From assembly GCF_015207285.1 (NCBI RefSeq), contig NZ_JADEXD010000004.1, positions 1-64,000 of the forward strand: a stretch of DNA of 64,000 bases, written 5' to 3'. This DNA is from Tychonema sp. LEGE 07203. Its GTDB lineage: Bacteria > Cyanobacteriota > Cyanobacteriia > Cyanobacteriales > Microcoleaceae. The notes below the pieces were generated by a model. It did no database searches, had not been told where the DNA came from, and worked only from the letters and a program-made list of their open reading frames with translations. Numbering within the stretch: the first letter of the stretch is position 1; the number at the start of each line of letters is the position of its first letter. Positions 1 through 64,000 of this stretch are shown here, piece by piece. The translations under genes and the position numbers were made by a program.

Positions 1-483
1 GACATCGGGGCGGGCGTGATTCTGGGTGCAGGGGTGCTGGTAGTAGGTGCGGGGACGATCGGCGAAAATGCCTGTATTGGTGCGGGGACAACGCTGATCG
101 ATCCTTGTATCGACAAAATGCAAATTTTGCCAGCAGGTTCTCTGCTCGGAGATAGCAGCCGCCAACTACCGACAGCAGCAACCGCAGAAGCAGAAGCAGC
201 CCCGGAACCGGAACCGGAACCTCCCTCCGTTAGTACGCCAGCCGTCGATCGACCGATCGATGAGCCAACCGCCGCCGCCCCTACACAGCCTCAAACACCG
301 CCGGAGACATCCCCACAACCGCTGCAAGACACTGCCTCAGACCAGCCCCAACCAGCAGATACCCCAACTATTCTGTACGGCCAAGCTCACATCAATCGGC
401 TGCTGGGGACGCTGTTTCCGCACCGACAAGCTTTTAATCGATCGGACGAAAACGGTCAAACTCTTTCGGGCGGTTCCGGGTAG
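1..483 (+). CDS. ccmN: Carboxysome assembly protein CcmN (5' end outside window)
   Basis: The frame is open from base 1, so the start lies upstream; 160 residues are visible. The first ~35 residues are hexapeptide-type (left-handed beta-helix) repeats of the I-G-A-G kind. A Pro/Glu/Ala-rich linker of about 65 residues follows. From about residue 124 there is an amphipathic segment, ILYGQAHINRLLGTLFPHR, which matches the form of the CcmN C-terminal encapsulation peptide. In the known family the beta-helix part binds CcmM and the C-terminal helix binds CcmK shell proteins, so CcmN links the RuBisCO/CcmM core to the beta-carboxysome shell. A tandem-BMC gene (ccmO) follows on the same strand, as expected for a ccmKLMNO cluster. 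Confidence 0.88.
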   Translation, partial: DIGAGVILGAGVLVVGAGTIGENACIGAGTTLIDPCIDKMQILPAGSLLGDSSRQLPTAATAEAEAAPEPEPEPPSVSTPAVDRPIDEPTAAAPTQPQTPPETSPQPLQDTASDQPQPADTPTILYGQAHINRLLGTLFPHRQAFNRSDENGQTLSGGSG

Positions 484-817
484 CGGTGAGTCGATTTTAG
501 ATTTTAGATTTTAGATTTATTTCGCAGATCAATCTCTCGGATTGAAATTTTGTCTAAATTTTGGGCTTGACCCTCAAAACTGTCAAGGGCCTGTATTGAC
601 AATGTTGGGGCGTGGTCATTTCAGCAAAAGGCAGCTATGCTGAAGGCAGAAAGAAATATAAATAAATAGGTAATCTTATATTATTGGTAGCTCAGCAATT
701 TTTAAGGCTTTGCAGCAGAAATCTGTGTCTTGCAGCTCGTGCAGTCTGTCTTGTCATCTGAGAAACTACAATTATCCACAAATTTTAATTTTGAGAAGTT
801 TCTAAAGGTAATTGAAG
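484..817. other. ccmN-ccmO spacer
   Basis: This 334-base spacer has no credible gene. It starts with a short A/T-rich tandem run of the GATTTTA unit near 495-520. Similar TTTTAGATTTTAGA or TCTAAAATCTC runs occur elsewhere in the window (near 11410, 25130 and 26465). The rest is AT-rich leader that could hold a separate ccmO promoter, but I see no convincing -35/-10 pair. Confidence 0.5.
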
Positions 818-1591
818 ATGGACGGACAAATAGATCGTAAAATTGACCCCGATCGCTCGCAGCGCCAAGAATATTTCAAAGATACTGCTTTGGGTTTAGT
901 ATCTACCAAGAGTTTTCCGGCGATTGTCGGGACTGCTGACATGATGCTGAAGTCGGCTGGGGTGATTTTAGTAGGATACGAAAAAATTGGTTCCGGTCAC
1001 TGTACGGCGATCGTCCGCGGCAGAATTTCGGACGTGCGCTTGGCTGTGGAAGCAGGAGCTCAGACTGCTGAACAGTTCGGACAGTTTGTTTCTAAATTGG
1101 TGATTCCCAGGCCTTTGGCTAATTTGGAAGTGGTTTTGCCGATCGGCTTTCGGCTGACTGAACTCTCCGAAAGCGGCAGTTATTCTCGGCTGAGCAATCA
1201 GGCGATCGGTTTGCTCGAAACGCGGGGATTTCCGGCAATGGTCGGTGCTTGCGATGCTATGCTCAAATCCGCAGACGTACACTTGGCCGCCTACGAGAAA
1301 ATTGGCGCAGGTTTGTGCACGGCAATTATTCGCGGTGCTGTCGCAGATGTCGCAGTAGCCGTAGAGGCCGGGATGTACGAAGCTGAGCGGATTGGCGAGT
1401 TGAACGCGGTGATGGTAATTCCGAGGCCCTTGGAAGATTTGGAACAAACTTTGCCGCTGGCGAGTTGCTGGATAGAACACCGCAAACCCGTGATGATGCC
1501 TGTTTCGGTTAAGGAAAAAGAACAAGAATTGATCGAACTTCCAGATTTGGAGAAATTGAGAGTTTATGTGGAAGAGGAAGTCGAGCGGTAA
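818..1591 (+). CDS. ccmO: Carboxysome shell protein CcmO, tandem BMC domains
   Basis: The product is 257 residues from the ATG at 818; an in-frame TTG six bases earlier is less likely. AAAGG lies about ten bases upstream. Two bacterial-microcompartment domains are in tandem, at about residues 22-105 and 127-212. Each has the pattern (A)LGLxxTxxFPAxVGxxDxMLKSA, then an xYEKIGxG loop and an ending VIPRPLxxLE. A double-BMC protein next to ccmN is the signature of CcmO, a shell component of the beta-carboxysome needed for a complete shell. The two domains are clearly homologous and point to an internal duplication, as in the family. The C-terminal ~45 residues are charged and lie outside the BMC fold. 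Confidence 0.9.
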   Translation: MDGQIDRKIDPDRSQRQEYFKDTALGLVSTKSFPAIVGTADMMLKSAGVILVGYEKIGSGHCTAIVRGRISDVRLAVEAGAQTAEQFGQFVSKLVIPRPLANLEVVLPIGFRLTELSESGSYSRLSNQAIGLLETRGFPAMVGACDAMLKSADVHLAAYEKIGAGLCTAIIRGAVADVAVAVEAGMYEAERIGELNAVMVIPRPLEDLEQTLPLASCWIEHRKPVMMPVSVKEKEQELIELPDLEKLRVYVEEEVER

Positions 1592-2344
1592 TCGGTAATT
1601 TGTATGCAATCAGCCAGCCAAAGTTTTGAGATACCTGCTGGGAGAAATACTGAGAGGAAGTTGCTCAACAGGATATAAATTTTACTCTATCTAAGTGCGT
1701 ACAACAATTTATACCGATCGGGCTTGTCAAGCTTAATTTGGCGATCGAGCCGATCGCAGTCGCATCAACAGATACAGAGTACCAAGGAAAATTAGACTTG
1801 GGAGCGAAACTCAATCGGGTAACAATCGAACTGATATCGAACTGATGAAATAAATCCAGCCGAGTTGCAAGCTCTTCCAACATGATTTAACTGCTGTTAA
1901 GATCGACTTATATCGTGGACGGTTGCATCGGAATAATAAAATCGAGTCAACAGTTAACACTCAACCATTCAGTTTTTCGACCGCCAGTCAACTCTCAACA
2001 GTCAACTCTCAACAGTCAACAATCAACAATCACCTGACGGTACAACCGAAATTGATATTAAATCCTGTTTTGGGTAGATTTTCTTGAATAACTCAAGAGT
2101 TACTCTGGGGGTAAGTGGAAGCTCTTTCAACAGATTAACCTCTGTGGAACTCAAAACTGATTGCAAAGACATCACGCCGAGAACCAAGCAATCCTGAAAG
2201 TTGACCCCACCCAAGAACAGGTACCGTCTCCCCGACGCTCTGATGTAGAGATCCTAAAATTTTAGACGGCGGTTGTTGCTCCCAGATTCCAGGCTGCAAG
2301 TAAATCTCAAATCTCAAATCGAATATTCTCAAATCGACTTACCT
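1592..2344. other. Intergenic region with composite repeat
   Basis: About 750 bases lie between ccmO and the TPR gene. The only ORFs are short minus-strand frames with no recognisable product. The stretch contains composite repeat copy A (1910-2058). The remaining DNA shows scattered CGATCG motifs and no clear promoter. Confidence 0.5.
1910..2058. repeat. Composite GTCAACA-core repeat, copy A
   Basis: The element opens with ATATCGTGGACGGTTGCATC, continues with GGAATAATAAAATCGAGTCAA, and has a core of GTCAACTCTCAACA-like units. It ends with CACCTGACGG then ACAACCGAAATTGATAT. The same modular layout is seen at 11313-11401, 18384-18528, 27813-27944 and 58667-58815. Confidence 0.7.
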
Positions 2345-3385
2345 ATGAACCTCCAACAATTTTACAAGCGCGGTTTGCATAGCGCCAAGAAAGGAAATTA
2401 CGAAGCGGCAATCGAAGACTTCGATCAGATACTGCAAGCCAATCCCGCCGATGCCAAGGCATATAACAATCGCGGCTTAGTCTACTATTACATGAAAGAC
2501 TACCAAAGGGCGATCGCAGACCTCAGCCAAGCACTAGATATCAATCCTAATTTGTTCGAGGCTTATCTGAATCGAGGCAATGCTTGGCGGCATCTCGGAG
2601 AAAACGACAAAGCCATTGAGGATCTCAACTGCGCGTTAGCAAACAAGCCAGACAGTCACGCTATTTACAACAACCGGGGACTCGTACTGGCTAATTTAGG
2701 ACATTACGAAGAAGCAATAGAAGACTACAATCGAGCTCTATCTATCAATTCCCAAAATTATAAAACTTATTACAACCGGGGTCGGGCTTACTACCTTTTG
2801 GGAGAAAAAGAGGCAGCAATAGAGAACTTTAACGAAACGCTGCGGTTGAATCCTAGATATATCAAAGCTTACATAAATCGCGGTCTCTGTTACCACCAAT
2901 TAAAAGACAATACGCAGGCGATCGCCGATTATAACACTGCACTCGGCATCAGTCCCAACAATGTTTATGCGTATTATAACAGAGGATGCGTCCGCTATAA
3001 ATTAAAACAAATGCAGCTAGCAATAGAAGACTTTGACAAAGCAGTGGAACTCGATCCAAACTATGTCAAAGCTTATCTCAACCGAGGTTTAGCGCTGTAC
3101 AAACTCGGAGATGTGGCAGCAGCCAACAAGGATTTTTACCACGTCATGTGCATTAACGCTGAAGCTTATTTATACTATCAAGCCCAGCGCTGCACGCCTG
3201 ACATTAATTCCTACTTCAAGGAAGCGCCGCAAATGGAACAGAATAATGCTGTAGAATACTACAACACCACATTAAATACAATGTCAACGTCTCTAAGTTC
3301 GGCAGCATTAAACTCGATTTGGAATCAAGAAGATTTGGATAGCAGAGACTCGATTATCTGTGAAGGTGAATTTCTCAATGAATGA
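2345..3385 (+). CDS. TPR repeat protein
   Basis: The ATG at 2345 gives 346 residues. The frame extends 24 codons further upstream, but that part reads like intergenic sequence and the repeats begin right after 2345. About eight tetratricopeptide repeats of 34 residues fill residues 5-280, each with the pattern AYNNRGLVYYxxxxYxxAIxDxxxALxxNP. The last ~65 residues are non-repeat and acidic. TPR arrays form a right-handed superhelix that binds other proteins. No signal peptide or membrane segment is visible, so a cytoplasmic scaffold role is inferred. The specific partner cannot be named from sequence. Confidence 0.8.
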   Translation: MNLQQFYKRGLHSAKKGNYEAAIEDFDQILQANPADAKAYNNRGLVYYYMKDYQRAIADLSQALDINPNLFEAYLNRGNAWRHLGENDKAIEDLNCALANKPDSHAIYNNRGLVLANLGHYEEAIEDYNRALSINSQNYKTYYNRGRAYYLLGEKEAAIENFNETLRLNPRYIKAYINRGLCYHQLKDNTQAIADYNTALGISPNNVYAYYNRGCVRYKLKQMQLAIEDFDKAVELDPNYVKAYLNRGLALYKLGDVAAANKDFYHVMCINAEAYLYYQAQRCTPDINSYFKEAPQMEQNNAVEYYNTTLNTMSTSLSSAALNSIWNQEDLDSRDSIICEGEFLNE

Positions 3386-3786
3386 ATTGGTCAGTAGTCA
3401 TTAGTCATGAGTCATTAGTCATTAGTGATTAGTCATTAAGTGGGTAATCGGAAAAAACACAAGTTCAGAAACCCGGTTTCTTGCGTGGTTTCTCGTTACC
3501 CAACACAAAATCTCATAGAAACCGGGTTTCTCGCCCCGATGCGTAAGCCGTGAAACCTTTGCTACCTGTTGATAAATAGTTCGCTGACATCAGAAACCCG
3601 GTTTCTTGCGTGGTTTCTCGTTACCAAACACAAAATCTCATAGAAACCGGGTTTCTCGCCCCCGTGAGAGGTTTTTAATACCGATTCGGTAGCCGTTAAA
3701 AATTCAAGCCCTTACTGTAAAAAACAGCAAGGACTTTAATCGTTTATCCCTGAGTTTTAAGGACTTGCATTCGCAACCATCAAACC
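3386..3786. repeat. Repeat-rich intergenic region: AGTCATT run and two long direct repeats
   Basis: At about 3390-3440 there is a short imperfect tandem of AGTCATTAGTCAT units. Then two ~71-base direct repeats (3466-3537 and 3591-3662, offset exactly 125 bases) each carry AGAAACCCGGTTTCT at one end and AGAAACCGGGTTTCT at the other. Both 15-mers are near-palindromic. Near 3715-3745 there is AAGGACTTTAATC, related to the hairpin at 6071-6139. No gene is seen. Confidence 0.8.
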
Positions 3787-5088
3787 TTAAATACTAGCCA
3801 TCACTTCGCGGGCGGCCGCCAAAGTACGATCGATATCCTCATCAGTATGAGCCAAAGAAGTGAACCCAGCCTCAAACTGCGAAGGAGCCAGATAAATACC
3901 GTGTTCCAACATTCCGCGATGAAAACGGCCAAACTTTGCTACATCCGACTTCTTAGCATCATCGTAATTGTGCACTGGGCCCGCCGCAAAAAACAAGCCA
4001 AACATCCCGCTAATTTGCCCGCCACAAGCCGCGTGTCCGGTTTCTAGAGCAATTTTCAGCAATCCGTCGGACAGTTTTTTCGTAATCCTATCCAACTGTT
4101 CGTAAGTGCCGGGTTTTTGCAGCAATTCCAAAGTTTTAATCCCAGCAGTCATCGCCAAAGGATTTCCCGAAAGCGTACCAGCTTGATATACCGGGCCCGC
4201 TGGAGCAACCATCCCCATAATATCGCGCCGTCCGCCGTAAGCTCCCACCGGCAAACCGCCACCGATAACTTTACCCAAAGTTGTCAAGTCTGGGGTGACA
4301 CCAAATTTTTCCTGAGCTCCGCCGTAGGCGATGCGGAAACCAGTCATTACTTCATCAAAAACTAACAAAGCGCCGTTATCTTTGGTAATTTCCCGCAAAC
4401 CTTCGAGAAAACCCGCATCCGGTACAATAAATCCGGCATTTCCTACAACTGGTTCGAGAATTACGCCTGCGATTTCGCCAGGATATTCGGCAAATAAAGC
4501 TTTGACTGCTTCTAAGTCGTTGTAGGGAGCGTTGAGGGTGTTGGCGGTAGTGGATTTTGGCACTCCCGGAGAGTCGGGAAGGCCGAGAGTTGCCACACCG
4601 GAACCTGCTTTTACCAAAAACATATCGGCGTGCCCGTGATAGCAGCCTTCAAACTTAATCAATTTATCGCGTCCGGTGAAGGCTCGCATCAGTCGCAAAA
4701 CGGCCATGCAGGCTTCGGTGCCGGAATTGACAAATCGCACCATTTCTATGCTGGGAACGGCCTCGATGACCATTTCAGCGAGCACGTTTTCCAGCAGCGA
4801 GGGTGCTCCAAAACTTGTGCCTTTTTCTAGAGATTCGTGAAGGGCTTTGATGACTTCTGGGTGGGCGTGTCCGCAGATTGCCGGGCCCCAAGTACCTACG
4901 TAGTCAATGTATTGGTTGCTGTCAACATCCCAAATGTAGGCTCCTTTTACCCTGTCAAAGACGATCGGTCCTCCGCCTACGGATTTGAAGGCGCGCACGG
5001 GGGAACTGACGCCACCTGGCATCAATTTCTGGGCGGCGGCAAAGATTTCTTCTGATTTGGTGGTTTTCAAGTGTGTTGTGGAAACCAA
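3787..5088 (-). CDS. hemL: Glutamate-1-semialdehyde 2,1-aminomutase
   Basis: HemL converts glutamate-1-semialdehyde to 5-aminolevulinate, the C5-pathway precursor of haem, chlorophyll and bilins, using pyridoxal phosphate. The protein begins with [20 protein letters not shown], typical of the family. It has the aminotransferase class III signature ([12 protein letters not shown]) and the PLP lysine in [17 protein letters not shown] place the start at a TTG at 5088 because AAGGAG lies six to seven bases before it and the resulting 433 residues match the usual family length. The frame runs open for another 38 codons upstream, but those residues look non-coding. It is divergent from hisIE. Confidence 0.95.
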
Positions 5089-5416
5089 TGTTTTCTCCTT
5101 AGTGAATGTCTGTTGTTGGTAGGATACTTTTATAGCGACTTCAGGATAATGGTTAGGTCGATTCAAGGAAACTATGTTAATTGATTTTAGGATACAAACC
5201 AATGAGTAGCAATACTAGCTTGGGTTTTTTAGGCTCGATCGCACTGGTAGCGATCGCCCTAAAGTGTAATTTTTTGTAAAATAGTTCTTGACAATTTGCC
5301 CATCACTTGCCCAATCTCCTCTCTTCTCTCTGTGTCCTCTGCGCTCTCTGCGGTTAATCAAAAAAAAAATATCCGACATGAAAGCGTTAATTTATATGAA
5401 AAGCTGCCGTAAAATT
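5089..5416. other. Divergent hemL/hisIE promoter region
   Basis: These 328 bases must hold the promoters of both genes. Visible are HIP1-like GCGATCGC near 5250 and a copy of the CTCTGCGCTCTCTGCGGTTAA dispersed motif near 5338-5357. I see no convincing sigma-70 element. Confidence 0.4.
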
Positions 5417-6067
5417 ATGTCTAGTACTGATTTATCTAGTTTGAGCCGATCGATCCCCATTGAAAAGATTCGTTACGACGATCGCGGTTTAGTGCCGGCG
5501 ATCGTCCAAGATTACTTAGACGGCACTGTATTGATGATGGCGTGGATGAATCGCGAATCGCTGCAAAAAACCCTCGAAACCGGACAAACTTGGTTTTGGA
5601 GTCGTTCTCGCGCCGAGTTGTGGCCCAAAGGGGCGACTTCGGGACACTTTCAAAATGTCAAAGGGCTGCGTTACGATTGCGATAGCGATGCTTTGCTGGT
5701 AACAGTCGAACAAGTCGGAGATATTGCTTGTCACACGGGAGAAAGAAGTTGTTTTCACCAAGTTGATGGGGAAATTGTACCGCCGCCTGGAGATATGTTA
5801 TCTCAATTATTTGCCGTAATTTGCGATCGGCGGGACAATCCTAACGAAACTTCTTATACTTGCAAGTTGTTTGAGGGCGGCGACAACAAAATTCTCAAGA
5901 AGATTGGCGAAGAGTCGGCGGAAGTTGTGATGGCTTGCAAAGATGACGACAAAGACGGGATTGCCGGCGAAGTGGCCGATTTATTTTATCACGCTTTGGT
6001 TGCTTTGGCTCACCATCAAGTTGATTTGAGAGAAGTATATCGCAAATTGGGCGATCGCAGAAAATAA
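5417..6067 (+). CDS. hisIE: Bifunctional phosphoribosyl-AMP cyclohydrolase / phosphoribosyl-ATP pyrophosphatase
   Basis: The fused enzyme catalyses steps 2 and 3 of histidine synthesis. Residues ~1-120 are the HisI cyclohydrolase domain, with [19 protein letters not shown] and the metal-binding DCDSDALLV and CHTGERSCF motifs. Residues ~125-216 are the HisE pyrophosphatase domain, with [17 protein letters not shown] and [11 protein letters not shown]. The ATG at 5417 gives 216 residues, the usual size of HisIE. The frame continues 43 codons upstream, but that part overlaps a dispersed CTCTGCGGTTAA repeat, so it is probably untranslated. Confidence 0.94.
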
Positions 6068-6070
6068 TCA

Positions 6071-6139
6071 TTTGTAGTAAGGACTTTAATCCTTAAGTTG
6101 CCTAAATTTATGACAAAAGATTGAAGTCCTTACTACAAA
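6071..6139. repeat. Inverted repeat between convergent genes
   Basis: TTTGTAGTAAGGACTTTAAT (6071-6090) pairs with its reverse complement at 6120-6139 with one mismatch in 20. It sits just past the hisIE stop and just past the stop of the convergent porin gene. It could end both transcripts, or be a small mobile repeat, since AAGGACTTTAATC also occurs near 3725. Confidence 0.75.
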
Positions 6140-6161
6140 CAGATAATAGTTTCGGCACTTT

Positions 6162-8291
6162 TTAGAAAGTAAAAGTAGTGCGGAGGACTCCCACCCCTAC
6201 AGTGTCATTATCCTTAGTACCTTCAGGATTGAACAACACAAAAGCCCCCGGTGTAATGCTGATATTATCGTTAACCTTGAAACGATAATAAGCCTCCAAA
6301 TGGTAAGGAGTTGCTTTATTTGGCTGAAAACGAGCACCGCCACTTACCGAATCGCGATCCAAAGGCTGTCCAAACAAAATACCTGCATTATTTCCCGATT
6401 TGAACAAATCTCGGAAATGTAAACCAACCATCCAACTATTGAAAGTTGTAGAAGCATTGCTTCTTTCAGCATCAGCAATTATCCAACCTCCATAGGTAGA
6501 AACAGCCAACTTCGGAGACAGCCGCCAGGTTGCAGTACCGCCAAAGGAATTCATCCTCACCCCGCCGTTAACAGGTTCTCTATCTCTTCCCAAAATTGAA
6601 CCCAAATCCGCATCAGATAATCCTGTTGCCAGAATATTCAATTGGTGGCGGCTGTAAGCGTAATTCAAACCAATGTCAATACTGCTAGTTGGTTTAATGG
6701 TTAACTGTGCAGCAGCAACCGTACTGCCATCAAATAAACCTGCCCCCAATGGAGTACCCGGAAAACCTAAATCATTTGGCAAAGCAGCATTTACACTGCC
6801 GTACAAAGCCGTTAGATTCAGCTTTTTAGAAATGTTCCAAATAAACCCGCCTGCCGATGCCAAACCGCTGCCAGAAGTGCCGCCGGATACGCGCACTACA
6901 GGGTTGTAACCTCCAAATCTAGAAATAGATTCTTGCCCTTCTCCAGCAAAGGGAGTGATTGCTTGAAAAGCGTCCGAAGTTTCTGCTTTCGGGCCGGCAA
7001 ATAAAGTGATGCTGCTAGAAACTGGAAAGACGTAAAGCAGTTTGTAAAGTTCAACAGTATTAGCGCCAATGCTAGATAAATTTTGAGGATTAATTCCTGG
7101 AAATTGCGGCTCAAAACTCAGCCTTGCCTGACTGTCAGACAAACCGCTAAATGCCCCAGTTGACAAACCCAAATCAGGGCCGAAGCTGCGAATGTTGTAA
7201 GTTTGCAAGCCTGTAATCAGCGTATCTTTGCCGGTAAAACTGGTCAGCAAATTCAGCCGCACTCGGTAATTGAAGACTGTCTGAGTATCGCTGTGATTGT
7301 TTTTGGTAGTGTCGGCAACGCTAAAAATGGCTTCGCCGCTGAGCTTAGTTGTTGTCGAAAATTGATTTGCTTCTAATTCGGCGGTGCGGGATTCTAAAGC
7401 ATCGACTCTACCGCGCAAAGTTGCCAATTCTGCTGCAAATTCTTCTTGCAATCTTTGGATAGAAGTTAAATCTTCTTTGGTTGCTAAATTTCCCGTACCG
7501 CCTCTAATCAACTCTGTTACCTTATCCAAGCAAGCATTTAAGCCGGCGGCGAATTCGTAGCGAGTCATTGCCCGATTGCCTCGGAATGTACCGTCTGGAT
7601 ATCCCGCTATGCAGCCGTATCTTTCTACGAGAGATTGCAGGGCTTGAAATGCCCAGTCTGTCGGGCGCACGTCGGAGAGTTGCGAGACAGATGTTACTTG
7701 TTCGAGTTCGGTAGATTCGGGAGTTTGGCTGTTGGTTGCTGCAGGCTCTAAGGAAGTGCTGTTTTCGATTTCCGCTAGTTTTTGGGCCGTAGAGGTTTCT
7801 GTTTGGGCAATAACTGGTGTCTGCGGGTTTTGGGCGGGAATCGCCTCGGTGATTTCGGTGATTTCGGCTGGTGTCTGCGGGTTTTGGGCGGGAATCGCCT
7901 CGGTGATTTCGGTGATTTCGGCGGGGGCTGGGTTTGCTGGTTTTTCGGCTAAGTTTAATGAGTTTTTTGGTGGATTTTCTGCGGTTAATGCTGTTGTTTC
8001 GGGGAGATTGAGGTTGGTTGTATTTTCGAGGAGATTGGGGAGTTTATCACTTGTTGAGATGGTACTGTCAACAGGCGGCCCATCAATTTGTTTTAATTTC
8101 GATGTTTCGGGGATTTTGACTGGATTTTCAACAGTTGTATTCAGGCTGATTTTAGCCTCTGACTCTTTTAAGTCTTGAGTGCTTAATGTTTCTTTTTGGG
8201 CGGCGGGAGGCATGGCTGCCAGTGGTAAAGAACCGACAAGTAGATAGAGTAAACCTACTCCGCCAGCACTAAATAGTAAATGTGGTTTCAT
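6162..8291 (-). CDS. SLH-domain OprB-type outer-membrane porin
   Basis: The 709-residue protein has a signal peptide (about residues 1-28). A low-complexity Pro/Glu/Thr-rich region follows (30-200) with an 18-residue tandem duplication at 124-159. An SLH domain spans ~204-262 (LSDVRPTDWAFQALQSLVER, then GYPDGTFRGNRAMTRYEFAAG). A coiled coil lies at ~285-330 and a long beta-barrel region of the OprB/carbohydrate-porin type extends to the C-terminal Phe. This layout (signal, SLH, coiled coil, barrel) is the standard cyanobacterial porin. The SLH domain anchors to peptidoglycan-linked polymer and the barrel passes small solutes. The Pro-rich N-terminal region is longer than in many homologues. 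The transported solute cannot be told. Confidence 0.88.
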   Translation of the reverse strand: MKPHLLFSAGGVGLLYLLVGSLPLAAMPPAAQKETLSTQDLKESEAKISLNTTVENPVKIPETSKLKQIDGPPVDSTISTSDKLPNLLENTTNLNLPETTALTAENPPKNSLNLAEKPANPAPAEITEITEAIPAQNPQTPAEITEITEAIPAQNPQTPVIAQTETSTAQKLAEIENSTSLEPAATNSQTPESTELEQVTSVSQLSDVRPTDWAFQALQSLVERYGCIAGYPDGTFRGNRAMTRYEFAAGLNACLDKVTELIRGGTGNLATKEDLTSIQRLQEEFAAELATLRGRVDALESRTAELEANQFSTTTKLSGEAIFSVADTTKNNHSDTQTVFNYRVRLNLLTSFTGKDTLITGLQTYNIRSFGPDLGLSTGAFSGLSDSQARLSFEPQFPGINPQNLSSIGANTVELYKLLYVFPVSSSITLFAGPKAETSDAFQAITPFAGEGQESISRFGGYNPVVRVSGGTSGSGLASAGGFIWNISKKLNLTALYGSVNAALPNDLGFPGTPLGAGLFDGSTVAAAQLTIKPTSSIDIGLNYAYSRHQLNILATGLSDADLGSILGRDREPVNGGVRMNSFGGTATWRLSPKLAVSTYGGWIIADAERSNASTTFNSWMVGLHFRDLFKSGNNAGILFGQPLDRDSVSGGARFQPNKATPYHLEAYYRFKVNDNISITPGAFVLFNPEGTKDNDTVGVGVLRTTFTF
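7815..7922. repeat. 54-base tandem duplication inside the porin gene
   Basis: Two in-frame copies of a 54-base unit encode AEITEITEAIPAQNPQTP twice, almost identical at DNA level. This suggests a recent duplication in the periplasmic linker. Confidence 0.85.
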
Positions 8292-8630
8292 TGCGACTCC
8301 TCACAAATAAATTGTAAAATTGCTAGTACCTTTGTAAGGATTGTAAACTTATTTGGTAGTCAAGATCGCAAGTTTTAATTTCCTAAGTTTTAAATTTTTT
8401 ATATCTTTAATAAGATTTGTGAAAAATTAGGCAAAAGTGGTGTCGTTCTGCTGTTGGTAGCAATAAAGGTGTGCCACAAATACCATAGAGATAGAGTGCG
8501 TGCAGGAGTGTAAGCTGTAGCGCAAATAAACATTGTATGTTCAGGACGGGCGGGACACCCCACTCATTGTTCTATCGCTTTTCGATCTACAATTTAAATG
8601 CCGCAACAGCTTATGCGGCTAAAAACAATA
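8292..8630. other. Intergenic region with dispersed repeat
   Basis: It holds the upstream region of the porin gene and the downstream end of the MFS gene. Around 8505-8600 is one copy of a repeat containing GCGCAAATAAACATTGTAT, then TTCAGG and CGGGACACCCC, ending near ACAATTTAAATGC. A second copy lies at about 33008-33100. Confidence 0.6.
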
Positions 8631-9911
8631 TCACAAGAGTTGTTTTTTTGCAATGATTTTTTCTTTCAACATTCGATCGAGCTTTTGCAAAATCGCGATC
8701 GCCACTATCACGCTAACAGCCAAACCCAACCAAAAATTATCCGCCCCCCATTTACCTGTATCCAAAGCCAAACCGCCCAGCGGCGGGCCGATTAAATAGC
8801 CGATCGCCCAACACTGAGAATTAAGCGCCAAATACACGCCCCGCAAAGACTCCGGTGCTAAATCCACCACCAAAGCCGAAGCAAAAGGCGTATAAGCAAC
8901 TGTCGCCACCGACAAAAAGCTCAAGCCTAAAACAGCTAAAAATAGATTGCCAGTTGCTGCCATTCCCGTCAAGCCGATCGCGATAAATCCCATTCCCCAC
9001 AGCAGCGCCGAAATCATCAAAGCTTTTGGATGGGAAAACCGCCTCAAAGCCTTAACAACCGGCATCTGCAAAGCTACAGTTAAAAACGTGCTAAAAGCAA
9101 ACAAAACGGTAATTGTACCTGTAGAAAAGCCTACTCCCGATGTCCCCACCTGCACAAACTTACTAAAATACAGCGGCATCGTGGTTTGAATTTGGGAAAT
9201 GTAGAGAGTGAACAAAATATTTACCGAGGCATAGACTAGCAAAGTGCGATCGTTCAACGCCACCAGCCAGCCATTTTTACGAGTTTTTGAGCTTGTATCC
9301 GTTGCAGTAGATGGTTTGTAGGTTTCCCAAATGGCGATCGCCACCACCGCAAACAGCACTATAAACGAGATACCGTCGATAATAAAGAGCGATCGGTAAT
9401 TCCCCGTTACCGAGATCAAAACACCGCCCAAAATAATCCCAACTTGCAAGCCCAAATTATCAGCAAGCCGCGTCACAGCAAAAGCTTCCTGTCGCTGCGT
9501 GCCCTCAGTTAAATCCGCCACCATCGTCTCCGTTGGAGGCCAATACAAACCCACGCCAAAACCCATCAGTACATTTCCTGCAACTAAGCCGCCGAAATTA
9601 TTAGTTGCCGCCAGTACAAAAGAAGCGACAGCCGAAATCATTGCCGCCAGCAATAAAGTTCGCCGCCTTCCCCAAAATTTAGAATCGCAAAAAGAACCGC
9701 CCAAAACGCGGCCGAATATTCCCGCAATTGAACCGATACCCAAACCGATACCAACAGCAGTTGCAGATAAACCGACGCGATCGACAAAAAAGATCGGCGC
9801 GTAAAATAAAGTAAAACCCGTGCCGCTTTGCGAGAGGAATCTACCTGCTGCGAGAATCCAAACTTGAGGGGGGAGACGGGGAAGCCAAGATGATAGTTGA
9901 AATTTAGGCAT
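8631..9911 (-). CDS. MFS transporter
   Basis: The 426-residue protein from the ATG at 9911 has about 12 hydrophobic segments and the MFS loop 2-3 region (GRVLGGSFCDSKFWGRRRTLL), a variant of the G-x-x-x-D-R/K-x-G-R-R/K motif. A second half begins after a charged central loop (KPSTATDTSSKTRKNGW). This is a major facilitator superfamily member of the drug/solute efflux size class; the substrate is unknown. An in-frame start 11 codons upstream exists, but the shorter form begins the hydrophobic topology sensibly. It is transcribed away from the four-TM gene at 10268. Confidence 0.8.
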   Translation of the reverse strand: MPKFQLSSWLPRLPPQVWILAAGRFLSQSGTGFTLFYAPIFFVDRVGLSATAVGIGLGIGSIAGIFGRVLGGSFCDSKFWGRRRTLLLAAMISAVASFVLAATNNFGGLVAGNVLMGFGVGLYWPPTETMVADLTEGTQRQEAFAVTRLADNLGLQVGIILGGVLISVTGNYRSLFIIDGISFIVLFAVVAIAIWETYKPSTATDTSSKTRKNGWLVALNDRTLLVYASVNILFTLYISQIQTTMPLYFSKFVQVGTSGVGFSTGTITVLFAFSTFLTVALQMPVVKALRRFSHPKALMISALLWGMGFIAIGLTGMAATGNLFLAVLGLSFLSVATVAYTPFASALVVDLAPESLRGVYLALNSQCWAIGYLIGPPLGGLALDTGKWGADNFWLGLAVSVIVAIAILQKLDRMLKEKIIAKKQLL

Positions 9912-10267
9912 ATACAGAAGATTGTAGGTCGATCGAGTTAGCAATTAGTAGTAAATTGATAGACTGCCTCAGCTTTTAGCGGTCAATTGTCGATCGCACA
10001 ATCCGCCGCTGGCGCACCACCCTACAACCGACTAAATTATTAGCGTGCGTCAGCTTTTAGCCTAATTATCTATAGAACAATCCGCTGGGGTAGCGCCTAA
10101 AATTACAACTGTTCGATCGCGCGATCGAACCATCGCCCGCCAGCTTAACAATTCTTCTAAGTTTAGTTAAAAAAGTTACCATTAATTTAAAAATACTTAA
10201 CACGATTTTCTGGAAAAGTTAGTTAAACTCTAAAAAAGACAGAAGAAAATTTAGTGGGTTTAATTAT
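9912..10267. other. Divergent intergenic region
   Basis: CAGCTTTTAGC occurs twice (9970-9980 and 10051-10061), each followed by an AATCCGC-containing stretch, so this is a short degenerate direct repeat. Many CGATCG sites are present. No gene is seen. Confidence 0.45.
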
Positions 10268-10774
10268 ATGACAGCTATTACAACATCAAGAGTGGAATCA
10301 ATCAAACCGCGCTGGCAAGCAATTGTCACGGTAGCCTTAATTTTCTGGCTCAGCGCTAGCCTGATTATGGATTTAGTAATTATGCCCAGCCTGTTTGTAT
10401 CGGGCATGGTGACATCTCCGGAGTTTGCAACAGCCGGAAATTTGATGTTTTGGGGATTCAACCGCGTTGAGTTAATCTGTTCGGGCCTGGTGGCAACGGG
10501 TTTGATGGCTTTGAGCAATTTATTCGGTGACTTGGGCAAGCGCAGCCGCACAGCAATCATATTATCATTGGTACTTCTGGCGATCGCCCTGATTGACACC
10601 TACAGCCTCACACCTCAAATGAGCGCCTTGGGAATGCAGCTAAATCTGTTCGATTCAGCAGCAGAAATCCCCGCCGGGATGAATTTACTGCACCAAGGAT
10701 ATTTTGTCTTGGAAGCTGTGAAGTTAACCCTCGGCGCTACCCTGGTGGGCTGGTGCTACCAAAACCAAGTTTAA
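10268..10774 (+). CDS. Four-TM conserved membrane protein
   Basis: The 168-residue protein has four predicted hydrophobic segments, at about residues 20-45, 55-85, 95-115 and 140-162. The first begins IVTVALIFWLSASLIMDLVI and includes a conserved-looking Asp, and the protein contains an FNRVELI motif. The overall form resembles small cyanobacterial integral membrane proteins of the DUF4149/TMEM205-like type, but I cannot assign a function. The ATG at 10268 has only weak ribosome-binding signal upstream. Its stop is about 80 bases from the end of the convergent exporter half-gene. Confidence 0.65.
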   Translation: MTAITTSRVESIKPRWQAIVTVALIFWLSASLIMDLVIMPSLFVSGMVTSPEFATAGNLMFWGFNRVELICSGLVATGLMALSNLFGDLGKRSRTAIILSLVLLAIALIDTYSLTPQMSALGMQLNLFDSAAEIPAGMNLLHQGYFVLEAVKLTLGATLVGWCYQNQV

Positions 10775-10851
10775 CCGACACAATGTTCAGAGATTGAGTT
10801 TTGAGCGATCGCACTTTTGGCATAAATTGCGATCGCCCACCGCCACTTTTG

Positions 10852-11145
10852 CTACTCCGAGGCTTCCGGCACATCAGATTTCGGCCACAGCAGGCGCAAG
10901 CCCATCACCGCAAATCCGATCGCCGCGATCGTCTTTACCAATTGTTCCGGCAAAACCTCAGCCGTACCTTGGCCAACCAAAACACCGATCGAACTCGCCA
11001 GCAACAGTGCCGACGCAGTGCCGAAAAACACAGCTCGCGGCGAGTTAGAACTGCTACCGAGGGCGATCGCAGCTAATTGACTTTTGTCACCCAATTCTGA
11101 CAAAAACACCGTCATAAAAGTTATTCCTAAAAGTTGCCAATCCAT
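10852..11145 (-). CDS. Half-size TMEM165/GDT1 family cation exporter subunit
   Basis: The 97-residue protein carries one copy of the family signature E-x-G-D-K-(S/T)-Q (SELGDKSQLAAIALG, residues ~17-31) and three hydrophobic segments. The full-length family (Synechocystis Mnx, UPF0016) has two such repeats in about 200 residues. Here the repeats are split between this gene and the one at 11438-11911, as in cyanobacteria with two half-Mnx genes. By family knowledge the pair should assemble as a hetero-oligomeric Mn2+ (or Ca2+) exporter in the thylakoid or plasma membrane. Both genes are on the same strand about 290 bases apart. Confidence 0.85.
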   Translation of the reverse strand: MDWQLLGITFMTVFLSELGDKSQLAAIALGSSSNSPRAVFFGTASALLLASSIGVLVGQGTAEVLPEQLVKTIAAIGFAVMGLRLLWPKSDVPEASE

Positions 11146-11437
11146 ATTTATTTTTCAGTTATGAATTTGTAGGACACACAACGCGCACCGATTGAATTTG
11201 TAGGCTTACCCACAGGCTCCCAGAAACCCGGTTTCTCTCCAAAATCTTCGGTTTCACCCAAAGATGCAGCCAGAAACCCGGTTTCTTGCAACTTACCTCC
11301 ACCCAATCAGTAAAATCAAATCCTCTCTTCATCGGAATAGTAAATTAACTGTTGACTGTTGACTGTTAACATCATGTATGAGTGCAACCGGACATGATAT
11401 AATTACCAGTTCTAAAATCTAAAATCTCCAAGGTAAT
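11146..11437. repeat. Repeats between the two half-exporter genes
   Basis: Two copies of AGAAACCCGGTTTCT (11222-11236 and 11272-11286) lie exactly 50 bases apart. They are followed by composite repeat copy B (11313-11401) with a GTTGACTGTTGACTGTTAAC core and the ending TGCAACCGGACATGATAT. The repeats now separate two genes whose products should act together. Confidence 0.75.
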
Positions 11438-11911
11438 TTAACCCAACACTTCCCACAGCAAAACCGCCGCAATTGCCAGCAAAATCACCCCTGCAGCTTT
11501 CTCCAAAGTTCTCGGAGCAATCCGACTAGCCAGCCACCTTCCCAGCAAAACCCCCAGCAAACTGGTTGCTATCAAAGCCGAACCCGCACCCGCAAACACA
11601 ATCCAAGGATTCCGAGATTCAGCCGTCATCAGCAAAATCGCGAGCTGAGTTTTGTCTCCAATTTCAGCAAAAAAAATAGTTCCAAAAGTCGAGGCAAAAA
11701 TTGCCCAGTGCTTCGGTTTCGGTTTCTTTTCTTCCTGGCAAATATCAGTATTTGCATTAACTGAAAGTTCAGCCGACTCCGGGGTTAAAGCAGCAGAACT
11801 TTTATAAGCGTCTTTTATTTGTAGCTGTACCTGCGGTGGCAAATCGGAATTGGGGGCTGCTGAGTCAGAAGCAGACAAGCTTGGCGGTAAAGAATCAAGT
11901 TTCACGGGCAA
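11438..11911 (-). CDS. Half-size TMEM165/GDT1 family cation exporter subunit with N-terminal extension
   Basis: The product is up to 157 residues. Residues ~70-157 are one GDT1 repeat with AEIGDKTQLAILLM and three hydrophobic stretches. The first ~65 residues form a polar, probably cytoplasmic extension without recognisable domain. The start is uncertain: a TTG at 11911 and a GTG two codons later are both possible and neither has a clear Shine-Dalgarno. It lies upstream of the 97-residue half-gene on the same strand and is inferred to be its partner in Mn2+/Ca2+ export. Confidence 0.83.
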   Translation of the reverse strand: MPVKLDSLPPSLSASDSAAPNSDLPPQVQLQIKDAYKSSAALTPESAELSVNANTDICQEEKKPKPKHWAIFASTFGTIFFAEIGDKTQLAILLMTAESRNPWIVFAGAGSALIATSLLGVLLGRWLASRIAPRTLEKAAGVILLAIAAVLLWEVLG

Positions 11912-12154
11912 TAAGTGCTAAACGCTATTTATTTTTGACTTGTAGTTTTAATCTTAACTTTCTCTGTGCCTGCTTTTACCAAACCAGAGTCATCTTTCTC
12001 GGCGAGAGATTTTCAGTAATAGATTCCAGAAACTACTCACCGCCAGCAAACACGGATAAGCTGCACTTGAGTGCAAGATTTACCTGTACGATCGATTCTT
12101 CAATTTTGAATCCAAAATCTTGAATTTCCCATCTCAAATTGCCCGCAGGCTGGT

Positions 12155-12805
12155 TCACGTGCCGTAAGTTCGATCGCCCGCATCACCCAAACCAGGTACA
12201 ATAAAACCCTGTTCGTTGACTATTTCGTCGATCGTCGCCGCGTAAATATTCAAACTAGGGTACTCTGCACTCAGCCTCTGCAAAGCCGGCTTTGCAGCCA
12301 CCACAGAGATAATCCGAATCAAACTCGGATCGATTCCCCGCCCTATCAACTCCTGCATAGCCGCCACAATCGTGCCGCCAGTCGCCAGCATCGGCTCGCT
12401 AATTATTACCCGCGTTTGGGGGTTAAACTGCGCCGGCAACTTGTTCAAATAACAACTCGGTTCCAGCGTCTCCTCATTTCTTACCATGCCGAGGTGGTAA
12501 ACCGCAGCCAGCGGCACCACCGTCTGAATTCCTTCCAGCAGGGACAAACCCGCCCGCAAAATCGGGACCACAACTAACGGAGCTTCCGGGTTGATAAACG
12601 TCGCCGGACATTCTGCCAAAGGAGTCTGCACGGTTGTGTTCACTGTCGGCAGCCATTCTCGAATTGCCTCGTAAGCCAGCCAGCGTCCCAATTCTGTCAT
12701 CGCAGAACGAAAAAGTACCGATGGGGTGGCCGCGTCGCGGGCGACAGCCAGCCAGTGTTTGATTAACGGATGGGGAGGAACGTAAACGCGCAGTTGCAGG
12801 GACAT
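12155..12805 (-). CDS. upp: Uracil phosphoribosyltransferase
   Basis: The enzyme makes UMP from uracil and PRPP (pyrimidine salvage). The protein is 216 residues from the ATG at 12805 and starts MSLQLRVYVPPHPL. It has the PRPP-binding loop in variant form (SEPMLATGGT, with Glu where many homologues have Asp) and the C-terminal uracil-binding GLGDAGDRTYGT. An upstream in-frame start would add 21 residues that look non-coding. Cyanobacterial UPRTs of this divergent type exist, so the Asp-to-Glu change alone does not argue against activity. Confidence 0.9.
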   Translation of the reverse strand: MSLQLRVYVPPHPLIKHWLAVARDAATPSVLFRSAMTELGRWLAYEAIREWLPTVNTTVQTPLAECPATFINPEAPLVVVPILRAGLSLLEGIQTVVPLAAVYHLGMVRNEETLEPSCYLNKLPAQFNPQTRVIISEPMLATGGTIVAAMQELIGRGIDPSLIRIISVVAAKPALQRLSAEYPSLNIYAATIDEIVNEQGFIVPGLGDAGDRTYGT

Positions 12806-13439
12806 TAGGAAATTGGTTAAATTGCTAGGTTTGAGCGATTTTTTGCACAGCTCGATCGTTCTATGCAACTTATCACATCCTGGAGGGTTGACACAAGCCA
12901 GAGATTGAGAATCGACTATCTCGCACTAATTTTCACTTGTAGGGGTCGCGCCCCCGTGCCGACCCTCCCCACTACTGCCACCAGCCGTCGGTTAGAACCC
13001 ATACCCCGATCGACCTCCGTCACCTTATTGAAATATTTTTGCGATAGTATTGACATTAATTAGCAACAAGGCTATAGTAATTTTTAGTGTTCTCCTCTCA
13101 AAGGATCGGCAGACGGGGGCAGTCGGCAATGGTAGACTGTTCCCGCATTTTTTTTGGAGAAGCCAGAAGCCAGAGGCAGATTGCACGAACAATTGCACGA
13201 GTCTTCGGTGCGATCGATCGAGCAACCGCGCTTGACAGATAAACACACCAACAGCAGATAATTTCCCAAATTGAAAGGGGTTGAATGCAATTGCTCGTCT
13301 ATTAATTGACACTCCCTAGCGTGAATATTTATCGTTGGTGTTCCGCAGTTCGGCTTGAGGGAAAGCGCAGGAAGAACTTGGCAATTTTTTCGAGATTTGA
13401 TGTACGATCGCCAAGAGTTGTGCAGAGGTCGAATTTCCC
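12806..13439. other. Intergenic region, no gene recognised
   Basis: These 634 bases separate upp from the peptidoglycan-binding gene. Short ORFs exist on both strands, but none has a recognisable product or ribosome site. GTAGGGGTCGCGCCCCCGTG near 12940 is one copy of a dispersed motif also seen near 18452 and 58707. Confidence 0.45.
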
Positions 13440-14123
13440 ATGTCCCCAAACCTAACAGCAAGCTCGAATCAATCCCGCAAAGTTCGGAGTTGGCTCCTCG
13501 GCGGGAGTTTGTGCGGTTTTTTGGCACTGGGTTCGATCGCCTCTACTCCTGCTGCTGCGGCGCAGATGCCTACCTCCGAACCAGGTAACAATCGGGACTT
13601 TCCGGCCCAAACAGGCGCGATCGTCCGTCCCGCGCTCAAACAAGGCAGCCGCGGCTCAGAAGTGATCGAACTCCAAGCTGCTCTTAAATTGTTGGGATTT
13701 TATACTGACAGTGTAGACGGGATTTTCTCGCAAAGCACCGCGAAGGCTGTGTCTCAGTTCCAAGAAGCAGCAGGCATCGCCCCAGACGGTATCGTCGGTC
13801 AAAATACTTGGAATCGGTTGTTTCCTGCGACTGCCCCGGCGACGATCCAAAACCCGATCGCCACCACTCCTGCAACTGTTGACAACTCAGAGATTAACCC
13901 CCAAGTGCAGCCCGCCAATTTTCCGGTTTTGAGAAGAAGAATGCGGGGCCCGGCGGTCAGAGATTTGCAAGAAAGACTGCGGGCGAAGGGATTTTTGCGC
14001 GCGAGTGCTGACGGCGTGTTTGGCCCGGAAACTCAAGCTGCTGTCAAGGCTGCTCAGCGACGATATCAACTGCCTGCAGACGGCATTGTCGGCCGCGCCA
14101 CTTGGGAAGCCCTGCTGCGCTGA
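13440..14123 (+). CDS. Secreted protein with two peptidoglycan-binding domains
   Basis: The 227-residue protein has a signal peptide (residues ~15-42: WLLGGSLCGFLALGSIAST, then AAAAQ). Two PG_binding_1 domains follow, at about 66-125 (GSEVIELQAALKLLGFY, then VDGIFSQSTAKAVSQFQ and DGIVGQNTW) and 165-226 (RGPAVRDLQERLRAKGF, then ADGVFGPETQAAV and DGIVGRATWEALL). A Pro/Thr-rich linker joins them. It should bind cell-wall peptidoglycan in the periplasm. No catalytic domain is present, so it is a binding or scaffold protein rather than a hydrolase by itself. Confidence 0.85.
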   Translation: MSPNLTASSNQSRKVRSWLLGGSLCGFLALGSIASTPAAAAQMPTSEPGNNRDFPAQTGAIVRPALKQGSRGSEVIELQAALKLLGFYTDSVDGIFSQSTAKAVSQFQEAAGIAPDGIVGQNTWNRLFPATAPATIQNPIATTPATVDNSEINPQVQPANFPVLRRRMRGPAVRDLQERLRAKGFLRASADGVFGPETQAAVKAAQRRYQLPADGIVGRATWEALLR

Positions 14124-15063
14124 AAGTCAGGCTTACAGTCTTCGACGCACTTTGTAGGGCGTGCCGCCAGCTACTGAGTTTACAAATTGTTAATAATCGC
14201 TTTCGGAAGTATTTCGCACAGTCAAAAAGTGTCAATTTTGGTAAACAAAGTATTGTCAGGAGCGCAGTTGGTGTTATGTTAAGTACATGAAGGGCAAAAC
14301 CAAGAAACACACAAAACTTGGATAAAAAATTGAAAGTAGAGTATTTGTCCCGATCGGCTCTAGTTCGCAGGCAAAGCCTGAATCGTGTAGTTTATTAGCA
14401 AAGAAAGGTTGATATTGCGATCGGAATTTGTGAAATAGCTTGAGGCGATTTGAGAAATCGAAAAGTTATCGAGTTAAAATGGCGATCGTACAATCAAACA
14501 CAGAAGTCTGAATAGGCTCCGCTACTAGCTATATCGTCCGCAGAGCAGTTGCCGAAAAAGTCCATCTTAGTAGTAGTTTTGCTGAATTTCAGCACAGCTA
14601 AAAAACCCAATTGAATCAATTTAACTCACAAATGTTTTAGGGTCTGGCATCCGATATGCTAGGCCCTAAAATTTTGCGCGCAGTTGGTGGTTGTTTGTTG
14701 GCAGTTGGCAGTTGGTGGTTGGCAGTTGGTGGTTGGCATTAGCTAAGGATCGAAAACTTAATAACTTATATCGTTGACCGTTGCATCGTCAGGTGATTTA
14801 ACCGGCGCTAGAACACAGAGAACACAGAGAGAAATGTATACAGGACGATGAAGAGAGGATTTGATATTAAACACCTCCTACAGTTTTCTATCCTGTAAGT
14901 TGCAAGAAAGAAGGAGGCTCTTCCTCGCCCCAGAAGCATTACCAGGCTCTTCCTGGTAACGAGCCAACAACTAACAACTAACAACTAACAACTAACAACT
15001 GACAACAAACAACTAACAACTGACAACTAACAACTAACAACAAACAACTAACAACTGCCCATT
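14124..15063. other. 940-base convergent intergenic region rich in low-complexity repeats
   Basis: It contains, in order: an inverted repeat at 14635-14671, a GGCAGTTGGTGGTTGGCAGT-type run at 14690-14745, an ATATCGTTGACCGTTGCATC fragment of the composite repeat near 14767, CATTACCAGGCTCTTCCTGG (14939-14958, also found inverted near 46265) and a long CAACTAACAACTAACAACT array at about 14966-15058. No protein or RNA gene is recognised. Confidence 0.6.
14635..14671. terminator. Stem-loop in convergent region
   Basis: TTTTAGGGTCT (14635-14645) can pair with AGGCCCTAAAA (14661-14671), ten of eleven positions, and ATTTT follows. It may act as a bidirectional terminator, but it is about 500 bases from the nearest stop. 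Confidence 0.45.
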
Positions 15064-16887
15064 TCATTTGATATCTTCTATGCGGGCATTCAAACCGTTA
15101 ACGGTGAGAATTTGGAGCAATTCGTCAGCTTTTTCGCGATCGCGAAAAGCACCGGCTTGCATCACCGATCGCCCGTTGCTAAAAGTCCGAAAAGCATCGG
15201 GAACCAAGGATAGCATTTTTTGTCGATCGCCCGAACTCTCGGCATCCACCACAACTCGATACCGGAAACCCAAAGCCAAAGCTCGATCGACATACCGCGA
15301 ATTCCCCGACTCTGCCACAGAATTCCCCCCTAAAATAGCAGGTACGTAGCCGCCCCTTCCCACAGGAATGTTGCGCCCCGGCACCGGCAATTTACCCTCG
15401 GAAGAAACCGAACTCGAACCATCAAAACTGGGAGAAATCATTGGTTGCTGTACCGAACGTTCTAAAATCGATCGAGCATCCGGATTCGGAACGGGAATTT
15501 CGATCGCCCCGGAGGCTGTCGGTGCCGGTCGCCGGGAAACCGACGGTGGCGCAATTAGCGCTCTTTCGGGTGGGGGACTCAGCCGCCCGGGAATGTAAAC
15601 AGGAAGAGAAGTTTCAGGGCCGCCAATACTCGCAGATCGATCGGTCCCTAGCTGCAAAGCACCTCCCCCCATTGGTGGCAAAGAAGTAAAAGTTCCCGCC
15701 ACAGCTACCGAGCCCGTCGTGCGATTGCTCAACAATTGATTGCCGTAAGCCGGGATTACTTGACCTTTCGCCGCATTGTTGACATCGTACTGACCGTTGT
15801 TGCGAATGACATTGCCACCCGGTTCGGCAGCCGTTCCCAAATCCGGCAGAGCTCGGGCGATCGCCACAATTCCGTCTCGCTGGTTTCTTTCGATATAATT
15901 GTTCCGCAGCACCGGTCTAGCATCAGCTTGCACCACCACGCCGTCCTTATTCCGAGTAATTTTGTTACCGATCAGCAGAGGCTCCGCATTCTGCGCTACA
16001 TTCACGCCAAATCCCGTGTCTTCAAAGGTATTATCTCGAACTTCCGGCCGGGAACTCCCAAAAATCGTAATTCCGTTAGCTCCATTTTTCGAGAAAAAAT
16101 TCCCGCCAATCGTCGGCCTTCCAGTACCAACTACCGAAATCCCGTCGTGAGTGCTGCCGGAAAAAGTATTGTTGACAACCGTCGGAGAACTCGATTCGAT
16201 CCACAAAGCGTAACCGCGATAGTTGGTATTTGTCACCGTCACCCCGCTGAGTCCCGCCCCATCTGCACCTAAAATTGCGATGTTTTGACCCGCCGAAGTC
16301 GGGCTCAGAAACTCTCCTCCGCCTTTGATCACAATATTCTGGCCGCGAGTGTTGGGATTTCCCTGAACAGTCACGCTTGGTCTGAGCATTAACGGAAATT
16401 TTTCGCCGCTTTGAGCGCTGTAAGTACCGGGCGCTAGCAAAATTGCTGTTTTGGGCGGGGCGACGCTCAAGGCGTAGGTGAGGGTTTTGAACGGAGATCG
16501 ATCGCTCCCGTTGCCGCCCGTGTCGCTACCGCCGCTAGAACTCACGTAGAGTATGTTAATCTCGCTTTCGGGGGCTTGAGAAAGAAGCTGCACCGGGGGG
16601 ATACCCGCAGCGATAACAGAGGCTTGAGGGCTATAAAAAGCTGTGCTGGCAAAGACGAGCAGCAGGCAAGAACTTAAAACTTTCCTTGGCGATGGCGTTG
16701 GGCCCCGCAAGCTACGACTTTTTTTGCACTCGCTCTGTTTTGAATTTAGGATCATAAAAAAACACAATTTATCTTTGAGCCAAGTTTCGCATCCGGTGTT
16801 TCGCTTCGGTTTTTGGCGATCGAACTTTAATATCACCCGCCTGCTGCGGTTTTTTTCCGTTAATCTTTGGTGTTCTGCTAACCTCAC
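15064..16887 (-). CDS. DUF1565-type right-handed beta-helix protein with C-terminal SPOR-like domain
   Basis: A hydrophobic signal segment (SSCLLLVFASTAFY) precedes a DUF1565-like start (ILYVSSSGGSDTGGNGSDRSPFKTL, in pieces). About ten parallel beta-helix turns of the type NTFSGSTHDGISVVGTGRP follow. A Pro-rich linker comes next, and the final ~90 residues resemble a SPOR domain (MQAGAFRDREKADELLQIL). Such proteins are exported; the helix may bind polysaccharide and SPOR domains bind denuded peptidoglycan. The start is unsettled. The GTG at 16887 has GGAGGAG eight bases before it and gives 607 residues; the ATG at 16755 gives 563 residues, has no clear ribosome site, and makes a more normal signal peptide. 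Its function is not established. Confidence 0.8.
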   Translation of the reverse strand: MRLAEHQRLTEKNRSRRVILKFDRQKPKRNTGCETWLKDKLCFFMILNSKQSECKKSRSLRGPTPSPRKVLSSCLLLVFASTAFYSPQASVIAAGIPPVQLLSQAPESEINILYVSSSGGSDTGGNGSDRSPFKTLTYALSVAPPKTAILLAPGTYSAQSGEKFPLMLRPSVTVQGNPNTRGQNIVIKGGGEFLSPTSAGQNIAILGADGAGLSGVTVTNTNYRGYALWIESSSPTVVNNTFSGSTHDGISVVGTGRPTIGGNFFSKNGANGITIFGSSRPEVRDNTFEDTGFGVNVAQNAEPLLIGNKITRNKDGVVVQADARPVLRNNYIERNQRDGIVAIARALPDLGTAAEPGGNVIRNNGQYDVNNAAKGQVIPAYGNQLLSNRTTGSVAVAGTFTSLPPMGGGALQLGTDRSASIGGPETSLPVYIPGRLSPPPERALIAPPSVSRRPAPTASGAIEIPVPNPDARSILERSVQQPMISPSFDGSSSVSSEGKLPVPGRNIPVGRGGYVPAILGGNSVAESGNSRYVDRALALGFRYRVVVDAESSGDRQKMLSLVPDAFRTFSNGRSVMQAGAFRDREKADELLQILTVNGLNARIEDIK

Positions 16888-17110
16888 GGCTCTCCTCCGA
16901 AGTGTGGTATGCAGCTTAACGATTCCACTCTCAACAAGTTTGCTCTATTTTGCTTTGTTTTCCTCAATTTAAATAAAACTTAAAAAATTGTCGAACTTAC
17001 ATCAGTTGATGCCAAGGCTGTCAGACCGATCGCTTTTGCTACAATCTTGACGGTGTGGGAGAATGTACAAGTTTGACTCGTAAAAATAATTATAATTAGG
17101 GTGATTCTCA

Positions 17111-18193
17111 ATGACCGAGAAACAAAACAGAACTTTACCGGCGCAGCCAGCCCTCTGCCGGATTTTAGATGCAAATCTCGATCGGTCGCGCGAAGGGTTG
17201 AGAATTATTGAAGAATGGTGCAGGTTTGGTCTCAACAGCGCCGATTTAGCCCGCCAGTGCAAGCAACTGCGCCAAGAATTGGCAGCTTGGCACACAGCAG
17301 AACTTCGCAGCGCTAGGGATACGCCCGCCGACGAAGGTACGCAGTTGACTCACCCGCAGGAAGAGCAGAGATCGAGCATCCAGCATCTACTGGAGGCGAA
17401 TTTTTGTAGGGTGGAAGAAGCTCTGCGGGTACTCGAAGAGTACGGCAAAATTTACGATCGAAATATGGGGGCGGCTTTTAAGCAGATGCGCTATCGGGTT
17501 TATACCCTCGAAAGCAATTTGCTTGCCTACCGGCGCTACCAACAATTACTCAAATCGCAGCTATACCTGGTAACTTCCCCCAGAGACAACTTGTTACCAG
17601 TTGTGGAAGCTGCTTTGCAAGGCGGACTGACTTTGGTACAGTACCGCGACAAAACCTCAGACGATGGGGTAAAGTTGGCGAATGTGCGACAGATGAGCGA
17701 ACTTTGTCACCGCTACGACGCTTTGCTGATTGTCAACGATCGAGTAGATTTGGCGATCGCGGCCGATGCCGACGGCGTACACTTAGGACAGCAAGATTTA
17801 CCTGTAGCCGAAGCGCGCAGGTTGCTCGGCCCGGGACGGATTATCGGTTGTTCGACAACCAATGGCGAGGAAATGCAGCGAGCCATTGATGCGGGAGCCG
17901 ATTATATTGGAGTTGGGCCTGTCTACGAAACTCCGACGAAAGCCAATAAAGCTGCTGCGGGTTTAGACTATGTGCGGTATGCTGCGGATAAGTCGCCCGT
18001 TCCTTGGTTTGCGATCGGCGGAATTGATATCAACAACCTCGACGCAGTATTGAATGCCGGAGCTCAGAGGGTTGCCGCAGTACGCGCGATTATGGAAGCA
18101 GAGCAGCCTACCTTAGTCACGCAGTTTTTGATCTCGCAGTTGACTCGAATCCAGAATCTGAAAGCTCAAAAACTCATGCAAATCAAAAGTTAA
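17111..18193 (+). CDS. thiE: Thiamine-phosphate synthase with cyanobacterial N-terminal domain
   Basis: ThiE joins hydroxymethylpyrimidine diphosphate and thiazole phosphate to give thiamine phosphate. The C-terminal part (about residues 148-345) carries the TIM-barrel motifs TLVQYRDKT, LLIVNDRVDLA, ADGVHLGQ, GCSTTN and GVGPVYETPTK. The N-terminal ~145 residues (LCRILDANLDRSREGLRIIE and on) are the helical extension seen in cyanobacterial ThiE. The total of 360 residues fits that fused form. Start ATG at 17111. ThiS lies about 350 bases downstream on the same strand, consistent with a thiamine locus. Confidence 0.94.
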   Translation: MTEKQNRTLPAQPALCRILDANLDRSREGLRIIEEWCRFGLNSADLARQCKQLRQELAAWHTAELRSARDTPADEGTQLTHPQEEQRSSIQHLLEANFCRVEEALRVLEEYGKIYDRNMGAAFKQMRYRVYTLESNLLAYRRYQQLLKSQLYLVTSPRDNLLPVVEAALQGGLTLVQYRDKTSDDGVKLANVRQMSELCHRYDALLIVNDRVDLAIAADADGVHLGQQDLPVAEARRLLGPGRIIGCSTTNGEEMQRAIDAGADYIGVGPVYETPTKANKAAAGLDYVRYAADKSPVPWFAIGGIDINNLDAVLNAGAQRVAAVRAIMEAEQPTLVTQFLISQLTRIQNLKAQKLMQIKS

Positions 18194-18539
18194 TTTTAAG
18201 CCGATCGAGCATCGAATTAACCGCGAAGGTGCTAAGCTGTAGGTTGGGCCAAGCGATAGCGAAGAAACCCCACACCAGATTTGAAATGAATAGTTGGGCG
18301 GAGTGAAACCGAAGGTTCGCCAGTTCAACCCAACCTACATATTTGGGATTTCGCTTGATTGACAGCCGCCATAATAACTAATAATATCAAATCCGTTAGC
18401 ATCGGAATAATAAATTCGAGTCAACAGTCAACAGTCAACAGTCAACAGTCAGTAGGGGCGGTGCCCCCGTGCCCGCCCTCTTAACAGTCAACAGTCAACA
18501 TCATTCCGGTGTTACCGGAAATGATATAACTAATCACAA
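18194..18539. repeat. Repeat-filled thiE-thiS spacer
   Basis: GTAGGTTGGG (near 18239) and CCCAACCTAC (near 18328) form an inverted pair about 100 bases apart. Composite repeat copy C follows (18384-18528), with a GTCAACAGTCAACA core interrupted by GTAGGGGCGGTGCCCCCGTG (18452-18471). It ends in TTCCGGTGTTACCGGAAATG, itself a near palindrome. ThiS translation starts just 12 bases after the repeat. Confidence 0.75.
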
Positions 18540-18752
18540 ATGACCAACCAAATTGCGCTGCAAGTCAACGGAGAAACCCGTAATTGTGCGATCGACACAT
18601 CGCTGCCAAAATTACTAGAACAATTAGGATTAAACCCGCGCTTAATAGCTGTCGAGTACAACGGCGAAATCCTGCACAAACAATTTTGGGAAACCACAAA
18701 GATACAAGAAGGCGACATCCTAGAAATAGTCACAATCGTCGGAGGAGGCTAG
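18540..18752 (+). CDS. thiS: Sulfur carrier protein ThiS
   Basis: The 70-residue ubiquitin-like protein ends in VTIVGGG; the C-terminal Gly-Gly is thiocarboxylated and donates sulfur for thiazole formation. MTNQIALQVNGETRNC at the start and LLEQLGLNPRLIAVEYNGEI in the middle match ThiS. It probably works with ThiE from the upstream gene and with ThiG and ThiF encoded elsewhere. Confidence 0.92.
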   Translation: MTNQIALQVNGETRNCAIDTSLPKLLEQLGLNPRLIAVEYNGEILHKQFWETTKIQEGDILEIVTIVGGG

Positions 18753-19015
18753 CCACAAAGCGAGCGAATCATACCAAATCCCTCGATATCCAAATTATTC
18801 ATCTCTCTCCTCTCTTCCTCTGCGGCCTCTGCGGCCTCTGCGGTTAAAACATTCCGAATTTCTCACAAAACTTGTCTGCCAAACCTTAGATACCCGACTT
18901 CTTAAAAAAGTCGGGTATCTGAATATAACCCGCGCCGGCGGGTTTGGTTTGTATAGACACGGTTTCAACCGCCGTTTTATATGCGTTCCCAGGCAGAACC
19001 CAGGAACGCATAAAA
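18753..19015. other. Convergent thiS/rpmA spacer
   Basis: It contains a CCTCTGCGGCCTCTGCGG run (near 18815-18846) of the dispersed TCTGCGGTTAA family, the strong stem-loop at 18888-18920, and a second inverted repeat (ATGCGTTCC at 18981-18989 pairing with GGAACGCAT at 19003-19011) directly at the rpmA stop. Confidence 0.6.
18888..18920. terminator. Strong stem-loop between thiS and rpmA
   Basis: AGATACCCGACTT (18888-18900) pairs perfectly with AAGTCGGGTATCT (18908-18920) around a seven-base loop. It lies between convergent genes and may stop both transcripts. There is no long T-run after it, so its strength as an intrinsic terminator is uncertain. Confidence 0.65.
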
Positions 19016-19300
19016 TTAGACTGCTACAGGTTCAGCAGCAGGTGCAACTACCGGATAAATGCTGACTTTCTTGCGAGTTTTGCCCTTTCTTTCAAAAGTC
19101 ACCACACCATCAATCAGCGCAAACAAAGTATCATCTCTGCCGATACCAACATTGTTACCGGGGTGAACCTTCGTACCGCGTTGGCGGATCAAAATATTGC
19201 CAGCTCTCACGACTTGGCCGCCGTAACGCTTGACACCGAGACGCTGGGCATTAGAATCGCGACCGTTGCGCGTGCTACCCGTACCTTTCTTGTGGGCCAT
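19016..19300 (-). CDS. rpmA: 50S ribosomal protein bL27
   Basis: The 94-residue protein starts [20 protein letters not shown] and continues LGVKRYGGQ, the invariant bL27 N-terminus that reaches toward the peptidyl-transferase centre. It ends in a cyanobacterial Ala/Val/Pro-rich tail. It lies 27 bases after rplU on the same strand, the usual rplU-rpmA operon order. Confidence 0.98.
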
Positions 19301-19327
19301 AATATCCTCAACTGTATTTACTATTGT

Positions 19328-19720
19328 TTATTCTGATTCAATTTCGCCGGTTTGGGGAGTTTCAACAACTGCTTGAGACAAATCTCTCGCTGCCAAAACA
19401 ACACCGTTGACGCTGATGGAGTCAATCATAAACCGAGTTGTTTCTTGACGGTGCCCTTTTTTCTTCCGAGTTTTCTTTTTCGGCTTCATCTTGTAGACGA
19501 TGATTTTGCGGCCCCGGAAATGCCGCAGCACAGTTCCTTCTACAGTGGCATTTTCTACTAGAGGCTGACCGATGTGAACGTCGTCTTCGTGCTGGATCAG
19601 AAATACTTTATCGATGGTGACTTTTGATTCAGCTTCCACGTGAAGCAGTTCGATGTCGTAGAAGCGGCCTGGTTCTACCCGAAATTGTTTGCCGCCGGTT
19701 TCAATGATTGCGTAAGTCAT
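19328..19720 (-). CDS. rplU: 50S ribosomal protein bL21
   Basis: The 130-residue protein starts MTYAIIETGGKQFRVEPG and has the conserved KPKKKTRKKKGHRQ basic stretch (residues ~79-92) that contacts 23S rRNA. A C-terminal extension past residue ~108 is acidic. It is the first gene of an rplU-rpmA operon on the minus strand. Confidence 0.97.
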   Translation of the reverse strand: MTYAIIETGGKQFRVEPGRFYDIELLHVEAESKVTIDKVFLIQHEDDVHIGQPLVENATVEGTVLRHFRGRKIIVYKMKPKKKTRKKKGHRQETTRFMIDSISVNGVVLAARDLSQAVVETPQTGEIESE

Positions 19721-20109
19721 GGGATGGTTGTTGGTTTTGCCGTACAGGTAGCCGGTCAGTCACTTGTCAGTTGGCAGTGTTGAGAACTTTTGGCTGACGA
19801 CTGTTTTCCAGCTTTTGGAATGTCTCGACCTGATCCGAGCAGGATTTAGACAGACAATCTACAATTATTGCTGATTTGGGTATTTTTGTCAAGTTCGATC
19901 GCGCCACTTTTTTCTAACTAGGTAGTTTTGCACGCAAAGGCGGTCAGAAACCTGGTTTTTGACGAAAAGGCGCGTTTTTACCCAGAGTAAGGATAAAAAA
20001 CCCGGTTTCTTTGGTCCTAATGTCGCGAACGGTTAGGGATAAAAACAGAAGATGCTGTAACTTTTTTATCCAATTTATCCAAAAGTGCGATCGACCTTAC
20101 GTCCTTAAT
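19721..20109. other. Upstream region of rplU
   Basis: The rplU promoter must lie here. At about 19949-20005 there are degenerate members of the AGAAACCCGGTTTCT family (AGAAACCTGGTTTTTG and AAAAAACCCGGTTTCTTT) in an inverted arrangement. No gene is recognised. Confidence 0.45.
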
Positions 20110-20325
20110 TCAAGCAGTCGCAGAACACCTGCTACTTCGCAACAATTCCAAAGCCTGATGTCTTACCCTACCCTCCATCACCTCTGTTTGCAAAGTAATA
20201 AAAGCATCAAAATCTTCTAAACCGTACTTAGTCATCTGCAACTGCTGTCGCAACAGTTCTTCTGCCTCAACCGTTAAATAACCGGTTGCCAAAGCTTTTC
20301 GGACAATTGTACTGATTAAAGTCAT
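20110..20325 (-). CDS. Small conserved-looking cyanobacterial protein
   Basis: The 71-residue frame starts with ATG at 20325 and reads TIVRKALATGYLTVEAEELL, then RQQLQMTKYGLEDFDAFITL, which has the feel of a small helical protein common in filamentous cyanobacteria. I know of no function. Amino-acid composition is protein-like (regular Leu/Glu/Arg pattern) and no other frame here is better. It stands alone with long spacers on both sides. Confidence 0.5.
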   Translation of the reverse strand: MTLISTIVRKALATGYLTVEAEELLRQQLQMTKYGLEDFDAFITLQTEVMEGRVRHQALELLRSSRCSATA

Positions 20326-20514
20326 AGTAGATTCACCCCAAACACGCGCACGCTAACAGTGGACTTTTATCGCCAGACTAACTCGGCTTTTAGTTTGTTT
20401 CCTCCTTACCTTTAAAATACGCTAAATCTACCTGAAGGCATATTTAAACCTAGGGATTTGCAAATTCTTAAATTGTATCAATTGCAACAAGAAAGTGCGA
20501 TTCAATTGATACAT

Positions 20515-21015
20515 TTAGTTTGTGTCAAACAACAGCCGCCATTCTCTGACAGAAAAAGGAGGAACCAGCAATGTAGTTTCTGGTTGATTTTTCACGGGCA
20601 AATTCAACCGCAAAGGTTGATTGCTTTCCAATTGTGCAATTATTAATTTAAAATCGTATTCGCCAACATTCATTGGCAAATCCGACTTGCTCCAAATATC
20701 ATTAGCCTTACCAATTTCCCGATCGCCAGCAGCGACTTTCAACGGTACCGGGTGCTGCAATTCTGTTCCGGGAAATCCTACCAATCTCAGGTTGAAAGAG
20801 TTTACCACCCCCGATTTTACTCGCTTGTACAAAACCACTTGCCATGCTTTGTCATCAGTATCGCGCAGGCTTTGTACGGAGCGATACATCACTCTGTCTG
20901 CTGTTTCTGGATACTTGTGAATCGAAGCAAAAGCGGGCGGGCTGTTTGCGATTGTTAGATAGAAACAAAGGGTAATAATAATTACAAATTTGCGCCAAAA
21001 CTCATATTTTTTCAT
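20515..21015 (-). CDS. DUF3122-like exported protein
   Basis: The 166-residue protein has an N-terminal hydrophobic signal (FVIIITLCFYLTIANSPPAF, then AS), cleaved probably after residue ~31. The mature part has VMYRSVQSLRDTDDKAWQVV and FNLRLVGFPGTEL, which resemble the cyanobacterial DUF3122 family. Its role is unknown; location in the periplasm or thylakoid lumen is inferred. It lies 45 bases downstream of the cytochrome gene on the same strand, so they are probably co-transcribed. That makes a partner role to a lumenal electron carrier possible but unproven. Confidence 0.68.
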   Translation of the reverse strand: MKKYEFWRKFVIIITLCFYLTIANSPPAFASIHKYPETADRVMYRSVQSLRDTDDKAWQVVLYKRVKSGVVNSFNLRLVGFPGTELQHPVPLKVAAGDREIGKANDIWSKSDLPMNVGEYDFKLIIAQLESNQPLRLNLPVKNQPETTLLVPPFSVREWRLLFDTN

Positions 21016-21060
21016 CTGTTAATACTTCTAATGAAGGTTTGCAATAAGGAATGCAAGTTT

Positions 21061-21438
21061 TTATTTCCAATCAGTTTCGGCTTGGGATAGCACGTAGGCT
21101 GAAACATCGATAATTTGTTGTTCCGACAAACGATTTTTGTAAGCGGGCATAATACCTTTGCCGTTGGCTACCAAGTTGGAAATATTGTCTATCGAATCCA
21201 TACCATATTTTTTTAAGGCTTTTTGTTTCAAGTTTTTGCCGCGCCTGATAATGTTGCTCCCGTTGATGTGACAGCCTGCACAGTTGGCGCTGAAGACTTC
21301 GGCGGCGGTGGGAGTTTCGGGAGTTGTCGCTGGATCTGCGATCGCGATTTGGGAATTAGTAGCGATTCCTACAAATGCCAGTGTCAGTATTAATACAAAG
21401 GCGGTGAAGCTTTTTTTAAACTTATTTAGAGAAATCAT
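21061..21438 (-). CDS. Cytochrome c6-type soluble electron carrier
   Basis: The 125-residue protein has a signal peptide (about 1-34, ending IAIADPA). The mature domain carries one CAGCH haem-attachment motif, the c6-like KKYGMDSIDNISNLVANGKG and a Met ligand in IMPAYKNRL. It ends with IIDVSAYVLSQAETDWK. Cytochrome c6 carries electrons from cytochrome b6f to photosystem I or terminal oxidase in the lumen. The region after CAGCH (INGSNIIRRGKNLKQKALKK) is Lys/Arg-rich and unlike the classical c6 NLVNAAKTL. This could be a divergent c6B/c6C-type paralogue rather than the main petJ product, so I leave the symbol empty. Confidence 0.85.
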   Translation of the reverse strand: MISLNKFKKSFTAFVLILTLAFVGIATNSQIAIADPATTPETPTAAEVFSANCAGCHINGSNIIRRGKNLKQKALKKYGMDSIDNISNLVANGKGIMPAYKNRLSEQQIIDVSAYVLSQAETDWK

Positions 21439-21512
21439 CTATTTGCAAGTTAAAAAATAGTGCTGGATTTCATGATATCACTAAATACGAGTTTTAGGGT
21501 TGACTCACCGAT

Positions 21513-23000
21513 TCATTCTTCCCAGTCGAAGGTGCGGGAAACTGCTTTTTTCCAAAAGCGATATTTTTGCTCCCGAAGCGATCTCGGCATTTGCGGTTCC
21601 CAAATACAATCCACCGCCCAATTGTCCCGCAATTGAGCTAGTTTACTCCAAAAACCCACCGCTAAACCGGCCGCATAGGCCGCGCCCAATGCAGTAGTTT
21701 CTGTTACCGCAGGCCGCACCACAGGCACTCCCAAAACATCGCTCTGAAACTGCATCAGCGTGTGATTTCCCACCATTCCTCCGTCTACTTTTAAAGACAA
21801 AAGTTCGACGCCGGAATCCTGATTCATCGCATCCAATATTTCCCGCGTTTGCCATGCTGTAGCTTCCAATACTGCGCGGGCAATGTGTGCCTTAGTCGCG
21901 TAGCGAGTTAAACCTACAATTACTCCCCGCGCGCTGTCTTGCCAATAGGGCGCGTAGAGTCCAGAAAATGCCGGCACAATATAAACTCCCGCGCTATCTT
22001 CGACTGTATTTGCTAATGTTTCTACTTCCGCAGATGTGTTGATGATGCCCAAATTGTCCCGCAGCCACTGTACTAATGCTCCGGCGATCGCAATACTGCC
22101 TTCGAGAGCATACACAGCGGGCGATTCTCCCATCTTGTAGGCAACAGTTGTCAGCAACCCTTGCTTTGAAGGGACGATCGCCTCACCAGTATTCAGCAGC
22201 ATAAAACAGCCCGTACCGTAAGTATTTTTTGCCTCCCCAACATTGAAACAAGTTTGCCCCACCAGAGCAGCCTGCTGATCGCCCAAAGCAGCAGCAATTG
22301 GAACACCATCTAACAATCCTTTTGCAGTACCAAAAATGTGACTAGAAGGGCAAATTTCTGGCAGCATACAGCGGGGAATTCCCATTGTTTCCAAAGTTTC
22401 AGCATCCCAATCGAGGGTTTGCAAATCCATCAACATCGTGCGGCTGGCGTTGGTAACATCAGTAACGTGCGCGCCGCCGGTGAGGTGCCAAATTAGAAAA
22501 GAATCGACAGTACCAAAAATCGCCTCACCTCGATTTGCAGCTTCCCGCAATCCTGCAATATTGTCCAACATCCACTTGATTTTTGGCCCGCTGAAATAAG
22601 TCGTTAGCGGCAAACCGCAGCGCTCTCGAAATCGATCTTTGCCCTCAACTGCTGCTAAGCTACTACAAATTTGATGAGTCCGCGTATCTTGCCAAACAAT
22701 CGCATTGCCGTAAGGTTTACCAGTTTTTCGGTTCCAAACAATTGTCGTTTCGCGCTGGTTGGTAATGCCGAGGGCCACAATATCTTGCGGGTCAATATTG
22801 CCGATTTCAAGTGTATTTTCGATCGCGCTTTGGGTGCGCTGCCAAATTTCATCGCAATCGTGTTCAACCCATCCCGGTTGCGGGTAAATTTGCTGGTGTT
22901 CTTGTTGGTTGCTGGCAACTATCTTTCCCCGGCGATCGAATACAATAAACCGGGTGCTAGTTGTTCCTTGGTCGATCGCTGCTACGTATTTTTTTACCAA
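21513..23000 (-). CDS. glpK: Glycerol kinase
   Basis: The 495-residue protein has the FGGY-kinase layout: [16 protein letters not shown] at the N-terminus (ATP site), [19 protein letters not shown], the substrate region WQDTRT, the [15 protein letters not shown] segment, [12 protein letters not shown] and the C-terminal KVDGGMVGN and [16 protein letters not shown] motifs. Length and motifs match GlpK, which phosphorylates glycerol to glycerol-3-phosphate. The start is the ATG at 23000. No glpF or glpD lies beside it. It is divergent from the DUF99 gene 100 bases away. Confidence 0.97.
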
Positions 23001-23100
23001 TTGCCTAAAATATGTTTAGTAATCAGGTCTTTAACGTATATGATACTATATCTAGAACTCCAATTAATGTCAAAAACTTTAGCTTAGGGAACTCAACAAG

Positions 23101-23685
23101 TTGAAACTGGCAGATTTGCTGAGGCTCGATCGCACAATTAAGGTTATTGGCTTTGACGACGCTCCATTTTCTCGTACCAGCGGCGGTCTGGTGTCCGTCG
23201 CGGGCGTAGTCTGCGGGGGTACCAGATTTGAAGGAATGGTCTGGGGACAAGTCCTCCCAGACGGATTAGATGCCACTGATGCTATTTGTCAGCTACTGAT
23301 CGGAGGTAAATTTCTGCCGCAATTGCACCTCGTTTTGTTAGACGGAATTGCTTTCGGCGGCTTCAATATTATTGACCTGCGGGAGTTAGCATCGCGGCTG
23401 CAAATTCCTTGCGTTGCTGTCATGCGCCGCCAACCAGATTTAACTGCTATTGAAAAAGCTCTCGGCTATTTACCAGACTTGGAATACCGTTTAGAATTGT
23501 TGCGTCGCGCCGGAAAAATTTATGCTTTTGAACCTTTCTTTTTTCAGGTATGCGGCGAACAACCGGAAGTAATTGCGCTGGTACTCCAGCGTTTGACTGA
23601 TACTGGTAAGGTTCCTGAAGCTTTGCGTTTGGCTCATTTGATTGGTGCGGCGGTTATTACGGGTGTTAGCGGCAGTTCTGCTTGA
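23101..23685 (+). CDS. DUF99 family protein (endonuclease V-like UPF0215)
   Basis: The 194-residue frame starts with a TTG at 23101; the nearest upstream ATG is out of frame and soon stops. The motifs VIGFDDAPF, VAGVVCGGTRFEGMVWG, LVLLDGIAFGGFNIID and LRLAHLIGAAVITGVS match DUF99, a family with an RNase H-like fold related to endonuclease V. No experimental function is firmly known to me. The Asp in VIGFDDAPF and the Asp in LLDGIAFGGF are in place as possible metal ligands. Nuclease activity is inference only. Confidence 0.85.
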   Translation: MKLADLLRLDRTIKVIGFDDAPFSRTSGGLVSVAGVVCGGTRFEGMVWGQVLPDGLDATDAICQLLIGGKFLPQLHLVLLDGIAFGGFNIIDLRELASRLQIPCVAVMRRQPDLTAIEKALGYLPDLEYRLELLRRAGKIYAFEPFFFQVCGEQPEVIALVLQRLTDTGKVPEALRLAHLIGAAVITGVSGSSA

Positions 23686-23886
23686 ATTATTGTTAACAAC
23701 GGGCAAGATGCCCGTTCCACAAAGAGGATTTTTTTTAATGGGCGGGTAGGAGATACTGTTAATAACGGCAAGATGCCCGTTTCACAAAGAGGATTTTTTC
23801 TTGTGGGGAGTAGGGGTTGGGCAGGAGAGCCCGCCCATAAAAGGTTTATTGACAATGGTGCAATATCTCAGTTTCTACTCTCTTAC
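23686..23886. repeat. Direct repeats with GGGCAAGATGCCC hairpins
   Basis: ACGGGCAAGATGCCCGTTCC at ~23700 and a close copy about 65 bases later are each followed by ACAAAGAGGATTTTTT. The inner CGGGCAAGATGCCCG is a small hairpin and the T-run follows it at a distance, so either copy could act as a terminator for the DUF99 gene. At 23811-23846 is GGGGAGTAGGGGTTGGGCAG, then AGAGCCCGCCC, also seen near 31613-31651. Confidence 0.65.
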
Positions 23887-25089
23887 TTACACAATTTCGC
23901 CCTCAATTTCACCGAATTCGATTTTAGTTCCCAAGGCTAAAGTTAAGGTGCTTTCAGGTTCAATCATTTTTATGTCGCCTTGAATGTCTGTGGCCCACCA
24001 AGCCCGATCGCTCAAATTGGTCAATCCCAATGATAGCTCGTTTTGGGATCTAGAATTAACCAGCGCTACAACACCATTAGACGCGGTAGCTGTTAAACTA
24101 GGGATGTCCGATGTTAATAGCTGAGTTCCCGCAGTCAGAGGCATCACTCGACTTCCCAATTTCAGCAAAAATTGACCGCTGTTAGAAGAATCGGCGGGGG
24201 ATTTGTGTGATATAATAGTCTGGCTGACAGGAGGCGAATTTGCAGCGGGCAAGTCAGAGTTTCCAACTGTAATTGTACAATTACCGATTCTCTTTTGGTC
24301 GCCCGATCGCAAATAACTCACCGCCCCGCGATCGACATTCTCGCAAACAATTTGACCGCCTTCTAATTGAAACCGCATCGCTAAGGGCGAAACACCAGGA
24401 ATATAGATAATAGACAAATTTTCATCACTACCAAAAGTCACCGGTTCGGCACCAATAGTCAGAGTGCGATTCGCTCCATTATCGTAACTAATTACCAGCC
24501 AAGCTTTGTTAAACAAAGTTTCGGCCACAACTAGCATAATTCCAATCCAAAAGCCGATCGCAGCACAGCCAGCTAAACGGCCCGCCGTACCCGATAAATT
24601 GTAAGCAAACAAAATAAACAAACAACCGCCCAACAGGCCCCCAACACCGCCGCCGGCAGCGCCGCGCAGCACTCCCAAATTAGGAATTCGTTTGGAAAGT
24701 CCAAGTCCCAACAAACTGCCGGCTATTCCCCAGCAAATTACTCGCAATATTTCGTTTTCGCCGTCCCCAATCCCGCTAAAAATAGCTTCGGCGATCGCTC
24801 CAGAAATTGCCCCTGTTATCAAACCAAACAATCCGCCATTTTTTAAAGCTTGTTTAATTTGGAGCTTGCCTTTAATATAGTAATAATAGCCGAGCATAAT
24901 CGCAGTAGCAATCCCGCCGCCTACCAATCCAAACCAGCGAGTTGTGGACAATACACTGTCAAAAACAGATGTTGAATCATTGAGCCGCTGGATGAAAGGT
25001 TCGGTGATGAGATTGCCGGCAAAACCGCCGACAGCACCGCTAATTCCAAACTGCAAAGCTTTTTTAAGGGCTGATAGATTTCTTTTCAC
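23887..25089 (-). CDS. Gly-rich multi-TM protein with C-terminal soluble domain, unknown function
   Basis: From the GTG at 25089 the protein is 400 residues. Residues ~10-215 contain six or so hydrophobic, glycine-rich helices (GISGAVGGFAGNLI; GLVGGGIATAIMLGYYYYI; GLFGLITGAISGAIAEAIF; GAAGGGVGGLLGGCLFILF). From ~218 on it is soluble and beta-rich, with VISYDNGANRTLTIGAEPVT and a closing TLTLALGTKIEFGEIEGEIV; an FHA-like sandwich is possible but the usual FHA motifs are not clear. The upstream 24 codons derive from an AAATCTCAAATC-type intergenic run, so I prefer the GTG. It is divergent from apcA. I do not recognise the family. Confidence 0.7.
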   Translation of the reverse strand: MKRNLSALKKALQFGISGAVGGFAGNLITEPFIQRLNDSTSVFDSVLSTTRWFGLVGGGIATAIMLGYYYYIKGKLQIKQALKNGGLFGLITGAISGAIAEAIFSGIGDGENEILRVICWGIAGSLLGLGLSKRIPNLGVLRGAAGGGVGGLLGGCLFILFAYNLSGTAGRLAGCAAIGFWIGIMLVVAETLFNKAWLVISYDNGANRTLTIGAEPVTFGSDENLSIIYIPGVSPLAMRFQLEGGQIVCENVDRGAVSYLRSGDQKRIGNCTITVGNSDLPAANSPPVSQTIISHKSPADSSNSGQFLLKLGSRVMPLTAGTQLLTSDIPSLTATASNGVVALVNSRSQNELSLGLTNLSDRAWWATDIQGDIKMIEPESTLTLALGTKIEFGEIEGEIV

Positions 25090-25974
25090 GGCGCACCTGA
25101 ATTGTAAAGTGAGACTCAATCGATTTGAGATTTGAGATTTTAGATTTGGTTGGGGGAGCATCTGTAGTTTTGTATTTTTAGCGAGCTGTGGCGATCGCCA
25201 GCCGTCAAAAAATACTGACGATCGAAGTGAGATGCTCCGTCAATGTGGGAGTTTAACTTCGATCGCGACGAGTGTACGTGGCACGGTCTCCGTTTTTGGC
25301 AGAGTCAAATTTAGCTACAAGCGAGAAAGTCACGATTTCCGATCCGCACCAGTCGCCAGCCTGTCACCTCCCCGTCTCCCGCACCTTTTTTTGAGACAGA
25401 AGTCTCCGATCCTCCCGCCGTCGCCTTCGGGACAAACCAGTCCCTAGAGCGATCGCCTGCAACCCTTGCTGCGAGATAATTTGATCTATTTTTATTTGTG
25501 AAAAATTTGCACCGGTCGGAGCCCAACCGAGGCCCCAACATGAAAAGGAATGTTACAAACTATTACAGTAACACTCAGAATGTGAACATAATGCCTCAAA
25601 ATACTTGCCAGAGGTAGTTGCGTCAGACAAGTAATATTCTGACTAACTGCCCAACAGTTACTCGATCGCCACTTAGCGATCTGCTGCAATCTCGATCGTA
25701 GATTTAAAGATCGCATCAGTCATTTGTGGTATTCTAAGCGACAGGCACTGTGCGGGCATCAGCCAAGCGCACCGGCGTGAAGAACCAGCGCCGTCAAACA
25801 CCGAAGGCAGTCACCAGCAAGCAAATTCAACACTTGCTAGCTCTGGAAAGTCCGCCTTCCCCGTCAAAGCTCCAGCCACCAGCGAAGCGAAAGGTACGGG
25901 ATGAAAGCGCCCGCCGTCGCTAGCTCAGCGCTGAGCAGTTCGCAATTGCAAAATATCCAGCGGGTACACACAAG
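25090..25974 (+). promoter_or_regulatory. apc operon upstream region and long leader
   Basis: These 885 bases precede apcA. A TATTCT (25731-25736) could be a -10, giving a leader of about 230 bases. The leader is unusually GC- and CA-rich compared with other spacers here. It includes the perfect 14-base palindrome GCTCAGCGCTGAGC (25923-25936) about 40 bases before the start codon. There is no normal Shine-Dalgarno before the apcA ATG (the preceding bases are CACACAAG). No apcE lies upstream. A structured leader acting on translation or stability is inference. Confidence 0.5.
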
Positions 25975-26460
25975 ATGAGTATCGTCACCAAATCAATCGT
26001 CAACGCAGACGCCGAAGCTCGCTACTTGAGCCCAGGTGAATTAGACCGGATCAAGAGCTTCGTCACCTCTGGCGAACGCCGCGTCCGCATCGCCCAAATT
26101 ATGAGCGAATCCCGCGAACGCATCGTCAAGCAAGCCGGCGACCAACTTTTCCAAAAACGCCCTGACGTTGTTTCTCCCGGCGGCAACGCTTACGGCGAAG
26201 AAATGACCGCAACTTGCTTGCGCGACTTGGACTACTACCTGCGTTTGATCACCTACGGAATCGTAGCTGGCGACATTACTCCGATCGAAGAAATCGGTAT
26301 TGTCGGCGTCCGCGAAATGTACAACTCTCTCGGAACCCCGATTGCAGCCGTCGCCGAAGGCGTGCGCGCTATGAAAAGTGCAGCTTCCTCGCTGCTATCT
26401 GGAGACGATGCTTCCGAAGCTTCCTCTTACTTCGACTACGTTATCGGTGCGATGCAGTAA
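25975..26460 (+). CDS. apcA: Allophycocyanin alpha subunit
   Basis: The 161-residue protein starts [20 protein letters not shown] and has the chromophore cysteine in [19 protein letters not shown] (Cys ~81) that binds phycocyanobilin. Length and motif match ApcA, which pairs with ApcB in the phycobilisome core and passes energy to the photosystems. It is the first gene of apcA-apcB-apcC, with 176 bases to apcB. Confidence 0.98.
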
Positions 26461-26636
26461 GGAATTTTGATTTTTGATTTTTGATTTTTGATTGAAGAAT
26501 CGGGGGTTGCTGACAACAAGCTCAAAGCTTTTGCAGACAACCAACCACTTAAAAATCTCAAATCCCCAATCCCAAATCCCAAATTCTAGCTCCAAAATTG
26601 GACTGATTCAGCCACTTTCTAGGAAACAAGACAACC

Positions 26637-27122
26637 ATGCAAGACGCAATTACCGCCGTAATCAATTCCTCTGACGTTCAAGGCAAGTACCTGGACATCA
26701 GCGCATTAGACAAGCTCAAGAACTACTTCGCTTCTGGTGAATTGCGCGTCCGCGCCGCTACCGCCATCAGCGCCAATGCAGCCACAATCGTCAAAGAAGC
26801 AGTTGCTAAATCTCTGTTGTACTCAGACGTAACTCGTCCCGGCGGCAATATGTACACCACTCGCCGTTATGCAGCTTGCATCCGCGACTTGGACTACTAC
26901 CTGCGCTACGCCACCTACGCCATGCTAGCTGGCGACCCTTCCATCCTCGACGAGCGCGTGCTCAACGGTTTGAAAGAAACCTACAACTCCTTGGGCGTGC
27001 CCATCGGTTCTACCGTACAAGCAATCCAAGCAATGAAAGAAGTCACCGCCGGTTTGGTTGGTTCTGACGCTGGTAAAGAAATGGGCGTCTATTTCGACTA
27101 CATCTGCTCTGGCTTGAGCTAA
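26637..27122 (+). CDS. apcB: Allophycocyanin beta subunit
   Basis: The 161-residue protein starts [20 protein letters not shown]. Its bilin cysteine lies in [20 protein letters not shown] (~Cys 81) and the Asn that is methylated in this family fits [11 protein letters not shown]. It forms the alpha-beta monomer with ApcA, and trimers stack in the core cylinders. The spacer before it contains a GATTTTTGATTTTTGATTTT tandem run. AGGAAA lies ten bases before the ATG. Confidence 0.98.
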
Positions 27123-27436
27123 ATCGAAGGAAAAAGGAAGAAGGAAGAAGGAAGTTCGGCAACGGATTCTGTAACGGATGCAACAGATTTCAGTCCGATG
27201 GAAGTCGGAAGAAGGAAGAAGATTTATTTCTTGCCTTTTTTAACTTTGAACTTTGGACTTGCTACCTTTGGCCTTGAAAGATGTCAGGGAAGTTGAGAGT
27301 GATTGCTAGACCGTCAAAGGCCAGTCGAGAAAGCCCGACAAGTTTTAACGAGCTAGTTTTGACTCCTAACTCCCTGACTTCAATCTTTTTAAAATCCATC
27401 TAAAAATCTGTAAACCTACTCAGGAGTTAGTTTCCC
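27123..27436. other. apcB-apcC spacer
   Basis: These 314 bases start with a purine run (GGAAAAAGGAAGAAGGAAGA) and carry no gene. AGGAG lies about ten bases before the apcC start. The length suggests room for an internal promoter or processing site, but none is certain. Confidence 0.45.
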
Positions 27437-27640
27437 ATGAGAATGTTTAAAGTCACTGCTTGTGTCCCCAGCCAAACTCGCATCCGCACTCAGCGCGAAT
27501 TGCAAAATACCTATTTTACTAAGCTGGTTCCCTATGACAACTGGTTCCGGGAACAGCAAAGAATTATGAAAATGGGCGGCAGAATTATTAAAGTGCAATT
27601 GGCTACCGGTAAGCCCGGAGCTAATACTGGTCTGCTTTAA
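27437..27640 (+). CDS. apcC: Phycobilisome small core linker LC7.8
   Basis: The 67-residue protein MRMFKVTACVPSQTRIRTQR, ending with KPGANTGLL, is nearly identical to known ApcC, the small linker that caps allophycocyanin trimers. Start ATG at 27437, preceded by CAGGAGTTAG. It is the last gene of the apc operon; the terminator at 27667 follows. Confidence 0.97.
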   Translation: MRMFKVTACVPSQTRIRTQRELQNTYFTKLVPYDNWFREQQRIMKMGGRIIKVQLATGKPGANTGLL

Positions 27641-27666
27641 GATCCGAGAATGGATTTGTAGAGGAC

Positions 27667-27694
27667 AAGAGGTCGATAGCGACCTCTTTTTTTG
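27667..27694 (+). terminator. Rho-independent terminator of apcABC
   Basis: AGAGGTCG (27668-27675), loop ATAG, CGACCTCT (27680-27687) and then a run of T to 27693. It is a classical intrinsic terminator 27 bases after the apcC stop. Confidence 0.92.
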
Positions 27695-27812
27695 TTGCTA
27701 TAGCAGATGTTGAAGGAAGAAGGCCGATCTTATCTAGGAGAGAATGGAAATTCAATAAAATTAATGGTTTCAGCAATTGAAAACGTCCGGCTGCACCGGA
27801 AGTGAATAATTC

Positions 27813-27944
27813 ATATCAAATCCTCTCTTCATCAGAATAGTAAATTCAGGCGTTGACTGTTGACTGTTGACTGTTAACGGTTGACTGTTAACGGTTGACT
27901 GTTAACAGTTAACATCATGTCTGAGTGCAACCGGAATTGATATC
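27813..27944. repeat. Composite GTCAACA-core repeat, copy D
   Basis: It starts ATATCAAATCCTCTCTTCAT, has a core of alternating GTTGACTGTTGACTGTTAAC units, then ATCATGTCTGAG and the end TGCAACCGGAATTGATATC. The rest of the 27695-28060 spacer is AT-rich and featureless. Confidence 0.75.
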
Positions 27945-28060
27945 AGACTAGCCTGCATTATTCATGAGAATAAAAGCAGAAAATAAAGTTTAAGCAAAAA
28001 GGAAGAAATATTGTGGAATTAGTATTCCTCCATCTCTACTCCGTTATTGCTCGCGAAACT

Positions 28061-29101
28061 TTACTTCTTTCTAGGATTCTCTTTACCGCGTTGACGCTTA
28101 TCTCTTCCATTACAAACCCTGCAACCTGTATTTCCCTTTGACCACCGATTTACTGTCAAAACAATGCTTGACTGCCATACACTGCCATCATGCGGACACC
28201 TAAACCATGCTATCTTATTGCTTCTAAGAGTTATTTCTGATGGTTTCATACCTAGCTCATTATTTTTCTCATAGTCCCAATACTGGGAGATTAGTTCAGA
28301 ATATACTTCAGTTAGAGCGGGATGTCTCTCTCGCTTGTTCTTTCTTCCAGCACACTTAGGACATCCACTAGATCCTCTATTCCAACTTGTAGTAATATCT
28401 TTTGTCTTTTTCTGCCACGAGTTTCCATCAATTGGGCATTTAAACCAAACTAATACAATTGACGACTTTGCGTTCACATCTTCAGGTTTGAGAGAGCCGT
28501 TTTTATCATTGTCCCACAATTGTGCAACACGTTCGGGATAGAGTGTAATTATGCTTTTGGCTAACCGTTCTTGCCTCTTTTTTTCTGCTTTTTCTTCTTG
28601 AGCTTGTTTTTGAGCTTGTTTTTTTTCTGTCAAATACTCATGAAAGGCAGGATTAAATTTTAGAATTTGACGCACTCTCGCCGTAGTTATTTTATACTGA
28701 ACTCCAATCTCTAGATAGGTTAAGCCTTGCTTGTACAGTTCGAGCATTGCCTTACTCTTGGCGAGCTTTGCTTGCGTTTGAGTCCGATCTATTGATTGCT
28801 GGCGCTTCTCTTGTATATCTTCCGCTACTTTTTGTAGGTGTTCCGCTACTTTTTGTCCTAGGTGACTCAGGTGTATTTCATTGTTTTGCTTTTGTGTTAA
28901 ACCTTTTTCCTCAAGAGTGTTAAGAGCTCTTAAATTTCTTAGGTAGACATTATTTGTGGCATACTCCACTAAATTTTTAGGAGGCTCGGACAATACCCAT
29001 ACTCCCTCATTGACTCGCAGTGGATACTGACGCAGTAAATCAAGAAGCCCCATCTCTCTACTATTGAAGTTTTCTGCTGACAAAAGGTGAATGTCTGACA
29101 T
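28061..29101 (-). CDS. Sigma-region-4-like HTH plus two zinc-ribbon (treble-clef) domains
   Basis: From the ATG at 29101 the protein is 346 residues. Residues ~1-75 are of no known family. At about 125-150 there is LTYLEIGVQYKITTARVRQI, close to the region-4.2 helix-turn-helix of sigma-70 factors. A Lys/Glu/Gln-rich helix (KKQAQKQAQEEKAEKKRQER) follows, and then two copies of a treble-clef-like zinc ribbon. Their cysteines are WFKCPIDG with GCPKCAGR, and WFRCPHDG with GCRVCNGR, separated by KNGSLKP- and NNELGMKPSE-type W-D linkers. Such ribbons are found in phage- and restriction-associated proteins. DNA binding is inferred; no catalytic domain is seen. Confidence 0.75.
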   Translation of the reverse strand: MSDIHLLSAENFNSREMGLLDLLRQYPLRVNEGVWVLSEPPKNLVEYATNNVYLRNLRALNTLEEKGLTQKQNNEIHLSHLGQKVAEHLQKVAEDIQEKRQQSIDRTQTQAKLAKSKAMLELYKQGLTYLEIGVQYKITTARVRQILKFNPAFHEYLTEKKQAQKQAQEEKAEKKRQERLAKSIITLYPERVAQLWDNDKNGSLKPEDVNAKSSIVLVWFKCPIDGNSWQKKTKDITTSWNRGSSGCPKCAGRKNKRERHPALTEVYSELISQYWDYEKNNELGMKPSEITLRSNKIAWFRCPHDGSVWQSSIVLTVNRWSKGNTGCRVCNGRDKRQRGKENPRKK

Positions 29102-29354
29102 ATTGCACTTGTACGCAAACGCTAATTTACAGTTTAACTTGTCTGAAAACAATGTGTGACGATCTAAACAATAGCGCCAATTGCTTCACAAACAAAAGCA
29201 GTCTGGCAGTCAATATATTTAGTCGCTTGCATTGCCGAAAAATCCCCACCAACAATATAATAGCGAACAGATTAATGCGTATTAATGCGTAAATTAACCA
29301 ATCTGGTACTTTAGCCATCCTTGTTAACATTTATTGAGATCGTTCTAAAATCCT

Positions 29355-30575
29355 ATGACTAATGACATTCGACGCTTCATTCCATTTTTAGACCCCGGCG
29401 CGTCGCAATGGGCCGCTGAGGCCCGGTGGCTGAGGTGGCTGACTTTTTTGTGGCTGTTTGTAGGGCTCACAGCACTGTTTTCAGCTTCCTATCCCATCGC
29501 AAATTCAGAATTTGGAGACGGCCTTTACTATTTTAAACGACAGCTAATCGCAGTGGCGATCGGGCTAGCCGGCTTTAACTTAATGGTATACTCCCCCCTG
29601 CGTTACCTGCTCAAATCAGCTCAGTTAGGCATTTTGTTGCTGCTGGGATTGCTCTGGTTGACCTTAATTCCCGGAGTGGGAACCACCGTCAACGGGGCGA
29701 CTCGCTGGATATCTCTGGGCCCGGTGCCGATTATTCAACCTTCGGAATTGATTAAGCCGTTTTTTGTTCTTCAAAGCGCCCGGATTTTTGGCAACTGGCC
29801 CCGGTTGACAAATAAAGTTCGCCTCAGTTGGCTGTTAATTTTCGGCGCAATGCTGTTGGGAATTTTGTTGCAGCCAAATTTGAGCACCACGGCTTTATGC
29901 GGGATCACTTTGTGGTTGGTGGCTTTGGCGGCGGGCTTGCCTTACTTGCAGTTGGGCGCAACGGCCTTGGGGGGAATGCTTTTGGCGGTTTTAAGTATTA
30001 GTTTTCGGGAATATCAGCGCCGCCGGATTATGTCTTTTCTCAATCCTTGGGCAGATCCGATGCAGGATGGCTATCAGTTGATTCAAAGTCTGCTGGCTGT
30101 TGGTTCTGGCGGGATTTGGGGTGTTGGTTTTGGGATGTCGCAGCAAAAGTTATTTTATTTGCCGATTCAGTACAGCGATTTTATTTTTGCTGTGTTTGCT
30201 GAGGAGTTTGGTTTGGTGGGGGGTTTTTCGCTGTTGCTGATGTTGGCAGCCTACGCTACCGTGGCTTTGAGGGTGGCGATGAGGGCCCGGAATATTGAGA
30301 GTCAGTTGGTGGCGATTGGGGTGATGGTGGTGATGGTGGGACAGTCGATGCTAAATATTGGGGTGGCGACGGGGGTTTTGCCGACTACGGGTTTGCCACT
30401 GCCGTTTTTTAGTTACGGGGGCTCGTCGATGGTGGCGAGTTTGTTGTTGTCGGGTTTGCTGATTCGGGTGGCTAGGGAGAGTTCTGAGGCCGATGTTGTT
30501 TCTCTGGACGGGCGCAGAAAGGTGTCGGGAAAGCCGAAGTTGCGATCGACCCAGGGTACTGCACAAACCGAATAA
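29355..30575 (+). CDS. ftsW: SEDS family cell-division protein FtsW
   Basis: The 406-residue integral membrane protein has about ten hydrophobic helices. It carries the SEDS signatures GATRWISLGPVPIIQPSEL and LPLPFFSYGGSS. SEDS proteins polymerise lipid II into glycan strands with a partner transpeptidase. FtsW and RodA are hard to separate by eye. The N-terminal region is long and the final ~50 residues form a cytoplasmic tail rich in Arg, Lys and Thr, which fits cyanobacterial FtsW. The nearby hairpin at 30611-30674 probably ends its transcript. Confidence 0.88.
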   Translation: MTNDIRRFIPFLDPGASQWAAEARWLRWLTFLWLFVGLTALFSASYPIANSEFGDGLYYFKRQLIAVAIGLAGFNLMVYSPLRYLLKSAQLGILLLLGLLWLTLIPGVGTTVNGATRWISLGPVPIIQPSELIKPFFVLQSARIFGNWPRLTNKVRLSWLLIFGAMLLGILLQPNLSTTALCGITLWLVALAAGLPYLQLGATALGGMLLAVLSISFREYQRRRIMSFLNPWADPMQDGYQLIQSLLAVGSGGIWGVGFGMSQQKLFYLPIQYSDFIFAVFAEEFGLVGGFSLLLMLAAYATVALRVAMRARNIESQLVAIGVMVVMVGQSMLNIGVATGVLPTTGLPLPFFSYGGSSMVASLLLSGLLIRVARESSEADVVSLDGRRKVSGKPKLRSTQGTAQTE

Positions 30576-30610
30576 TTTGTCAAATAATTTCCGGGAAACG
30601 CGGATAACTA

Positions 30611-30674
30611 GAAACCGGGTTTTTTCACCAAAATATTTGCTTAAAACTGCAATCTCGGTGAAAAACCCGGTTTC
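30611..30674. terminator. Long inverted repeat after ftsW
   Basis: GAAACCGGGTTTTTTCACC (30611-30629) pairs with GGTGAAAAACCCGGTTTC (30657-30674), one extra T in the first arm. It contains the same GAAACCGGGTTTC core as the dispersed repeat near 3467. Because of its position 36 bases after the ftsW stop it may act as a terminator for ftsW and for the small minus-strand ORF. Confidence 0.7.
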
Positions 30675-30691
30675 TGCCTCCAAAACTATAT

Positions 30692-30805
30692 TTACTTCCG
30701 CCCGTCACCCTTATTTGGCGGTTCTTCTTGTTGTTGAGGTTTAGTGGTAATGTCAATTAATTCTTTTTTGTCTGGTTTTGGTGTTTCTTGAGTTGAATTA
30801 GCCAT
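30692..30805 (-). CDS. Possible 37-residue small protein
   Basis: The ATG at 30805 with AGGA about nine bases upstream opens a 37-codon frame, MANSTQETPKPDKKELIDIT continuing to GDGRK. It is Pro/Lys/Gln-rich with no hydrophobic segment. The stop is followed on its own strand by the stem-loop at 30611-30674, which would suit a short transcript. I do not recognise it. Confidence 0.35.
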   Translation of the reverse strand: MANSTQETPKPDKKELIDITTKPQQQEEPPNKGDGRK

Positions 30806-30969
30806 TGATTTTTGTCCTAATATAGATGCACCGCTTAATTATATCTTGTCCGGCGACAAATATCTTGCTGCAGATAGCAGGAGCAAGAGCAACACAAATA
30901 ATTTTCAGGTAGTGGGATGCCAGCTTTAATATTAGACAGGGTTATGTAGAGGCAAATTCCTGTCGCTTG

Positions 30970-31405
30970 CTACACTCCTTGAGGGTGGCAGCCAAACAAA
31001 TCGGAGGTGGAGGCAAAAACATCTTTGTTAAAGATTAAATGCCGATCGCCCGATCGACTGATTAACCCTTGCTGCTGCAATTTTCCCAGCATTCGCGTTA
31101 CCGTTACTCTAGTCGTGCAAATAGCATTAGCAATATCTTGATGAATAAACATCTGATGTCGCCGTAGCTCGGTAAGCCTGCAAATTTGTCAACCACAAAC
31201 CGAAGCACATCGAAGGCACTACCCAACCCAAAAGTCCTTCTTCCCCACGATAAAGCATGCTCAATTGTGCTAAACCTTGACAGACTTGCCAAAGCCCTTG
31301 CGACATCATAGGAATGGTTTCGCCCTTGGCATAAAAATGCAAGTTTCGAGTCGCTCCCGTGTTATGCTGGACTTCCGCTAAAAGTGCTTTGGATGTTGGT
31401 AGCAT
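30970..31405 (-). pseudogene. Crp/Fnr-family regulator with internal deletion and frameshift
   Basis: The N-terminal piece (from 31405) is a cyclic-nucleotide-type domain (FYAKGETIPMMSQGLWQVCQ, then GLLGWVVPSMCFGLWL, ending RATATSDV). The other piece (ends 30970) is a Crp-type winged HTH ([20 protein letters not shown], then [10 protein letters not shown]). They join directly at about 31150 in different frames. Intact proteins have about 60 more residues between these parts (the dimerisation helix and the start of the HTH domain). This is a deletion plus frame change, so no working regulator is expected. Downstream at 30970 the frame ends with HPQGV. Confidence 0.8.
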
Positions 31406-32040
31406 ATCCGTTATTTCCAGCTAAAAAACAGTAGTTTGAGACCTATGGATGTAACTCTACCTCACGAAGGTAAAGGCTTGGTAATCGTCGGGTTAGCGAA
31501 AAAATAAGCTTTGGTTAATTGTTTTAACAATCTCAAGAATGCGACTTAAAAGGATGGCGATTTGTAAGCTGTTGCGGCATTTAAAGTCTATGTCAAAAAA
31601 AATAAAACCCTTGTGGGGAGTAGGGTTTGGGTACGCGAGCCCGCCCTTAACATACAATTTTTATTTGCGCGACAGCTTACAACACGACGAATCCTACAAA
31701 TCAAAATCTAATTTTTTATATCGAGACTTTCTGCCCGCAAAAGTTGGTAAAAAAACCGACAGTTGGCAACCGTCGGGTAAAAAAATCCAACGAGGTTTTT
31801 ACCGTTCCAGGAGGCGCGCTGTCGATGATGCAGATATTTATTAACGGTGCGGCTAATATCATTAGAAAGTCAAAAATAGCCACAGACTCAATCAGCAGAA
31901 CGAGTGGGTAAGGGGTTGCTGACAAACCCTTTAAGAATTAAACTTTGGGCGGATTTATCCCCCAAAGTTTGTCCTTAACACTCCTCGCGCTTTCAAGCCA
32001 TCGGAGTGTCAAAGGTGATAAATCCCAAGTGTAGCGATTG
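31406..32040. other. Repeat-containing intergenic region
   Basis: These 635 bases hold no credible gene. They contain GGGGAGTAGGGTTTGGGTAC and GCGAGCCCGCCC (31613-31651), a second copy of a motif at 23811. A CCGACAGTTGGCAACCGTCGG stretch near 31755 has hairpin capacity and is followed by GGTAAAAAAAT. Weak ORFs of 60-100 codons lack recognisable products. Confidence 0.5.
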
Positions 32041-32370
32041 TTAAGCAGCAGCACCAACGCTGGCAATCTTGCGGTATTCCTCAGCAGCGCGGCGGCAAGC
32101 CTGAGCGCATTTCTGACAATGCTCGGAGGAGTGCTTCTCGCACTCGCTGGCACAGGCTTCGCAGATATCAATACAAGCGCGGCAGATTTGAGCAATGAAG
32201 CGCGAACCACGGCTCATAAAGCCAGCAGCAGTCCAGCAGATTTGCGAACAATCTCGGCACAAGCGGGCGCATTCCGGCATATTACCCAGGCATTGATCGG
32301 CACAATGTTCGCATTCATAGGCGCAATGAACCGCGATATCTACGCTGGATTGAGATATTGTATGAGGCAT
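32041..32370 (-). CDS. Four-helix-bundle copper-binding protein (DUF326/Csp type)
   Basis: The 109-residue protein has 16 cysteines in C-x2-C, C-x3-C and C-x4-C spacings along four predicted helices (HCAYECEHCADQCLGN; ECARLCRDCSQICW; ICRACIDICEACASECEKH; HCQKCAQACRRAAEEY). The pattern is that of the DUF326 ferredoxin-like/Csp copper-storage family, where thiols lining the bundle hold many Cu(I) ions. There is no signal peptide, so it is inferred to be cytosolic (Csp3-like). Start is the ATG at 32370. It may buffer copper near plastocyanin and cytochrome-oxidase supply; this link is inference. Confidence 0.85.
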   Translation of the reverse strand: MPHTISQSSVDIAVHCAYECEHCADQCLGNMPECARLCRDCSQICWTAAGFMSRGSRFIAQICRACIDICEACASECEKHSSEHCQKCAQACRRAAEEYRKIASVGAAA

Positions 32371-32504
32371 TGAAATTCTCCTTAACTGAAATAATTGAAA
32401 GCATATTGCCTTAACGACTTAACCTTAATCCGTTGCAGGTAGGCTTACATCTGACGAATGGAGTAGTAACTATTTCTTACTGATGGACTAGGGCAATTTC
32501 ATCC

Positions 32505-32795
32505 CTATTTCATTTTTATGTGATTCTGAATAAAATTTTCCATCGATATCCTGTATCTGCTACTTTTTAAAACCAGGCTGGGAGATGAATGATTAACAGC
32601 AGGCGTTTCTTGAGGTGGTTCCTTTGATGTTAATTTGTCTGCCGAAGTGACAATAAAAGCAGCAGGAACACCAAGAAACACACTCATAAATCCTAGCAAT
32701 TCCCTTTTATTAGAAAGGTAATAATTATCATAAACGGAAGCAGGTGTAGTGTTTTTTTGATAACCAGAGTCTGAATAATATTTCTCTTCTGTCAC
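32505..32795 (-). CDS. Hypothetical protein with one TM segment
   Basis: The 96-residue frame starts with a GTG at 32795 (GAGGAG lies almost touching it, so start choice is weak). One hydrophobic stretch (LLGFMSVFLGVPAAFIVTSA, ~33-52) is preceded by a Tyr/Asn/Ser-rich N-terminus and followed by a polar tail. I do not recognise it. It may be real because the TM segment is well formed, but there is no other support. Confidence 0.35.
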   Translation of the reverse strand: MTEEKYYSDSGYQKNTTPASVYDNYYLSNKRELLGFMSVFLGVPAAFIVTSADKLTSKEPPQETPAVNHSSPSLVLKSSRYRISMENFIQNHIKMK

Positions 32796-33174
32796 TCTCC
32801 TCAGAATAAAAGCTGAAATTATTACACAAAGGCTGTTATTGTTTGGGATTCAGGTATGAGTTTTTAGCAGTTGGCGATCGGTAAATTGTCCGTCGGGCCT
32901 CACTTTCGACATTTTAATTTAATTTTCAATTCACAAAAGTGAAACAATAGGGTGATATCAATTCCGGTAACACCGGAATGATGAGGAGACGGCACTGCCG
33001 TATCAAAAGCTGTCGCGCAAATAAACATTGTATATTCAGGGCGGGGTAGCGGGACACCCCGCTCCCGGTTCGATCGTTTTTTAACAGACAATTTAAATGC
33101 TCAAAAGCCGATTAATAATTCCTCTGCTACCAGAATTGATATCAAACCACTTTTTGCAGTTAAATGCCGAACAT
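32796..33174. repeat. Repeat region upstream of the small ORF
   Basis: It holds GATATCAATTCCGGTAACAC, a terminal fragment of the composite repeat in opposite orientation (32955-32985). A second copy of the GCGCAAATAAACATTGTAT repeat lies at 33014-33064 with the CGGGACACCCC and ACAATTTAAATGC tail. GACGGCACTGCCGTATC (~32990) is also found near 46565. No gene is seen. Confidence 0.65.
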
Positions 33175-34719
33175 CTAAAAACCCAAATCTACTGCAATTC
33201 GGTGCGCGCAAGCAAACCCAGAAAACGCCACCGCATTTAAACCCTGTCCCGGAAATGTGCTATCGCCCACACAATACAAACCGGGCATAGAAGTTCGATT
33301 AAACGGCATTCCCAACAAACCCATTAACTTCTGGCGCGGCACCGGCCCGTAAGTTCCGTCTTCGCGCCCCAAAAAGCGGCGGTGAGAACGCGCTGTCCCG
33401 ACTTCCATATAATCCAAACCTGCATCTAAACCGGGGAAAATCTTTTCCAATCTTTCAATAATTCTCCCTGCCGCCTCTTCCTTTTTATCCTCGTATTCCT
33501 GCTGCGAAAGTCCTTCCCACTCTTTTATCCAGCTCGAAGTAAAAGCGTGAACGATGTGATATCCTGCCGGAGCCAAATCCGGATCTAGCACGGTTGGAAC
33601 TGACACCAAAATAGTTCCCTCTGGTGCTTCCATTTTGTCCCAATCTTCTAACAAAATGTGGTGACAGGCAGTACCGACAGGGATTGCGCTTGCTTCCACT
33701 CCCAAATGTAAACTCAGGAAACTGGGAGCTTTTTGATAGCGCTGCTGCCATTTCTTCTCGCTAGCTGGCATTGCTTCAGCAGGCAGCAATTTATCGAAAG
33801 TATCCCACCGCGTGGCGTTAGAAACTATCCGCTTGGCGCGGTAAACTTCGCCGGTTGCGAGTTCAACTCCAACGGCGCGGCCGTTTTCTGTGATAATTTT
33901 TTTGACTTTAGCTTTGTATTGAATTTTGCCGCCGAATTTCTCTAATCCTTCGACTAATTTTTGGGCAATTTGACCGACTCCGCCTTTGGGATAATTTATG
34001 CCGCCGTAATGTCTGTCGGAAAATACCATTCCGGCGTTAATCATCGGTGTTAAGTCTGCGGGTACTACAGACCAGTAGTAGCATTCCATGTCGATAAATT
34101 TCAGCAAAGTAGGGTCTTTTATGTAGCGCCGCGCAATGTCGCCAGTATTTTGAGGCAGATATTTTACTAATCCCAAACAGGCTAAAGGATTCTGAAAAAA
34201 GACTCGCACCAGATATCCGGGTTCTTCTAGGGATAGCAATTCCATGCCGTTGAGGCAGTTGAAGACGTTCCAGCATTCGCCGTAAAATTTCTGGATGCCT
34301 TGGCGCTCGTGAGGGAACCTGTCAATTAATTCTTGCAAGTATTTGTCATAAGGCTGGGGAACTTCCAAGTCCAAGCTGTCGGGCAGGTGATAGTGAAGCT
34401 GTACGGGATCGGGAATTGTTTCTAGGGTGACGTTGACTGCTTGGAGGGCGCGGGTGAGGAGGTTGGTGGTGCCGCGCTGTCCGAATCCAAATATCATGGA
34501 GGCTCCGACATCAAATCTGTAGCCTTCTCGATCGAAATATCCAGCGCTACCACCGGGAATTATGTAGCTTTCGAGCACTAAAACTTTGGCTTTCTTGGCT
34601 GCTAGCTGGGTTGCGGTTACGAGTCCGCCAATGCCGGAACCGATGACTATCGCATCAAACTCTTGCTCTGTCGGGCGGGAATTGCCAGAAAATAACTGGG
34701 ATTGGGTAGGAGATGACAT
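33175..34719 (-). CDS. crtH: Carotenoid cis-trans isomerase CrtH (CRTISO)
   Basis: The 514-residue FAD-dependent oxidoreductase starts with the dinucleotide-binding motif [18 protein letters not shown]. Then come [17 protein letters not shown] and the CRTISO-like [19 protein letters not shown], with a C-terminal [19 protein letters not shown]. The full length and the [20 protein letters not shown] segment match the prolycopene isomerase CrtH. It converts poly-cis lycopene to all-trans lycopene for carotenoid synthesis. Desaturases CrtP and CrtQ are encoded elsewhere. Confidence 0.92.
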
Positions 34720-35031
34720 TAGGTTAAAAATCTTAATATTTTTATATTATTACAGCCGATCGTCCTGTCTCAACTCTTGCCTCTGCCATTTTTCCTCTGC
34801 CTGTTGTGCGTAAGTGTCCCGTGCATCCTAGCTTCTAGCTTCATCCCTACATCTGGCGCATTCTATCTTCTTCCCGCCACAACCTGCCAATCTGCCAATC
34901 TGCCAATCTCCCCCAGCCCGTACCATTTCATAAAAAAAATTAATGCTCTGAAATAGCTGCAATTGGCAAAAAAACTGCTAGATTGCCGTAGAGCAAACAT
35001 TGAATTGCGTTCATTGGGCCACAGCAACACC

Positions 35032-36963
35032 ATGACCGAATCCAGCATCCCCACCAGAGCCGCCAGCCAAATAGACATCGGCAACGTCAACATCGGCAAC
35101 TTCCAAGTCGGCAGCATCAGCGGCAACAAATACAACGACTTCAACGCCAACGGCCGCCCCGATCCTGCAGATGTGCCAATTCCCAACTGGCAAATCTACC
35201 TCGACCTCAACAACAACGGTCAATTTGACTTTAACGAACCTTCCACCCTCACCAACGCCCAAGGCAACTACAGCTTCGTCAACCTGCCGCCGGGCACTTA
35301 CCAAGTTAGGGAAGTCCAGCAGCCGAACTTTCGCCAAACTACGCCAAATCCCGCGCCCATCGCGATTACCAGCGGGACAAATGCTGGCAATATTAATTTT
35401 GGCAACAATTTCAACGCCGGGACGATCGCCGGGACAAAATTCAACGACATCAACAGCAACGGCCGCCAAGAGCCAGGGGAACAACCCCTAGCTAACTGGC
35501 AAATTTACCTCGACCTCAACCGCAACAACAGGCTGGACGGCGGCGAACCTGTTACCCTGACAAACTTTCAAGGCAATTACGCTTTTGTCAATATTCCTGC
35601 AGATACATATGTGGTGAGAGAAGTCCAGCAACCGGGTTTTCGCCAAACTACGCCTGACCCGGGCCCGATAAACGTTACTTCCAACGCCACTATTAGCAAC
35701 GTCAATTTTGGCAATGTCTTTTTTGTCGGCAGCATCAGCGGTATCAAGTACAATGACCTGAATGCCAACAGCATCCGAGACGCGACGGACCCGCCTCTGG
35801 CTAACTGGCAAATTTATCTCGACCTCAACGGCAACAACAGCCTCGATCCGGGCGAACCGAATACCATCACTAACCCGCAAGGCAACTACACTTTTGGCAA
35901 TGTTTCCCCCGGCCGCTATTTGGTGAGGGAAGTTCAGCAACCGGGATGGGTTCAGACTACGCCGAATCCAGGGCCGATCGACATTACCGGCAACACTAAC
36001 GCTGTCGGCCTCAATTTCGGCAACAATTTCCCCACCGGCAGCATCAGCGGCTTCAAGTTCAACGACCTCAACGCTAACGGTATCAACGAACCGACGGAAC
36101 CGAGAGTTGCCAACTGGCCGATTTACCTCGACCTCAACAACAACAACGCCCGCGATCCGAACGAACCTTCGACTTTAACAAACCCCCAAGGTAATTTCTC
36201 TTTTATTAACTTGCCCCAAGGCACATATTTGGTGAGGGAAGTCCCGCAGCCGGGTTTTCGACAAACCACGCCAAATCCGACTCCGATTACCGTCGGTAAC
36301 GGCACAAATGCGACTAACCTCAGCTTTGGCAACGTGTTGGTAACGGGGACGATTAGCGGTGTGAAATTTAACGATTTTAATGCCAACGGCCGCCTCGATG
36401 CCGGGGAACCGCCGATCGCCAATACCCAAATTTACATCGACCTCAACAACAACAGCAGTTTAGATCCGGGCGAAGCGAGTACCTTGAGCGACAGTCAGGG
36501 GAATTACAGTTTCCGCAACGTTCCGGTAGGTACTTACGTAATCCGGGAAGTTCAGCCTCCGGGCTTCATTCAAACGACTCCGCCTGCGGTGGTTGTTGTC
36601 TCGTCAGATGTTCGGGCTAGCAGCATCGATTTGCTGACGGGAGAGGCTGAGAGTCGATCGGCTAAATCTTTGAGTGGCGACTCGCTGACGGATGGGGGCA
36701 AATCTGCGGGGGCGGCACCGGAGGCTTTGATGGCGGCGGATAGCTTGCTTTCGAGCGCCGGTCGTGCTATTTATCCAATTAGTGATTTTTTGGTCGATCG
36801 ACAAGCGGCGAGTTTAGGCAATCTTCCTAACTTTGGGCAACAAAATGTCGGTCGGGAGCCAAATACACAAGTGGGTGAATTTGTCAATAAAAATGAATTA
36901 GTTAATTGGGAGCTCGGAAACTCTTTCGTGTCGGCGAGTGCGAGAGATTGGTCGGTGATTTAG
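35032..36963 (+). CDS. SdrD B-like repeat protein (643 residues)
   Basis: The ATG at 35032 begins MTESSIPTRAASQIDIGNVN; an in-frame start 23 codons earlier looks non-coding. Five tandem units of about 100 residues occupy ~27-525. Each starts G(S/T)I(S/A)G-x-K(Y/F)NDxNxNG, contains IYLDLNNNGxxDxxEPxTLTN, then QGNYSFxNLPxGTYxVREVQ. These are SdrD B-type collagen-adhesin-like beta sandwiches; their DxNxNGxxD loops look Ca2+-binding. The final ~110 residues differ and include SIDLLTGEAESRSAKSLSGD and SLTDGGKSAG, also seen in the second SdrD protein. No signal peptide is present, so a non-Sec export route is inferred. Surface adhesion or matrix role is likely but unproven. Confidence 0.82.
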   Translation: MTESSIPTRAASQIDIGNVNIGNFQVGSISGNKYNDFNANGRPDPADVPIPNWQIYLDLNNNGQFDFNEPSTLTNAQGNYSFVNLPPGTYQVREVQQPNFRQTTPNPAPIAITSGTNAGNINFGNNFNAGTIAGTKFNDINSNGRQEPGEQPLANWQIYLDLNRNNRLDGGEPVTLTNFQGNYAFVNIPADTYVVREVQQPGFRQTTPDPGPINVTSNATISNVNFGNVFFVGSISGIKYNDLNANSIRDATDPPLANWQIYLDLNGNNSLDPGEPNTITNPQGNYTFGNVSPGRYLVREVQQPGWVQTTPNPGPIDITGNTNAVGLNFGNNFPTGSISGFKFNDLNANGINEPTEPRVANWPIYLDLNNNNARDPNEPSTLTNPQGNFSFINLPQGTYLVREVPQPGFRQTTPNPTPITVGNGTNATNLSFGNVLVTGTISGVKFNDFNANGRLDAGEPPIANTQIYIDLNNNSSLDPGEASTLSDSQGNYSFRNVPVGTYVIREVQPPGFIQTTPPAVVVVSSDVRASSIDLLTGEAESRSAKSLSGDSLTDGGKSAGAAPEALMAADSLLSSAGRAIYPISDFLVDRQAASLGNLPNFGQQNVGREPNTQVGEFVNKNELVNWELGNSFVSASARDWSVI

Positions 36964-37852
36964 GGAGGCAAAAAGCTCGATCGCCGGCAATCCCAAACCG
37001 CCGATCGAAATCAGCAAGAGATTAAAGGGCGATCGCGTGATACCTTATTGTTGGAAACCTCCAATACTCAAGCCTGAGTTCCGGCAACTCCGAAGCAGGC
37101 TTGTATATTGGGTGCAAGATTCAGAGGCAGTCGCATCGCAGGTGAGTGAGAAACTATCAGACAGTTCCCCCAAGGGCGACCGGCACATTTTCAGGCAAAG
37201 CAAGTCAGATCGAGTGCGGTAGTTCGATCGGTAATTGTTTGTTGTCGCTGGCAATCCCAGAGGGTGCGATCGGCTGTTCAAAGCCAACCGCGAGAAACAA
37301 TAACGATGTCGCCGGACTTGATATCAAGGGGTAGAAGTCAGTCAAGGGCTTTTTAAAGCTCGAAGCAGCAAGTATGTAGGAACACAAAATGCGTGGAAAT
37401 CTTGAAGATATTGCCCTCAAATTGCCAGGATTCTTCAAAACCTGATATACTTGCCAGCGACAAAGCTTGAGGCATTGTTGGTTGTGTCAGATGGGGAACA
37501 TTACCTCAAGCACAGACGTATGTAAAATCGAGTAGCCTTTGTCAGCGACTAGCAAAAGCTACTCAGCTATGGACAAGCGGCTCCAATAGTCTGTAATTTA
37601 CCGAAAAATTGGCTCAAAGCCCCGTCCTTATAGGACGGATTTCATGATAAAGTTACGTATTGTTGATACCCGAGATGTAAAAATCCGGTCTCAACTCTAT
37701 AATCCAAAAAATCTCAAATAGGTTGGGGCATCAATCTAAGGACTAGGCAATATCAGACAAGCTGTGCTTGCGTTTGCTGTTAGAATCCAGAATCCCCATA
37801 CCTTGAGGCTGGGGAGTATGTCAAGTGGATTTAGGTGTGAAGGAGAGAAATC
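36964..37852. other. Long spacer between the two SdrD-type genes
   Basis: These 889 bases hold only weak ORFs. Notable are an inverted repeat GAGTAGC (37530-37536)/GCTACTC (37558-37564) and a hairpin CCGTCCTTATAGGACGG (37622-37638). AAGGAGAG lies about eight bases before the next start codon (ATG at 37853). No gene is recognised. Confidence 0.5.
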
Positions 37853-40426
37853 ATGGCAGATTTAACTAACGAAGAGCGGATTGCCCAGCAATTACAAGTT
37901 GGGAATGCAGGCCCGGCAATTATAGGTATCAAGTTCAATGACTTGAATGCGGATGGGATCAGACAGGCAAATGAACCGGGTCTGGCAAACGTCCCCATTC
38001 TCCTCGAACCGGCGATCGGCAGCAACGGCATATTAGATACAGGAGATGTCTCCGTCCTTACAGACGCCAACGGAGGGTTCTCATTCATAAATCTGGTTCC
38101 CGGCAACTACGTACTCACAGAAACCACAGTACCCGCCGGCTTCCGTACTACGACTCCCAATCCCCTCGCTGTAACTGTTGGAAACACAAACGCCAACGTT
38201 TTCTTTGGCAACACATCAATTCCACAAAGCCGGATTGTTGGATGCAAATACCTAGACATAAATGGCGACGGCTTTCGAGACGGGAATGAACCGGGCATTA
38301 AAAATGTCAGGATATATCTTGATATAAATGGCAACGGCCAACGCGATGCAGGCGAACCCAACACCTTAACAGACAAAAATGGTGGGTGGTCGTTTAACGT
38401 AGCACCCGGAACCTACAAAGTTCGGGAAGAACGGATCGCACCACAAGTTGATGCAAACGGACTAAGAGTTAACAATCCGAGCGCAGAACCTTTAGAAACA
38501 CAAGATTTCCCCCAAAGCACCCCACCCAACAACATTCCCGTACTCGACGTAACGGTAGCCGCCGGCCAAACCTTTGCCTGCGCTCAAGTTGGTGACACTC
38601 CGCTCTATCAAATTGAAATTAACAAATTTCGGGACCTAGACCGCAGCGGCACTCGAAATGTGGTCAATGGAGTTTTGGAATCCCCCATTGCTAACGTACC
38701 CTTCATTTTAGATTTGAACGGGAACGGTCGCTGGGATGGAGCCGGCGCTGAACCAGTTGCCATCACCGATATCAACGGAGTTGCTACCTTTAAAAATTTG
38801 CGAGCTGCCAATTATTCAGTTTTGGAAGTTTTTCCCAGAACCTCTCTGAGCGAAGTAGGTGGGCCTAACATTCCTCCCGGCAATCTCGATGCTCCAGTAG
38901 CAACAACTCCCAACCCCGCTCTGGTTTCTGCACCAGGCCCGCAGGCACGGTTCCAGGCCACGATCAGCAGAGAGCAACCGCTGTTAGTAGCAGACTCAAG
39001 CTATACCCTGAAACCAAACGACCCTAAATTCGTAGACAACAACTTAGACGGCATCCAACAGCCAGGGGAACCTTCTATTGCAGCAACGGGTGTACGACCG
39101 ATTTTTGCGAACACGCCTTTGGCTTTCCCAGCGACTAACCCCTCACCAGCACTTACCTTTACTCCTGTGGGAGCTAATATAGGCGCTGGAACGAATGCTG
39201 GCGTGGGCAACACTCGACCTAACATCACTGTATTCAAATACAATGACCTGAACGGAAACGGTCGCTACGAGCCAATTCAGGGTGAAGCACCTCTTAGCGG
39301 TGTTACCGTCTTCCTCGACACCAACAATAACGGGGTTGTTGACACCGGAGAACAACAAATACAGACTAATGCCCAAGGCAGAGGAGCCTTTACCAACTTG
39401 GCAACGGGCAGTTACACGGTGCGAGAAGTCGTACAGGCTGGTTTCTCGCCTTCTACATCTGCTGCTGTTCCCGTGACTCTGAGCACTCAGGACGCTAACG
39501 TTACTTTTGCCAACACGCCGAACAGCAACATCACCGGTTGCAAATTCGAGGACTTTAACCTCAACAGCTATCGAGACGGAAACGAACCGGCGATTGCCAA
39601 CGTTACCATCTATCTCGATACCAATAACAACGGTGCTCTGGATGCAGGGGAACGCACTACCGTTACCGATCAGTTTGGTCGCTTTGCGTTCAACAATTTG
39701 ACTCCCGGTACTTACAACCTTCGAGAAGTACCTCCTCCTGGTTTCTTCCAGACTACTCCAGCGCTGAATATTGTTCTGGGCCCCAATCAAACTTTTACCT
39801 GCGCTTTGATTGGCAACTCTCGCACCTATGACCTACGGGTTCCTAAATTCCGAGACGACAACCGCAACGGCATACAAGATTCAGGCGAACCGCCTCTTGC
39901 CAATATCCCATTTACTCTGGATTTGAACAACAACGGCCGCTACGATGCGGCAACTGAACCTCTGGCAAGAACGGATGCTAACGGGATTGCTCTATTTCCC
40001 AATTTGTTCCCTGGCAACTACTCGGTTTTGGAAGTCTTCAACGATCCGAGTGTTCCCAATGAGTTCCCGATCGCAACCGGGCCCAATCCTGTTACCTTTA
40101 ACGTGCCGGGCCCGAATACTTCGCCTTCGGTGCCTCTACCAGCGGCAACTCCGCAAAGAGTCGGTCAAAGCATCGATTTGCTGACTGGTGACGCGGGTGT
40201 TGCGGCTGCTAGCACCGATCCTTTGACTGACGGTGGCGGTTCCGCTGTGGTGCAGGCTAGCAGTATCGATAGCTTGCTCGCTCCTGAGACAGCAGGCGTA
40301 AGTAGCTTTGTTGACTTCAACGGTTTGAAAGACGCGGCGGAAGCTTCGATCGTATCGTTTTTAGAAGCTCAGAAGCTGGACGATCAATTAATGTTGGGCG
40401 CTCCAACTTCGACTCCGCTGTTTTAA
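37853..40426 (+). CDS. SdrD B-like repeat protein (857 residues)
   Basis: ATG at 37853 has AAGGAGAG upstream. Seven SdrD-type units begin near residues 23, 127, 252, 398, 460, 561 and 660, each with a KF(N/R/E)DxNxNGxxxxxEP(x)LANV core followed by a DTNNNGxxD loop. Units 2-3 and 6-7 are paired: each pair shows a GCK(Y/F) start, an F(A/T)CAxxG end and then a unit ending NYSVLEVF, so a two-unit block was probably duplicated. Four cysteines in those pairs suggest disulfides, hence an extracellular place. The last ~85 residues hold SIDLLTGDAGVAAASTDPLT, then DGGGSA and SSIDSLL, close to the C-terminus of the other SdrD protein. No N-terminal signal peptide is seen. Confidence 0.82.
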   Translation: MADLTNEERIAQQLQVGNAGPAIIGIKFNDLNADGIRQANEPGLANVPILLEPAIGSNGILDTGDVSVLTDANGGFSFINLVPGNYVLTETTVPAGFRTTTPNPLAVTVGNTNANVFFGNTSIPQSRIVGCKYLDINGDGFRDGNEPGIKNVRIYLDINGNGQRDAGEPNTLTDKNGGWSFNVAPGTYKVREERIAPQVDANGLRVNNPSAEPLETQDFPQSTPPNNIPVLDVTVAAGQTFACAQVGDTPLYQIEINKFRDLDRSGTRNVVNGVLESPIANVPFILDLNGNGRWDGAGAEPVAITDINGVATFKNLRAANYSVLEVFPRTSLSEVGGPNIPPGNLDAPVATTPNPALVSAPGPQARFQATISREQPLLVADSSYTLKPNDPKFVDNNLDGIQQPGEPSIAATGVRPIFANTPLAFPATNPSPALTFTPVGANIGAGTNAGVGNTRPNITVFKYNDLNGNGRYEPIQGEAPLSGVTVFLDTNNNGVVDTGEQQIQTNAQGRGAFTNLATGSYTVREVVQAGFSPSTSAAVPVTLSTQDANVTFANTPNSNITGCKFEDFNLNSYRDGNEPAIANVTIYLDTNNNGALDAGERTTVTDQFGRFAFNNLTPGTYNLREVPPPGFFQTTPALNIVLGPNQTFTCALIGNSRTYDLRVPKFRDDNRNGIQDSGEPPLANIPFTLDLNNNGRYDAATEPLARTDANGIALFPNLFPGNYSVLEVFNDPSVPNEFPIATGPNPVTFNVPGPNTSPSVPLPAATPQRVGQSIDLLTGDAGVAAASTDPLTDGGGSAVVQASSIDSLLAPETAGVSSFVDFNGLKDAAEASIVSFLEAQKLDDQLMLGAPTSTPLF

Positions 40427-40478
40427 GGTTAGTTTGAGTCTCTAGTTTGAGACTCAGCAATTAGCAGCTAGTTGGTTT

Positions 40479-40515
40479 AAACTGCACCTCCAAATATGAT
40501 TTTGGGGTGCAGTTT
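40479..40515 (+). terminator. Stem-loop after the second SdrD gene
   Basis: AAACTGCACCTCCAAA (40479-40494) pairs with TTTGGGGTGCAGTTT (ends 40515), with one small mismatch, followed by GCTTTGTT. It lies 53 bases after the stop. It is a likely terminator. Confidence 0.7.
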
Positions 40516-40668
40516 GCTTTGTTAAGGGCTGGATGCTAGTCAAGATCCTCACAAGCCGGTGCCGATCGCCCAAACTGTCTTTAGTCGTAGAGTGCGATCG
40601 GCAAAAAGAAGGATTCGCTACCTCGAAAAAACCTTTATTTATGAAGGTAGAACTTAGAGGAATATGTT

Positions 40669-41529
40669 ATGCCAGCTCAACAACAAACCAATCCGGCTCA
40701 ACATCAAGAACAGCAACCGGGCATCGAAGCTCAAATGACTCCGCAACCTGAATCCTTTGCCTCCGAGTATCGCGGCAGCGACAAACTGCGCGGCAAAGTA
40801 GCCTTAATTACCGGCGGAGACAGCGGTATCGGGCGCGCGGTGGCTATGGCATTTGCTAAGGAAGGGGCGGACGTGGCGATCGGCTATCTCAACGAAGATG
40901 GAGATGCTAACAAGACTAAAGGGGCGATCGAACAACTCGGCCGCCGCTGTATGGCGATCGGCGGCGACATCGGCGAAGAAAGCGTCTGTCAAAACCTTGT
41001 AGAACAAACAGTGAAAGAATTCGGCCACCTCGACATCCTCGTCAACAACGCCGCCGAACAGCATCCCCAAGAAAGCATCGAAGACATCACCGCCGAACAA
41101 TTAGAGCGCACCTTCCGCACCAACATTTTCTCAATGTTTTACCTGACAAAAGCGGCTCTAAAACACCTCAAAGAAGGAAGTACAATTATCAACACTACCT
41201 CAGTCACCGCCTACAAAGGCAACCAACAATTGCTAGATTACTCCTCCACAAAAGGAGCAATTGTTGCCTTTACCCGCTCTTTGTCTCAAAGTTTAGCTGA
41301 GAAAGGAATTCGCGTCAACGGAGTCGCCCCCGGCCCGATTTGGACACCTCTAATTCCTGCAACTTTCCCGGAAGAAAAAGTTGCGAAATTTGGTGCAGAC
41401 ACCCCCTTGGGACGGCCCGGTCAACCCGATGAAGTTGCTCCCTGTTACGTGTTTTTAGCTTCAAAAGATTCGTCTTACATGACGGGTCAAATTTTGCACC
41501 CCAACGGCGGATCTGTGATTAACGGATAG
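40669..41529 (+). CDS. SDR family oxidoreductase
   Basis: The 286-residue protein has the NAD(P)-binding TGGDSGIGRAVA (residues ~48-59), the NNAA motif, an active-site Ser in TSVTAYKG and the catalytic YSSTK. It ends with the typical TGQILHPNGGSVING. A Gln/Pro-rich N-terminal extension of ~35 residues is as in the YghA/general-stress-protein-39 group of short-chain dehydrogenases. AGAGGAATATGTT precedes the ATG. The substrate is unknown. Confidence 0.88.
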   Translation: MPAQQQTNPAQHQEQQPGIEAQMTPQPESFASEYRGSDKLRGKVALITGGDSGIGRAVAMAFAKEGADVAIGYLNEDGDANKTKGAIEQLGRRCMAIGGDIGEESVCQNLVEQTVKEFGHLDILVNNAAEQHPQESIEDITAEQLERTFRTNIFSMFYLTKAALKHLKEGSTIINTTSVTAYKGNQQLLDYSSTKGAIVAFTRSLSQSLAEKGIRVNGVAPGPIWTPLIPATFPEEKVAKFGADTPLGRPGQPDEVAPCYVFLASKDSSYMTGQILHPNGGSVING

Positions 41530-41913
41530 ATTTGTCGCGAGTTAATTTATAAATAACCGCATTTTGTGGGGGGGACTTTCACTCACAATCTCTGACTGCA
41601 ACTCAGAATCTAAATAAACCCTCCCCCACAACCGCGTTACCTATAATCTGCGTTAATCTGTGTTTATCTGCTGGTATCTGCGGTTAAAAAAAGATAATTT
41701 TGCAACCGCAGATGACAATTGATGAACGCGGATTCACGCAGATTCAGAGAAGAGATATATAAATAATTCCGATGCGAATAGATTTAATATTAGTTTTTGA
41801 AGATTTATAAGGTTACAAAAAACAGTAATCCCGCTACCAAGGTGGCGGGATTGATAGGTTGCAGTTTAGCTATTCTCTAGTTTTGCCAGAGTAGAAATTA
41901 GCGGACTGCTAAA
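41530..41913. repeat. TCTGCGGTTAA inverted repeats and spacer
   Basis: Near 41645-41690 is AATCTGCGTTAATCTGTG and ATCTGCGGTTAAAAAAAG; at about 41705-41745 its inverse (AACCGCAGATG, then GAACGCGGATTCACGCAGAT) follows. Together they form a large imperfect hairpin. Members of the family also lie at 46428-46456, 51057-51092 and 62566-62663. The terminator at 41827 follows. Confidence 0.7.
41827..41852 (-). terminator. Terminator of the hemerythrin-type gene
   Basis: On the minus strand AATCCCGCCACC loops and pairs with its complement ending GCGGGATT, and the following bases ACTGTTTTTTG give a T-run. The stem is eight perfect pairs plus. It lies 60 bases after the stop at 41914. Confidence 0.85.
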
Positions 41914-42942
41914 TTAGCTCTTCTTAGCCATTTCTTGCTGGAGCTTGCTTTTGGCTTCTTTGAATTGAGTAGCCATTTGTTCCATTTGGGCTTCGCTCAG
42001 GTTGCGGCGAATTTGAGGGAACATATCGCCTTCTTCTTGCTTGACGTGATCCTGAACCGCTGTTTTGAGCTGTTTGATTTGGGCTTTGAAATCCGCAGAA
42101 CTGGGGTTCATAGCCTTAATTTTGGCGAGCATCTGCTTCATTTCGGCTTGCTCGTCGTACAGTTCTTGGGTATCGGTGTAGTAGCTGCGAACTGCAGGAT
42201 AAACAATTTGTTCTTCGGCTTCTGCGTGAACGCTTAAGTCTTTGTAAATTTGACCGAAGAATTCTTGCAGTTTTTGAGGATCGTCGGTTTTTTCGATTTC
42301 CATAAATAGGGTATCGACTTTGCGGTGATCCATTGTGATGATTTCGACGATGTTCATCTCATCTTTGGTGCGGGTAACTGCACCGCCGATGATGCCGCTC
42401 ATCGCAGCGACGGCATCTTGGACGCGAGCCCACACGCCTTGATCTGGGTCTTTTCCGGTAAGTTCGCGCACGCCCAAAATTTCGAGAACTCCTTTGAGTT
42501 GTTCTTGGTGAGCGCGGTTTTCAAAGTTAACTGTGTTGAGGGGAGTAATGGCTGCTTCGATGTCTGCGCCGACTACTTGAGCGGCTTTGTGAACTAACAT
42601 CCCGGCCATTGTTTGTTGGTGTTTGAGCAGTTCGTGCTGGGCGACTTTTTCAAACATTGTGAGTTCGGAACCTTCCATGAGTTTCTGAACTTCTTCGATC
42701 ATTTTTGTGGTGGTTTCTTTCGGTTCGCTTTGAACCCCGTATTGGACGATCGTAGTTTCCAGTACGCCCAAGTTTTTGCGATCGTCCTCCAGCATATCGC
42801 GGAAGCGATCGCGCAATTCGGAGTCGCTGCAGGAATTGATGAACAATTGTTCGTTAGCAATCAGCAGATTTTGCACTGCTTTCATGTCTGCTAATTTCAT
42901 CGCGATCGCTTGGCGCTTGGTATCTTCTAAGGTAGCTACCAT
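41914..42942 (-). CDS. Hemerythrin-domain protein with N-terminal helical domain
   Basis: The 342-residue protein is almost all helical. Residues ~200-315 form a hemerythrin HHE domain: ITMDHRKVDTLF, HAEAEEQIVYPAV and DHVKQEEGDMFPQI supply the His/Glu/Asp ligands for a di-iron site. The N-terminal ~170 residues are another bundle with NEQLFINSCSDSEL, then HELLKHQQTMAG, perhaps ferritin-like. Such proteins bind O2, NO or iron; here a stress or iron role is inferred. Start at the ATG 42942; the terminator lies at 41827-41852. Confidence 0.85.
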   Translation of the reverse strand: MVATLEDTKRQAIAMKLADMKAVQNLLIANEQLFINSCSDSELRDRFRDMLEDDRKNLGVLETTIVQYGVQSEPKETTTKMIEEVQKLMEGSELTMFEKVAQHELLKHQQTMAGMLVHKAAQVVGADIEAAITPLNTVNFENRAHQEQLKGVLEILGVRELTGKDPDQGVWARVQDAVAAMSGIIGGAVTRTKDEMNIVEIITMDHRKVDTLFMEIEKTDDPQKLQEFFGQIYKDLSVHAEAEEQIVYPAVRSYYTDTQELYDEQAEMKQMLAKIKAMNPSSADFKAQIKQLKTAVQDHVKQEEGDMFPQIRRNLSEAQMEQMATQFKEAKSKLQQEMAKKS

Positions 42943-43308
42943 CTGTCGTTTCTCCTCTCGATGTCTTTAGTGTTCTTTAGTGTTCTTACATCTCTTAATT
43001 TATTGAAATATTCCGATCGCTTCCTCTTTCTCGCGACTGATTCATGAATATCCCGCGCAACCTATTGACTTTTAAACAAAAAAATGGTACTAGATTAAGG
43101 CTAAGGCCGTTTTAAAAAAAGCCAAAATTACCCTTAATAACTGACAACTGCCCACTGACAACTAACAACTGACAACTGCCCACTGCCCACTGCCCACTGA
43201 CAACTGACAGGTGACAACTGAGTTTTGTATCAATTAATCCCGATCGCACATCAGTAAAGCGCTACTATAGTTGCAGCCGAAGTTAACTAAAGTTTAAGAA
43301 TAACTAGC
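42943..43308. repeat. Divergent spacer with CAACTGCCCACTGA array
   Basis: Around 43139-43220 there is an array of ACTGACAACTGCCCACTGAC-type units, with many variants of CAACTAACAACTGA. The promoters of the hemerythrin gene and the M16 peptidase must lie in this 366-base gap. Confidence 0.6.
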
Positions 43309-44574
43309 TTGTCTCAACTGCTCGCTGCTTTAGAGTTCCCAGCCAACGTCTGGAAACTGCACAATGGGTTAACGGTCATTCACCAACGGATACCGGCCAC
43401 ACCGGTGGTTGCGTTAGACGTGTGGGTGAGGGCTGGCGCTACGCGGGAAACCGATGCTTGGTCGGGAATGGCTCATTTTCTCGAACACATGATATTTAAA
43501 GGGACGGATTCGATCGCCCCTGGAGAATTTGACCGGGTAATCGAAAATCGCGGCGGTGTCGCCAATGCAGCGACAAGTCAGGACTACGCCCATTTTTTTG
43601 TCAACGCTGCGGCTGATTATTTAGCAGAAACGGCGCAGCCACTGGCAGAATTGCTGCTGCGCGCTGGGATTCCCGATGCAGAATTCGATCGCGAACGAGA
43701 TGTGGTGCTCGAAGAAATCCGCCAAGCTCAAGATAGTCCCGATTGGCTGGGTTTCCAAGCAATGATGGAAACAGTTTACCAGCGACATCCCTACAGGCGA
43801 TCGGTACTGGGAACCGAAGAATTGCTGATGTCGCGAACTCCCCACGAAATGCGGTGTTTCCATCGATCGCACTATCAGCCGGATAATATGACTGTGGTGA
43901 TAGTCGGGGGAATTGATGAAGAACAAGCCAGAGACATCACAGAGAAAGCATTCGATGGATTTTCCGATCCGTGGGAATGTCCCAAATTTGCAGCAGAAGC
44001 GGAACCGCCACTGGTAGAAATCCGCCGTCAGGAACTCCGCATCCCCCGACTGGAACAAGGGCGGCTGATCATGGCCTGGACTGGGCCAGGAGTTGAACAG
44101 TTGCAAAGTGCTTGCGGCTTAGATTTGCTCTCAGTGTTGCTCGCAGACGGGCGGAGTTCGCGTTTGGTCAGGGAACTGCGCGAAGAATTACAATTGGTAC
44201 AGGCGATAGAAAGCTCTTTCTCGCTACAACGGGAATCGAGTTTGTTTACGATTAGTGCAGTCTTGGAAGCAGATGATATCGAAGGAGTGGAAGCTCGGAT
44301 TTGCGATCGGCTTTGGGAATTGCAATCTGAGCCGGTTTCGGAGGCAGAACTGATGCGTTGCAAGCGTTTGCTGTGCAATGACTTTGCTTTTTCGATCGAA
44401 ACGCCGGGACAGTTAGCCGGTCTTTACGGATATTACAGTACGATCGCCACTGCCGAATTAGCGCTCAGCTATCCCACCAGAATTAAAGCATTTAAACCAC
44501 TAGACCTGCAGCGCCTAGCTCAACAATATCTTTCTCCCCGGCGCTACGCCGCTGTGGTGCTCAAGCCTGTTTGA
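43309..44574 (+). CDS. M16 family zinc peptidase (active-type subunit)
   Basis: The 421-residue protein starts with a TTG (43309). It has the inverted zinc motif HFLEH (in MAHFLEHMIFKGT), the third ligand Glu in ERDVVLEEIRQ, and the M16 C-terminal half with its conserved LREELQLVQAIE loop. This is a processing-peptidase-like zinc protease with one catalytic and one non-catalytic domain. Start codon choice is supported by the protein beginning right at the M16 N-terminus. It is followed, 402 bases on, by a partner lacking the motif. Confidence 0.88.
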   Translation: MSQLLAALEFPANVWKLHNGLTVIHQRIPATPVVALDVWVRAGATRETDAWSGMAHFLEHMIFKGTDSIAPGEFDRVIENRGGVANAATSQDYAHFFVNAAADYLAETAQPLAELLLRAGIPDAEFDRERDVVLEEIRQAQDSPDWLGFQAMMETVYQRHPYRRSVLGTEELLMSRTPHEMRCFHRSHYQPDNMTVVIVGGIDEEQARDITEKAFDGFSDPWECPKFAAEAEPPLVEIRRQELRIPRLEQGRLIMAWTGPGVEQLQSACGLDLLSVLLADGRSSRLVRELREELQLVQAIESSFSLQRESSLFTISAVLEADDIEGVEARICDRLWELQSEPVSEAELMRCKRLLCNDFAFSIETPGQLAGLYGYYSTIATAELALSYPTRIKAFKPLDLQRLAQQYLSPRRYAAVVLKPV

Positions 44575-44976
44575 TAATAGTTGACTGTTGACTGTTGACT
44601 GTTGACTGTTATAGCAACCGCCAAGGTGCTTTACGGCATTTATGTCATAGTTCCCGATCGCGGAGTCGAAGGGTTCAATAACCAAAGCGCCAAGGCGCAG
44701 GGCTATATTAAGAGGTTTTTACCACAGAGGGCGCAGAGGGCGCAGAGGGGGGAGGGATGAGAAGGTTTGTTAGGAGAGGATGAGGTAGCCCAATAAGTTA
44801 ATTGATTAAGATTTTCTTCCAACACTCTTCCCTCTGCGCCCTCTGTGTTCTCTGCGGTTCAAAACTCTTCTCTTCCCTCACCTGTGGCACAATTTATAGC
44901 AACAGCCAACAGTCAACAGCCAACAGTCAACAGTCAACAGTCAACAATCAACAGTTAACAGTTAACAAATAATTCA
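44575..44976. repeat. Repeats between the two M16 genes
   Basis: At 44579-44605 is a GTTGACTGTTGACTG run, and at about 44900-44965 the complementary GTCAACAGTCAACAG run. ACAGAGGGCGCAGAGGGCGC (44724-44743) and its near inverse CCTCTGCGCCCTCTGTG (44828-44844) face each other. The gap could therefore form a large imperfect stem. Confidence 0.7.
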
Positions 44977-46245
44977 ATGAAAAACGAAATCCAGCGCACA
45001 GTTTTAGACAACGGTATCGTTGTCTTAGCAGCAGAGAATCCTGCTGCAGATATTATTTCAGCTAGGATATTCCTGCGGGCGGGTAGCCGCTGCGTACAGC
45101 CGGAACAAGCAGGATTGTGTCATTTGCTGTCGGCGGTAATGACTAAGGGAACCGATCGCCATTCTTCGCTGGAAATAGCCGAACGTGTAGAATCGGTGGG
45201 AGCGAGATTGGGTACAGACTCGACTACAGATTATTTTTTAGTCAGTGTGAAGACGGTTGCTGCCGATTTTCAAGACATTTTGGAATTGGCGGCGGAATTA
45301 ATGCGATCGCCCACTTTCCCGGAAGCTGAAGTCGAACTCGAACGCCGCATCGCCATATCAGCAATTCGATCGCAGCAAGAACAGCCATTTGCGATCGCCT
45401 TCGAGCAATTGCGACAGGCGATGTACAAAGAACATCCCTACGCTTTCTCTACCTTGGGCACGGAAGCTACGATGTCAAAGCTTACCCGAAACGATCTCGA
45501 ACAGTTCCACAAAACCTATTTTCGTCCCGACAATGTAGTTATTTCTGTAGCCGGCAGAATATCAACCGAAGATGCGATCGCCCTGATCGATCGCACTTTT
45601 GGAGACTGGAAAGCACCTTTAACACCCCTACCCACCTTAAACTTCTCCCCCCTCACGCCCTCCCCTCAAACCGTAGCTAAAGCGCAAGATACCCAGCAAT
45701 CAGTGATTTTGCTCGGCTACCTCGCACCCTCGGTAAAAAATCCCGACTACGCAGCAATTAAGTTGCTCAATACCTATTTGGGTAACGGTTTGTCGAGCCG
45801 GTTGTTTGTGGAATTGCGGGAAAAACGGGGCTTAGCTTACGATGTTTCCGCGCTCTACGCGACACGCTTAGACGCGGCTCAGTTTGTGGCGTACATGGGT
45901 ACAGCACCGGAAAATACGGTGACAGCTTTTGAAGGATTGCGTACTGAGGTCGATCGGCTAGCCAACACCCAACTAAGCGAAGAAGAATTGCAAGATTGCA
46001 AGAATAAAATGCTCGGTCAATATGCTTTAGGAAAACAAACTAATTCGCAAATTGCCCAAGTTTTAGGCTGGTACGAAATTTTGGAATTGGGAATTAAATT
46101 TGACGAGCAATTTCAAGCAGAAATTGCTGCAGTTACGACGGCCCAAGCTCAGGAAGCTGCTAAGAAATACTTCATCGAACCTTATATTTCTCTGGTGGGC
46201 CCGGAAGCGGCGATTCAGGAATTGGGTGTGATGGCTGTTTGTTGA
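44977..46245 (+). CDS. M16 family protein without zinc motif (partner subunit)
   Basis: The 422-residue protein aligns with M16 proteins along its length: FLRAGSRCVQPEQAGLCHLL, then FRPDNVVISVAGRI, and the substrate-pocket arginine/tyrosine region VELREKRGLAYDVSA. The zinc motif position reads CHLLSAVM, so HxxEH is not there, and the ERDVV-like Glu is replaced (ELERRIAIS). In known M16B pairs one subunit cuts and the other lacks the motif but supplies substrate-binding residues. This gene with its upstream neighbour is inferred to form such a heterodimer. Confidence 0.87.
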   Translation: MKNEIQRTVLDNGIVVLAAENPAADIISARIFLRAGSRCVQPEQAGLCHLLSAVMTKGTDRHSSLEIAERVESVGARLGTDSTTDYFLVSVKTVAADFQDILELAAELMRSPTFPEAEVELERRIAISAIRSQQEQPFAIAFEQLRQAMYKEHPYAFSTLGTEATMSKLTRNDLEQFHKTYFRPDNVVISVAGRISTEDAIALIDRTFGDWKAPLTPLPTLNFSPLTPSPQTVAKAQDTQQSVILLGYLAPSVKNPDYAAIKLLNTYLGNGLSSRLFVELREKRGLAYDVSALYATRLDAAQFVAYMGTAPENTVTAFEGLRTEVDRLANTQLSEEELQDCKNKMLGQYALGKQTNSQIAQVLGWYEILELGIKFDEQFQAEIAAVTTAQAQEAAKKYFIEPYISLVGPEAAIQELGVMAVC

Positions 46246-46645
46246 TAAATTTGTGATTTTACTCGTTACCAGGCAGAGCCTGGTAATGCAGAGCCTCCGG
46301 ATCTGCCTCCATTAAATGTTTGTTATCCAATCTTCAAATATTCAACTTCCAAGCCAGCCTAACTATTCAAAAGTAAAATTAATTCTTAGGCAAAGTCTGG
46401 GAATTAGTTTATCTAAAAAATATCTGCGTTTATCTGCGTTTATCTGCGGTTTTTGACAGTTAAAAAATTATGCAATAAGTTTACTACACAAAAGAAATGA
46501 TGTTATACCAATTTAAAAAAACCTTGCTACACCAAATAAATTAGAGGTTTTTACCTGTAGGGACACGGCACTGCCGTATCCGGTAATTTATGCTTCTGAC
46601 AGATAATTCATATACGATTAGTAACCGTAGCAACAATTTGTCAAA
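46246..46645. repeat. Dispersed repeats after the M16 pair
   Basis: CTCGTTACCAGGCAGAGCCT, then GGTAATG (46261-46287), is a hairpin and the inverse of a copy near 14939-14965. Near 46428-46456 is TATCTGCGTTTATCTGCGG. GACACGGCACTGCCGTATCC near 46563 is also found near 32990. No gene is seen. Confidence 0.6.
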
Positions 46646-47539
46646 ATGATGTTAATTCCAGTAACTCAAGTCAAATCTGGGTACAAGCCACAATCATTTG
46701 ACACCAGCATAGAAGCCGAATTGCTGATGTTTCAACTGTTGCAGCGGCTGACTCCACAAAAAAAAGTAACTCGCACTATCAACTTTAATCGAGCCGTGCG
46801 AAGCCTAGTAATATCGGGAATAGAAAGCCAGTACAATAGTGCAACTCCTGTATTAAAAAGGCAGGAATTTATCAAACTGCGCTTGGGTTCTAATTGGATA
46901 AATATTTTATCTTATACTTATAATTGGGGTGATTTCGTGATTCAAGATCCAATTTGGTTGGCGCGAAAAATAGCTGACATTCTGGAACCCTTAGACATTT
47001 CCTATTTAGTTGGTGGCTCTGTGGCAAGTTCTTTGCTGGGAGAAAACAGAGCTTCACAAAATTTAGATTTGATAATTAATATTTTACCACAGCAAGCGCC
47101 ACAACTAATCAGTGCCATGTCCGACGATTTTTATATTAGCGAGTCGGCAGTATTTGAAGCAATTACTCGAGCTGAAAGTTTGCCCCGCAAATCGTCTTTT
47201 AATGTAATTTATTTGCCTGCTATCGAAAAGGCTAAATTTTTTGTAATGAGTAATGACGATCCTTTCTCGGTTTCTGTGATGAAACGCCGCCAGTTGCACG
47301 TTGCGGGTGCTGCATCGGAGCGAGGAATTTATATTTATTCAGCCGAAGATATCATCCTCCAAAAACTCTGTTTCTACAAACAGAATGGTGGTGTTTTTAA
47401 AAGGCAGTGGAAAGATGTATTGGGTGTTATGAAAGTACAGGGCGATCGGCTAAATTTTAATTATTTAAGCGAATGGGGAGAATGTCTAAAAGTTGCAGAT
47501 TTGATAGCACAAGCGTTGCAGCAATCTGGATTAGAGTAG
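46646..47539 (+). CDS. Nucleotidyltransferase-fold-like protein
   Basis: The 297-residue protein has LVGGSVASSLLGENRASQNL, then DLII, at about residues 121-144. This G-G-S-x-A...S-x-D/N-L-D-L pattern resembles minimal nucleotidyltransferases of the AbiEii/DUF6036 kind. Its second Asp of the DxD pair is replaced here (NLDLI). The N-terminal ~90 residues are helical and have no recognised domain, and SAEDIILQKLCFYKQNGGVF (~232-251) is also found in AbiEii-like proteins. It may be a defence or toxin-type enzyme, or a housekeeping enzyme; no antitoxin partner is next to it. Confidence 0.6.
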   Translation: MMLIPVTQVKSGYKPQSFDTSIEAELLMFQLLQRLTPQKKVTRTINFNRAVRSLVISGIESQYNSATPVLKRQEFIKLRLGSNWINILSYTYNWGDFVIQDPIWLARKIADILEPLDISYLVGGSVASSLLGENRASQNLDLIINILPQQAPQLISAMSDDFYISESAVFEAITRAESLPRKSSFNVIYLPAIEKAKFFVMSNDDPFSVSVMKRRQLHVAGAASERGIYIYSAEDIILQKLCFYKQNGGVFKRQWKDVLGVMKVQGDRLNFNYLSEWGECLKVADLIAQALQQSGLE

Positions 47540-47779
47540 TCACATTCTCCCAAGTTGTGTATTTAACTTTTTAAGTTGATTAGGGTGCGTCAGATTGGGT
47601 GATTTGCCGATCGCCCAAAATCATAAACCGATCGACTCTACTGATTTCTGGGACGATCGCCCGCAAGCATTAAAAGCCACAAAAACATCAGTACGCTGCC
47701 ATTGAACCTTTCGTGTGGGCGATCGGTCTAAATCACATACAGGCCCATCAGGTCTAATCTATATGTACTTTTTTAGAAT

Positions 47780-49598
47780 ATGTACTTAGTAAAAAACTTT
47801 CACATTAAAAAAGAGCTGACTCCCTGGCTGGGCGGGCTCCTCGCCACCGGATTGATTGCAGGAGTAGGCTACACAGCTTACAGCCAATTCGCAGTCCAAC
47901 AGCGTAGCGAAACCGGGCGCAAGGAAAAAACCGTTGCTGTAGAAAGGCTCAACCTGCCGATTACAATTTCGGCAAACGGCACAATTGTCCCCGAACGTTC
48001 CGTCAACGTCAGCCCCAAAACTTCAGGAATGCTCAAAAGTTTGCTTGTCAGCGAAGGAGATAGCGTTGAAAAAGGGCAGATTCTCGCCTACATGGACGAC
48101 TCCAACCTGCAAGGGCAACTTACCCAAAATCGCGGACAACTCGCAAGCGCCGAAGCAAACTTGCAAAAATTGCTCAACGGCAATCGAACCCAAGATATTG
48201 CTGCGGCTAAGGCAGTTTTATCAGAACAACAGGCAAGTCTGGAAAAATTGCTCAACGGCAATCGAACCCAAGATGTTGCTGTAGCCGAGGCAAAACTAGC
48301 AGAACAACAGGCAAACTTGCAAAAATTGCTCAACGGCAATCGAACCCAAGATGTTGCTGTCGCCGAGGCAAAACTAGCAGAACAACAGGCAAATTTACAA
48401 AAATTGCTTGAGGGGAAATCGGCCTGAAGATATCGCCCAAGCAAGTGCCAAACTCAAAGATGCTGAATACGCTGAAAATCAGGCAGAGGAAGAGTTTCAG
48501 AGAAATCAAGAACTCTATAATGCTGGAGCCATTGCTTTGCAAATTGTCAACAATTCCCGCACCGCGCGCGATCGAGCCGGCACGCAAGTCAAACAAGCCG
48601 AACAAGCTGTAGCTTTGCTGAAAGCGGGTGCTCGCCCCCAAGAAATCGCAGCAGCGAGGGCTGCAGTGGAGCAGAAACGGCAAGCTGTGGCCCTAGCGCG
48701 ATCGGGCGCGCGCCCCGAAGATATCGCTGCAGGACGGGCTGCAGTGGAGCAAAAACGGCAAGCTTTGGCCTTGGTGCGATCGGGCGCGCGCCCCGAAGAA
48801 ATCGCCCAAGCCCGCGCCGCTGTCGAGCAAAAACAGCAAGCTTTGGCGCTGCTAGAAGCCGGTTCTCGCCCCGAAGAAATCGACCAAGCCCGCGCCCAAG
48901 TTCTCTCCGCTAAAGGCAGCCTGCAAAGCGTTCAAGCCCTGATCGATGACACTGTGTTGCGGGCTCCTTTTAGCGGCACTGTCACCCGCAAATACGCAGA
49001 TCCGGGCGCTTTCGTGACTCCCACGACGGCGGGAAGTGCAGTTTCTTCGGCAACTTCTTCTTCGATTTTGTCCTTAGCTTCAAAAAATCAATTAATCGCA
49101 AACGTAGCAGAAACTAATATTGCTCAGATTCAGATCGGCCAAGCTGCGTCTATTCAAGCCGATGCTTTTGCAGGAAAGACTTTTGCCGGTAAAATCACTC
49201 AAATTTCGCCTCAGTCGATCGTCCAGCAAAATGTAACGAGTTTCGAGGTAAAAGCCGCAATTATTAATGATGATAAAGAAATACTGCGTTCTGGGATGAA
49301 TGTCAACGTAGAGTTTAAAGCAGGCGAACTCAAAAAGGTTTTGGTAGTCCCCACTGTGGCAATTGTCCGCCAACAAAGAGAAACTGGAGTATTTGTTCCC
49401 GGTGGAAAAGATGGCAAACCTGCTTTTATGCCGATTAAAACTGGTATGACGGTGGATGACAAGACAGAAGTGCGATCGGGTTTGAAAGGAAATGAAAAAG
49501 TGCTGATTAGTGTACCCGCCGGATTGCGGCCGAAATCCCAAAATCCATCGGGCGGGATACCGGGTTTGCAACCAGGTGGTAGAACGCGATTGCGTTAG
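47780..49598 (+). pseudogene. HlyD/DevB-type membrane fusion protein with frameshift in repeat array
   Basis: The first part (ends 48427) has a TM anchor (~20-38), a biotinyl-lipoyl-like half (SPKTSGMLKSLLVSEGDSV, then EKGQILAYMDDS) and three copies of a 26-residue coiled-coil unit (LLNGNRTQDVAVAEAKLAEQ). At 48412-48415 there is a run of four G. With three G the frame would read LLEGNRPEDIAQA and go on into the second part (from ~48411 to 49598). That part has four more 26-residue units (SGARPEEIAQARAAVEQKQQ type), LIDDTVLRAPFSGTVTRKY and the beta-barrel. So one G insertion splits a ~600-residue adaptor. Sequencing error, true mutation or recoding are all possible. Confidence 0.8.
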
Positions 49599-49783
49599 TG
49601 GGAAAAATGAAGAAAGAAAGCACAACACAGATTAATTATCGAGCATAAATCATATTAAATATTTTGGCATCAGAAATATCGATCTCTTTCTTCTCTCCCT
49701 CTGTGTTCTCTGCGCTCTCTGCGGTAAAAAAATCTTAATCCTCACCAATTAGCCATTACCTATTACCTATTCCCAACTACCTA

Positions 49784-51049
49784 ATGAAATCAAAAACTCG
49801 CCCACCTATCAAGAAAATATCCAACGTTCAAATCGCCTTCATGGCGACAGAAGCGCTGTGGAATAACAAATTGCGTACCAGTTTAACCATGCTGGGCGTA
49901 ATTATTGGAATATCTTCAGTAATTGCCATTACTTCGGTAGGACAAGGAGTCCAAAAATCAACAGAAGAACAGTTAAAATCTTTGGGTACAAACGTGCTGT
50001 TGGTGTTATCCGGCGCTTCTCGAACTGGCGGTGTCAGTCAGGGAAGCGGTTCTGCTACTACCCTAACTTGGGATGACGCAAAGGCGATCGGCAAACAAGC
50101 TCCCGCAGTTAAGGCAATTTCCGCTTATTTGCAGCGCCAAGTGCAAATCGTTTACGGCGGACAAAATTCATTTACTGCTATCTTGGGAACAGATTTAAAC
50201 TATCCCGATGTGAAGAACATTCAACCCCAACAAGGACGTTTTTTTAACGAGGATGAGTTGAATGCTGCTGAGCCAGTAGTCGTCCTCGGTTCTAAGGTGC
50301 GGGACGAACTTTTTGGAGCCGGAGCTAATGCGCTATCCTCCGATATTCGCATTCAGGGAAACCGCTACAAGGTGATTGGAGTGATGGAAACCAAGGGGTC
50401 TGTAGGGGGAACCGATCGGGACGATCGAGTGTATATTCCCCTCAAAAATATGTCTTCGCGGATTGTGGGGAGAAATTCTTTAGCGGGGATTGCAATATCA
50501 GGTTTTTGGTTGGAAACTGCCGGCGAAGCGGATTTAGCGGATGCTCAATTTCAAGTGGAAAATATCCTGCGCTTGCGCCACAATATTTATCCGCCGCAAC
50601 CGGATGATTTTCGAGTTATCAATCAAACTGAGATTGTTAATACTTTCAGCAATGTGATAGGTTTATTTACGGTGATGGTGGGAGCGATCGCCGGAATTTC
50701 CTTGGTAGTTGGCGGCATCGGTATTGCTAATATTATGTTGGTGTCTGTGGTGGAGCGGACTAAGGAAATCGGAATTCGCAAAGCGGTAGGTGCTACTAAT
50801 GCAGCAATTCTGATTCAATTTATGGCGGAATCTATTTTAGTTTCCACCGTGGGGGGAACGGCGGGTATTGGGTTGGGAATTGCAAGATCCTTTGGGGCCG
50901 CGACAGCCTTCAAATTTCCATTTGTGGTTTCTGTCTGGTCGATATCAGCAGGTTTTGGGCTATCTTTTACCGTCGGGTTGTTAGCTGGAGTATTGCCGGC
51001 CAGGAATGCGGCTCGCTTAGATCCGATCGCAGCTTTACGCAATGATTGA
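49784..51049 (+). CDS. MacB/DevC-type ABC transporter permease
   Basis: The 421-residue protein has an N-terminal TM helix (LTMLGVIIGISSVIAITSVG), a large periplasmic MacB-core domain (about 70-270), and three TM helices with the FtsX signature KEIGIRKAVGATNAAI. It ends with LDPIAALRND. It should work with the upstream membrane fusion protein and an ATPase to export a substrate (in the heterocyst-type DevBCA systems glycolipids; here unknown). No ATP-binding gene follows; the next gene is on the other strand. Confidence 0.88.
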   Translation: MKSKTRPPIKKISNVQIAFMATEALWNNKLRTSLTMLGVIIGISSVIAITSVGQGVQKSTEEQLKSLGTNVLLVLSGASRTGGVSQGSGSATTLTWDDAKAIGKQAPAVKAISAYLQRQVQIVYGGQNSFTAILGTDLNYPDVKNIQPQQGRFFNEDELNAAEPVVVLGSKVRDELFGAGANALSSDIRIQGNRYKVIGVMETKGSVGGTDRDDRVYIPLKNMSSRIVGRNSLAGIAISGFWLETAGEADLADAQFQVENILRLRHNIYPPQPDDFRVINQTEIVNTFSNVIGLFTVMVGAIAGISLVVGGIGIANIMLVSVVERTKEIGIRKAVGATNAAILIQFMAESILVSTVGGTAGIGLGIARSFGAATAFKFPFVVSVWSISAGFGLSFTVGLLAGVLPARNAARLDPIAALRND

Positions 51050-51066
51050 AGTGTACTCATCCGCGT

Positions 51067-52530
51067 TTATCTGCGTGCATCTGCGGTTAAAGATTCCAAA
51101 TCTGCCAGCAATGTTAGATTGAGACAATTTAAGATACTAGATTTAATCGGGCGCTTTTCATCCCAAAATACCATTGATGAATAAAAGCTAATTGCAGCAG
51201 ATGAATTCAAAATCTCAAAAGTTTTACGTGCGATTCCCTCGTCTTCAAAGCTGACAAAATAAACAGTATCATCAAATATTACAGGTTTATTAGCAATTGC
51301 ACCAATTAATCTGAAATTCAAATTTTTATAAAGTCCGCAAATGGCTCTTTTCCAAGATTTAAAACTATAATCGCCAACTCCAAAAACAGAAAAGCGAGGA
51401 TTATGTTGATAAATCTTGCTTTTGCGATTGTCTAGATATGGTGCGTTATCTTCGAGATAACGCCAGGTTTTAGGAGCTATTTGTCTGATAGATTCGGTTG
51501 ATTCGCCAATAAATTTTTGAGTTACTAAAATATAGCGATTTGTGGCATTAATGCGATTTTGAGCGACATCCGAGCCTTTAAGTAGCGGAAATAGATAAGT
51601 TTCCTCAAGCTCGACAGCTTCCCCAAATCCATTGACAAAAAGATTATCAATTTTCCGAAACTCCATCACATTCGAGCAGTCATGCTTTACCCCCGATCGC
51701 CATTTCGTACCTGATTTAACAGCATATAAATTACTCAATTTATTGAAAGAATCTATATCTTTAATTAGAAGATTATTTTGATAGCCTATGCGGTGGGATT
51801 CTGAACTTTCTAAACTGCTAAATACATCGCAGAAGTAGTTTTGTGAGCTTGAGTCAAACTGACAAAATAACAAACAGGCATCCACATTTGCATTAAAATA
51901 CTTTTTAGCATCTATTTTGTAAGTTGCACACCTAGCGAGATTAAGTTTTTTTGAATGAATGTAGTTCAATAACTTTCTGGCAACAGAAGTCTTGCAAAGC
52001 ATTGCCAGAGTTGCGTCACGATTTTGCAACCAATGAATTGCTTTAATTAGCATCCATTCTGAGATGTCAAAATTACTTTTACCTGTGAGTGCATCTAAAC
52101 CAGCGTGCTTTTGAAAATTACTTTTTTTAGGCAAATTTTCACTACCAATAGTTCCTTGGTGTGAGTTTGTCACCCAAGGAAAGTTACCAAGTACCAACAC
52201 CTGATGATTGAATTGCTTAATTAATGATGTCCAGTCAAACTCAAAAAAATCTCCGTGCTTAACCTCACATCTCTCATCCTGTAACAATTCATGTTTGGCT
52301 CGTAATTCTGTTAAGTAAATTTGATTGATTTCAACTCCGATAATCTTGCTGGCGGATGGAAAGGAATTTACAGCAGCTTGAATGAAATTACCTATCCCGC
52401 AAGTTGGCTCAATGATGACTTTGGGGTTAATATCAAGTTCTATCAATTTCCGACACACCATCTCAGCTAATTCTGGGGGTGTTTGAAAATCTCCGTATTC
52501 TAGTTTTGTTTTGCGAACTGTGGAAATCAT
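51067..52530 (-). CDS. N6-adenine DNA methyltransferase (Eco57I/TaqI-like), orphan
   Basis: The 487-residue protein has SAM motif I (IIEPTCGIGNFIQAAVN), acidic motif II (IIGVEINQIYL) and the catalytic motif IV in variant form (VLGNFPWVTN rather than NPPY/NPPF). A C-terminal half with SVFGVGDYSFKSWKRAICGL resembles a target-recognition domain. It should methylate adenine in a specific DNA site. No restriction endonuclease is beside it. The last ten codons (ending LTADARR) lie inside a dispersed ACCGCAGATGCACGCAGATA repeat, so the C-terminus may have been altered by repeat insertion. It is divergent from higB. Confidence 0.85.
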   Translation of the reverse strand: MISTVRKTKLEYGDFQTPPELAEMVCRKLIELDINPKVIIEPTCGIGNFIQAAVNSFPSASKIIGVEINQIYLTELRAKHELLQDERCEVKHGDFFEFDWTSLIKQFNHQVLVLGNFPWVTNSHQGTIGSENLPKKSNFQKHAGLDALTGKSNFDISEWMLIKAIHWLQNRDATLAMLCKTSVARKLLNYIHSKKLNLARCATYKIDAKKYFNANVDACLLFCQFDSSSQNYFCDVFSSLESSESHRIGYQNNLLIKDIDSFNKLSNLYAVKSGTKWRSGVKHDCSNVMEFRKIDNLFVNGFGEAVELEETYLFPLLKGSDVAQNRINATNRYILVTQKFIGESTESIRQIAPKTWRYLEDNAPYLDNRKSKIYQHNPRFSVFGVGDYSFKSWKRAICGLYKNLNFRLIGAIANKPVIFDDTVYFVSFEDEGIARKTFEILNSSAAISFYSSMVFWDEKRPIKSSILNCLNLTLLADLESLTADARR

Positions 52531-52720
52531 AAGTTAAATCTATAAACTGCGATAACGCCGTCTTGTTGTCCGGCACGCTCAATTACTCTGCCATACTGAA
52601 GTCGCCATTGTAAAGAATTTCTACGGCTATGATGTTGCGATCGCACTTACAAATGTTTATAATATGACAAGTACGTAAGTCACGAACAAAATCTGGTGTA
52701 GTTTGGAAAAAAAGGCTCAG

Positions 52721-53020
52721 ATGCGTGTTATTAGCCGAAAAGTTCTGCGAGATTTCTGTGAAAGCCATGCAGATTCCTGTGAGGCACTTTATGAGTGGTA
52801 TAGAGTGTCAAGTAAAGCCCAATGGCAAAACCTAATTGATGTTCAGCAGACTTATCCAAAAGCGGAGGCTGTAGGGAATTTTACCGTATTTAATATAAAA
52901 GGAAATCGATATCGGCTGATAGTCGATCTGGTTTACGTTTCTCAAAGAATCTACATCAAATATGTTTTGACTCACGCTGAGTATGATAAGGATGAGTGGA
53001 AAAATGATCCGTACTTTTGA
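52721..53020 (+). CDS. higB: HigB-type toxin (RelE superfamily mRNA interferase)
   Basis: The 99-residue protein starts MRVISRKVLRDFCESHADSC and contains LYEWYRVSSKAQWQNLIDVQ, then FNIKGNRYRLIVDLVYVSQR and YIKYVLTHAEYDKDEWKNDP. These match the HigB family (PF09907-type). The toxin cuts mRNA at the ribosome. It overlaps its antitoxin gene by about 17 bases in a toxin-first order, typical for HigBA. The upstream in-frame start six codons earlier is less likely. Confidence 0.88.
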   Translation: MRVISRKVLRDFCESHADSCEALYEWYRVSSKAQWQNLIDVQQTYPKAEAVGNFTVFNIKGNRYRLIVDLVYVSQRIYIKYVLTHAEYDKDEWKNDPYF

Positions 53021-53423
53021 TGCAAAATCTTATACAAATTTACTGATTCGGTATCAACCAAAACCGATCGCAAATGAAGCAGAAAACGATGCCGCACTCG
53101 CTCTCGCTAGCGAACTGGAACACCGCCCTATGCGATCGCCGGAGGAAGAGCTATTTCTGGAGCTTTTGATAACGTTGATTGAAAAATTTGAAGCTGAAAC
53201 TTATCCAATTCCTGCGGGGGATGCTGCCTCAATTTTGCGACATCTAATGGATGCAAGAGATTTGGACAAGTCGGATTTAATTCCACTTTTGGGGACGGAA
53301 ACAGAGGTTGAAAAGATTCTTGTCAGTCGAAGGGCGATCGCCATAGATGAAGCCAGAAAACTAGCTGATTTTTTCGGAGTAGATATTAGTTTGTTTCTCG
53401 AATTGCGCTCGCACCCTGTCTAA
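53004..53423 (+). CDS. higA: HigA-type antitoxin
   Basis: The 139-residue protein (ATG at 53004; another ATG at 52992 is possible) has a C-terminal XRE-type helix-turn-helix: AASILRHLMDARDLDKSDLI, then LVSRRAIAIDEARKLADFFG and VDISLFL. It pairs with HigB upstream, binding the toxin and probably repressing the shared promoter in the 52531-52720 region. The N-terminal ~70 residues are specific to cyanobacterial HigA. Confidence 0.88.
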   Translation: MIRTFDAKSYTNLLIRYQPKPIANEAENDAALALASELEHRPMRSPEEELFLELLITLIEKFEAETYPIPAGDAASILRHLMDARDLDKSDLIPLLGTETEVEKILVSRRAIAIDEARKLADFFGVDISLFLELRSHPV

Positions 53424-53460
53424 CCGCAAAAGTAAGCAAAAAGCCCGCAAGTTGTTTTAT

Positions 53461-53670
53461 TTATGCTGTAACCATTTCGGGTTTGCGATCGGGTGATGCT
53501 GGCTCAAAGTACAACACCATGATTTGCTCTGGATGCAGCCCGACAGACTCATAAGTACGTCCGTTGCGATCGCTAAATTCAACCTCAAACGCTGCACCAT
53601 CAGCCAACAGTTCAACCACAGTCCCTACTTGTCCGCGCCACAGGTTGTATTCAGGAATGTCAAGTGTCAA
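53461..53670 (-). CDS. DUF4926 protein, start unclear
   Basis: The frame gives 69 residues from a TTG at 53670: DIPEYNLWRGQVGTVVELLA, then AFEVEFSDRNGRTYESVGLH. This is the DUF4926 family, often found with toxin-antitoxin genes. Family members start earlier, with an LLDVVVLTHDIPEY-type sequence. Here the upstream codons still read LNYLDVVVLTLDIPEY, but no ATG, GTG or TTG is present before an in-frame stop, so the normal start seems lost. Confidence 0.7.
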   Translation of the reverse strand: MTLDIPEYNLWRGQVGTVVELLADGAAFEVEFSDRNGRTYESVGLHPEQIMVLYFEPASPDRKPEMVTA

Positions 53671-53791
53671 GACAACGACATCTAGATAATTTAATTGTAT
53701 TCTTTGTCACTCTTATTACCTCCAGACATTACAGAGGATAGCAGGTTGTTAATCTCGGAATCTCCGAATCACGATCGATGACTATTCCCTA

Positions 53792-54367
53792 CTAATTGAA
53801 ATGTTTTAAAAGTAACTGGTGAGCTGGATATTCAGGAGCAAAGTTCGATAGATATGCCATAAAATTTTTTAATGTTTGTCTGAGTTTATTTTCTCTATCT
53901 TTATTGAAATGAAATAACTGTTTATTATTCAAATAACCAAGAGCCACTGCTTCCATCCCTAGACAAATTGTCTCTCTATCCCATTTTAATTCATCAGGAT
54001 TAGTGATTATATATGCAATGTCTTCGGCTAGGGTCACTACTATCTCAATATTAGGTTTTGCATTATCCCAATACCCTGATAAAAAATTCAACAATACTTG
54101 TTTTTCAACAATGGTAGAAGTATTTAACAATGAATATAATTGTGTGTCAGCAGAGTATTTATTTGAAATACCCCCCAAAACTCGTCCTAATAGCCATGAA
54201 CACTCATAGCAATATTGCAATTTAGATAAAGACTTTAATTTATCAAATAAGCATTGAATTACTTGATCGTTAGAATAATCCTTCAAAAATTTATCAATTT
54301 CATCATCATCTACATCTAATATCTTTTGTTGAAAGAAGGCTTTTATCTTTTGATCTGAAGTTATCAT
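53792..54367 (-). CDS. Hypothetical helical protein
   Basis: The 191-residue protein from the ATG at 54367 is predicted all-helical, with CSWLLGRVLGGISNKYSADT and LLNFLSGYWDNAKPNIEIVV; it could be a HEAT-like repeat protein. No family is recognised. The DNA here is AT-richer than nearby photosynthetic genes, which suggests accessory DNA. It is convergent with nothing and lies between DUF4926 and the ndh operon. Confidence 0.6.
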   Translation of the reverse strand: MITSDQKIKAFFQQKILDVDDDEIDKFLKDYSNDQVIQCLFDKLKSLSKLQYCYECSWLLGRVLGGISNKYSADTQLYSLLNTSTIVEKQVLLNFLSGYWDNAKPNIEIVVTLAEDIAYIITNPDELKWDRETICLGMEAVALGYLNNKQLFHFNKDRENKLRQTLKNFMAYLSNFAPEYPAHQLLLKHFN

Positions 54368-54556
54368 TTAATATTTTACTCCTACATTAAGCCCTGCTTC
54401 ATACATATTGCATCCCGGCATTGAGAAACCGGGTTTATCTAGGAATACTCTAGATTCTATCCATCAAGATCGTAGGGAAAACCAAATTGGTCGGCTAATT
54501 CAGCAGAGGTAATGTGCAGAATCTTTAGCAACTTCTTGTGAAGTCTTAAAAAAACA

Positions 54557-54618
54557 GAGGGCGGGTTTCACATAAAACTTAACCCCAAAAGTCCAATTTT
54601 ATGCTCAAACCCGCCCTC
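54557..54618 (-). terminator. Terminator of ndhCKJ
   Basis: On the minus strand GAGGGCGGGTTT (54618-54607) pairs with AAACCCGCCCTC (54568-54557) and is followed by TGTTTTTTTAAG. The stem is 12 perfect pairs with a large loop. It lies 12 bases after the ndhJ stop. Confidence 0.85.
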
Positions 54619-54629
54619 GCACAACTCAC

Positions 54630-55133
54630 TTAATAAGCGTCTTGCAATTCGTAGAAATCAGGGGAAATGTAATCTTTCCGCAGCGGCCAGCCTACCCAAT
54701 CTTCGTTCATCAAAATCCGTTTCAGATTCGGATGTCCTTCGTAGACGATGCCGTACATATCGTAGGATTCCCGCTCTTGGAAATCTGCGGCTTTCCAAAT
54801 CCAGTACACTGATGGTACTCTGGGATCTTCGCGGGGAATGAATACTTTGACGCGGACTTCTTCGGGATGGGAAGCATTATCTGTCAGCTTGGCTAAGTGA
54901 TAGACGCTGACTAAATCTTCTCCCGGCCCTTGGTCGTAGGCGCACTGGCACTGCATATAATTGAAGCCGTAGGCATACAGTGCTGTTGACATCGGAATTA
55001 GGAATTCGCGATCGACCTTTAATATCTCCACGCCCAAATTATCGGCCGCCAAAGCTTCGTGTTCAAAGCCATTTTGAGTCAGCCACTGAGAAACCTTCCC
55101 AGCTTCAACAATCGCAGATTCTGTTTCAGCCAC
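54630..55133 (-). CDS. ndhJ: NDH-1 subunit J
   Basis: The 167-residue protein starts with a GTG at 55133 preceded by AGGAGG at ideal spacing; a longer in-frame start lacks such a site. Motifs [20 protein letters not shown], then [20 protein letters not shown] and WPLRKDY are conserved in NdhJ/NuoC. It forms part of the peripheral arm of the photosynthetic NDH-1 complex. It overlaps the end of ndhK by eight bases, so the genes are translationally linked. Confidence 0.96.
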
Positions 55134-55851
55134 GTTGTACCTCCTGTTTTTGTCCTGCAAGCAGGGCGGGCGGTACTGGCATTCCCATTGCTTCCGTCAA
55201 TTCCTTCGGTGGAGCTATCCGGCCGGGAATTGACAAATACTTGCCGTCCAAAATGTCATCTACTACTTTCATTTTGTGGGGTCTGGTGTAGTAGCGGTGG
55301 GTGGGCAGCAAGTTGCCACGTTCTTGCATCGAGTCGTTGGCGATTTTTTTCCGCAGTTTGATAATTGCGTCAATAATCGCTTCTGGACGCGGGGGACAGC
55401 CTGGTATGTACACGTCTACGGGAATTAGTTTGTCAACGCCTCTGACTGCTGTGGGGGAGTCTACGCTGAACATTCCGCCGGTGATGGTGCAAGCGCCCAT
55501 CGCGATGACGTATTTGGGTTCGGGCATTTGTTCGTACAGCCGCACCAAAACGGGGGCGTACTTCATGGTGATTGTGCCGGCGGTGATGATCAGGTCGGCT
55601 TGCCGCGGGCTCGATCGGGGTACTAAGCCGAATCTGTCGAAGTCGAAGCGCGATCCGATCAAAGCTGCAAACTCGATGAAGCAGCAAGCCGTACCGTAAA
55701 GCAGCGGCCACAGGCTCGAAAGTCTTGCCCAGTTATAGATGTCGTCAACCGTAGTTAGGATGACGTTCTCTGATAATTCGGATGTGACTTGCGGGCGCTC
55801 TGCCGGATTGACAATTAGCGATTTTTGTGATGTGTCTGAACTTAAGACCAT
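55126..55851 (-). CDS. ndhK: NDH-1 subunit K
   Basis: The 241-residue protein from the ATG at 55851 carries the cysteines for the terminal N2 [4Fe-4S] cluster: [24 protein letters not shown] and [12 protein letters not shown]. It passes electrons to plastoquinone in NDH-1. It overlaps the ndhC end by ten bases and ndhJ start by eight, so ndhC-ndhK-ndhJ is one operon. A longer frame upstream reads through ndhC and is not used. Confidence 0.97.
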
Positions 55852-56204
55852 TCTAAGGCTCCTTTGCGCCATGCATATACAAGAGCAATAACGAGGATCG
55901 TGATAAAAAACAAGGCTTCGATGAAAGCCAAAAGTCCTAGCTGGTTGAAAGCAACCGCCCAAGGATACAGGAAGACGGTTTCTACGTCGAAGATGACGAA
56001 GACCAAGGCGAACATATAATATCGGATGTTGAACTGAATCCAGGCTCCGCCGATCGGCTCGACACCAGATTCGTAGGTAGTGCGTCGGTCGTAGGGACGA
56101 CTTTTGGGCCGCAGTACCTTAGATGCCGTGAGGGCGAGGATAGGCACTAGGCTGGAAATTAGCAGGAAGCCTAAAAAATACTCGTAGCCGCTGAGTGCAA
56201 ACAC
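55842..56204 (-). CDS. ndhC: NDH-1 subunit C
   Basis: The 120-residue membrane protein has three TM helices and the family segment [20 protein letters not shown], then [20 protein letters not shown]. This is the NuoA/NdhC loop near the quinone site. It is the first gene of the ndhCKJ operon and is divergent from rubA, with a 160-base shared upstream region. Confidence 0.97.
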
Positions 56205-56366
56205 GGTGAATAATTACTGCCTCTGTGAAAGGGTTTGTAACTCTATCTTTACATTATATGGATTTTGCGTAGCTAGAATTACGAATTAGTTGAGATTAAT
56301 CGTCCATCTTCTGCAATAATTATTAATGTATATTTTTAAGATTAGCTTACTTACCCTTTTGGAGCT

Positions 56367-56702
56367 ATGAGCGATCCAGCCAGTGAGACTAAAACCCTCG
56401 ATCGGCACGAGTGCCGCGCCTGCGGCTACGTCTACGATCCGAAAAAGGGCAATCCTAAAATTGACATTGCTCCGGGGACGGCTTTTGAAGATTTGCCCCA
56501 AACTTGGGTCTGTCCCGTGTGCGCCGCGCGCAAGTCGATGTTTCAAAATGTCGGTCAGCAGGATGGGGTTTCGGGATTTAAGGCAAATCAACGCTACGGT
56601 GTCGGTGTCAACGGCATGACTGAAGGTCAGAAAAGTTTGCTGATTTTTGGCGGCTTGGTCGTTGGTTTCTTGTTTTTACTTAGTATGTATGGTTTGCAGT
56701 AG
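56367..56702 (+). CDS. rubA: Membrane-anchored rubredoxin RubA
   Basis: The 111-residue protein has the rubredoxin iron site: [15 protein letters not shown] (C-x2-C) and [13 protein letters not shown] (C-x2-C). A C-terminal TM helix ([20 protein letters not shown]) anchors it. RubA is required for photosystem assembly in cyanobacteria and its gene stands before ycf48 and psbEFLJ, as here. Start ATG at 56367. Confidence 0.96.
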
Positions 56703-56709
56703 GACGATT

Positions 56710-57702
56710 GTGAGATTTTGGCAACGAATTGTAATGTTATTGGCGGCTGCGCTCATCTGTACGAGTTGCAGCACGATCGGTTCTTTGAGTTACAACCCTT
56801 GGCAGGTGATTTATTTGCCGACATCGGCAAATTTGCAGGATATTGCCTTTACGGGCAATCCTCAGCACGGCTGGGTGGTCGGTTCTGAAGCGACTCTATT
56901 TGAAACATCCGACGGCGGTACTAACTGGAAACAGATAGTTCTGGATATTGACGAGCCGAGGTCGCGTTTTTCTTCGGTGAGTTTTTCGGGTTCTGAAGGC
57001 TGGATTGTAGGTCAGCCTGCGGTTTTGCTCCGCACGGAGGACGAGGGCAAGTCTTGGACGCGGATTGCTTTGAACTCTCAGTTACCGGGTTCTCCAAGTA
57101 CGATCGCAGCTTTGGGCCCGAATTCGGCCGAGATGACGACGGATGTGGGGGCGATTTACCGGACTTCTGACGGTGGCAAAAGCTGGAAAGGAGTCGTTCA
57201 GGATTCCTTTGGGGTAGTTCGCAATATCAACCGTTCCCAAGACGGCCAATATGTTGCGGTATCCTCAAGGGGCAATTTCTATTCGGTGTGGAAACCCGGA
57301 CAAGAAGCTTGGGAACCTAGCAACCGCAACAGTTCTCGCCGCCTGCAAAATATGGGCTTTACCAAGGACGGGCGTTTGTGGATGCTCGCCCGCGGCGGTC
57401 AAATTCAGTTTGAGGATCCGGAGAGTGCTGAAGGTTGGGGAGAACCGTTTTTTCCCGATCGCCAGGCAAGTTGGGGTTTGCTAGATATGGCTTACCGAAC
57501 TGAGAATGAAATTTGGGTTGCCGGCGGGGGCGGCAATTTGCTGGCCAGTTTTGATGGCGGGAAAACTTGGCAAAAAGACCGCGAAGTTGAGGATGTTCCC
57601 GCTAATTTTTACAAAATTGTGTTCATGGGCCCCGATCGCGGATTTGCGATCGGCGCAAACGGTACTCTACTGAAATATCAAGGTTCAGCGGAAGCTGCTT
57701 GA
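56710..57702 (+). CDS. ycf48: Photosystem II assembly factor Ycf48 (HCF136)
   Basis: The 330-residue protein has a signal/lipid-anchor-like N-terminus (VMLLAAALICTSCSTIG), then BNR-type beta-propeller repeats: TSDGGTNWKQI, TEDEGKSWTRI, TSDGGKSWKGV and SFDGGKTWQKD. It ends with FMGPDRGFAIGANGTLLKYQ. Ycf48 stabilises newly made D1 during PSII assembly. I choose the GTG at 56710, which has AGGA five bases before it and follows the rubA stop; an ATG at 56689 overlapping rubA is the alternative. The cluster with psbEFLJ supports the assignment. Confidence 0.94.
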   Translation: MRFWQRIVMLLAAALICTSCSTIGSLSYNPWQVIYLPTSANLQDIAFTGNPQHGWVVGSEATLFETSDGGTNWKQIVLDIDEPRSRFSSVSFSGSEGWIVGQPAVLLRTEDEGKSWTRIALNSQLPGSPSTIAALGPNSAEMTTDVGAIYRTSDGGKSWKGVVQDSFGVVRNINRSQDGQYVAVSSRGNFYSVWKPGQEAWEPSNRNSSRRLQNMGFTKDGRLWMLARGGQIQFEDPESAEGWGEPFFPDRQASWGLLDMAYRTENEIWVAGGGGNLLASFDGGKTWQKDREVEDVPANFYKIVFMGPDRGFAIGANGTLLKYQGSAEAA

Positions 57703-57758
57703 TAGTAGAATAGTAATAGAGATTGTCAGTCGATTTGTTGTTGAAAGGAGGATTCTAC

Positions 57759-58007
57759 ATGGCCGGTACAACTGGAGAACGTCCGTTTGGGGACATTATT
57801 ACAAGTATCCGTTATTGGGTAATTCACAGCATCACCATTCCGGCTTTGTTTATTGCTGGATGGCTGTTTGTCCAGACCGGTTTGGCTTACGATGCTTTTG
57901 GCACTCCTCGCCCCAACCAGTATTTCACAGAGCAGCGACAAGAAATACCGATTATCTCGGATCGCTTTGAAGCGAAAAAACAAGTAGATCAGTTCATTGC
58001 CAAGTAA
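57759..58007 (+). CDS. psbE: Cytochrome b559 alpha subunit
   Basis: The 82-residue protein starts [20 protein letters not shown] and has the haem-ligand His in [20 protein letters not shown] precedes the ATG. A single TM helix is present. It forms cytochrome b559 of the PSII reaction centre with PsbF. First gene of psbEFLJ. Confidence 0.98.
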
Positions 58008-58027
58008 TTTAACAAGGAGTTGGAAAA

Positions 58028-58165
58028 ATGACTAGCAGAACGCCAAACAACGAGCCAATTTCGTATCCGATTTTTACGGTACGCTGGTTGGCAGTTCATA
58101 CTTTAGGTGTCCCAACAATTTTCTTTTTGGGCGCGATCGCCGCAATGCAATTTATTCAACCATAG
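58028..58165 (+). CDS. psbF: Cytochrome b559 beta subunit
   Basis: A 45-residue frame starts [20 protein letters not shown], then [20 protein letters not shown]. The His in LAVHTL is the second haem ligand. AAGGAG lies about nine bases upstream of the start. It lies 20 bases after psbE. Confidence 0.97.
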
Positions 58166-58174
58166 GAGTTTACA

Positions 58175-58297
58175 ATGCCTGAACGCGTTCCTAATCCCAA
58201 CGAACAACCCGTAGAGTTAAATCGCACTTCCCTTTATTTGGGCCTGTTGATGGTTTTTACCCTGGGTATTTTGTTTTCCAGTTATTTCTTTAACTAA
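58175..58297 (+). CDS. psbL: PSII protein L
   Basis: The 40-residue frame starts [20 protein letters not shown], then [20 protein letters not shown]. It is nearly identical to known PsbL, a one-helix PSII subunit near the QA site. AGGAG lies upstream; only nine bases separate it from psbF. Confidence 0.97.
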
Positions 58298-58367
58298 CTG
58301 GTGACGCGAGTTTGATGTCCGCAGTTCGATCGAATTTGTTTTGCTGTGAATTAATGAGGTGATGGCT

Positions 58368-58490
58368 ATGTTTAGTGAAAGTGGCAGAATTCCTTTGTGG
58401 CTGGTAGCTACTGTCGCAGGCCTAGGTGTTCTGAGCATTGTGAGCCTTTTCTTCTACGGCGCTTATGCCGGTTTGGGTTCTTCGATGTAA
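58368..58490 (+). CDS. psbJ: PSII protein J
   Basis: The 40-residue frame starts [20 protein letters not shown] and ends with [13 protein letters not shown], as in PsbJ. The ATG at 58368 has GAGG eight bases upstream; an in-frame ATG two codons earlier is too near that site. It is the last gene of psbEFLJ and is followed by a strong terminator. Confidence 0.96.
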
Positions 58491-58515
58491 GGAGAATCTC
58501 GCGTATTTTACGCCT

Positions 58516-58545
58516 CAAACCCCCCTTTTTTTGAAGGGGGGTTTT
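58516..58545 (+). terminator. Terminator of psbEFLJ
   Basis: AAACCCCCCTT and AAGGGGGGTTTT face each other around a T-rich loop, with the stem of six G-C pairs plus A-T pairs. It lies 26 bases after psbJ. Confidence 0.9.
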
Positions 58546-59085
58546 AATTATGCGAATTTGGTTGGTCAATCCGGGATAAATATTATAAAAAGTGTTGATT
58601 ATTTGGCAAGTTTGTGATAATAAACTGTTTTTGGTCAATAAACCTGTAGGGACGGGTTCACCAATCATATCGTGGACGGTTGCATCGGAATAATAAAATC
58701 GAGTCAACAGTCAGTAGGGGCGGTGCCTGTGAGTGCGGGCCCTCTTAACAGTCAACTCTCAACAGTCAACTCTCAACAGTCAACATCACCTGACGGTGTT
58801 ACCGGAAATGATATCACCCTCTCATATCATGTCCACACTACGAACCCACGAGAAAATCTCGCCCGAAACCGGGTTTCCTTCGAGAGATTTCGCCACCAAA
58901 CCGAGATTTTCCCAGAAACCCGGTTTCTGAACCCCTGGGGCAATCTCGCCCGAAACTGGGTTTATTTCGAGATATATCCATAAAAACTCGATTTTGGTCT
59001 CATCGGGCTTGCTTTGGGAATTAGCCAAAAGTTGCGAGTAGAATAGTGCAAGAGCCGATCGCTCGATCGTAGTCCACAGCGAAAT
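58546..59085. repeat. Repeat-rich spacer with composite repeat copy E
   Basis: Copy E (58667-58815) starts ATATCGTGGACGGTTGCATC, includes GTAGGGGCGGTGCCTGTGAG and a GTCAACTCTCAACA core, and ends TTACCGGAAATGATATC. It is followed by three members of the GAAACCCGGTTTC family (58867-58880, 58914-58929 and about 58950). No gene is seen; the promoter of the PBP gene must lie near the end. Confidence 0.75.
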
Positions 59086-61338
59086 ATGACCCCACCGCAG
59101 CCGCCCCGCAAACCTCAAACCGTCTTGGGTGCGATCACCCAAGCAGTCCAGACTATTGCCAAGGTTAATTTTAACCAGCTAGCCCTGAAACCGAATGCCA
59201 AAGTACCCGAACTGTGGGTACAAGATGCGGGTGCAGCTAAAGCTGAGGTTTATCCGCTATTGGGCGATCGATATTTGTTAGGTCGATCGTCCAAATCATC
59301 AGATATTGTAGTTCGCAATCCCGTTGTCAGTCACGTACACCTATCCCTATCGCGCGATACTCGGCGGCGGACTCCTTTTGTCATCAAAGATGAAGACTCA
59401 ACCAACGGCATTTACTCCGGCAAAAGGCGAGTCAAAAGTATGTCCCTGCGTCACGGAGACGTGTTCACCTTGGGCCCGCCGGAACTCGCCGCCGCCGTCA
59501 GAATTCAATTCGTATATCCGCCGCCTTGGTATTTGGAACTGGTACGTTACAGCTTTTACGGAATCAGCGGAATCACCGCTTTGATTGCCGTGTTGGTAGG
59601 CATGGAATCGACAAAATTTCAAGTGCGGCCTCTGCCCAGAAGCATCAACGGCCCCGTAATTGTTTACGCCCGCGACGGACAAACTCCCCTGCGCCCTCCT
59701 CAGAACAACGCTCACGTAGAATTAAAGGAATTGCAGGATTTTTCGCCTTATTTATCCCAGGCGGTACTTGCTTCGGAAGACAGCCGCTACAATTGGCATT
59801 TGGGCGTAGATCCGATCGGGGTTTTGCGGGCACTGTTGACCAACGTGCGCGGGGGAGGAATTCGCGAAGGCGGCAGCACAGTGACGCAGCAGTTAGCGAG
59901 GAGTTTGTTTCGAGATTATGTCGGAACCCAAGATTCCGCCGGACGCAAATTGCGGGAAGCCGTAGTTGCGTTGAAACTGGAGAATTATTACAGCAAAGAT
60001 GACCTGTTGCTGACTTATTTGAATCGCGTGTTTTTGGGAATTGACCTGTACGGTTTTGAGGATGCGTCTCGGTTTTATTTTGCCAAGTCGGCGAAGGATT
60101 TAACTTTGTCGGAGGCGGCGACTTTGGCGGGTATTTTGCCCGCACCAAATAGTTTCAATCCGATTCAAAATTATCAGTTGGCGGTGCAGTATCGCGATCG
60201 GGTGATCGAACGGATGCGGGCAATGGGCTCGATTTCTCAGGAAGAAGCCGATCGCGCGAGGCGATCGAGAATTGATATCAATCCCAAAGCCCGCCAATAC
60301 CTGCAAAGTACGATCGCGCCTTACTTCTACAATTATGTATTTGACGAATTAGAGTTTTTGCTGGGCGAGCAGCTAGCCAGAGAAGGCAATTTCATAGTAG
60401 AAACAGGCTTGAATCCCAGCCTGCAAAAAGTAGCCGAATCTTCCCTCAAAAATGCCGTAGAAAATGCCGGAGCCAGTGCAGGTTTTTCTCAAGGAGCCGT
60501 AGTAACTCTCAATACTGCCACCGGGGAAGTCTTAGCATTAGTTGGGGGCGTAAATTACCTGCAAAGTCAGTTTAATCGAGCTACCCAAGCATTGAGACAG
60601 CCCGGTTCTACATTTAAGATTTTTGCCTATACAGCCGCCCTAGAACGCGGAATTTCACCCACCAAAACCTATTCTTGCGAGCCGCTTTCCTGGGGCGGAC
60701 AAAGTTACAGCGGCTGCGAAAGAACCAGCGGCAGTGCTGATATGTATCGGGGCATAGCACAGTCGGAAAATGCAATTGCTTTGAGAGTTGCACAAGATGT
60801 CGGTTTAGACAATGTAGTGGGAATGGCAAGACGTTTGGGAATTACATCTGGACTGCGTTCTTCCCCCGGTTTGGTGTTAGGTGAAAGTGAAGTTAACGTA
60901 TTACAATTAACGGGTGCATTCGGGGTTTTAGCGAACCGCGGTTTGGGCAACCGTCCCCACGTAATCAAGCGAATTATTGACAGCAGCGATTGCAAAGATC
61001 GAAATGATTTTAACAGTTGTCGGGTGATTTATGACTATCAAAAAGATAGCGTTGCCAACCGACAGTTAATTTCTGAAGGCGTAGCGGATACGATGACTGA
61101 TATGCTGCAAGGTGTGGTGCGGGGAGGTACGGGCAGCAGCGCTGCTTTGGGTTTGGGAGAAGCTGGAAAAACAGGCACGACTAATGATAATAGAGATTTG
61201 TGGTTTGTCGGTTATATTCCGAGCCAGCAACTGGTAACGGGAGTTTGGTTGGGAAATGATGATAATTCTCCGACTGCCGGAGGTAGTGCAAATGCTGCTC
61301 AGTTGTGGGGGGAATATATGCGGCAAGTGGCGCGTTAA
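59086..61338 (+). CDS. Class A penicillin-binding protein with N-terminal FHA domain
   Basis: The 750-residue protein has an FHA domain at ~60-130 (DRYLLGRSSKSSDIVVRNPV, then VSHVHLSL and DSTNGIYSGKRRV). A TM helix lies at ~152-172 and a GT51 glycosyltransferase domain at ~200-380 (EDSRYNWHLGVDPIGVLRAL; GGSTVTQQLARSLF). A transpeptidase domain at ~460-730 has the PGSTFK serine motif, SEN and GKTGTT. It makes and cross-links peptidoglycan. The FHA domain reads phosphothreonine, so control by a Ser/Thr kinase is inferred. FHA-PBP fusions are known in cyanobacteria. Confidence 0.93.
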   Translation: MTPPQPPRKPQTVLGAITQAVQTIAKVNFNQLALKPNAKVPELWVQDAGAAKAEVYPLLGDRYLLGRSSKSSDIVVRNPVVSHVHLSLSRDTRRRTPFVIKDEDSTNGIYSGKRRVKSMSLRHGDVFTLGPPELAAAVRIQFVYPPPWYLELVRYSFYGISGITALIAVLVGMESTKFQVRPLPRSINGPVIVYARDGQTPLRPPQNNAHVELKELQDFSPYLSQAVLASEDSRYNWHLGVDPIGVLRALLTNVRGGGIREGGSTVTQQLARSLFRDYVGTQDSAGRKLREAVVALKLENYYSKDDLLLTYLNRVFLGIDLYGFEDASRFYFAKSAKDLTLSEAATLAGILPAPNSFNPIQNYQLAVQYRDRVIERMRAMGSISQEEADRARRSRIDINPKARQYLQSTIAPYFYNYVFDELEFLLGEQLAREGNFIVETGLNPSLQKVAESSLKNAVENAGASAGFSQGAVVTLNTATGEVLALVGGVNYLQSQFNRATQALRQPGSTFKIFAYTAALERGISPTKTYSCEPLSWGGQSYSGCERTSGSADMYRGIAQSENAIALRVAQDVGLDNVVGMARRLGITSGLRSSPGLVLGESEVNVLQLTGAFGVLANRGLGNRPHVIKRIIDSSDCKDRNDFNSCRVIYDYQKDSVANRQLISEGVADTMTDMLQGVVRGGTGSSAALGLGEAGKTGTTNDNRDLWFVGYIPSQQLVTGVWLGNDDNSPTAGGSANAAQLWGEYMRQVAR

Positions 61339-61390
61339 GTCAGTTGTTAGTTGTTAGTTGTTAGTTGTCCGTTGTTAGTTGTTAGTTGTT

Positions 61391-62516
61391 ATACCAATTT
61401 AATGTGAAGTTGCATATAATAGAGAGATAGCTTTTATGGTGCGTTTATGAGTCGTAGTTTAAAAATCACAATAGAGGAAAGCGCAGAATTTTTAGAAAAA
61501 CAACTAAAAAATACTCGTACTGCCAGCCAAAAAGAACGAATACAAGTATTATGGTGGTTAAAAACAGGTCAAGTACAGGAGCATCAAGAATTAGCCCATC
61601 GTTTGGGCAGAGACAAATCTACCATAACAGGCGTGGTTACAAAAGTATCGACGGGGTGGATTATCGGAATTATTGTTGGTGAAAAAAGCCCCCGGACAAG
61701 TACCCCACCTGACTGTGGAGGCATTAGCGGGACTTAAAGAACGTTTAGAAAAAGGAGTAGCTTTTAAAAGCTACGGAGAAATTGTTGAATGGCTCAAAAA
61801 AGAGTATAATCTACAACTGACTTATGCAACAGTTTATGCCTGGGTGCATAATCGCTTCCAAGCAAAACTGAAAGTGCCACGTCCGCAAAGTGCTTTACAG
61901 GACGTAAAAGCAGTGGAACTTTTTAAAAAAACATCGTCCCAGCAGTCTTGACGCTTCAAAAATATTTTGGTAAGGGCAAAAGGCTACGATATTTGTGTGA
62001 AGATGAAACCCGTTTGGGATTGAAAACATTGACAGGAAAATTAATTACAGCTAAGGGGGTAAAACCAGTGGCTCCTATACTGTGGAAGCGTGAAAATTTT
62101 TGGTTGTATGGGGTAGTAGAACCATTGAGTGGCTGGCATTTTTGTCAAGAATATGCTGAGCTTAACGGCTCAGATTTTCAGCAATTTATTGACGCTCTGT
62201 CTAGAGAATTGGGCGAGGATATTGCCCTGATTCACATGGATAGAGCAGGTGCTCACATCACTAATGAACTTTCCTGGCCCGAAAATTTAATTCCTGTCTG
62301 TCAACCCTCACATAGTCCAGAACTTAATCCAATTGAAAGAGTCTGGGAATATATCAAGCAGCAACTTGTTGGAGAAGTTTTTACAACACTCGATCAATTG
62401 CGAGAGCGGCTGAAACAAGTTATTGAAAAAATCACTCCTGAGCAAATTAGTTCGTTATCATCTTACAAGTTTATTCTTGAAGCCCTATTCTATGCAGCTT
62501 CATATTAAATTGGTAT
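61391..62516 (+). mobile_element. IS630-family insertion sequence, about 1.13 kb
   Basis: Terminal inverted repeats of 26 bases lie at 61391-61416 (starting ATACCAATTTAAT) and 62491-62516 (ending ATTAAATTGGTAT), with two mismatches. Between them lies one transposase in three frames. Flanks end in TT and begin TA, so a clean TA duplication is not evident. Left flank is a CAACTAACAACT-type array (reverse) at 61342-61390. Confidence 0.9.
61447..62508 (+). pseudogene. IS630-type transposase with frame breaks
   Basis: The N-terminal HTH part (61447 on, SRSLKITIEESAEFLEKQLK) changes frame at an A4 run (61641-61644); one A fewer would join it to KYRRGGLSELLLVKKAPGQV. The second part (to 61951) changes frame by -1 at an A7 run (61925-61931), joining to NIVPAVLTLQKYFGKG and the DDE catalytic domain: LCEDETRLGL (first Asp), LIHMDRAGAH (second Asp), SPELNPIERVWEYIK (Glu). 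The A7 site fits a programmed -1 frameshift as in many IS elements. The first break looks like a mutation, so the copy is probably inactive. Confidence 0.85.
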
Positions 62517-62866
62517 TACCGGATTTGATATGACTGCTGACTAATGACTGCTGACTAATGACTAATCTGCGTGAATCTGCGTCAATCCTTTGTCATCTGC
62601 GGTTAATACATTTTCTTTTTTTTTACCGCAGATGAGGGCAGATTAACAGGGATTAACGCTGATGAATTCTTTGAGTTCCAGTGGCACCGTCCATCCATCT
62701 GTTACTTTTGACTGGATTTGACAGTGCCTGTGCAACCGGAATTGATTACGCATTCAGACATTCAATCCCGATATTACCAATAAATTAACCGTAGATTTTT
62801 AGGGTTGGCGTTGCCGCTTTGTGTGATTGATTTTCATCATAATAAATTGTTGGACAAGTGAACCTC
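62517..62866. repeat. Spacer with TCTGCGGTTAA inverted repeats
   Basis: CTGCTGACTAATGACTGCTG opens a short tandem run. Then AATCTGCGTGAATCTGCGTC and TCATCTGCGGTTAATAC (62566-62610), followed by an inverted ACCGCAGATGAGGGCAGATT (62625-62645), form a stem around a T-run. TGCAACCGGAATTGATTACG near 62733 is an end fragment of the composite repeat. No gene is seen. Confidence 0.6.
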
Positions 62867-64000
62867 CTACAACTTTTGTTTGTAATATTCTCCTAACTGA
62901 CTAATGCCTTCTACCTGGTACTTTTTTTCTGCCACAGGTAACTCGATCGCAAATTCAGTTCCCTCGCCAACCGCAGTATTGCAACTCAACTTACCTCCAT
63001 GAGTCTCTTCGACAATCTGGCGGGCGATCGCCAATCCCAACCCAGTGCCTTTTCCTACCGCCTTCGTTGTGAACAAATAATCAAAAATCTGCTGTTTGAC
63101 TTCTGCTGTCATTCCCGCGCCGTTATCGGCAATTGTAATTTTGATGTGGCGATCGTCCAACATACTGGTACGAATCACTATCCTATTGGGATTGGCTTGG
63201 ATTTCCGCAAAACTGCGTCCTTGACTTGACTCTTCTAGGGCATCGATCGCATTTGCTAGCAAATTCATCAAAACTTGGTTGAGTTGACCGGGAAAGCATT
63301 CGATTTTCGGTAGATTCTCGTACTCTGTGACAACTTCGATCGCCGGACGGTGTTCGTTAGCTTTCAGCCGGTGGCGCAGAATTAACAAGGTGCTATCTAG
63401 CCCTTCGTACAGGTTGAAAAGTTGCTTGGTATTGCTATCGGAACGGGAGAAAATACGGAGACTTTGGCTGATCGATGTAATGCGAGATCCTCCATCTTCG
63501 ATCGCCTGAATTAACTTCGGTAAATCTTCTCGCACGTAATCGAGGTCGATCGCTTCTAATTCATCTTCAATTTCTGTACCGGGTTCAGGAAATTTCTCGC
63601 GATAGAGATCGATGACACTCAATAAATCATGGATGTAGTCTTGAACAGCACCGACATTGCCCACAATACAACCGATCGGATTATTAATTTCATGGGCAAC
63701 TCCAGCCACTAATTGCCCCAAAGCCGAAAGTTTCTCCTGTTGTACCAATTTCAATTGAGCCTGTTGCAATGCCTGGGTACGTTCTACTACTTGCTTTTCT
63801 AAACTATCCGTCAGCCATTTCAGCCGCCAGTGGATTTTCACCCGCGCTAGCACTTCCGCTTCTTCAAAGGGTTTGGTGATGTAATCGACAGCGCCTAACG
63901 ATAAGCCTTTGACTTTGTTTTCGGCATCGGCTAAAGCCGTCATGAAAATAACTGGAATTCCTTTAGTTGCAGGATTTTCCTGGAGGTGGCGACAGGTTTC
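62867..64000 (-). CDS. Response-regulator/histidine kinase hybrid (5' end outside window)
   Basis: The frame is open to base 64000, so the start lies beyond the window. The visible first part is the end of a receiver domain (IPVIFMTALADAENKVKGLS, then GAVDYITKPFEEAEVLARV; Lys and Thr/Ala switch residues in place). A coiled coil follows, then the HisKA box (GVAHEINNPIGCIVGN), the N box (NLLANAIDAL), G1 (DNGAGMTAEV) and G2 (GKGTGLGLAIARQ). The final ~25 residues are basic/Gln-rich. It is a cytoplasmic two-component kinase with an N-terminal receiver; signal and target cannot be told. Confidence 0.92.
   Translation of the reverse strand, partial: ETCRHLQENPATKGIPVIFMTALADAENKVKGLSLGAVDYITKPFEEAEVLARVKIHWRLKWLTDSLEKQVVERTQALQQAQLKLVQQEKLSALGQLVAGVAHEINNPIGCIVGNVGAVQDYIHDLLSVIDLYREKFPEPGTEIEDELEAIDLDYVREDLPKLIQAIEDGGSRITSISQSLRIFSRSDSNTKQLFNLYEGLDSTLLILRHRLKANEHRPAIEVVTEYENLPKIECFPGQLNQVLMNLLANAIDALEESSQGRSFAEIQANPNRIVIRTSMLDDRHIKITIADNGAGMTAEVKQQIFDYLFTTKAVGKGTGLGLAIARQIVEETHGGKLSCNTAVGEGTEFAIELPVAEKKYQVEGISQLGEYYKQKL

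What the first reader, a model, noticed from the sequence alone, without database searches (positions are those of the whole stretch)
35032..40426. Two SdrD-type repeat proteins share a C-terminal SIDLLTG(E/D)A...LTDGG.SA motif and lack signal peptides
Both proteins end with SIDLLTG(D/E)A followed by a (S/T)DxLTDGGxSA segment and then SIDSLL or DSLLSS. The tails differ elsewhere. Without a Sec signal, the shared tail is a good candidate for a C-terminal export or anchoring signal, such as for a type I secretion system. This would be a secreted surface or sheath system specific to the filament.
Basis: partly seen in the sequence, partly recalled or inferred. Interest (0 to 1): 0.6.

Follow-up and report, generated by a model that had tools for sequence, protein, structure and literature searches.

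The report
Decayed type I export tail
Two neighbouring surface-type repeat proteins of a Microcoleus-group filamentous cyanobacterium share a real tail, which in one of them (and by inference in the other) is a worn-down copy of the usual C-terminal export signal of calcium-repeat (RTX) proteins, so the guess of type I secretion fits their origin while present export is unproven.

Summary
In detail: both proteins (P1, 35032-36963; P2, 37853-40426) carry SIDLLTG(E/D)A...DxLTDGGxSA...DSLL near the C-terminus, lack Sec signals, and are the only carriers found. The tandem pair occurs throughout Microcoleus sensu lato and in one sister genus, in no other genus sampled. The named motif is not the export signal. 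In the sister genus, P1 orthologues end in a clear cyanobacterial type I secretion (T1SS) C-terminal domain (about 54 bits; 4,000 shuffles reach at most 12). The Microcoleus P1 tail aligns to that domain end to end without gaps. SIDLLTG...LTDGG is the linker just before it, and the linker is all that P2 demonstrably shares. P1's closest non-orthologous relatives are DUF4347-SdrD_B-RTX proteins. In Microcoleus the P1 domain has worn away: dN/dS 0.82, against 0.12 for its repeats and 0.28 for a genuine T1SS tail. LTDGG survives in only a few genomes, and P2 loses the motif in several. Both tails are modelled as disordered. 'Anchor' and 'filament sheath' have no support.

The parts
35032..36963 (+). 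P1: five SdrD_B repeats (10 EF-hand-like DxNxNxxxxxxE loops), no Cys, no Sec signal, C-terminal tail
36622..36738 (+). P1 linker SIDLLTGEAE...DSLTDGGKSAG...; conserved as R-ASSIDLLTG(D/E) in nearly all P1 orthologues; the part shared with P2
   Evidence: dN/dS 0.42
36739..36960 (+). P1 degenerate T1SS C-terminal domain (DSLLSS...SVI, 74 aa), aligns gap-free to the canonical cyanobacterial RTX/T1SS tail
   Evidence: dN/dS 0.82; disordered
37853..40426 (+). P2: SdrD_B/Cna-B-like domains, 8 EF-hand-like loops, 4 nearly invariant Cys, no Sec signal
40169..40267 (+). P2 linker SIDLLTGDAG...DPLTDGGGSA..., homologous to the P1 linker
40268..40423 (+). P2 C-terminal 52 aa (DSLLAPETAGVSSFVDFNGLKD...TPLF); relation to the T1SS domain suggestive only (shuffle p 0.055)

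Best explanation
P1 and P2 are calcium-loop SdrD_B surface-type proteins. P1 most likely descends from a DUF4347-SdrD_B-RTX protein exported by type I secretion (HlyB/HlyD/TolC). It lost the DUF4347 head and the RTX repeats but kept the linker (SIDLLTG...DxLT) and the 74-residue C-terminal export domain. That domain is still plain in the sister genus and worn down in Microcoleus. The shared motif is the linker in front of the domain, present in both members of the tandem pair. The most likely present-day mechanism (inferred, about even odds) is that the Ca2+-loop domains stay unfolded in the Ca-poor cytoplasm and the disordered C-terminus, used now with little sequence specificity, still leads the protein through the cell's general T1SS, with folding on Ca2+ outside. 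Shown here: tail homology, the sister-genus T1SS domain, machinery in the genome, relaxed constraint, predicted disorder. Inferred: export itself, the route, the Ca2+ step, and the same route for P2.
For: Three sister-genus P1 orthologues (68-71% identity) have the SIDLLTG/SLDLITG linker followed by D(S/K)FL(V/L)G...AIL(N/D)F...L.SL.N.LS..QLNI, the T1SS domain. Two of them score 54-55 bits with a profile of 27 canonical tails; 4,000 shuffles give at most 12 bits. The Microcoleus P1 tails alone align over 75 of 75 columns without gaps to the end of the domain (hhalign 23.2; 200 column shuffles reach at most 21.4), and with the sister genus E = 4.9e-9. Mean BLOSUM in register is 0.22, best other offset -0.49. 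P1's closest non-orthologous relatives are DUF4347-SdrD_B-RTX proteins with canonical tails. The genome holds a HlyB-like transporter (718 bits), a TolC-like protein and 20 canonical-tail proteins. Neither protein has a Sec signal. TolC-dependent export of a protein without signal peptide is reported in Anabaena (HesF, PMC4390845).
Against: The domain is nearly neutral in Microcoleus (dN/dS 0.82; linker 0.42; repeats 0.12), whereas a genuine T1SS tail in the same genus has 0.28. Canonical conserved positions are not the ones P1 conserves (Spearman 0.12). The terminal [FLI][VAI] pair reported for T1SS substrates (PMC8861453) is in 16 of 27 canonical but 1 of 24 P1 and 1 of 22 P2 tails. Some P1 orthologues are cut short at the C-terminus. 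P2 gives no significant match to the domain. SdrD_B-only proteins of related genera have neither a Sec signal nor any such tail. No T1SS ABC gene was found beside the pair.
Confidence: 0.6

Rival explanations
1. Dead relic: the tail is a T1SS domain that no longer works; P1 and P2 leave the cell by another route (vesicles, lysis, an unknown exporter) or stay inside.
For: dN/dS 0.82 in the domain against 0.28 in a working one; conserved positions not kept; terminal pair lost; SdrD_B-only proteins of other genera have no tail at all. SdrD_B proteins were reported in Spirulina extracellular vesicles (PMC11635480).
Against: The tail is retained as an open frame in almost all genomes although it is nearly unconstrained; the linker keeps moderate constraint (0.42); many lineages keep a terminal D-(F/L/W)-x-hydrophobic end.
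Confidence: 0.35
2. Dedicated signal: SIDLLTG...LTDGG itself is a specific recognition motif for a private export or anchoring system of the filament.
For: Motif nearly invariant in P1 orthologues and present in P2 of this genome and of a sister-genus genome.
Against: LTDGG and even SIDLLTG are lost in many P2 orthologues; no other protein carries the motif in 40 relatives, 386 genomes of the phylum or 291 of the order; it lies 85-113 residues from the end; no dedicated transporter gene was found beside the pair.
Confidence: 0.08
3. The tail is just a low-complexity, disordered linker, and the resemblance to the T1SS domain is coincidence.
For: Both tails are predicted disordered (pLDDT about 25); no Pfam or NCBIfam match in the P1 tail.
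Against: Sister-genus orthologues match the T1SS profile far above shuffles; the alignment is end to end and gap-free.
Confidence: 0.06

Closest known systems
Cyanobacterial RTX / type I secretion substrates with DUF4347-SdrD_B-RTX architecture (own genome: C44, 1508 aa; C113, 1662 aa)
   Same: SdrD_B repeats (P1's best outside matches of this architecture about 43-52% identical), no Sec signal seen, homologous C-terminal domain (P1)
   Different: P1/P2 lack DUF4347 and RTX nonapeptides; the C-terminal domain is degenerate in P1 and not demonstrable in P2
HesF (Alr0267) of Anabaena sp. PCC 7120, TolC(HgdD)-dependent exoprotein without signal peptide (PMC4390845)
   Same: Filamentous cyanobacterium, exported protein without signal peptide
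   Different: Sequence not compared here; export of P1/P2 not shown
SdrD / Cna-B MSCRAMM adhesins of Gram-positive bacteria
   Same: B-type domains with EF-hand-like loops; Foldseek top hit of P2 is S. aureus SdrD
   Different: No LPXTG anchor, no signal peptide; far below the NCBIfam SdrD cut-off (77.8 against 2500 bits)

Membership tests
RTX / type I secretion substrate | Homologous C-terminal T1SS domain | tested here: met
   P1: clear in the sister genus, degenerate but colinear in Microcoleus. Not met significantly for P2.
RTX / type I secretion substrate | RTX nonapeptide repeats | tested here: not met
   No PF00353 match in P1 or P2 or in the P1 tails; the control tail matches at 8.7e-24.
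RTX / type I secretion substrate | No Sec signal peptide | tested here: met
   Hydropathy check only.
RTX / type I secretion substrate | Terminal residue pair [FLI][VAI] (PMC8861453) | tested here: not met
   1/24 P1, 1/22 P2, 16/27 canonical; neither window protein has it.
RTX / type I secretion substrate | T1SS transporter present | tested here: met
   HlyB-like (718 bits, just below the 725.55 cut-off) and TolC-like in the genome, not linked to the pair; the nearby HlyD/MacB-like genes are of MacAB/DevB type.
RTX / type I secretion substrate | Exported in a T1SS-dependent way | not testable with these tools
   Needs fractionation and hlyB/tolC mutants.
Gram-positive SdrD (MSCRAMM) adhesin | SdrD_B repeats | tested here: met
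   PF17210 E = 1.3e-50 and 1.4e-54.
Gram-positive SdrD (MSCRAMM) adhesin | Sec signal and LPXTG wall anchor | tested here: not met
   Direct reading.

The most novel reading that the evidence does not exclude
P1/P2 represent RTX-less T1SS cargo whose secretion signal has been freed from sequence constraint, the Ca2+ loops of the SdrD_B domains taking over the role of RTX repeats in keeping the chain export-competent. This would be a natural series from intact to worn signal in orthologous genes.
Probability: 0.2. Interest if true: 0.55.

Novelty: new variant of a known kind. Interest (0 to 1): 0.33.

Why it matters
Many cyanobacterial surface proteins lack any recognisable signal. This pair gives a series, from a recognisable T1SS domain in the sister genus to a worn one in Microcoleus, in orthologous genes with a partly fixed neighbourhood. 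With it one can ask how much of a T1SS signal is needed for export, and whether calcium-loop repeats can replace RTX repeats.

Tried and rejected
Search for further tail-bearing proteins in the own genome, 40 relatives, 386 genomes of the phylum and 291 of the order: none convincing. A weak hit to a 3365-aa RTX protein (E = 0.0016) led to the T1SS homology; a 1018-aa hit at E = 0.007 lacks the motif and was set aside as chance. Pfam and NCBIfam on the P1 tails: no family. P2 C-terminus as a T1SS domain: best-scoring place in the whole window protein lies exactly at DSLL, but shuffle p 0.055 and no profile support, so left open. Reading the linker as degenerate RTX repeats (DLLTG, DPLTDGG): a resemblance only, no test made. 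Whether P1 keeps the canonical conserved positions: no. Cys pairs in P2 as proof of export: all four cysteines in 21 of 22 orthologues, but the exception (L045) loses one from each domain, so pairing is unclear. Rfam: no hit in the window. Literature: no paper on this pair found; SdrD_B proteins in Spirulina vesicles (PMC11635480) are the nearest report.

Full report
What is there. The two reading frames at 35032-36963 (P1, 643 aa) and 37853-40426 (P2, 857 aa) encode SdrD_B repeat proteins (PF17210, E = 1.3e-50 and 1.4e-54). P1 has five repeats with ten DxNxNxxxxxxE-like loops and no cysteine; P2 has eight such loops and four cysteines. The shared tail motif is as described, and its similarity is far beyond shuffled sequence (score 78 against 32 +/- 5.8, 0 of 5,000; profile comparison E = 3.8e-6). 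It starts 113 and 85 residues before the C-termini. Neither N-terminus has a Sec-like hydrophobic core.

Distribution. Named contigs with P1 belong to Microcoleus, Tychonema, Oscillatoriales and similar records. The pair is tandem, in the same order, with a partly conserved neighbourhood (short-chain dehydrogenase, hemerythrin, two M16-type peptidases) in the genus and in the sister genus g17. Outside these two genera the tail was not found in 386 genomes of the phylum (P1 tail) or 291 of the order (P2 tail), apart from marginal hits. In the own genome the IDLLTG pattern is confined to these two genes. The other clear SdrD_B proteins of the genome (C44, C113) have a DUF4347 head and RTX repeats with a canonical T1SS tail, and not this motif.

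How the motif varies. P1 orthologues nearly all read R-ASSIDLLTG(D/E) or a close variant, but the second half is mostly DPLTDAxxYAGE; LTDGG occurs only here and in near relatives. P2 orthologues vary widely (SIDPVTGGT, LDLVTGGT, DPLTEGG) and several lack the first half.

What the tail is. In the three sister-genus genomes the P1 orthologue has the linker (RSIDLLTG or RSLDLITG ... DP(V/L)T(D/N)) followed by D(S/K)FL(V/L)G...AIL(N/D)F...L.SL.N.LS..QLNI. This is the C-terminal domain of cyanobacterial RTX proteins: the two orthologues tested score 54-55 bits with a profile of 27 canonical tails, and 4,000 shuffles reach at most 12 bits. The Microcoleus P1 tails, used without the sister genus, align to the canonical profile over 75 of 75 columns without a gap, ending at the C-terminus (hhalign 23.2, E = 0.0017; 200 column shuffles at most 21.4); with the sister genus the probability is 96% and E = 4.9e-9. 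In register the mean BLOSUM score is 0.22, against at best -0.49 at any other offset (the joint alignment was made by MAFFT, so this leans somewhat towards the register). The named motif is thus the linker in front of the domain. P1's best non-orthologous relatives are DUF4347-SdrD_B-RTX proteins with canonical tails, which points to descent from such a protein by loss of head and RTX repeats; this step is inference, no tree was built.

Is it still a signal? In Microcoleus the domain has dN/dS 0.82 and the linker 0.42, against 0.12 for the repeats. In an orthologous RTX protein set of the same genus the T1SS tail has 0.28 and the body 0.17; only one control family was used. In the sister genus the P1 domain is intermediate (0.58, three pairs). 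Positions conserved in canonical tails are not those conserved in P1 (Spearman 0.12; 5 of 72 circular shifts as high). The terminal pair [FLI][VAI] reported for T1SS substrates (PMC8861453) is nearly absent. Against complete decay, the frame is kept open almost everywhere and many lineages keep a D-(F/L/W)-x-hydrophobic end. Both tails are predicted disordered (the P1 model is poor overall, pLDDT 54). P2 gives no significant match to the domain, though its best-scoring place is exactly at DSLL (p 0.055).

Machinery and precedent. The genome holds a HlyB-like transporter (718 bits, just under the curated cut-off), a TolC-like protein and 20 proteins with the canonical tail. None of the transporter genes is linked to the pair; the HlyD/MacB-like genes 7-10 kb downstream are of the MacAB/DevB kind. 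In Anabaena, HesF is exported in a TolC-dependent way without a signal peptide (PMC4390845). RTX proteins carry an uncleaved C-terminal signal of about 60 residues and stay unfolded until they meet Ca2+ outside (PMC3034196). The EF-hand-like loops of the SdrD_B domains could serve the same end; that is inference.

Verdict. The reading is partly right: T1SS ancestry is well supported for P1 and only inferred for P2; the motif itself is a linker; present function is open, with worn-but-used and dead relic close to even. Anchoring and a filament-specific sheath system have no support. SdrD_B-only proteins of related genera have neither signal nor tail, so if they are exported another route exists.

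Noticed in passing
window 47780-49598: The HlyD-like membrane-fusion gene is split into two overlapping frames (215 and 396 aa) at the end of a 78-bp tandem repeat array (48155-48408): a frameshift or an assembly error.
   Followed up: partly
P2 (window 37853-40426) and orthologues: Exactly four cysteines at fixed places (C131, C243, C563, C650), also in the sister genus; L045 lacks C243 and C563. Suggests disulfides and an oxidising location, pairing unclear.
   Followed up: partly
L056:7202-7567: In genome G007 only a 122-aa tail piece of P1 lies before P2; the SdrD_B repeats are missing, so P1 seems lost there.
   Followed up: no
L209, L210, L211, L212, L213, L214, L215: SdrD_B-only proteins of 549-863 aa in other genera of the family have neither a Sec-like N-terminus nor an RTX/T1SS tail; how they are exported, if at all, is open.
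   Followed up: no
window 34960-35031: The translation upstream of the P1 ATG (AKKLLDCRRANIE.RSLGxxNT) is conserved in many genomes of the genus: an earlier TTG start or a conserved 5' leader.
   Followed up: no
window 51067-52530: A lone 487-aa frame with a borderline TaqI_C specificity domain match, possibly part of a restriction-modification gene.
   Followed up: no
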